From the NCBI GenBank assembly GCA_026985995.1, contig JALSPJ010000186.1, positions 1 to 32,325 of the forward strand: DNA of 32,325 nucleotides, written 5' to 3'. A model generated the notes under the pieces. That model searched no databases, had not been told where the DNA came from, and saw nothing but the letters and a program-made list of their open reading frames with translations. How positions within the stretch are numbered: the stretch's first letter is position 1; every line of letters begins with the position of its first letter. Source of the DNA: Anaerolineales bacterium. Lineage in GTDB: Bacteria > Chloroflexota > Anaerolineae > Anaerolineales > DRMV01. The translations under genes and the position numbers were made by a program. This document shows, piece by piece, positions 1 to 32,325 of this stretch.

Positions 1-783
1 CGTGCCCAACATGCGCTGGGGGTCGCCGCTGCGCAGCGCGTCGAAGAGCGCGTCGTAGCTCAGCTCCGTGTCGAGCAGGTTGGCTTCCCGGCCCAGCTTG
101 CGGGGCGAGTGCGCGTCGGAGTTGGAGACCAGGGTGTAGCGGTCCAGCGCGGAAACGCGCCAGTTCATGGGCGGGTCCGACGAAAGGCCGGTTTCCAGGG
201 CGAAGATGTGGGGGGTGAGGTCCGCGAAGCAGGCCTCGACGCTGTCGAAGCCCGATTTGGAACCCAGCAGCGCGAACCAGGGGGTCCAGATGTGGGCGGG
301 AATGAGCACCCCCCGGGGGTCGGTTTCGAGCACGATTTCCAGCAGGTCCCGGGAATCGAGGCCCAAGATGGGGCGGCCATCGGCCCGGATGTTGCCGATG
401 CGTTCCAGGCGGGTTTGAAAGCGCTGCACCGCGTCGAAGGTGGGCAGAAAGACCACATGGTGGATTTTGCGGGTGCGGTCGCCTTTTTTGTAGATGGTGC
501 TGATTTCGCCGCCCAAAATGAAGCGCACCTCGCGGCGCAGGATAGGCGGCAGTTGGGCGTGGACCGCGCGTTCCACCTCGGGCCGGAGGCGCAGCAGGTC
601 GCCCTCGGCCGGTTCCAAATGCTGCTGCAGCTCGGCCAGCCAACCGGGGTGGGCGATGTCACCCGTGGCCACCAAGGTGATGCCCTTCTTCAGGGCCCAC
701 AGCGCAATGTGGGGGATGTCCAGGTCGCGGCTGGTGGCCCGGGAGTAGTGGGAATGGATGTGCAGGTCCGCGTAGTAGCGCAT
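1..783 (-). CDS. EndoQ-like PHP-domain endonuclease (C-terminus cut by window start)
   Basis: Own translation of the minus strand from ATG at 783: MRYYADLHIHSHYSRATSRDLDIPHIALWALKKGITLVATGDIAHPGWLAELQQ... GGEISTIYKKGDRTRKIHHVVFLP ... PAHIWTPWFALLGSKSGFDSVEACF ... ALETGLSSDPPMNWRVSALDRYTLVSNSDAHSPRKLGREANL. Open to the window edge; not in the supplied ORF list. Confidence 0.88.
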   Translation of the reverse strand, partial: MRYYADLHIHSHYSRATSRDLDIPHIALWALKKGITLVATGDIAHPGWLAELQQHLEPAEGDLLRLRPEVERAVHAQLPPILRREVRFILGGEISTIYKKGDRTRKIHHVVFLPTFDAVQRFQTRLERIGNIRADGRPILGLDSRDLLEIVLETDPRGVLIPAHIWTPWFALLGSKSGFDSVEACFADLTPHIFALETGLSSDPPMNWRVSALDRYTLVSNSDAHSPRKLGREANLLDTELSYDALFDALRSGDPQRMLGT

Positions 784-878
784 GGCAAACCGGGGCGCAA
801 GGGATGACGGCCTGGGCGCGGCGCGCGGCAGGCCGGCGCGGTGCGTGGGGGAATTATAGCAGAAGGCCGGCGCGGGCT

Positions 879-2285
879 TTAGGCGTGCAGCTCCACCTTG
901 CTGTGGGGCTCGGGGTAGTGCACGGGGCCCAGGCCGTGTTCCTGCAGCAGGGCCATGAGGGGCTGCGCGCCTTTGGGCTCGCCGTGCACCAGGAAGATGC
1001 CCCGCAAAGTCTCCCGCCCGGCCGCGGCATATTCCAGCAGCAGGTCCTGCCCCGCGTGGGCCGAGAGGTCGCCAATGGTGACCACCCGGGCCCGGACCGC
1101 GTATTCCTCGCCGAAGATGCGCACCCGGGGCGCGCCCTCGGCCAGGCGGCGGGCCAGGGTGTGGGGCGCGGCCCAGCCCACGATGAGCACGGTGTTGCGC
1201 GGGTCGCCGATGTTGTGCTTGAGGTGGTGGAGAATGCGGCCTGTCTCGGCCATGCCCGAGGCCGAGATGATGACCATGGGGTCCCGGCGGTCGTTGAGGG
1301 CCTTGGACGCCTCGACCGCGCGAATGTAATGCACCCGGCCGAAGCCCAGCACGGCTTCCAGGCCGCCTTCCCGCAGCAGGCGACGGGCTTCGCGGTCGTA
1401 GCATTCGGGGTGGGCCCGGTAGATTTCGCTGGCGTTGACGGCCAGGGGGCTATCGACATAGATGGGCGCGGCGGGGATGTCGCCGTCTTCCATCATACGG
1501 TGCAGCCAGTAGACCAAGGTTTGGGTGCGGCCCACCGCGAACGCGGGCACGATGACTTTTCCGCCGCCGCGCAGGGTTTGGCCCACCACTTCCCGCAGTT
1601 CGTCGCGCGCGTAGCGGGGGTCCCGGTGGGGCTTGTCGCCGTAGGTGCTTTCCATGAGCAGGAAGGTGGGCTTTTGGGGCAGCACGGGGTCGCGCAAAAT
1701 GGGCAGGTGGCGGCGGCCGATGTCGCCCGAGAACCACAGGCGGAAGGGCTTGCGGCCCGGTTCCTCGATGTCGAGCACGATGGCCGCGGAGCCCAAAATG
1801 TGCCCGGCCTCGACGAAGCGCGCGGTCACGCCGGGAGCCACCTGGAAGGGCCGGTCGTAGGGCACGGGCACGAAGTAGTCGGCTACTGCGGCCGCGTCGT
1901 CCACGGTGTAGAGGGGTTCGATTTCGGGCTCGCCGCGGCGGCGTCGGCGCTTGTTGAGATAGCGGGCGTCGGCTTCATGGATGTGGCCCGAATCCAGGAG
2001 CATGATGTTGGCCAGGTGCACGGTGGCCGGGGTGGCGTAGATGGGCCCGCGAAAGCCTTGTTTGACCAGGTTGGGCAGGTTGCCGCTGTGGTCGATGTGC
2101 GCGTGGGAGAGAAGCACCGCGTCGATGTGCCGGGGGTCGAAGGGGAAGTGGCGGTTGATGCGGTAGAAGTCTTTGCGTCGGCCCTGGTAGAGGCCGCATT
2201 CCAGCAGGATGCGCTTGCCGTTGACTTGCAGCAAGTGCTGGGAGCCGGTTACCGTGCGGGCCGCGCCGTGAAAGGTCAAACGCAT
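879..2285 (-). CDS. MBL-fold beta-CASP metallo-hydrolase with RNA-specificity (RMMBL) domain
   Basis: LSHAHIDHSGNLPNL metal motif, GSAAIVLDIEEP, FSGDIGRRHLPIL, beta-CASP region and C-terminal SAHAGQDLLLEYAAA; SD CGGAGG upstream of ATG. Confidence 0.92.
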   Translation of the reverse strand: MRLTFHGAARTVTGSQHLLQVNGKRILLECGLYQGRRKDFYRINRHFPFDPRHIDAVLLSHAHIDHSGNLPNLVKQGFRGPIYATPATVHLANIMLLDSGHIHEADARYLNKRRRRRGEPEIEPLYTVDDAAAVADYFVPVPYDRPFQVAPGVTARFVEAGHILGSAAIVLDIEEPGRKPFRLWFSGDIGRRHLPILRDPVLPQKPTFLLMESTYGDKPHRDPRYARDELREVVGQTLRGGGKVIVPAFAVGRTQTLVYWLHRMMEDGDIPAAPIYVDSPLAVNASEIYRAHPECYDREARRLLREGGLEAVLGFGRVHYIRAVEASKALNDRRDPMVIISASGMAETGRILHHLKHNIGDPRNTVLIVGWAAPHTLARRLAEGAPRVRIFGEEYAVRARVVTIGDLSAHAGQDLLLEYAAAGRETLRGIFLVHGEPKGAQPLMALLQEHGLGPVHYPEPHSKVELHA

Positions 2286-2366
2286 GACCGTAGCCTCCGA
2301 GAAACGAGGCGGGCCGCGACCAGGGCCGCGGCCCGGGGGCGTTAGGCGGCGGGCAAGATGAGCGCG

Positions 2367-2879
2367 CTATGCTGTATCGCCGCTCGTATATTCTATCCGC
2401 ACAATCTTGAACCGCATGGTGCCGTTGGGGGCCTGGACCTCGACCACATCGCCCACCCGCTTACCCAGCAGGGCCCGGCCCATGGGCGATTCGTTGGAAA
2501 TCAGGCCCCGCAGGGGGTCGGCTTCGGTCGCGCCCACGATGGTGTAGGTCTCCTCGTCGTCGTAGCCCTCTTCTTGCAAAGTCACCCGCGCGCCCAACTC
2601 CACCACATCCTTGTGGCCGTTGTTTTCGATGAAGACCGCGTGGCGCAAAATGTGCTCCAGCTGCTGGATGCGGCCTTCGACGAAGCCCTGCTCCTCTTTG
2701 GTGGCGATGTAGTCCGCGTTTTCCGAGAGGTCGCCCATTTGGATGGCCGCGCGCAAGCGGGCCGCGAGTTCGGCGCGCTTTTCGGTCTTGAGATATTCCA
2801 GCTCCTCGCGCAGCTTGCGCGCCCCCTCGGGGGTGAGGTAATAGACGGGCTTTTGGCCTTGTGCATGAGCCTTGGCCAT
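2367..2879 (-). CDS. greA: Transcription elongation factor GreA
   Basis: MAKAHAQGQKPVYYLTPEGARKLREELEYLKTEKRAELAARLRAAIQMGDLSENADYIATKEEQGFVEGRIQQLE...; start placed at 2879 (SD GGGAGGCG), not at the ORF-track start 2957. Confidence 0.95.
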   Translation of the reverse strand: MAKAHAQGQKPVYYLTPEGARKLREELEYLKTEKRAELAARLRAAIQMGDLSENADYIATKEEQGFVEGRIQQLEHILRHAVFIENNGHKDVVELGARVTLQEEGYDDEETYTIVGATEADPLRGLISNESPMGRALLGKRVGDVVEVQAPNGTMRFKIVRIEYTSGDTA

Positions 2880-2907
2880 GGGTCGCCTCCCTGTGCCAGA
2901 GAATGGA

Positions 2908-4059
2908 TTACGGTCGCACCAGCGGGTCGAACAGCTTGCGGTGTTCCTCGATGGCAAAGCGGTCGGTCATGCCGGCGATGTAGTCGCACACCGCCCGGTG
3001 CAGCCCATACTCGTCGATGCGGGTTTGAATGTGACGGGGCAGAATCTCGGGCTGCCGGGTGTAAGCGGTGAACAAATCGGTGATGATGCGTTCGGCCTTC
3101 TGGGCCATGCGCACCACCCGGGGGTGCCGGTACAGGTTGCGATACAAAAAGTTCTTGAGCTCCCGGTTGCGGCGCTGCATGGCCTCGCTGTGGGACACCA
3201 CATTATACGGCAAGCGCTGCAATTCTTCAACCGACTGCACCCCGCTTTCGGCCAGGCGCTGGGCTGTGGTGTGCACCAGGTCTGTCACCTCCAGGCCGAT
3301 GAGGCGGCGCACCACCCGGTGCCGGGTGAGCTCGTCCAGCTCGTCATCGTGCCAGCCGATTTGCTCCCGCAGCAGCTCCCACACTTCCACCCCGCGCAAC
3401 ATGCGGGGCGTCAGCATCCCCGAGCGCAGGCCGTCGTCCAAATCGTGGGCCGTATAGGCCAGTTCGTCGGCCACATTGGCAATTTGGGCCTCCAGGTGAC
3501 CGCGCAAATGGGGGTCGAAATCCCGGGCGTCGGCCACATCATACTCGGTTTCGTGCTTGACGATGCCTTCCAGCGTCTCCCAGGTCAAATTCAGGCCCCG
3601 AAAGTCCGGGTAACGGCGCTCCAGTTCGGTGACGATGCGGAACGACTGACGATTGTGCTCGAAGCCGCCGTGGTCGGCCATGAGGCGGTGCAACACGGCC
3701 TCGCCCGAATGGCCAAAGGGCGGGTGCCCCAAATCGTGGGCCAGAATGATGGCTTCGGTGAGCACCTCGTTGGCACCCAACGCGCGGGCAATGGTGCGCC
3801 CGATTTGGGCCACTTCCAGGGTGTGGGTCAGGCGGGTGCGGTAATAATCGCCTTCGTAAGTGATGAACACCTGGGTTTTGTATTCCAGACGGCGAAACGC
3901 GGTGGTGTGCAAAATGCGGTCCCGGTCCCGTTGGAACGCGGTGCGATACTCGGGTTCGGGCTCGGGGTAGAACCGGCCCCGGGAAAAGCGGCTTTTGTGC
4001 GCGTAGGGGGCCAGGGTTTGCAGTTCCATCTCTTCCAGGGCGGCACGGGTATACAACAT
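2908..4059 (-). CDS. dgt: Deoxyguanosinetriphosphate triphosphohydrolase-like HD protein (dNTPase)
   Basis: FQRDRDRILHTTAFRRLEYKTQVF...GDYYRTRLTHTLEVAQIGRTIAR...ILAHDLGHPPFGHSGE...FEHNRQS; HD-domain dNTPase motifs. Confidence 0.93.
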   Translation of the reverse strand: MLYTRAALEEMELQTLAPYAHKSRFSRGRFYPEPEPEYRTAFQRDRDRILHTTAFRRLEYKTQVFITYEGDYYRTRLTHTLEVAQIGRTIARALGANEVLTEAIILAHDLGHPPFGHSGEAVLHRLMADHGGFEHNRQSFRIVTELERRYPDFRGLNLTWETLEGIVKHETEYDVADARDFDPHLRGHLEAQIANVADELAYTAHDLDDGLRSGMLTPRMLRGVEVWELLREQIGWHDDELDELTRHRVVRRLIGLEVTDLVHTTAQRLAESGVQSVEELQRLPYNVVSHSEAMQRRNRELKNFLYRNLYRHPRVVRMAQKAERIITDLFTAYTRQPEILPRHIQTRIDEYGLHRAVCDYIAGMTDRFAIEEHRKLFDPLVRP

Positions 4060-4069
4060 GGGCGCCTCC

Positions 4070-4336
4070 TCAGGCCTGAATGTGGGCCTCGACCGGCAGC
4101 ACGAAGAGCATCCCCCGCCGCGCGGCCGGCTGCTCCTGGGGCTTGAGATGCGCGCGCACCAGGTTCACGGCCTCGTCCACCCGTTCGTCTTCCACCGCGG
4201 TGAAAAACACCGTGTGCCCCCGGCGCAGCAGCCCCCCGCCCGAGACCAGGCGGGTGACCCGAAAACCGGCCCGCACCAGGGCCCGGGTGACTTCCGCGGC
4301 CTCGCTGTCTTCCAAAACCACCAGCACCAGCTTCAT
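4070..4336 (-). CDS. Cyclic-di-AMP receptor, PII-like DarA/PstA family
   Basis: MKLVLVVLEDSEAAEVTRALVRAGFRVTRLVSGGGLLRRGHTVFFTAVEDERVDEAVNLVRAHLK; matches the DarA pattern (FRVTKLASTGGFLRxGNTTxLxGVEDERVDEV). Confidence 0.85.
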   Translation of the reverse strand: MKLVLVVLEDSEAAEVTRALVRAGFRVTRLVSGGGLLRRGHTVFFTAVEDERVDEAVNLVRAHLKPQEQPAARRGMLFVLPVEAHIQA

Positions 4337-4396
4337 GGTCGCGCCCTCCTGGGTTTGGGGGAAAGGCTCCGCGTGGGCCGGGCTGCGCCGCGGGCC

Positions 4397-4951
4397 TCAG
4401 CGCAGCCACGCCAGAAAGACATCCCCCGCGTAGGTGACGGCCAGCATCTTGAGCAGCTTGCCGGCGAAGGTCCAGGCCACGAACCGCCGCAACGGGATGC
4501 GCGTTGCGCCGGCGACGATGCCGGCCAGGTCGAACAGGGGTGTGGGCAGCGCGGCCAGCACGAAGAGCACGATGTCGCCGTAGCGACGCATCAGCCGGCG
4601 CACGCGGCGATAGGCGCGGTAATCTTCCACCAGGGCCTGGCCGCTGAAACCGGCCAGATAACCCGAAAGCTCGCCCGCGGTGGCCCCGGCCGCGGCCACC
4701 ACGGCCACCCAAAAGGGGTGCAGCACCGCGCCCATGCTGAAGGGCAGCACCAGCCCGGGCGCGGGAAAGATGACCGTGGCGTTGGAGAGCAGGGTGATGA
4801 GGAACAGTCCCACATACCCATAGGCCCGAAAGCGCACCCATTGGTCTTGAAACGCCACGATGGCCACGCTGAGGGCCAGTACCAACACCAGCGCGGCGAT
4901 GCGCCAGACTTTGCGGCGGGCTTGGATGCGGGCAGAGGCGGCCGGGTTCAT
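4397..4951 (-). CDS. DedA/VTT-domain membrane protein
   Basis: Multi-TM; VTT-like segment APGLVLPFSMGAVLHPFWVAVVAAAGATAGELSGYLAGFSGQ and FDLAGIVAGATRIPLRRFVAWTFAGKLLK; 4-nt ATGA overlap with udk. Confidence 0.82.
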   Translation of the reverse strand: MNPAASARIQARRKVWRIAALVLVLALSVAIVAFQDQWVRFRAYGYVGLFLITLLSNATVIFPAPGLVLPFSMGAVLHPFWVAVVAAAGATAGELSGYLAGFSGQALVEDYRAYRRVRRLMRRYGDIVLFVLAALPTPLFDLAGIVAGATRIPLRRFVAWTFAGKLLKMLAVTYAGDVFLAWLR

Positions 4952-5595
4952 GGTTCCTCAGAAGCCACCCAGGGGCGCAGCAGGGCCTGGAGCCGCGCGG
5001 TGAGCATGTCCAACGCCACCGTGTTGAAGCCGCCTTCGGGCACGATGATGTCCGCGTAGCGTTTGGACGGCTCGACGAATTCTAAGTGCATGGGCCGCAC
5101 GGTTTCCAGATATTGCTGAATGACCGATTCCACCGTGCGGCCGCGCTCTTCCACATCCCGCAACAGGCGACGAATGAAGCGCAGGTCGGCGTCGGTGTCG
5201 ACATAAATTTTGATGTCCAACAGCCGCCGCAGCGCGGGTTCGGCGAAGATGAGAATGCCCTCGACCAGGATGATGGGCCGGGGTTCCACCCGCACCGTTT
5301 CGGGGGCCCGGGCGTGCCGGGTGAAATCATAGATGGGGCGCTCGATGGGTTCCCCGGCCTTGAGGCGCTCGATGTGGGCGATGAGCAGGGGGGTTTCCAG
5401 GGAGTCGGGGTGGTCGTAATTGACCCGGGCCCGGGCTTCGGGGGGCAGGTGGCTGAAATCATGGTAGTACGCGTCGTGGGGCAAAAAGGCCACATGCTCG
5501 GCCCCGACGCGTTCCATCAGGGCCTGGGCCACGGTGGTCTTGCCCGAACCGCTGCCGCCGGCAATGCCGATGACCAAAGGCGCTTTTCCCATCAT
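4948..5595 (-). CDS. udk: Uridine kinase
   Basis: IGIAGGSGSGKTTVAQAL P-loop, HDAYYHD, NYDHPDSLETPLL, IERPIYDFTRHAR, ILVEGILIF, DTDADLRFIRRLLRD. Confidence 0.95.
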   Translation of the reverse strand: MMGKAPLVIGIAGGSGSGKTTVAQALMERVGAEHVAFLPHDAYYHDFSHLPPEARARVNYDHPDSLETPLLIAHIERLKAGEPIERPIYDFTRHARAPETVRVEPRPIILVEGILIFAEPALRRLLDIKIYVDTDADLRFIRRLLRDVEERGRTVESVIQQYLETVRPMHLEFVEPSKRYADIIVPEGGFNTVALDMLTARLQALLRPWVASEEP

Positions 5596-5701
5596 GTCAG
5601 GAATTATACCCGAAGGCCGCCCGGCCGCCCAAAAAAGCGGTTTCGCGGTAAAATGGGCAGCGCGCCTTGGGCGTCAAAATTATGGTACGGGAGAAGACGG
5701 T

Positions 5702-6679
5702 TTGAGCACCGCGCCCTTTGTGACCCTGGTTCAAGACACTTTGCAAGAGGTGGAAGCCCTGCTGGCTCGGCAGGCCGACGGCTATCACCCCGATTTGCAA
5801 GCCGCGCTGCACCACCTGCTGGCCGCCGGGGGCAAGCGCATTCGGCCCACGGTGGCCCTGCTGATGGGCCGCTTGCTGGGTGCGCCGCACCGCCGGCTGG
5901 TCATTTTGGCCGCCGCGCTGGAGATGCTGCACACCGCGACCCTGGTGCACGATGACCTCATCGACGGCGCGCTGCTGCGCCGGGGCATGCCCACCCTCAA
6001 CGCGCAATGGTCCCCCGCGGCCACGGTGTTGACCGGCGATTTTCTCTTCGCCCGGGCCGCGCTGCTGGCCACCAACACCGAATCCCTGCATGTCATGCGC
6101 CTGTTCACCCAGGCCTTAGCCGTCATCGTCGATGGCGAAATTCGCCAGCTCTTCGAGGGCGGGGCCTATACCACCGCGGCGCAATACGAGCATCGCATTT
6201 ACGCCAAAACTGCGTCCATGTTCGAGCTGGCCACCGCAGCCGCGGCCACCCTGGCCGGCGCGGCGCCCGATTTCCCCACCTATGAGCAGGCGCGGCGCTA
6301 TGGCTATCACATCGGCATGGCTTTCCAAATCGTCGACGACATCCTCGACTACCAGGGCGACAGCCGGCAAGTGGGCAAACCCGTGGGCAACGACTTGCGC
6401 AACGGCCTGGTCACCCTGCCGGCCCTGATTTACATGCAGCACCAGGGGCAGCAGGACCCGGACCTGCAGGCCGTGCTGCAAAACGGCGGCCTGTTCGACG
6501 CGCAGCGGGTCGAACGGCTGGTGACCCGCATTCGGGAAAGCGGCGCGTTGCAGGCCGCGGCCCAGGCCGCGCGGCAGCACATCGACGCCGCGTTGCAGGC
6601 GTTGCAGGCTTTGCCCCCGGGGCCCGAACGCGATGCCCTGGCCGCGTTGGCCCACTATGTGGTCGACCGCGACTTCTAA
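5702..6679 (+). CDS. Polyprenyl synthetase (isoprenoid diphosphate synthase)
   Basis: GGKRIRPTV, ALEMLHTATLVHDDLIDGALLRRG (DDxxD-type), GDFLFARAA, AFQIVDDILDYQGD, GKPVGNDL; probable TTG start at 5702 with upstream GGGAGA. Confidence 0.9.
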   Translation: MSTAPFVTLVQDTLQEVEALLARQADGYHPDLQAALHHLLAAGGKRIRPTVALLMGRLLGAPHRRLVILAAALEMLHTATLVHDDLIDGALLRRGMPTLNAQWSPAATVLTGDFLFARAALLATNTESLHVMRLFTQALAVIVDGEIRQLFEGGAYTTAAQYEHRIYAKTASMFELATAAAATLAGAAPDFPTYEQARRYGYHIGMAFQIVDDILDYQGDSRQVGKPVGNDLRNGLVTLPALIYMQHQGQQDPDLQAVLQNGGLFDAQRVERLVTRIRESGALQAAAQAARQHIDAALQALQALPPGPERDALAALAHYVVDRDF

Positions 6680-6701
6680 ATTCTTCCCCAAGGACGACGA
6701 C

Positions 6702-7331
6702 ATGGTTCCCGATACCACGCCAACCCTCACCGACCGGGCCCGCCGGGTGTTCGCCGGGGTGCTCAACTGGTGGGCCGATTTCTTTTTGCGTTTGGGCCTG
6801 CACCCTAATATGATGACCCTCACCGGCGTCGCCGGCAACTTCGTGGCCGCCTACTTTCTGGCCCAGGGCAACTGGCGTTTAGGCGGCGCGGGGGTGGTCT
6901 TCATGGGCGCGTTCGACGCGCTCGACGGCGCCATGGCCCGCCGGCGGGGCGAAAGCTCCACCTGGGGCGCGTTCGTCGATTCGGTCTCGGACCGCTACTC
7001 CGAGCTGGCCATCCTCTTCGGCCTGCTGTGGTACTTCGCCCACCAGGGCGATGTGACGGGCGTAGCCCTGGCCTATCTGGCCGCCGCGGGGTCGGTGCTG
7101 GTGTCGTATGTGCGGGCCCGGGCTGCCTCCTTGGGCTGGGATGTCAAGATCGGCCTGCTGTCGCGTTTCGAGCGCTACCTGGTTTTGGCCCCCACCCTGG
7201 TGCTGGGGTGGCCCAAAGTCGGCCTGACCATCATCGCCGTGGGCGCGCACATCACCGCACTGCAGCGCATCGCCTATATGCGCCGCAAAGTGCGCGCCGC
7301 CGCACCCCCTACCGCGCGCAAAGGAGCCTGA
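6702..7331 (+). CDS. CDP-alcohol phosphatidyltransferase family protein
   Basis: FDALDGAMARRRGESSTWGAFVDSVSDRYSE = DGxxAR(x)8G(x)3D(x)3D motif; start at ATG 6702 rather than 6633. Confidence 0.9.
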   Translation: MVPDTTPTLTDRARRVFAGVLNWWADFFLRLGLHPNMMTLTGVAGNFVAAYFLAQGNWRLGGAGVVFMGAFDALDGAMARRRGESSTWGAFVDSVSDRYSELAILFGLLWYFAHQGDVTGVALAYLAAAGSVLVSYVRARAASLGWDVKIGLLSRFERYLVLAPTLVLGWPKVGLTIIAVGAHITALQRIAYMRRKVRAAAPPTARKGA

Positions 7332-7332
7332 C

Positions 7333-8196
7333 ATGGAATGGACCCTGGGCCCCCTCACCCTGCGCGCCTATGGCGTGATGATTGCCCTGGGGCTGCTGGC
7401 CGGCGCGGCCCTGGCCGCGCACGAGGCCCGTCGCCGGGGCCTGAACCCGGACCTCATCTGGGACGCGCTGCCCTGGGCCGTGGTGGGCGGCGTGGTGGGC
7501 GCCCGCCTGTGGCACATCCTCACCCCTTCGGCCTCGCTGCGTATGCAGGGCATCACCACCTACTACTATCTCACCCATCCGCTGGATGCCATCGCGGTCT
7601 GGAAAGGCGGCCTGGGGCTGCCCGGCGTGGTCATCGGCGGCGCGCTGGCCCTGTGGCTTTATGCCCGAAAGCGCAAGATGGACTTCCGCCTGTGGCTGGA
7701 CCTGGTCGCGCCCGGTTTGGCCCTGGGCCAGGCCATCGGCCGCTGGGGCAATTATTTCAACCAGGAGCTGTATGGCCGCCCCACCAACTTACCCTGGAAG
7801 CTGTACATCGAACCCCCTTATCGGATGCCCGGCTACGAGCAGGTGGCCTACTATCACCCCCTGTTCGCCTACGAGATGCTGTGGAACCTGTTCAACATGG
7901 CCCTGCTGCTCTACCTGGCCCGCCGGTGGGCCAAACGGCTGCTGCCGGGCGATTTGTTCCTCGTTTACCTGGCCGTGTATGGCTTTGGGCGGTTTTGGTT
8001 GGAATTCCTGCGTTTGGACATTTCGCCCGTGGCCGGCATCAATGTCAATCAAACCCTCATGGCCGTGGTTAGCGTGGGCGCGGCGCTCACCCTGTATCTG
8101 CGCCACCGTCGGGCCCGGGCCCAGCGAGACGCGGCCCCGCCCACAGAGGAGCGCCCCCGGCCCAAAAAGCGCCGCAAGAAGCGCAAAAAGTCGTGA
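7333..8196 (+). CDS. lgt: Prolipoprotein diacylglyceryl transferase
   Basis: RAYGVMIALG, GLPGVVIGG, GRWGNYFNQELYGRPTNLPW, HPLFAYEMLWN, GFGRFWLEFLR. Confidence 0.95.
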   Translation: MEWTLGPLTLRAYGVMIALGLLAGAALAAHEARRRGLNPDLIWDALPWAVVGGVVGARLWHILTPSASLRMQGITTYYYLTHPLDAIAVWKGGLGLPGVVIGGALALWLYARKRKMDFRLWLDLVAPGLALGQAIGRWGNYFNQELYGRPTNLPWKLYIEPPYRMPGYEQVAYYHPLFAYEMLWNLFNMALLLYLARRWAKRLLPGDLFLVYLAVYGFGRFWLEFLRLDISPVAGINVNQTLMAVVSVGAALTLYLRHRRARAQRDAAPPTEERPRPKKRRKKRKKS

Positions 8197-8263
8197 GGAA
8201 CCCGCGGGGTGACCGCGCCGCAGCGCGTGCATCCCGCCTGGTTTGGGTCGTCGAGGAGGCAAC

Positions 8264-9709
8264 ATGACCGCCAAGGTTTTGCCCACGCCGCGGTGGGACC
8301 GCCTGCGCCGGGTGGAAAACTTCGGCCATTCCATTCGCACGCCCGGCTTCGTCTTTCAACCCGCCACCGAGGAGCAGGTGCTGGAGGTGCTGCAACGGGC
8401 CCACAAGCAGGGCGCGCGGGTGGCCCTGCGGGGCAGCGGCCGCAGCTACGGCGACGCGGCCATGGCCAGCGGGCAGTGGGTGCTGGACTTGCGGCGCATG
8501 AACCGCATCGTGGCCTGGGACCCCAAGCAGGGGCGCCTTACGGTGGAACCCGGCGTGACCGTGGCCCAAATGTGGCCCTACACCCTGCCCGATGGCTGGT
8601 GGCCGGCCGTGGTGCCCGGCACCATGCGCCCCACCGCGGGCGGCTGCGCGGCCATGAATGTGCACGGCAAGAACAACTGGCACGCCGGCACCTGGGGCGA
8701 ACACATCACCCAGGTGCGGGTGCTCACCCCCACCGGCCAGGTGCACGACCTCACCCCCCAGGACGACGCGTTTTGGGCCGTGATGGGCGGCCTGGGCGTG
8801 CTGGGCGTCATCACCCGCATGACGCTGCAGCTCAAGCCCGTGGCCTCGGGCAACCTGGAAGTGCGGGCCTGGGCCACGCCCAACCTGGAGCGTACTTTGG
8901 CCGACCTGGACGCGGCCAAGGACGAGTATGAGTATGTGGTCGCCTGGGTCGACGGCACGGCCCGGGGCCGCGGCCTGGGGCGGGGGCAGCTGCACGCCGC
9001 GCGACACCTCCCGGCCCACGCGGAGCCTTTCCCCCACCGCACCTTAGACCCGGCCTACCAGGTGCTGCCCGATACCTTCTTCGGCGTGGTGCCCAAGGGC
9101 CTGCTGTGGCGCTTCATGCGGCCTTTCATGCACAATCCCGGCGTGTGGCTGGTCAACACGGCCAAATATTGGGCCGCGCGCACTTTGGGCCACGAGAAAA
9201 CTTATCGCCAATCCTTAGTGGCCTTCAATTTCTTGCTCGATTATGTGCCCCAGTGGGAACGGGCCTACGGCCCCGGCGGGCTGATGCAATATCAGATTTT
9301 CGTGCCCCACGAGCGCGCGCTGCAGGTGTTTGCCGACGCGCTGCGTTGGGTGCAAAAGTGGGGCGTGCCCACTTATCTGGCCGTGGTCAAACGCCACCGG
9401 CCCGACCGGTTTTGGCTCTCCCACGCGGTGGATGGCTTTTCGCTGGCCATGGACTTTCCGGTGCGGCCCCGGCGCTTGCCCGCGCTGCTGGAGGTGCTGG
9501 GCTATATCGACCGCATGGTGTTGGAAGCCGGCGGGCGTTTTTACTTCGCCAAAGACGCCACTTTGCGGCCCGAGACCGCCTGGGCCTTTTTGGGCCACGA
9601 GACGGTGCAGCGCTTTTTGGACCTCAAACGGGCCTGGGACCCCCACGATGTGCTGCAAACGGATTTGTATCGCCGCATTTTCGGCCCCTGGCCGGGCCGC
9701 AAACCGTGA
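8264..9709 (+). CDS. FAD-binding oxidoreductase, DprE1-like
   Basis: RGSGRSYGDAAMASGQWVLDLRRMNRI, AAMNVHGKNNWHAGTWGEHI, YEYVVAWVDG, GLMQYQIFVP, FSLAMDFP, EAGGRFYFAKDA; matches the DprE1 pattern as recalled (RGLGRSYGD, DIHGKNHHSAGSFGNHV). Confidence 0.85.
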   Translation: MTAKVLPTPRWDRLRRVENFGHSIRTPGFVFQPATEEQVLEVLQRAHKQGARVALRGSGRSYGDAAMASGQWVLDLRRMNRIVAWDPKQGRLTVEPGVTVAQMWPYTLPDGWWPAVVPGTMRPTAGGCAAMNVHGKNNWHAGTWGEHITQVRVLTPTGQVHDLTPQDDAFWAVMGGLGVLGVITRMTLQLKPVASGNLEVRAWATPNLERTLADLDAAKDEYEYVVAWVDGTARGRGLGRGQLHAARHLPAHAEPFPHRTLDPAYQVLPDTFFGVVPKGLLWRFMRPFMHNPGVWLVNTAKYWAARTLGHEKTYRQSLVAFNFLLDYVPQWERAYGPGGLMQYQIFVPHERALQVFADALRWVQKWGVPTYLAVVKRHRPDRFWLSHAVDGFSLAMDFPVRPRRLPALLEVLGYIDRMVLEAGGRFYFAKDATLRPETAWAFLGHETVQRFLDLKRAWDPHDVLQTDLYRRIFGPWPGRKP

Positions 9710-9724
9710 TGAGGTGCGGGTTTT

Positions 9725-11260
9725 ATGGAACCGACCGGTGGCACCCGGCTGCCTGAGGCCCCGCGGGCGTGGTGGGCCCGGCTGCAGGGGTGGCTCGACC
9801 GCCGTTGGGCGCGCGTGCGCCTGGCCCTGCGCCTGAGCCAGGAAGACCGGGCCCGGGTGCAGGTGTATTTGCGCGACAACGCCCGCCCCAAGGCCGGGTA
9901 TTATGTGCTGGTGGTGCTTTCGGCCATCATTGCCTCGCTGGGCCTGCTGCAAGACAGCGTGCCCACCATCATCGGCGCCATGCTGGTCGCCCCGCTGATG
10001 TCTTCGGTGCTGGGGGTGGGGTTCGCCGCGCTGGTGAACGACAAACGCCTGTTGCGCAACTCCGCGGTCACCCTCATTCAGGGCGCGATTTTGGCCTTAG
10101 GCGTGGCCGTGGTGGTCGGGCTGGTGTATGCCGCGGTGCCCTTCGCCTTGCAGGGCCGCGCCCTGCCGCAGGAGATTTTGCTGCGCGGGCGGCCCAACCC
10201 GCTGGACCTGGCCGTGGCCCTGGCCGGAGGCATGGCGGCCGCGTTTGCCCTGGCCGCGCCCGATTTGTCGCCCATCCTGCCCGGGGTGGCCATTGCCACC
10301 GCGCTCATGCCGCCGTTGTGCGCTTCGGGCCTGGCCGCGGTGCTCGACCGCTGGGATGTGGCCCTGGGCGCGCTGGTATTGTTCCTCACCAATGTCATCG
10401 CCATCAGTTTCGCGTCCATGGCCGTGTTTCTGTTCCTGGGCTTTGGCGCGCCGTGGCCAGGGTATGTGCCCCCCCATTGGTCCGACACCCCGCGCGCGCT
10501 GCGCATCAGCGGCATCCTGACCCTGGCCATGACGGTGCTGTTGGTGTACACCAGCTGGCAATACGCCCAATCCATTGCGGAAGAAAACCGCATCCGCCAG
10601 GTGGTGGCCGAAGAAGTGGCCGCCATGGGGCTGCAGTTGGAGCGGTTGACCTTCACCTCGGACCCGGACACGGGCGCGCTCAACCTGGAAGTGACGGTGC
10701 GCACCCGCCGCACTTTGCGCCACGCGCAGGGCACGGCTTTGCAAGAGCGCATCGCGGCCCGGCTGCAACGGCCCGTGGCCGTGGAGTTCGTGCAGATTCC
10801 CGTGGTGCTGCTGGACCCCCGGGTGCCGCCCACGCCCACCCCCACGCCCACGCCGGGGCCTTCGCCCACGCCCACCCCCACGCCCACCATCACCCCCACC
10901 CCCACGGCGACAGCCACGGCCACCCCCACGGCCACGGCGACCTTCACCCCCACGGCTACCCCCACCGCGACACCCACGCCCCAGCCCGTGCGCATCGGCA
11001 ACACCTACGGCCGGGGCGTGCGGCTGCGCCAAACCCCGGGCGGGCCGGTCATCGCCGCTTTGCCGCCGGGCGCGCAGGTGTGGTTCCTGCACGCCACCCA
11101 GGTGGCCGGACCCTATGTGTGGGTGCAGGTGCAGGATGCCGAAGGCCGGGTGGGCTGGCTGCCCTTGTTGTATGTCCAAACCCTGACCCCCAGCCCCACG
11201 CCCACGGCCAGCCCGACGCCCCGTTTCACGCCCACCCTGACCCCCAGCCCCACGCCGTGA
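9725..11260 (+). CDS. DUF389/TIGR00341-type membrane protein with C-terminal Pro/Thr linker and SH3b-like domain
   Basis: [39 protein letters not shown]...[25 protein letters not shown], then [25 protein letters not shown]..., then [31 protein letters not shown]...[19 protein letters not shown]. Confidence 0.88.
10823..10983 (+). repeat. CCCACG/CCCACC-type low-complexity tract encoding the PT-rich linker of the DUF389 protein
   Basis: Run of cccacgcccacccccacgcccacg... in frame as (P/T/A/S)n. Confidence 0.85.
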
Positions 11261-11269
11261 GAGGCCGCC

Positions 11270-12277
11270 ATGCCGACCCGGATGCTGCGCCTGTTTCGCT
11301 CTTCTCGCGGGGCGGCCTTTTTGCGCCTGGCCGTTTCGGGCCTGCTGCTGGCCTGGCTGTTGCGACAGGTGGCGTGGACCGCGCTTTGGGCCCAAATGCG
11401 GCATGTGGATGCCGCGTGGCTGGGCCTCGCGCTGCTCAGCACCGTCGCGGCGTTCGTGTTCACCACCTGGCGCTGGCGCGCGGTGCTACAGGCCCTGGGC
11501 CTGGACGCGCCGCCCACGCACCTGTTGGCCGTGGTGCTCATCACTTTCTTTTGGAACCATTTCCTGCCGACGACCGTGGGCGGCGATGGCTATCGTTTCT
11601 TGTGGCTGCGGGGGCGTTTTCCGGGGCGGGATAAAGCCGCGGCCGCGGGGATTTTTCTCGACCGCCTGGTGGGCTATTGGGCCCTGATGTTGGTGCATGT
11701 CGCGTTGCTGGGAGGCCTGGCCCTGACCGGACAGCCCCTGCCGCCCCCCATGCTGCTGGCCGTGGATGCCGCGGTGCTGGCCGCGGCCCTGGCCGTGCCG
11801 GTGGTGTGGTTCGGGCCCTGGCCCTGGGCGCGCTGGGCCGTGCGCTTCCCCCTGCCGCAGGGCTGGCGGCAAAAGGTCGCCCAAGGGCTGGCGGGGTTGA
11901 CCGCGCGGCCGCGGGTTTTGACCGGGCGGACCCTGGCTTACGCGGTGTTGTTCGTCCTCGCGCAAAGCGGGCTGCAGTTCGCTTATCTGCGGGCTTTGGG
12001 TGCGCGGCCGCCCCTGCCGGCCGTGCTCTACGCGGCCACTTTGGGCGCGCTGTTGGGCGTTTTGCCCGTCAGTCTCAACGGGCTGGGGGTGTTCGAAGGG
12101 GTCATGGTGGGGGTGCTGGAGCCGTTGGGATGGCCCCGGGAACAAATCCTGGCCGCCGCGTTTCTGGCTCGGGGGGTCAATTTGCTGCTGGCGTTGTTGG
12201 GCGGCCTGTTGTATGCCCTGGCGCCGCCGGGCCGTCAGATGCCCGCGCCGAACCCTCACGGCAAGGGCGCGGCGTAG
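11270..12277 (+). CDS. UPF0104 / lysylphosphatidylglycerol synthase-TM-type flippase family protein
   Basis: Multi-TM; WNHFLPTTVGGDGYRFLWLR, AAGIFLDRLVGYWAL, LPVSLNGLGVFEGVMV. Confidence 0.85.
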   Translation: MPTRMLRLFRSSRGAAFLRLAVSGLLLAWLLRQVAWTALWAQMRHVDAAWLGLALLSTVAAFVFTTWRWRAVLQALGLDAPPTHLLAVVLITFFWNHFLPTTVGGDGYRFLWLRGRFPGRDKAAAAGIFLDRLVGYWALMLVHVALLGGLALTGQPLPPPMLLAVDAAVLAAALAVPVVWFGPWPWARWAVRFPLPQGWRQKVAQGLAGLTARPRVLTGRTLAYAVLFVLAQSGLQFAYLRALGARPPLPAVLYAATLGALLGVLPVSLNGLGVFEGVMVGVLEPLGWPREQILAAAFLARGVNLLLALLGGLLYALAPPGRQMPAPNPHGKGAA

Positions 12278-14400
12278 ACCTGGTTGCGGGTGAGCAGGTA
12301 GAGATAATACGCGCCGTCGGGCCCCAAGGCGATGGTGAAGCCGGTGACCTCGGGCAAGGGTTCCCGGGGGCGATATTGGCCGGCGAAACGTAGGGACAGG
12401 GAGAAACGATACACGGCTTGCTGCGCGGGGTCCAGCAGGTAAAGGGCCGGTTCGGGGCGGCCGACCACGGCCATTTGGGTGAAGCGGGCCTGGGTGAACA
12501 CCGGGCTCCCGGCGGACGCCTCGGGGCCCAGCCGGTAAGTCAGGGCCTCGCAGGGCTGCTCCTCCTCTTCCAGCGCGTAACGGCAGCGCACCACCTGGGT
12601 ATCGACAAAAAGGAAGTAAGCCGCGTCGCCGAAGAGGCCGAAGTCGAGCACATTTTGGAAATCGGGCGCGGCGGTCCCCTGGGTGAGCAGGGCTTCGGGC
12701 GAGGCCGAGGCCAGCCGCGCCAGGTTCAACCGGTAGAAGGCATTGGCCTCGGCGTCGAGCAAATAGAGGTGGTTTTCCCACACATGGGCGCGGCGCACCT
12801 GGCCCCAGCCGTCGGGGGGTTGGGGCAGGGGGCGAGCCTGGGCCCCTCGTTCGGGGTCGCAGGTGAGCAGCAGGCCGTTGGCATCGATGACCAACACCCG
12901 CTCCTCGTAGCGAGCCGGGGGGAGCACCGCCACATCGACCAGCGCGTTGAGGTCCAAAACGCCGTAGCGCTGCCCCCGGCAGCGGAATTTGGGGTCGTTG
13001 GTGTAACGAGGCTCGGGTCCGCCGGGCCATTGAAAACGCCAGACCCGGTTTTGCGCGGTGTCTAAGGTATACAGTTCCCCCACGCCCACGGCCAGGCGGC
13101 TGAAGTGCACCTGGTCGCCCATGCGGCTGACGATGAGCGGGGTGAAATCCAGCCGGGTGGTGCGGTCCAGGGCGTCCAGGCCGCGCTGGATGGCCGCGCG
13201 CAAAGTACGCACCCGCTCGTCCACGCCGTAGCGGGCGGCCTCGTCCACCGCGGCCAGGGCCTGGGCCCAGGCTTCCCGTTGGGCCAGGGGGTCGTGCGCA
13301 GCCTGGGCCTGGGCGTGATATTGCTGGGCGATGGCCAACCAGCGTTCCTGGCGCACCTGGCGGCCCCGTTGCACATACACGGCTAAGGAAGCGGCCACGA
13401 TGGCCAGGGGCACCACCAGGGCCAGGAACCAGCCCACCCCCGGCGGGATGCGCGGGGTGAAGCGGGCCAGGGCCTGGAGCCCCCGGGCCAGGGGGCGCGT
13501 CCAGGGTTGGGGCTTCCGGGGCCGACGCGGTTGGCCGCGCGGGGTTCGCCGCGGCGCTTTGGGCCCGGGGCGGTCGGGTTCCTCATGCGGCGGCTTGGGG
13601 GGCGAGGGCGGGGGCGCGGTCGGGGCCGGGCTTGCGGCCGGTTCCGCCTGGGCCGGCGTAGGCGGGGGCACGGCCTGCGCGGCTTGCGAAGCGTCGGGGG
13701 CCGGGGCCCCGCGCCACGGGCGATGCACGACCGCGCGTTGCACCTGCCCCGAGCCCGGCTGCGCGTCGAGCCATACGCCCCGCAACGGCTGCGAACTGCG
13801 CGCCAGCAGGGCTTCCAGCGCGGGGCTCGGGTCGGGCCCCAAAAGCGCTTCCCATTCCACGGCCTCGGGCAGCGGCTCCGCGGCCAGCAGCCAGGGCCCC
13901 GTTTCCGCGGGCAGAATGTGATAATCGACCCAGGGGACCGCGCCCAGGCCGATGGGTGCGCTCCAGCCTTCGGGGTCGGGGGGAAAGACCTGATGCTGCG
14001 GGGCCAGGGCGTGCACCTGCCAGGGGCCCACCACGGCCAGGTAGACCTGGGACCCGCGCCACACCCAGACCGCGGCCCGGGCCAACACCTGTTTGCCCCG
14101 CCCGCGCAGGCGTTGGTTGGCGCGCTGCAATTCCCCATGCAAGTGGTGGACGAGGGCCTTGAGGGCCGCAGTCACCGGGCCGCCGGTTTGGAAGTAGGCC
14201 TGGGTGGCGCGCTCCAGCAGGCGCTCCTGGGCGCGCAAATCGGGCCGGGCCGAGCCAAAGAAGTCGGCCACCACCAGCAAGGCCTCGCGGCGGCGTTGCC
14301 TGTGGGCCGAGCGAGGCGCGCTGCCCACCCACTGGGCCGGCCAGGCCGCGGGCGCTTCCGCAGTGTAATGCTGAAAGACGACCAGATGGAAATCGCGCAT
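12256..14400 (-). CDS. Membrane protein: degenerate PP2C-like N-terminus, Pro-rich linker, one TM helix, C-terminal propeller-like region
   Basis: MRDFHLVVFQHYT...EALLVVADFFGS...VYLAVVGPWQVHAL (PP2C-like spacing, metal-site residues altered); TM WFLALVVPLAIVAASLAVYV; repeated VYLLDPAQ/LYTLDTAQNRVWRF segments. ATG at 14400 or 14412. Confidence 0.55.
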   Translation of the reverse strand: MRDFHLVVFQHYTAEAPAAWPAQWVGSAPRSAHRQRRREALLVVADFFGSARPDLRAQERLLERATQAYFQTGGPVTAALKALVHHLHGELQRANQRLRGRGKQVLARAAVWVWRGSQVYLAVVGPWQVHALAPQHQVFPPDPEGWSAPIGLGAVPWVDYHILPAETGPWLLAAEPLPEAVEWEALLGPDPSPALEALLARSSQPLRGVWLDAQPGSGQVQRAVVHRPWRGAPAPDASQAAQAVPPPTPAQAEPAASPAPTAPPPSPPKPPHEEPDRPGPKAPRRTPRGQPRRPRKPQPWTRPLARGLQALARFTPRIPPGVGWFLALVVPLAIVAASLAVYVQRGRQVRQERWLAIAQQYHAQAQAAHDPLAQREAWAQALAAVDEAARYGVDERVRTLRAAIQRGLDALDRTTRLDFTPLIVSRMGDQVHFSRLAVGVGELYTLDTAQNRVWRFQWPGGPEPRYTNDPKFRCRGQRYGVLDLNALVDVAVLPPARYEERVLVIDANGLLLTCDPERGAQARPLPQPPDGWGQVRRAHVWENHLYLLDAEANAFYRLNLARLASASPEALLTQGTAAPDFQNVLDFGLFGDAAYFLFVDTQVVRCRYALEEEEQPCEALTYRLGPEASAGSPVFTQARFTQMAVVGRPEPALYLLDPAQQAVYRFSLSLRFAGQYRPREPLPEVTGFTIALGPDGAYYLYLLTRNQVYAAPLP

Positions 14401-14472
14401 CACAACCCTCACCCCCGCGCCGCGCGGGGGTCGGCGAAAGTATACCCTATTTCCCGGGCGGCCCTGGCGCGC

Positions 14473-16035
14473 TCATTCCCACTCGATGGTGCCCGGGGGC
14501 TTGGAGGTGATGTCGTAGACCACCCGGTTGACCCTGGGCACTTCGTTGACGATGCGGTTGGCGGCCCGGGCCAACAGGTCGTAGGGCAGGCGGGCCCAGT
14601 CCGCGGTCATGAAGTCTTCGGTGACCACCGCGCGCAGGGCCACCACCTCGTGGTAAGTGCGCTGGTCGCCCATGACGCCCACGGCCTTGACGGGCAGCAG
14701 CACCGCGAAAGCCTGGGCCACCCGGGGCTGGGGGCCCTCGGCCCGCGGCTTGCCCAAATAGCCCGCGGCCCGCAATTCCTGGCGAAAGATGGCATCGGCC
14801 TGCCGCAGGGTTTCCAGCCGTTGGGGGGTGATTTCGCCTAAGCACCGCACGGCCAGCCCCGGCCCGGGGAAGGGCTGCTTCCAGACCAGCTCCTCGGGCA
14901 GGCCTAAGGCTTCGCCCAGGCGGCGCACTTCGTCTTTGAACAGATAGCGCAGGGGTTCCACCAGCTCGAAGCGCATATCGTCGGGCAGGCCGCCCACATT
15001 GTGGTGGGTTTTGATTTTGGCCGCGTGGGGGCGCTCCGCGGCCCGGGATTCGATGACATCGGGGTAAATGGTGCCCTGGACCAGAAAGCGCGGTTGGCCC
15101 AGCGCGCGGGCGGCTTCCTCGAACACCCGAATGAAGGTTTCGCCCACGATGCGGCGCTTGGCTTCGGGGTCCGTCACCCCCCGCAGGCGTTCCAAAAAGC
15201 GCGCCTGGGCATCCACCACGGTGAGGGGCACGCCCAGGGCGTCCTGCAAGGCCTGCACCACCTGCTCCCGCTCGCCCAAGCGCAACAGGCCCGTGTCGAC
15301 GAACACCGCGCGCAGCTGGTCGCCCACGGCCCGGTGCACCAGCGCGGTGGCCACCGCGGAATCCACCCCGCCGCTGACCGCGGCCAGCACGGGCTCGGCC
15401 CCCACCTGGGCCCGCACCCGGGCCACGATGTCGTCGACCATGTGCTCGGGGGTCCAGGTGGGCCGCGCGCCGGCAATGTGGACCGCGAAGCGGCGCAGCA
15501 GCTCGCCGCCGATGGGCGTGTGCTGCACCTCGGGGTGGAACTGCACGCCGTAGTAATGCCGCTGCAGGTCGCCCATGGCCGCGATGGGGCTGTTGGCCGT
15601 GCGGCCCAGCACCTCAAAGCCCGGCGGCAGCGCCTCGATGCGGTCGCCGTGGGACATCCACACCTGGTGGCGGCCCGGCGGCAGCAGGGGGTTGGCGCGC
15701 ACCACCTCCAGCCAGGCCAGGCCATACTCCCGGGCCGCGGCCGGGGCCACCTGCCCGCCCAAGGCGTGGGCCAGGGCCTGCATGCCGTAGCAAATGCCCA
15801 GCACGGGGCGGCCGCTTTGCAGCACATAGGCCGGAATTTGCGGCGCACCCGGGGCGTAGACCGAGGCCGGGCCGCCCGAGAGAATGAAGCCCTTGGGCGC
15901 CAGGGCCATCACCTCGGCTTCGGGCGCGTCCCAGGGCAGCAGCTCGCTATACACCCCTTGCTCCCGCACCCGCCGGGCAATGAGCTGCGCGTATTGGCCG
16001 CCAAAGTCCAGCACCACGATGGTGTCGTGTTTCAT
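14473..16035 (-). CDS. guaA: GMP synthase (glutamine-hydrolysing)
   Basis: [56 protein letters not shown]-terminal [26 protein letters not shown]. Confidence 0.97.
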
Positions 16036-16062
16036 GGGGAACCCCTCCGGGAGCGGGCCGGC

Positions 16063-16638
16063 TCAGTCCGCGAACACAATGCGGTCGCCCTCAAAGCGGG
16101 CGATGCGGGCCAGGCTTTCGATGGGCACGCCCAGTTCCGCGGTCAGCCGGGCCCGGCCCTGCTCGAAAGTCTTTTCGATGAGCGCGCCCACGCCCACCAC
16201 CGTCGCGCCCGCGGTTTGGGCCAAACGGGCCAGGCCCAAAATGGTCGCGCCGCTGGCCAGAAAATCGTCGATGATGAGCACCCGGTCGCCGGCGCCGATG
16301 TATTCGGGCGAAATCATCAGCTCCACGATGCGCCCTTTGGTGGGCGAAGGCGTGTAGGTGAGGAACACTTCCTCGGGCATGGTGATGGGCTTGTGCTTGC
16401 GGGCGAAGACCAGAGGCACGCCCAGGTGATACGCGGTGGCCAGCGCGGGCGCGATGCCCGAGATTTCCGCGGTGAGCACCTTGGTGGCCCCCACTTGGGC
16501 AAAGCGGCGGGCGAATTCCGCACCGCAGGCCATCATCAGCTGCGGGTCCACCTGGTGGTTGAGAAAGCTATCGACTTTGAGAATGCCGTTGCCCAAGTGT
16601 TTACCTTCGGCCAAAATGCGCTGTTTGAGGGCGTCCAT
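16063..16638 (-). CDS. xpt: Xanthine phosphoribosyltransferase
   Basis: MDALKQRILAEGKHLGNGILKVDSFLNHQVDPQLM...FARKHKPITM...VLIIDDFLASGATILGL...GALIEKTFEQGR; Xpt-type PRPP-binding motif. Confidence 0.93.
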   Translation of the reverse strand: MDALKQRILAEGKHLGNGILKVDSFLNHQVDPQLMMACGAEFARRFAQVGATKVLTAEISGIAPALATAYHLGVPLVFARKHKPITMPEEVFLTYTPSPTKGRIVELMISPEYIGAGDRVLIIDDFLASGATILGLARLAQTAGATVVGVGALIEKTFEQGRARLTAELGVPIESLARIARFEGDRIVFAD

Positions 16639-19442
16639 CAGCCTTTCCTCCTCGCATGGGGAATGGTTTTGCTGCGGCGCTGGTGCCACAGGCCCACAGC
16701 GGCCCAGCCCAAGGCCGCGGCCGCCAGCATGAAAGCCAGACTTTGCGGATACACCGCGCGGCCGAGCGCCGGCCGCCAGCCCACCCACAGATAGCCGACA
16801 ATGTAGCCCGCCCAGGCCGCGGTAAACACGCCCAAACCGTAGCGAATGGCCCAGGCCGCGGTGTAGCCCCGCCCCCGGGCCCAGGCCGCAGCCAGCGCGG
16901 CCAACAGCGCGGTGACCATGACGACCCAGGCCGCCAGGCCCAAACGCCAGCGCCACGGCGGCCGCGTCGGTTCCCCCGGGGGCCGCGGGGTGGGGGAAGG
17001 CGCGGGGGTGGGCGAAGGCTGGGGTGTGGCCGTGGGCAGCGGCGTGGGCGGCGCGCCCAAAATTTCCACCTGCAGCGGCTGCGAGCGGGCCTCGCCGGCC
17101 TCGGCCCAAATCTCCACCAGGCCGTTGGCATCCAGCACTAAGGAGCCCCGGGCCCGGCCGTCTTGGGTGCTCACTTCGGTGCGCTGCAGCACGGTTTGGC
17201 CCTGCCCCAGCACGAAGCGCACCGGCGTGCCGTCGGGCACGGGGTGGCCGTTGTGGTCGACGATGACATCGGTGTGCACGGCCACCAGCTGGCCTTTGGG
17301 CAGCTGCCAGGGCCCCCCGGCCACCGGCGGCGTGGGCGTGGCCCCCGCGGCGGTGATGACTTCCAGCGAGAGGGCGATGTCTTGCGTCGGGTCCGGCTGG
17401 GTCACCCGCCAGATGTCGTAACCGATTTCGGGAACCGACACAGGCGCCGCGCCCTGGGGCAGGGCTTCCTGGAACAACAGGCGCACCAGCATGGCGACGA
17501 AGGGCGGCGTTTTGCCGAACATGTCGTAGAAGGCGGTGACATTGGCCAAATGCGCGGCGTTGAGGGCGTAGGGCGATTGCAGGGCGAAGGCCACCACGGT
17601 CTTGTCGCGCAGGCGGTCGGGCGCTTGTTCCAGCAATTGGGGAATGGCCGTGCCGCCGGGCCGGTTGGGGTCCGGGTCCTGCACCAGCAGCACCACCCAA
17701 TTGGCGCGGCGCAGGGCCTCGTCGAAGGCCCGGTTGGGTTCCGCGTAGGGCGCGGTGAGCCAGTGGGCCAGGTCCGTGGCGGTGAAAACGGCCAAATGGT
17801 CGGGCTGCACCAGGCGCTGGGCCCGGGGGCCGTAAAGCTCCAACACGGTGCGGCGCAGCGCGTCGGGGTCCGGCACTTGCTGCAAAGGGCATTCGGTGCA
17901 CAGCCGATAGGCGACGGTGTCGACGATGAAGAGCAGGTGGTCGGTGCGGCTCGGCGGTGTGGGCAGCACCTCGGGCAGGTCCAGCAGGCTGGGGTCCAAC
18001 AGGGTGGCCGCGCGCTGGGCCACTTGAAAGGCCACCTCGGTGTTTTGGCCTACAGCTGTAAGGCGGTCCGCGGGGCGTTGGGTGCGGCCCAAGGAAAATT
18101 CCCCCAAACGGGCATATTTGAGGGTCAGAATGCGCAGCACCGCGTCGTCGACCCGCTGGGCAAAAGCCGGGTCCTGGAGGTATTTTTCCTCGAACGCCTG
18201 CAGCACCGCGTCCACGGTGGCGACATACGAGGGCTCCTCGGCGCGCGGGTCCACGAAGCCGGGGCCGAGATACAGCAGATGGTTCCCGGCCAGGAAGGCT
18301 TCGCGCGCCAGCCGCTGCGGGTCGTAGGGCTGGCCCAAGGCCCCGGCATAGCGGTGCAGGGCCGGGCTGCCCAGGTCGTCGCTGACGAACAGGCCCGGTT
18401 GGGCGTACCATTCCCCCACCGCGGGGTCGGCCAGCACCTGCTGCAGGGCTTTGGCGTCTAAACTCACGGGCGGGGTGGTGGGGCGAATGTTGCCTTGCAG
18501 GGCGAGGTAGCGGATGTGGCCAATCATGAGGGCATCGACCCGGCCCTCGGGTGGGGCCTGCATGACCTGCAGGAAGGGGGCCAGGGTGGTGGTCCGCATG
18601 TCTTCCCAGGGCTTGCGCACGGTGGGAATTTCCTCGGCCAGGGGGCGTTGGGCGCCGCCGTAGCCGGGGAAGTAACGGCCCACAAAGGCCACCCGGCCCT
18701 GGCTGCCCTGGTGCACGCCCTGGATGTAGGCCTGGGCCAGGCGGCCCACCCAAAAGGGGTGGGAACCGAAGGCCCGCACGCTCAAGTCGCCTGGGGAGCC
18801 CACCGCCGCGGTTTCGAGCACCTCCAGGGGCGGGCCGAAGAGCAGGTTGACGCCCAGCGCGTCCAGCTCCTGGCCCTGGAGCGCGCCGGCCTGGCGGGCC
18901 AGGTCCGGCTCCCAGGTGGCGCCCAGGGCCATGGGGCTGGGCAAGGGGGAAAGCGCGCCGGGCAGGGCGTCGCGGGGCGCGGCGTCGCCTTCCCACTGCA
19001 GGGCCACCCACAGGGGGATGAACTGCGGGGGCTGGGGCTCGCCGGTGGTGGGGTCGGTGATGCGTTCGTCGGCTTCGGGGTAAGCCCAGTCTTGCAGCTG
19101 GTTGGTCAGGGTTTGCAGCGCGGGCAGGGTGTCGGGCGGGGGGGCGAAGTTGTCCTGGTCGCGACGCAGCACCACGCCGCCGATGCGGCGTTCCACCACC
19201 CAGCGGTAAATGGGGTCTTGCTCGGTCGGCTGCGTGCCCGGGAAAGTGACCAGGAACAGCTGGCCGACTTTTTCGGTGGGGGTGAGGCGCGCCAACAGGG
19301 CCTGGGCCCGGTCGTACGGGGTGAGTTCCGCGTGGGCCTGGGGGGATGGCATCACCCCCCAGGCGAGGAGCCCGCACAGCAGGCCGACCCAGGCGTAGCG
19401 CGCCAGGCGGCGCCAGGGGAACGGCAAAGGCGATGGCGGCAT
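16638..19442 (-). CDS. Secreted/membrane GH3-like protein with Ig-like (Big_1-type) domain and C-terminal TM helices; acid/base motif degenerate
   Basis: LLARLTPTEKVGQLFLVTFPG, RIGGVVL, LALQGNIRPTTPPVSL, GLFVSDDLGSPAL, GRYFPGYGG in place of KHFPGHG; VAVHTDVIVDHNGHPVPDGTPVRFVLGQG Ig-like; P-rich linker; 3 TM helices. Start 19442; stop TGA shares one base with the xpt ATG. Confidence 0.78.
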   Translation of the reverse strand: MPPSPLPFPWRRLARYAWVGLLCGLLAWGVMPSPQAHAELTPYDRAQALLARLTPTEKVGQLFLVTFPGTQPTEQDPIYRWVVERRIGGVVLRRDQDNFAPPPDTLPALQTLTNQLQDWAYPEADERITDPTTGEPQPPQFIPLWVALQWEGDAAPRDALPGALSPLPSPMALGATWEPDLARQAGALQGQELDALGVNLLFGPPLEVLETAAVGSPGDLSVRAFGSHPFWVGRLAQAYIQGVHQGSQGRVAFVGRYFPGYGGAQRPLAEEIPTVRKPWEDMRTTTLAPFLQVMQAPPEGRVDALMIGHIRYLALQGNIRPTTPPVSLDAKALQQVLADPAVGEWYAQPGLFVSDDLGSPALHRYAGALGQPYDPQRLAREAFLAGNHLLYLGPGFVDPRAEEPSYVATVDAVLQAFEEKYLQDPAFAQRVDDAVLRILTLKYARLGEFSLGRTQRPADRLTAVGQNTEVAFQVAQRAATLLDPSLLDLPEVLPTPPSRTDHLLFIVDTVAYRLCTECPLQQVPDPDALRRTVLELYGPRAQRLVQPDHLAVFTATDLAHWLTAPYAEPNRAFDEALRRANWVVLLVQDPDPNRPGGTAIPQLLEQAPDRLRDKTVVAFALQSPYALNAAHLANVTAFYDMFGKTPPFVAMLVRLLFQEALPQGAAPVSVPEIGYDIWRVTQPDPTQDIALSLEVITAAGATPTPPVAGGPWQLPKGQLVAVHTDVIVDHNGHPVPDGTPVRFVLGQGQTVLQRTEVSTQDGRARGSLVLDANGLVEIWAEAGEARSQPLQVEILGAPPTPLPTATPQPSPTPAPSPTPRPPGEPTRPPWRWRLGLAAWVVMVTALLAALAAAWARGRGYTAAWAIRYGLGVFTAAWAGYIVGYLWVGWRPALGRAVYPQSLAFMLAAAALGWAAVGLWHQRRSKTIPHARRKG

Positions 19443-19524
19443 ACATTTGCATTGTATCGCGGCCGGGCGCGGGGGGCAAGCCGCGATGCCCCTTGCGCCC
19501 GGGCTTTTCCAAGTACCCATAAAA

Positions 19525-19597
19525 TCACACGGAGGCACGGGGAACACAGAGAAGCAGGAGAAATTATCCTATTCGTGTTCTCTGGGCCTTCGTGTGA
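19525..19597. repeat. Imperfect inverted repeat (23-nt arms 19525-19547 / 19575-19597)
   Basis: TCACACGGAGGCACGGGGAACAC versus GTGTTCTCTGGGCCTTCGTGTGA; 19/23 Watson-Crick, 22/23 counting G.U in a plus-strand RNA. Confidence 0.8.
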
Positions 19598-19627
19598 ATT
19601 GCACCCTGCCCAGCTGACCGGGCGTTG

Positions 19628-19900
19628 TTGGAAGTTGGAAATTGGTGGCTGGAGGTTGGTGGTTGGAAGTTGGCGGGCGCCGCGCGCCCCTACCGCGCTC
19701 CCTGCTCACCGCTGACTGCTGTTGTTCATCCGCGTTCATCCGCGTGAATCCGCGGTTTCATTCCCCGGACGACCCACCGGGTCGCCCCTACCGCGGCGGG
19801 CGCACCGCCGTGCGCCCCTACCGGGCTGATTGCTGACTGCTGACTGCTTCCTGCTGTTATTCATCCGCGGCTTCATCCCCCCGGCGCACTGCCGGGCGCC
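19628..19900 (+). repeat. Composite intergenic repeat, copy A
   Basis: 7 heptads TTGGNNG (19628-19676); hairpin GGGCGC-CGC-GCGCCC + CCTACCG; CTGACTGCTG tract; decamers TTCATCCGCG/TTCATCCGCG/TGAATCCGCG (19725-19754); hairpins at 19767-19787 and 19798-19817, each followed by C-CTACCG; CTGACTGCTGACTGC; TTCATCCGCGG. Confidence 0.9.
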
Positions 19901-19960
19901 CGCGCCGAATTTCGCGAAAGTTGAGACATGACATTCGTCACCTGGCTCAAAAAAACAATC

Positions 19961-19996
19961 TTGACTATTCTTGCTAAAGGTGGTCAAGAAAGTCAA
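19961..19996 (+). promoter_or_regulatory. Candidate operator/promoter upstream of the Rrf2 regulator
   Basis: TTGACTATTCTTG (19961-19973) and CAAGAAAGTCAA (19985-19996): imperfect inverted repeat with 11-nt spacer; TTGACT could also act as -35. Confidence 0.5.
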
Positions 19997-20023
19997 CTTT
20001 TTGCCACGCGGGCGAGGGCGGTG

Positions 20024-20473
20024 ATGCGCTATTGGATCAACCGACGCACGGACTACGCCATTCGGGTGGTATTGGGCCTGGCCAAGCACCCCCCGGGGAC
20101 GCGGGTTTCGGCCCAGCAGCTCAGCCAGGAAATGCTCATCCCGCTCTCGCTGCTTTACAGTTTGCTTAAGGAACTCAGTCGGGCCCAGCTGGTGCGCACT
20201 TACCCGGGGCCCAAAGGCGGCCTGGAACTGGCCCGCCCGGCGCAAGACATCACCCTGCGTGATGTCATCGAGGCCATGGACCGGCTGCCCCGGGTTTCGG
20301 AGTGCATTGACTTGCCGGATTCGTGCCCCTTTTCTACGGCCTGCCCGGTGCGCCGGCGGTGGGCCCGATTGCAGCGCCTGATTTTGAAAGAGCTGGAAAG
20401 CACCACTTTCGCGGATTTGGCCGCCGAGGCCCAGGGGGTGTCGGTGGCCTTGAAGGCGGACCAGGAACCATGA
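20024..20473 (+). CDS. Rrf2-family Fe-S transcriptional regulator
   Basis: MRYWINRRTDYAIRVVLGLAKHPPGTRVSAQQLSQEMLIPLSLLYSLLKELSRAQLVRTYPGPKGGLELARPAQDITLRDVIEA; cysteine triad ECIDLPDSCPFSTACPVRRRW (CX6CX5C). Start at 20024 (or GTG 20021), not 19928. Confidence 0.92.
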   Translation: MRYWINRRTDYAIRVVLGLAKHPPGTRVSAQQLSQEMLIPLSLLYSLLKELSRAQLVRTYPGPKGGLELARPAQDITLRDVIEAMDRLPRVSECIDLPDSCPFSTACPVRRRWARLQRLILKELESTTFADLAAEAQGVSVALKADQEP

Positions 20474-21147
20474 AGGCCTATCGTTGGGTGGTTCGCGGGG
20501 TTTACGGCTTTTTCGGCACGGTGTTCGTGGCCGTGGTGGCGTTCAAGGTGTTTCAGCCTGTGCAGGTGCTGCCCCGGGTGCGCCTGGGCCCAGGTTTCAT
20601 CTTGGTGGACCAAAACGGCCAACAGCTGACCAACGAGGACCTGCGGGGCAAAGTGGTACTGTACGCCTTCCTCTACACCCGCTGCCCGGGCGATTGCTAC
20701 GGCATCGTGCCCACGCTGCAGCGGGCGCAGGCCGAGGGGCCGGCCATCATGGGCGACATTCCCTTTCGCATCGTGGCCATTTCGCTGGACCCGGCCCACG
20801 ACACCCCCGAAGTGCTACGGGCCTATGCCCGGCAGGTCGGCGCGGACCCCGCGGTGTGGACCTTCGCCACCCACCCCGACCCCAAACGGCTGAAGCTGAT
20901 TGTGGGCGCGGGGTTCGGCGAGTATTACGAACCGCAACCCGACGGCAGTGTGCGCTTCGACCCGCGCTACATCCTCATCGACGGCTGGGGCATCGTGCGC
21001 GGGGAATACAAGTACGAGACTTTGGCGTCGACCGAGGAGCGCATTCTGCGCCACTTGGGCGTGCTGGCCGAGGAAATTCGCAACAGCCAGGGCTCGGCCA
21101 AACTGGCCTATGAGGCCGCGCATTTCTTCCTTTGTTACGCACCTTGA
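20470..21147 (+). CDS. SCO1/SenC-family protein (copy 1, divergent)
   Basis: N-terminal TM; GQQLTNEDLRGKVVLYAFLYTRCPGDCYGIVPTLQ (CX3C); RIVAISLDPAHDTPEVLRAYA. ATG overlaps the Rrf2 stop (ATGA). Confidence 0.88.
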   Translation: MKAYRWVVRGVYGFFGTVFVAVVAFKVFQPVQVLPRVRLGPGFILVDQNGQQLTNEDLRGKVVLYAFLYTRCPGDCYGIVPTLQRAQAEGPAIMGDIPFRIVAISLDPAHDTPEVLRAYARQVGADPAVWTFATHPDPKRLKLIVGAGFGEYYEPQPDGSVRFDPRYILIDGWGIVRGEYKYETLASTEERILRHLGVLAEEIRNSQGSAKLAYEAAHFFLCYAP

Positions 21148-21168
21148 TGCATGTGGAGGTTGGCTTCG

Positions 21169-21768
21169 ATGGCGTATAAAAAGCCCGTATTGGTCCTGGT
21201 AGGCGCGTTGCTCTTGGTTGCCGTTGGCTGGTGGGGGTGGAACCGGTTTCGGCCTTACGCGTTTCACGGCACGGTGCTGCAATCGACCGAGCCGGCGCCC
21301 GATTTCACCCTCATGTCGGCCGACGGCCCGGTGAGCCTGCGGGACTTTCGGGGCAAGGTGGTCATGCTCTACTTCGGCTACACCTTCTGCCCCGATGTGT
21401 GCCCCACCACCCTGTTCGAGGTGCAGCGGGCCATGGAGCTGTTGGGCGACGACGCGGACCAGGTGCAATTCATCATGGTTTCGGTGGACCCGGCTCGGGA
21501 TACGCCCGAACGCCTCAAGGAATATGTACAGTACTTCGACCCCCGTTTCATCGGTGTGACGGGCAGCGAAGATGAGATTGCCGAGGTGGCCACGCAATAC
21601 GGCATTTATTACCAGAAACACGAGGGTACCGTGGCCACCGGGTATCTTGTCGACCACACGGCCAGCATCACCGTGGTCGACAAGAAAGGGTATGTCAAGC
21701 TCATCTTCCCCTATGGCACCCCGGCCGAAGATATGGCCGCGGACCTCAAGTATCTCATTTCCCATTGA
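21169..21768 (+). CDS. SCO1/SenC copper chaperone (copy 2, canonical)
   Basis: APDFTLMSADGPVSLRDFRGKVVMLYFGYTFCPDVCPTTLFEVQ...FIMVSVDPARDTPERLKEY...GYLVDHTASITVVD; CX3C plus His. Confidence 0.94.
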   Translation: MAYKKPVLVLVGALLLVAVGWWGWNRFRPYAFHGTVLQSTEPAPDFTLMSADGPVSLRDFRGKVVMLYFGYTFCPDVCPTTLFEVQRAMELLGDDADQVQFIMVSVDPARDTPERLKEYVQYFDPRFIGVTGSEDEIAEVATQYGIYYQKHEGTVATGYLVDHTASITVVDKKGYVKLIFPYGTPAEDMAADLKYLISH

Positions 21769-21787
21769 CCCTTTGAGGAGGTCTTCC

Positions 21788-22240
21788 ATGAAGCGCTTCA
21801 TTCGCTTACTGGCGTTGATGTCGGCCGTCGTGGTTGCGTTGGCCGCGTGCCAAAAGGCCGCCGGGCCCCAAATCCAGGTGGAAGACGCCTGGGGCCGGCC
21901 CTCGCCCAAGGTGGCTACCGCGGGCGCGTTCTACATGACCCTGCGCAACACGGGCAATGAGGACGACGCCCTGATTGGCGCTTCGTCCGACGCCTGCGGC
22001 ACGGTGGAATTGCACGAATCTTTCAAGACCGCCGAAGGCGCCATGGGGATGCGCCCGGTGGAGGGCGGGAAAATCGTCATCCCGGCCGGGCAGACCGTGG
22101 AGCTCAAGATGGGCGGGTTGCACATCATGTGCATCGATAAAAAGGTCGACTTCACCCCCGGCACCAAGGTCAAGCTCGTCTTGCACTTCGAGAAAAGCGG
22201 CGACATGCCCATCGAGGTCGAGATTCGCCAGCCCAAGTAG
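21788..22240 (+). CDS. PCuAC-type periplasmic copper chaperone lipoprotein
   Basis: Lipobox VALAAC; VEDAWGRPSPKVATAGAFYMTLRNTG; ELHESFKTAEGAMGMRPVEGGKIVIPAGQTVELKMGGLHIMCI (H...M...HxM). Confidence 0.93.
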   Translation: MKRFIRLLALMSAVVVALAACQKAAGPQIQVEDAWGRPSPKVATAGAFYMTLRNTGNEDDALIGASSDACGTVELHESFKTAEGAMGMRPVEGGKIVIPAGQTVELKMGGLHIMCIDKKVDFTPGTKVKLVLHFEKSGDMPIEVEIRQPK

Positions 22241-22329
22241 GCCGTCTTTGCGGGCTCTCCCCCTCGGGGTGGGGCGGGGGCCTTTGTACCTTGTTGGCCG
22301 TTTTTTCCATCCATCCAAGGAGGTGCCGT

Positions 22330-22461
22330 ATGAGTTCCCAACCCCCTGAAGATTTTGCCCCCCGGGGCACCTGGGTCATCGTACTCATCTTCGTCGCCTT
22401 GCTGATTATCATTTGGGGTTCCGTGTACTGGATGCTGCTCCAGTATGGCCCGACCGTCTAA
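22330..22461 (+). CDS. cbaD: Small single-TM protein, ba3-type cytochrome oxidase subunit IIa-like
   Basis: Own translation (43 aa, below ORF-track cut-off): MSSQPPEDFAPRGTWVIVLIFVALLIIIWGSVYWMLLQYGPTV; SD AAGGAGG; immediately upstream of subunit II, the CbaD position. Confidence 0.82.
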   Translation: MSSQPPEDFAPRGTWVIVLIFVALLIIIWGSVYWMLLQYGPTV

Positions 22462-22479
22462 GGAAGGAGGAAGGCCACC

Positions 22480-22980
22480 ATGAGTTCCTTGCATATCGAC
22501 AAGCACGAAAAGCGCTGGATTACCATCAGCATCGCCTTGTTGGCCGCGTTTGCGGTGTTGATTGGCGTGGCCGGGTTCGCGCTGGGCGTGCAGGTGCCTA
22601 CGCTGGACCAGAAAATCGACCCCACCAAATTGGACCAGGACCCGGTGTGGTCCAACCCGGGTGTGCGGGAGCTGGTGCCCGGCAAGAAGTATGAAGTCTA
22701 TCTGATTGCCCAAACCTGGCAGTTCGTCCCCCGGGAAATTGTGGTGCCCGCCGGCGCGAAGGTGACCTTCTATGTCACCAGCCGCGACATTCAGCACGGC
22801 TTCAAAGTGCTCAACACGGACCTGAATGTGCAGGTCATTCCGGGCTATGTGGGCAAGCTGAGCTACACTTTCGATGAGCCCGGCGAGTACAAGTTCATCT
22901 GTACGGAATATTGTGGCTTGGGTCACGCGGCCATGTTCGGCGTGATCAAAGTCGTGCCCCCCGAAGAATACGGCAAATGA
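22480..22980 (+). CDS. cbaB: ba3-type cytochrome c oxidase subunit II (CuA)
   Basis: N-terminal TM, QTWQFVPREIVVPAGAKVTFYVTSRDIQHGF, CuA motif CTEYCGLGHAAM. Confidence 0.95.
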   Translation: MSSLHIDKHEKRWITISIALLAAFAVLIGVAGFALGVQVPTLDQKIDPTKLDQDPVWSNPGVRELVPGKKYEVYLIAQTWQFVPREIVVPAGAKVTFYVTSRDIQHGFKVLNTDLNVQVIPGYVGKLSYTFDEPGEYKFICTEYCGLGHAAMFGVIKVVPPEEYGK

Positions 22981-22992
22981 GGGAGGTCGGCC

Positions 22993-24651
22993 ATGGCGAA
23001 TGAATATACCCTGACCCGCGCGGAAAAGCGTTTCATCGGCTGGCACATTTTCGTGGCCGTGGCCGCGTTGGCCATCGGCAGCTTCTTCGGCCCCATGCAG
23101 GCCTTCAACTACGCCGGCTGGAACTTTTACCCGCAGCTGAAGAAGCTGCACATCGCCCAGTCCTATTACCAGGGCCTCACCCTGCACGGCGTGCTCAATG
23201 CGGTGGTGTGGACCACCTTCTTCATCCTGGGCTTTCTCACCTTCAACATGATTTACGGCCTCAAGCGGCCCCTCAAATACCCCAAGCTCAACGCCTTCGG
23301 CTTTTGGATGATGGTGGTGGGGCTGCTGCTGGCCGCGTTCTACATCCTGGCCAATCAGGCCAGCGTGCTCTACACTTTCTACCCGCCTATGAAGGCCCCC
23401 TGGCCTTTCTACCTGGGCCTGGTGCTGCTGGTGGTGGGCAGCTGGATTGAGGGCTACGGCTTTTACTTCACCTTGCACCAGTGGAAGAAGGACAACCCCG
23501 GCGTGCGCACGCCCTTCATCGCCTTCGCCAGTGTGGCCACCATGGTGCTGTGGCAACTGGCGACCTTGGGCGTGGCCATCGAAGCCCTGTTCATGCTGCT
23601 GCCCTGGTCCGCGGGGCTGGTGAAGGGCATCGACATCCAGCTGGCCCGCACTTTCTTCTGGTGGTTCGGCCATCCCCTGGTCTACTTCTGGCTGCTGCCG
23701 GCTTATATCTCCTGGTACGGCTACCTGCCGCGGCAGGCCGGCGGCAAGCTGTTCAGCGATACCATGGCCCGCTTAGCCTTCTGGCTGTTCATCTTGCTCT
23801 CGGTGCCCGTGGGCTTCCACCACCAGTTCGTGGACCCCGGCGTCGCGCCCGGCTGGAAGTACATCCACGCGCTGCTCACCCTGTCGGTGGTCATCCCCTC
23901 GCTCATGACCCTGTTCACCGTGGTGGCTTCGCTGGAATATGCCGGGCGTCAGCGAGGTGGCAAGGGCCTCATGGGCTGGCTGGCCGCGCTGCCGTGGGAT
24001 GACCCCATCGTGGCCTCGCAGCTGCTGGCCGGCATCCTGTTCATCTTCGGCGGATTCGGTGGCATCGTCAACGCGTCCTACAACACCAACCTCATCCTGC
24101 ACAACACCGCCTGGGTGCCCGGGCACTTCCACCTCACCGTGTCCACCGCGGTGACCCTGACCTTCATGGGCATCTCCTTCTGGCTGGTGCCCTACCTCAC
24201 GGGCCGGGAACTGTGCTGCCGCAAGGCCGCGCTGGTGCAGGTGTATCTGTGGTTCATCGGCATGGCCATCTTCTCCCAGGCCATGCACTCGCTGGGCCTG
24301 CTGGGCGCGCCCCGGCGCACGCCCTTGGGCGAAGCGCCCTACATCCCGCCCGAATGGAGTGGCCTGCTGCTGCGGGTGGGTATCGGCGGCATCATCCTCC
24401 TCGTCGCGGTCTACATGTACATCTGGATTATGGCCCACACCGCGTTCTTCGCCAAGAAGGCCGCCAAAGAGGTGGAAATCCAGGTGGCCGAGGCCATGAC
24501 CGATGTGCAGGCCGTGCCCGAATGGCTGGACGCCTGGAAGCCGTGGCTGGTGGGCGCGGTGGCGCTGTTGGTCATCGCCTACACGCCGGTGCTCATCGAC
24601 CTGATTTCGGGCATGATGCCTGTGGCCGGGCCGAACATCAAATTGTGGTAA
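22993..24651 (+). CDS. cbaA: ba3-type cytochrome c oxidase subunit I (B-family haem-copper oxidase)
   Basis: LTLHGVLNAVVWTTFFI, WWFGHPLVYFWLLPAYISWY (His-Tyr), GFHHQFVDPGV, NTAWVPGHFHLTVSTAVTLTFMG. Confidence 0.95.
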   Translation: MANEYTLTRAEKRFIGWHIFVAVAALAIGSFFGPMQAFNYAGWNFYPQLKKLHIAQSYYQGLTLHGVLNAVVWTTFFILGFLTFNMIYGLKRPLKYPKLNAFGFWMMVVGLLLAAFYILANQASVLYTFYPPMKAPWPFYLGLVLLVVGSWIEGYGFYFTLHQWKKDNPGVRTPFIAFASVATMVLWQLATLGVAIEALFMLLPWSAGLVKGIDIQLARTFFWWFGHPLVYFWLLPAYISWYGYLPRQAGGKLFSDTMARLAFWLFILLSVPVGFHHQFVDPGVAPGWKYIHALLTLSVVIPSLMTLFTVVASLEYAGRQRGGKGLMGWLAALPWDDPIVASQLLAGILFIFGGFGGIVNASYNTNLILHNTAWVPGHFHLTVSTAVTLTFMGISFWLVPYLTGRELCCRKAALVQVYLWFIGMAIFSQAMHSLGLLGAPRRTPLGEAPYIPPEWSGLLLRVGIGGIILLVAVYMYIWIMAHTAFFAKKAAKEVEIQVAEAMTDVQAVPEWLDAWKPWLVGAVALLVIAYTPVLIDLISGMMPVAGPNIKLW

Positions 24652-24669
24652 ACGCGCCTCCTTGGATGT

Positions 24670-24699
24670 CCGGGGGGACGCATCGTCGCGTCCCCCCGG
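24670..24699. terminator. Perfect hairpin downstream of cbaA (12-bp stem, 6-nt loop); possible partial terminator or mRNA-stability element
   Basis: CCGGGGGGACGC-ATCGTC-GCGTCCCCCCGG; no T-tract follows. Confidence 0.6.
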
Positions 24700-24765
24700 C
24701 GCCGGGTTTCGCGCATCTCGTCGGGCGGTGGTGTGAGCCGCCCGCTTTTTTGGGGTGCCAACGCC

Positions 24766-27111
24766 ATGGCCGCACAACAGCTGACGCCTGAGCTACCGTC
24801 CCAAACCCGTTCGATGTGGAACCGTTTGGCCGCGCGCCTGGACCGGTGGACCACCCGCCTGGAAGCCCCCTGGGCCCACTGGGTGCGCGACCCTCGCTAC
24901 AACCCCTTCTACCACACCGGCACCCTGGCCCTGTGGTCCCTGTTCTTGTTGGCCCTCACCGGGTTGTATCTCACCCTGTTCTATCACTTCGGCTTTCAAG
25001 ACACCTACGACTCCATTGCCGTCATCCACAGCAACATCGTCGGCCGCATCATGCGCTCGGTGCACCGCTATGCCAGCGATTTCTTCCTCTTGTTTGCCTT
25101 GCTGCACGCGTGGCGCATGGCGGTGCAAAACCGGGTGCGCGGCCCCCGCTGGCTGGCCTGGGTCACCGGTGTGGCGCTGGTGCTCGTCGCGCTCATCGTG
25201 GGCATCACCGGCTATTGGATGTTGGCCGACGACCGGGCCCAATGGTTGCACCAGGCTCTGGTGCAGGGGTGGAAGGGCTCCGCGAACGGCCAGGCGCGCA
25301 TCGTGCGCTGGCTGGTTCCCCACCCGGGCAATACGGGCTGGGTCTACCTGGTGACTTTGTTCTTCATCCATGTGGGCCTGGCCGTGCTCATGGGCCTGTT
25401 CTACTGGTGGCACATCCTGCGCCTCAACCAGCGCCGCTGGTTCCCCCCGCGCTATTGGCTGCTGGCCCTGACCGGGGCCTGGGTGCTGCTGGGGGTGGCG
25501 TGGCCCGCGGGGCTGCGCCCGCCGTGGGATTTCACCCACTGGCCCGAGCAGGTGCCTTTGGACCTGTGGTATCTGGCCCTGCTGCCCGCCTGGCTGAAAT
25601 GGGGCGGCTGGGTCGCGTGGGGCCTGGCCGGGCTCACTTTCGCCCTGTGGGCCGCGTGGCCGTGGGTGTGGCGCGCACCGCAGGCCGAACCCGTGCGCCT
25701 GAACCAGGACGCCTGCATTGGCTGCACCCTGTGCGCCAAGGATTGCCCCTACCGGGCCCTGGAAATGGTGCCCCGGGAAAATGGCAAAGGCCCCAAACTG
25801 GTGGCCCAACTGCACCCCGAATTGTGCGTGGGCTGCGGCATTTGCGTGGGCAGCTGCCCCACCGACGCGCTCACCTTAGACCACCCCACCCTGGACGAAC
25901 TGCGGGCCCGGGTGCGCCGCGCCGCGCAGCCCGAAAACGGCGTGGCCCCCCGAGTCACCTTCGTGTGCCATCGCCATGTGCTGGCCAATGCCGATGTGCT
26001 GGCCCAACCGCACACGGCAGAAAGCCCCCAGGGGCCGCGGCCGGTGCATGTGGTCGCGGTGCCCTGCGTGGGCGATTTGCACCCCGATACCGTGGCCCTG
26101 GCCTGGCAGGCCGGCGCGGCCGAGGTGCAAATCATCGGCTGCCCGCCCGACGATTGCGTCAACCGCTGGGGCAACACCTGGCTGCACGACCGTCTGGCCC
26201 GGCAGCGCAAACCCTGGCTGCGGGTCAAGTGGAAGGCCGCGGCCCTGCGCGAGGACTGGATTGCCCCCGCGGATTTGCCCGCGGCCCTGACCGCGCCTTT
26301 CGCGGCTCCCGAACCCGCGTCCATGCATCCGCCCGCGGAGCAGAGCTGGAGCGACATTTTGCGCCATCCGGCCGCCTGGCGGGCCGCGGTGGGGTTGTTG
26401 GCCCTCGCGCTGCTGGTGGTGGCCCTCACCCGGTGGCCCTATCGGGGCCCGGCCTGGGCGCAAAAGGCCACGCTGGAAGTGGCCTTCACCCACCGTTTGG
26501 GGTTGGACTTCGAAGACCCGAATGTGGTAAAATCAACTGTTGGCTCCGAAACGGTGCCCAAAGGTCAGGCCACGCTGCGAGTGTATCAGGATGGGCAGGT
26601 GGTGTGGGAAGCCACCCACCCGGCCCAAGAGGGCGTGGTCGTCTTTTTTGCCCAATGGCTGGCCGAGCCGGGGACGCACCGGGTGACCATCACCTTAGAG
26701 GAGCCCCAACAGCGCTACATTTTGTTCGACGGTGAAGTGCGCCTGAGCCCGCGCCAGATTCGCCGCTGGCAGTTCCACGATTTGCGCACCCACGGCGACC
26801 CTGACATGGGGCGGCGCTTGTTCCTGGAAGAAGTGCCCGGCGTCAACGCCGGTTGTCGGTTGTGTCACAGTTTGGAACCCGGCGTGCGACTGGTCGGCCC
26901 TTCCCTGTACGACATCGGCAAGGTGGCCGGCCAGCGGGTGCCCGGCATGAGCGCGGAGGAATATCTGTACCAATCCATCGTCGACCCCGACGCGTATGTC
27001 GTCCCGGGCTACCCCGCGGGCACCATGCCCCCCGATGCCCGGGAGCGCCTGACCGAAGAGCAAATTCAAGACCTGGTCGCCTTTTTGCTTACGCTCACGG
27101 GGGAGGAATGA
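24766..27111 (+). CDS. Fusion: diheme cytochrome b, 2x[4Fe-4S] ferredoxin, MvhD/FrhD-like hydrogenase-delta domain, TM, extracytoplasmic beta domain, cytochrome c
   Basis: HRYASDFFLLFALLH and HVGLAVLMGLFYWWH (two HX13H pairs); CIGCTLCAKDCP and CVGCGICVGSCP; VTFVCHRH...VVAVPCVGDL...GCPPDDCVNRWGN; TM AAVGLLALALLVVALTRW; CRLCH haem c. Start ATG 24766 or GTG 24733. Confidence 0.9.
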   Translation: MAAQQLTPELPSQTRSMWNRLAARLDRWTTRLEAPWAHWVRDPRYNPFYHTGTLALWSLFLLALTGLYLTLFYHFGFQDTYDSIAVIHSNIVGRIMRSVHRYASDFFLLFALLHAWRMAVQNRVRGPRWLAWVTGVALVLVALIVGITGYWMLADDRAQWLHQALVQGWKGSANGQARIVRWLVPHPGNTGWVYLVTLFFIHVGLAVLMGLFYWWHILRLNQRRWFPPRYWLLALTGAWVLLGVAWPAGLRPPWDFTHWPEQVPLDLWYLALLPAWLKWGGWVAWGLAGLTFALWAAWPWVWRAPQAEPVRLNQDACIGCTLCAKDCPYRALEMVPRENGKGPKLVAQLHPELCVGCGICVGSCPTDALTLDHPTLDELRARVRRAAQPENGVAPRVTFVCHRHVLANADVLAQPHTAESPQGPRPVHVVAVPCVGDLHPDTVALAWQAGAAEVQIIGCPPDDCVNRWGNTWLHDRLARQRKPWLRVKWKAAALREDWIAPADLPAALTAPFAAPEPASMHPPAEQSWSDILRHPAAWRAAVGLLALALLVVALTRWPYRGPAWAQKATLEVAFTHRLGLDFEDPNVVKSTVGSETVPKGQATLRVYQDGQVVWEATHPAQEGVVVFFAQWLAEPGTHRVTITLEEPQQRYILFDGEVRLSPRQIRRWQFHDLRTHGDPDMGRRLFLEEVPGVNAGCRLCHSLEPGVRLVGPSLYDIGKVAGQRVPGMSAEEYLYQSIVDPDAYVVPGYPAGTMPPDARERLTEEQIQDLVAFLLTLTGEE

Positions 27112-27156
27112 CCCCTGTGAACACCAACCTTTATCGATTGCCGTAGGAGGTGTTCT

Positions 27157-27684
27157 ATGTTCCGCAAGAAGAGCCTGTGGCTCGTGCTCGTTGTGTTGGC
27201 GTTGGTCTTTGCCCTGGCCGCGTGCGGCGGCGGTGCGCAGGAGGCCCCCGCGGCCGAGCAGCCCGCGCAGCAGGAAGAAGCCGCGCCCGCGACCCAGGCC
27301 CCGGCCGAGGAAAAGGCCGAGGCCACCGAAGAGGCCATGCCCGAAGCCACCGAAGCCGCGGCCGAAGAGGGCGGTGAGCAGGACCTGGTGGCCATGGGGA
27401 AGGAGCTGTTTAACCAGAACCCCCTGGGCACCAACGCCGGCTGTGTGACCTGCCACAGCCTGGAGCCCGGCGTGCAGCTGGTGGGCCCCTCCCTGGCGGG
27501 CATTGCCACCACCGCGGCCCAGCGGGTCGAGGGCATGAGCGCGGAGGAATACATCCGCCAGTCCATCACCGACCCCACGGCCTACACGGTGGAAGGCTTC
27601 CCCGAGGGCTTGATGCCGAGCTACAGCGACCTGTCGCCCGAGCAAATCGACGCGTTGGTGGCCTTTTTGATGACGCTGAAATAA
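27157..27684 (+). CDS. Monohaem cytochrome c lipoprotein with Ala/Glu/Pro-rich linker
   Basis: Lipobox FALAAC; AEE/ATEEA-rich spacer; NAGCVTCHSLEPGVQLVGPSLAGI...LMPSYSDLSPEQIDALVAFLMTLK. Confidence 0.93.
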   Translation: MFRKKSLWLVLVVLALVFALAACGGGAQEAPAAEQPAQQEEAAPATQAPAEEKAEATEEAMPEATEAAAEEGGEQDLVAMGKELFNQNPLGTNAGCVTCHSLEPGVQLVGPSLAGIATTAAQRVEGMSAEEYIRQSITDPTAYTVEGFPEGLMPSYSDLSPEQIDALVAFLMTLK

Positions 27685-27720
27685 CCAGCGTCGCGGTCGT
27701 CCCGTGCGTTGACCGTTTCG

Positions 27721-27758
27721 GGGGCTGGGCCGGGAGCAATCCCCGCCCGGCCCCTTTT
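27721..27758 (+). terminator. Rho-independent terminator closing the respiratory operon
   Basis: GGGGCTGGGC-C-GGGA-GCAA-TCCC-C-GCCCGGCCCC followed by TTTT; GNRA-type loop, one C/C mismatch, one G.U. Confidence 0.88.
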
Positions 27759-27802
27759 GCTTGCAGCACAGCGCACTCGTGCCGCTTTGATTGCTGGAGA
27801 GG

Positions 27803-28080
27803 TTGGAAGTTGGTGGTTGGGGGTTGGTAGTTGGTGGTTGGTGGTTGGCGGGTGCCGCGCGTTGCCCCCCGCTCCCTGCTGTCTGCTGTCCGCTGTTTTT
27901 CTTCCGTGTTCATCCGTGTTTTTCCGTGGTTTTTTCATCTAATCCGCGTCTATCCGCGTGTATCCGCGGTTGCATCCCCCCGGGCACACCGCCGTGCGCC
28001 CCTACCGGGCCGGGCGCAGCACGCTGCGCCCCTACCGGGCTGACGGCTGCCCGCTCACCGCTGTCTGCTCTTTTTCATCC
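27803..28080 (+). repeat. Composite intergenic repeat, copy B
   Basis: 7 heptads TTGGNNG (27803-27851); degenerate hairpin; CTGCTGTCTGCTGTC tract; decamers TTCTTCCGTG/TTCATCCGTG/TTTTTCCGTG (27899-27928) and CTAATCCGCG/TCTATCCGCG/TGTATCCGCG (27939-27968); hairpins 27982-28001 and 28012-28031, each followed by C-CTACCGGGC; CTGTCTGCT; TTCATCCGCG. Confidence 0.9.
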
Positions 28081-29202
28081 GCGCCCCGCGGAAGCGGCCA
28101 CGAAAGTCATCGGCCCCACCTGGTGGACCAGCCCCTTGAGCTCCATGAGGGTGAGCAGCGCGTTGACCTGCGCCGCGGGCAGGCCCGTGGCCGCGCACAG
28201 CTCGTCCACATGTTGGGGTTCCCCCTGCAGATATTGCCACAACAGCCGCTCGGTGGGGTCCGTGGGCAAAGTGACGCGGGCTTCTTGCTGAAAGGGCAGG
28301 CGCGGCATGTCGAAGACCGGGTCCAGGTCCTCGGGCTTGCGCAGCACCTGCGCGCCCTGTTGCAGCAGCCACAGGGTGCCCTGGCTGTTGGCCGCGTAAA
28401 TCGAGCCGGGCACCGCGAACACTTCCCGGCCCTGCTCCGCGGCAAAAGTCGCGGTGATGAGCGCGCCGCTACGCTCCCCGGCTTCGACCACCACCACGGC
28501 CCGGGCCAGACCCGAAATCAGGCGGTTGCGCCGGGGGAAGAAGGGGGCCTCGGGCCGGGTGCCGGGCGGGAATTCGCTGAGCAGCGCGCCCCGCTGCACG
28601 ATGGCCGCGGCCAGGGCCCGATGCTCGGGCGGGTAGACCAGGTCCACGCCGTGGGCCAGCACGGCCAAAGTGCGCCCGCCGGCTTTCAGGGCCGCCCGAT
28701 GGGCCACGCCATCGATGCCCCGGGCCAGGCCGCTGACCACCGTGACCCCCCGACGGGCCAAATACGCGGCCACTTCGGTGGCCACCCGCCGGCCATAGCC
28801 CGTCATCTTCCGGGTGCCCACCACGGCCGCGGCCCAGGCATCCTGCGGCGTGAGCGCGCCTCGCACATACAGCACCGGCGGGGCCTGGGCCAAAGGCCGC
28901 AGCCGTTCGGGGTAAGCGTCGTCTTCCCAGGTGAGCACCTGAATGCCTTGCGCCAGCCACCCCTCCAGCAGGGCCGCAGGGTTCACCCGGGCGCGGGTGC
29001 GGGCCACTTCGCGCGCCACGGCCTCGGGCAGCCCCGCGTCGCGCAGCGCGCGCTCCGAGGCCCGCCACGCGGCCGCGGCGTGGCCAAACACTTCCAGCAG
29101 CCGGCGGAACCGGGCCGGGCCCACGCCTTTCACCATCGAGAAACCCACCCACGCGGCCCGCTCTTCGGGCGACATGTTTTCCCGTGCGTCGGCGCCAGCC
29201 AT
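28075..29202 (-). CDS. dprA: DNA-processing protein DprA with C-terminal winged-helix region
   Basis: AVVGTRKMTGYGRRVATEVAAYLARRGVTVVSGLARGIDGVAHRAAL...GGRTLAVLAHGVDLVYPPEHRAL...LLSEFPPGTRPEAPFFPRRNRLISGLA; SD GGGAGG, ATG at 29202. Confidence 0.95.
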   Translation of the reverse strand: MAGADARENMSPEERAAWVGFSMVKGVGPARFRRLLEVFGHAAAAWRASERALRDAGLPEAVAREVARTRARVNPAALLEGWLAQGIQVLTWEDDAYPERLRPLAQAPPVLYVRGALTPQDAWAAAVVGTRKMTGYGRRVATEVAAYLARRGVTVVSGLARGIDGVAHRAALKAGGRTLAVLAHGVDLVYPPEHRALAAAIVQRGALLSEFPPGTRPEAPFFPRRNRLISGLARAVVVVEAGERSGALITATFAAEQGREVFAVPGSIYAANSQGTLWLLQQGAQVLRKPEDLDPVFDMPRLPFQQEARVTLPTDPTERLLWQYLQGEPQHVDELCAATGLPAAQVNALLTLMELKGLVHQVGPMTFVAASAGRG

Positions 29203-29227
29203 GGCACTGCCTCCCCATGGGCGGGCG

Positions 29228-30349
29228 TCAACCTTCCACCACCCGCACCGCGCGCGGCAACGAAGTCCACACCTCGGGCCCCTGGGGGGTGAGGTGCACC
29301 ATGTCCTCGATGCGCACGCCCCAGCGCCCGGCCAGGTACACCCCCGGTTCCACGGTGAACACCATGCCCGGGGCCAAGGGTTCCGCATTGTCGCCGCGCA
29401 GGTACGGCGGCTCGTGCACATCGAGGCCCAGGCCGTGGCCCGTGCGATGCAAAAACGCGGGGCCATAGCCCGCGGCGTCGATGACCTGCCGTGCGGCCTG
29501 GTCCACCTGGCCGGCGGGCGCGCCCGGCCGCGCGGCCGCGATGCCCGCGGCCACGGCCCGCTGCACCACTTCCACCACCTGCAGGAACCCGGCTTCGGGC
29601 GCGCGGCCGAACCAGACCATGCGGGTCATGTCCGAGACATACCCCTGGTGTCGCGCGCCCCAGTCGAAGAGCACGGGGGTCTCGGGCCGCAATGGGGCCT
29701 CGCCGGGCTGCGCGTGGGGGCTGGCGCTGTGGGGGCCAAAGGCCACGATGGGCCAAAAGGGCAGCTCGGGCTCGGAGCCATGACGCAGCAGCTGCACCGT
29801 GAGCTCCGCGGCGAGCTGGCGCTCGGTGACCCCGGGCCGCAAGAAGGGCAGGGTGGCCTCCCAGGCCTGTTCCGCGATGCGTACCGCGACGCGCATGGCC
29901 GCGGCTTCGGCCGCGTCTTTGCGGGCCCGGGCGGCCATGACCTGCGCGGTAATGTCGGGGAACGCGGCCTGGGGCGCGGCTTCCTGCAGCAGGCGCAGTT
30001 CCAAGGCTCGCAAGCGCACGGGCTCGATGCCCAGCCGGGCCTTGGCCGGCAACCTGGCCCATTGCAGGGCCTGGGCCACCGCGTCGACCCAGGTGCGGGG
30101 GTCCTCGGCGTAGAAGAAGGCTCGCGGCAGGCCCAGGGCCTCGATTTCTTCCTGCTCGAAGGCCGGGGCGACGCAAGTGCTGCGGCCCGCGGCGGTGACC
30201 AGGGCCAGGATGGGCCGCTCGCCCAGGAAGAAGGCCCGGCCGAAGAAGTAGCGCATGCTGGGCCCTGGGTTGAACACGGCCCCGTGCAGGCCGCTTTGGC
30301 TCAGGGCCTGGGCCAGCGCGGCCCGGCGTTGGGCGTAAAGGTCCGTCAT
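29228..30349 (-). CDS. M24-family Xaa-Pro peptidase
   Basis: [57 protein letters not shown]; start at 30349, overlapping dtd by 4 nt. Confidence 0.94.
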
Positions 30350-30795
30350 GGCGCTGTCTCCCGTTCCAGCCACAGGGTGACCGGGCCGTCGTTGGTCAGG
30401 TGCACCTGCATGTGCGCGCCAAAGCGGCCCGTTTGCACCGGCACACCGAGCGCGGCCAAGTGCGCGGCCAGGCGTTCCACCAGGGGCGCGGCGTGCTCGG
30501 GCCGGGCCGCGTGCACGAAGGAAGGCCGCCGGCCCTTGCGGGTGTCGGCGTAGAGGGTGAACTGCGACACCACCAGCGCCTCGCCGCGGATGTCGAGCAA
30601 TGAGCGGTTCATCTTGCCCGCGTCGTCCTCGAAAATGCGCAGTTGCGCGATTTTGCGCGCCAGGTAGGCGGCTTCCGCGTCGGTGTCGGTGTGGGTCACG
30701 CCCACCAGCAGCAGCACACCCCGGCCAATGCGGGCGATGGTTTGCCCGGCCACTTCGACCTGGGCCCGGCTTACCCGTTGTAGCAACACGCGCAT
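30346..30795 (-). CDS. dtd: D-aminoacyl-tRNA deacylase
   Basis: [17 protein letters not shown]...[21 protein letters not shown]...[22 protein letters not shown]. Confidence 0.96.
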
Positions 30796-30822
30796 GGTCG
30801 GCTCCTGGTTGGGGATGGTGGG

Positions 30823-31305
30823 TCAGGGTTGGGGGGTGGTTTCCAGGGGGCGCAAAAAGGCCTGCGCGGCCCAACCGGCTCGGGTGGCGTCGTAAGGCGC
30901 GACCAGATACCACCACACATAGCCGTCGGCCTCCACAGGCCCCTGCTCGATGCGAAAGACCTCGTTGTCGCGGCCCAAAAACAGCACCTGGCCCGTGAGG
31001 CCCGGCTGGGCGCGAAAACGCAGCCCCGCGCCGCCGGTATCGGCCACCTGCACGAAGCGGCCCACCGCGAAACCGGCTGCAGCCAAAGGCGTGGGGCTGG
31101 GCGTGGGGGTTGCCGTGGGAACCGGCGTGGGCGACGGCGTGGGCGTGGCCGTAGGCCGGGGCAACACCTGCAACAACACCGTGGGCGTGGCCCGCCTGGG
31201 AGGCGCAGCAGCCCAGCGCGGCAGGGCCAACACAGCCACCAGCCCGGCGATGAAGCCCAACACCAGCGCCGCGGCCAGCCCGCCACCCCATCCCAAGGAC
31301 CTCAT
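30823..31305 (-). CDS. Membrane-anchored SH3b-like protein with Pro/Thr linker
   Basis: N-terminal TM AAALVLGFIAGLVAVLAL; TATPTPSPTPVPTATPTPSPTP; GLRFRAQPGLTGQVLFL...GYVWWYLVAPYDATRAGWAAQAFL. Confidence 0.75.
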   Translation of the reverse strand: MRSLGWGGGLAAALVLGFIAGLVAVLALPRWAAAPPRRATPTVLLQVLPRPTATPTPSPTPVPTATPTPSPTPLAAAGFAVGRFVQVADTGGAGLRFRAQPGLTGQVLFLGRDNEVFRIEQGPVEADGYVWWYLVAPYDATRAGWAAQAFLRPLETTPQP

Positions 31306-32325
31306 GGCTTTGCGCCCGCCTCCAGCAGGTCCACGATGGCTGCGGCCATGAGCGCGGCCCCTTTGGGCAGGGCCTGCTCGTCGAAGTCGAACCGCGGATG
31401 ATGGTGGGGCGCATCCAGCCCCCGCTCGGGGTTGGCCGAGCCGATGAAAAAGTAGCAGCCCGGCACTTCCCGCAGCATCCACGACATGTCTTCCGAGCCC
31501 ATGGTGCGGTAATCGGTCACCAGGGTGGCCTCGGGCCAGACTCGTTGCACCACCTGTTGCACCCGGGCGGCTACTTCGGGGTCGTTCACCACCGCGGGGG
31601 AATAGTCGCGATGCTCGATGTGGGCCTGCACGCCAAACGCGGCCGCGATGCCGCGCGTCACTTCCTCAAGACGACGCTGCAAAGTGGCAAACACGGTCTC
31701 GTCGAAAGCCCGCAGCGTGCCTTGCAGCACCGCCTGCTCGGGGATGACATTGGCCGCGTCGCCGGCCTGCACCGCGGCCACGGTGAGCACCGCGGCCTGG
31801 TCGGCTGCGATGTTGCGGCCCACGATGGTGTGCAGCGCGGTGATGAGGTGCCCGGCTGCGACCACCGGGTCCACCGCCCCGTGGGGGATGGCCGCGTGCC
31901 CCCCGCGGCCCGTGAGGGTGATGCGGAACATCTCGGCCGCGGCCATGGCCGGGCCCGGCGTCACCCCCACCTGGCCCACGGGCCAGCCGTTCCACAGGTG
32001 CAGGGCCAGGGCATAGTCGGGCCGGGGATTTTCCAGCACGCCTTCCTGCACCATGCGCTGCGCACCGCCCAGGCCCTCCTCGGCCGGCTGGAACACCAGC
32101 TTGACCGTGCCCCGTAGTCGGTCGGCGCGGGCCGCCAGCAGCCGGGCCACGGTGAGGCCGATGGCCGTGTGCCCGTCGTGGCCACAGGCGTGCATCACGC
32201 CGGGCGTTTGCGAAGCATACGGCGCGCCGGTTTCCTCCTGAATGGGCAGTGCGTCCATGTCGAAACGGGCCAGCACCGTGGGGCCTTCGGCCGCGCCCTC
32301 GATGAGGGCCACCACCCCCGTTTCC
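31302..32325 (-). CDS. M20-family amidohydrolase/peptidase (N-terminus cut by window end)
   Basis: LARFDMDALPIQEETGAPYASQTPGVMHACGHDGHTAIGL...VKLVFQPAEEGLGGAQRM...GRGGHAAIPH; 4-nt overlap with the SH3 gene. Confidence 0.94.
   Translation of the reverse strand, partial: ETGVVALIEGAAEGPTVLARFDMDALPIQEETGAPYASQTPGVMHACGHDGHTAIGLTVARLLAARADRLRGTVKLVFQPAEEGLGGAQRMVQEGVLENPRPDYALALHLWNGWPVGQVGVTPGPAMAAAEMFRITLTGRGGHAAIPHGAVDPVVAAGHLITALHTIVGRNIAADQAAVLTVAAVQAGDAANVIPEQAVLQGTLRAFDETVFATLQRRLEEVTRGIAAAFGVQAHIEHRDYSPAVVNDPEVAARVQQVVQRVWPEATLVTDYRTMGSEDMSWMLREVPGCYFFIGSANPERGLDAPHHHPRFDFDEQALPKGAALMAAAIVDLLEAGAKP

Follow-up and report, generated by a model that had tools for sequence, protein, structure and literature searches.

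A heme-b/iron-sulfur fusion protein beside B-type heme-copper reductases in Anaerolineae, a candidate transmembrane electron wire

The window analyzed here (the whole stretch of 32,325 nucleotides from an Anaerolineales bacterium) contains a gene cluster that leads from a putative regulator through copper-handling proteins to a two-subunit oxidase, a long fusion ORF and a small cytochrome c; features are summarized in Table 1. The oxidase had been taken for a ba3 enzyme in the first-pass annotation, and this holds, as the best solved match of its subunit I is Thermus ba3 (1ehk, E about 1e-148; 4e-149) and the active-site Tyr is present. No gene for a cytoplasmic electron donor was found near the fusion. 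Genes for a Rieske protein or subunit IV are likewise lacking from the window cluster and from most relatives' clusters; one exception is L056 (954-5801), where a fusion-family ORF adjoins a gene set for cytochrome b6, subunit IV and a Rieske-like protein.

Table 1. Positions of the fusion ORF, its modules and the neighboring genes in the window, in order along the sequence.
Feature	Positions	Strand	Basis or size
Rrf2-family regulator	19928..20473	+	PF02082
SCO1/SenC protein, second copy	20467..21147	+	PF02630
SCO1/SenC protein	21151..21768	+	PF02630
PCu(A)C copper chaperone	21788..22240	+	PF04314
Oxidase subunit II, CuA motif CTEYCGLGHAAM	22480..22980	+	PF00116
B-type (ba3) oxidase subunit I, active site GHPLVY (Tyr: O2 reductase)	22993..24651	+	PF00115
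Whole fusion ORF: cytochrome b - 2x[4Fe-4S] - FlpD - TM - beta-sandwich - cytochrome c	24766..27111	+	781 aa
Cytochrome b N-terminal domain (TM1-4), heme-b His pairs H100/H114 and H202/H216	24901..25428	+	PF00033, fold match
TM5-TM6, probable helices E-F of cytochrome b; D-x-[FW]-Y replaces PEWY	25438..25671	+	alignment, hydropathy, Foldseek
Two CX2CX2CX3C [4Fe-4S] motifs, predicted cytoplasmic	25714..25875	+	Fer4_7/Fer4
FlpD/MvhD-like domain: C401-x-R-H404, C434, C459, C464	25954..26274	+	PF02662, alignment with canonical FlpD
TM7, taking the chain to the outside	26371..26427	+	hydropathy; helix 535-555 in model
Beta-sandwich (Ig-like) domain, predicted outside	26449..26802	+	model pLDDT 93
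Monoheme cytochrome c domain, CXXCH at 26854-26868	26806..27096	+	PF00034
Monoheme cytochrome c, lipoprotein-like signal (LAAC), paralog of the fused c domain	27157..27684	+	

The fusion ORF has an ATG start and no internal stop, and all Pfam matches of its product exceed the curated cut-offs: Cytochrome_B (residues 46-221, E 3e-11), Fer4_7 (residues 317-368) plus two Fer4 matches, FlpD (residues 397-503, E 6.7e-12; 45.9 bits vs. a cut-off of 22.3) and Cytochrom_C (residues 695-777). These profiles confirm the four redox modules that the first-pass annotation had read in a single ORF, including the MvhD-like domain, and both HX13H heme-b pairs, both CX2CX2CX3C motifs (C317-C327 and C354-C364) and the CXXCH (residues 697-701) are present as it had stated. 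In all, up to six metal centers that carry electrons could be accommodated in the protein. A frameshift or assembly join was rejected as the origin of the fusion, since the four-module chain is unbroken in more than a dozen other genomes at 38-79% identity. The fused heme c domain and the free cytochrome c encoded next to it share 62% identity.

The Fer4 and FlpD modules follow each other in the order of the HdrA2 C-terminus, which this stretch resembles (E 9e-24). The fusion differs from MvhD/FlpD in being joined to a cytochrome b and in its first motif, C-x-R-H404, in which a His takes the place of the second CxxC cysteine of canonical FlpD; the remaining FlpD cysteines are kept. Because CNWC stands in canonical FlpD from this order at the place where FlpD-keeping family members have C-x-R-H, the cluster of this domain, if present, may have a His ligand in those members. 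The fusion carries the only FlpD of the host genome, which is 94% complete, in agreement with the earlier remark that no Hdr gene was visible; this FlpD search thus gave no second copy that might pair with a hydrogenase or Hdr.

By hydropathy and charge, the Fe-S part is preceded by six transmembrane segments and followed by one, and basic loops fall on the side predicted to be cytoplasmic. The Fe-S and FlpD modules are accordingly predicted to be inside and heme c outside, the arrangement originally proposed. The AlphaFold model (pLDDT 76, pTM 0.68) aligns by Foldseek to the cytochrome b of bc1/b6f complexes over ~290-325 columns, more than the four helices of b6, and shares with it two bis-His heme-b sites. 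It differs in having no Rieske protein or subunit IV, in carrying Fe-S/FlpD modules where the C-terminal part would be, and in lacking the Glu of PEWY, the aligned loop reading D-x-[FW]-Y instead. Between TM7 and the c domain, the model also contains a beta-sandwich (residues 562-679) that was absent from the first-pass annotation and that folds well alone. It corresponds to the end of the relatives that lack heme c (hereafter tailless) and, in Defluviimonas, to a gene of its own (E 2.3e-13 against a tailless form). It matches neither Pfam FixG_C nor any solved structure at E<0.01, on which grounds homology with the outer domain of CcoG was rejected.

With the fusion protein (P0001) as query, homologs were found in 21 of the 61 genomes nearest the host (host counted), and a search with an alignment found them in 13 of the 400 Chloroflexota genomes covered. 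Conservation was counted over 38 aligned members, almost all of which belong to the host's order (Anaerolineales-like). The four heme-b His are kept wherever the sequence covers them, and all eight [4Fe-4S] Cys are present in 36 of the 38 members; one Cys is missing from the other two, which are closely related. The FlpD ligands are gone across one whole clade, tailless forms often lack the FlpD cysteines, and the heme c tail is confined to one part of the tree. Judged by this alignment, the family can do without heme c and the FlpD cluster but not without hemes b and the two [4Fe-4S] motifs. The tailless forms have no conserved Cys, His or Met outside the cofactor ligands, and therefore no obvious copper site.

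Presence of the fusion closely follows that of a B-type COX1. Both occur in 20 of the 61 genomes, the fusion only in one, COX1 only in one and neither in 39 (Fisher p 7e-14, uncorrected for relatedness and thus overstated, because related genomes are not independent). COX1 and COX2 adjoin the fusion at most loci; no oxidase lies beside the family member within the stretch read at two loci (L038, L055), and genome G005 keeps both fusion and COX1, though on different contigs. The type of neighbor can be read from its active site, as eNOR enzymes are marked by Gln instead of the cross-linking Tyr and by a cupredoxin subunit II (PMC8756737). All 13 c-tailed forms with a readable neighbor motif lie beside O2 reductases (Tyr), and each of the 15 loci whose active site could be read as Gln (eNOR-type) carries a tailless form. 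Two tailless members (f11 genomes) adjoin a Tyr enzyme, and there an unfused cytochrome c gene lies next to the oxidase; the resulting table of tail and active site (13/2/0/15) gives p 1.8e-6, again uncorrected for relatedness. The eNOR-type neighbors have GH[PS]AQQ and a subunit II with the CuA motif (cupredoxin), and the usual locus order is COX2-COX1-(DsbD_2)-Cu-ATPase-fusion.

Several loci have further features. Genome G014 encodes both forms (L039 and L049), the c-tailed one beside a ba3 oxidase and the tailless one beside an eNOR-type enzyme. Two loci (L047, 4770-6350; L048, 11142-12593) contain a second COX1 homolog beside the eNOR, with GMGHSxQY; an HHxxxD pair near CuB was not found in it, and it is possibly a CuB-less heme-copper paralog. 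A gene for a cytochrome b561 (Ni_hydr_CYTB) lies between COX1 and the fusion at L043 (4288-4830).

Outside Chloroflexota, the single match came from an alphaproteobacterial plasmid of Defluviimonas (L125, NZ_CP156080.1, 7816-14355), in a search whose single-protein query reaches close relatives only. Its eNOR-like operon encodes a subunit II, COX1 (GHSSQQ), CyoE, SCO, a cytochrome b-Fer4 protein with a degenerate FlpD (31% identical), the TM and beta-domain as a gene of their own, and a hemerythrin. Since these parts are individual genes in this operon, the Anaerolineae protein joins parts that are separate elsewhere.

The first-pass annotation had also proposed that the fusion could be a Rieske-free stand-in for a bc complex, and had advised checking whether the host lacks Rieske/bc1 and ACIII genes. 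It does not: the host genome encodes, at C218, a Rieske protein, cytochrome b6 and a subunit-IV/cytochrome-c protein, as well as an NrfD protein of the ACIII type, whose relative in G005 lies in an ACIII-like cluster. The host also has a second, caa3-like oxidase subunit II. A canonical cytochrome b and/or NrfD was found in every carrier except two MAGs that are 67-72% complete. Together with the missing PEWY Glu in the case of the stand-in, these genes led us to reject bc replacement as the sole role.

The near-invariance of the heme-b His and the eight [4Fe-4S] Cys argues that the inner clusters matter and that the fusion is not merely a quinol dehydrogenase. With the inner Fe-S motifs and the heme-b pair as the conserved core, passage of electrons between the cytoplasm and the outer face is the simplest reading. 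Our best explanation, at a probability of roughly 0.45, is that the fusion acts as a dedicated transmembrane electron wire for CuA-containing B/E-type heme-copper reductases, which retains the wire toward cytochrome c and the ba3 oxidase that had been suggested at the outset. In slightly broader terms, the fusion probably feeds the paired O2 or NO reductases, or readies them for work, bypassing the usual bc complex. The modules, the conserved cofactor motifs, the synteny and the co-occurrence come directly from the sequences, and topology and fold are predicted; for cofactor occupancy, donor, direction of flow and steady turnover as opposed to activation, we infer the following. A cytoplasmic reductant, perhaps ferredoxin or an NAD(P)H-linked flavoprotein, would reduce FlpD and/or the two [4Fe-4S] clusters at the inner face, and electrons would then cross to the outer face via the heme pair of the cytochrome-b domain. 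In the c-tailed form the next stop would be the tethered heme c, which together with the sister cytochrome c would reduce CuA of the ba3 oxidase. The net role would be an extra, oxidase-specific input that bypasses the quinone and the bc/ACIII complexes, and its use may be the fast removal of O2, or of NO in the eNOR relatives.

The presence of a c domain and of its free twin favors supply of electrons for turnover, as does the position in the oxidase operon. Several points stand against the wire. Tailless relatives on the eNOR side have no heme c and many have no FlpD cysteines, so the common function cannot need either. The neighbors of tailless forms handle metal (Cu-ATPase, DsbD_2, SCO), which would suit assembly equally well. 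Inside-to-outside electron flow would partly dissipate the membrane potential, and the absence of a nearby donor gene and the bc and/or NrfD complexes that hosts already own also count against it. A somewhat less probable alternative is that the fusion is an activation or assembly reductase resembling NosR or CcoG, in which cytoplasmic electrons reduce Cu(II), disulfides or the CuA/CuB site during maturation or re-activation; the heme c tail would then be a local relay and turnover would not be fed. Most family members lie among copper-delivery genes, as in the window with its two SCO1 proteins and PCu(A)C, between COX1 and the tailless forms (Cu-ATPase and DsbD_2), and in the Defluviimonas operon (CyoE and SCO). 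The dispensability of the FlpD ligands and heme c in the family also fits, as does the finding of neither a Fer4_5 (CcoG/NosR-type) nor a FixG_C protein in the host genome. One parallel is CcoG (RdxA/FixG), a product of ccoGHIS that is described as a membrane cupric reductase with two [4Fe-4S] clusters and an Ig-like domain at its periplasmic C-terminus (PMC7558416). The fusion is likewise a membrane protein with two [4Fe-4S] motifs and an outer beta-domain, and its eNOR relatives share the reductase cluster with Cu-ATPase; it differs in having no Fer4_5/FixG_C homology, in having heme b instead and, often, heme c. Against activation are the lack of an obvious copper site in the tailless alignment, the failure of the beta-domain to match FixG_C or a solved fold, and the kinship of the c domain with the neighboring free cytochrome c, which points to CuA reduction.

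Two readings that start from quinol are less probable still. In one, which corresponds to the bc stand-in, menaquinol would be oxidized at the cytochrome-b domain and its electrons passed to heme c, with the inner clusters as a side branch. The cytochrome-b fold, including probable helices E-F, and a cytochrome c acceptor beside the oxidase are consistent with this, but the loss of the PEWY Glu, a cluster devoid of Rieske and subunit IV, and the bc and/or NrfD of carriers make it improbable, and it leaves the near-invariant inner [4Fe-4S] motifs unexplained. In the other, which we consider very improbable, quinol would drive bifurcation at the cytochrome-b domain, one electron going to heme c and O2 and the other through Fe-S/FlpD to a low-potential cytoplasmic acceptor. 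A single chain does hold all the centers, and the resemblance of Fer4+FlpD to the C-terminus of HdrA2 recalls a component of bifurcating systems; however, there is no flavin domain and no Rieske protein, the PEWY Glu is lost, and relatives have lost the FlpD ligands.

NosR is a membrane Fe-S protein with a flavin domain and a Fer4_5 core that serves the CuA-containing reductase NosZ. The fusion shares the membrane Fe-S character and the CuA-reductase partner, but the flavin domain and Fer4_5 core were not found in it. In the literature searched, which left subscription papers mostly outside, the only trace of the fusion architecture is RME88945.1 in Table A3 of PMC8756737, one ORF listed with the domains cytochrome b6 (PRK03735), DMSOR_beta-like and FlpD, along with a cytochrome c (C1) homolog. 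It is a bare table row, given without discussion, function or gene context. No treatment of the physiological electron supply of eNOR was found in the same literature.

In the textbook view, terminal oxidases are supplied by quinol, or by a bc complex via cytochrome c. We tentatively suggest, with a little less assurance than for the wire itself, that the fusion represents a previously undescribed multi-phylum family of heme-b/Fe-S wires that would serve ba3 and eNOR enzymes as their own low-potential input (or as a reductive activator), so that a cytoplasmic reductant could drive O2 or NO reduction without quinone or bc, with modules split in a proteobacterial eNOR-like operon and joined in one chain in Anaerolineae. 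If true, an inner-face Fe-S entry common to an O2 reductase and eNOR would be a different way of powering or activating these enzymes. With it, eNOR would gain a partner gene that can be tested, and a natural wiring diagram could be read from the fused and split versions.
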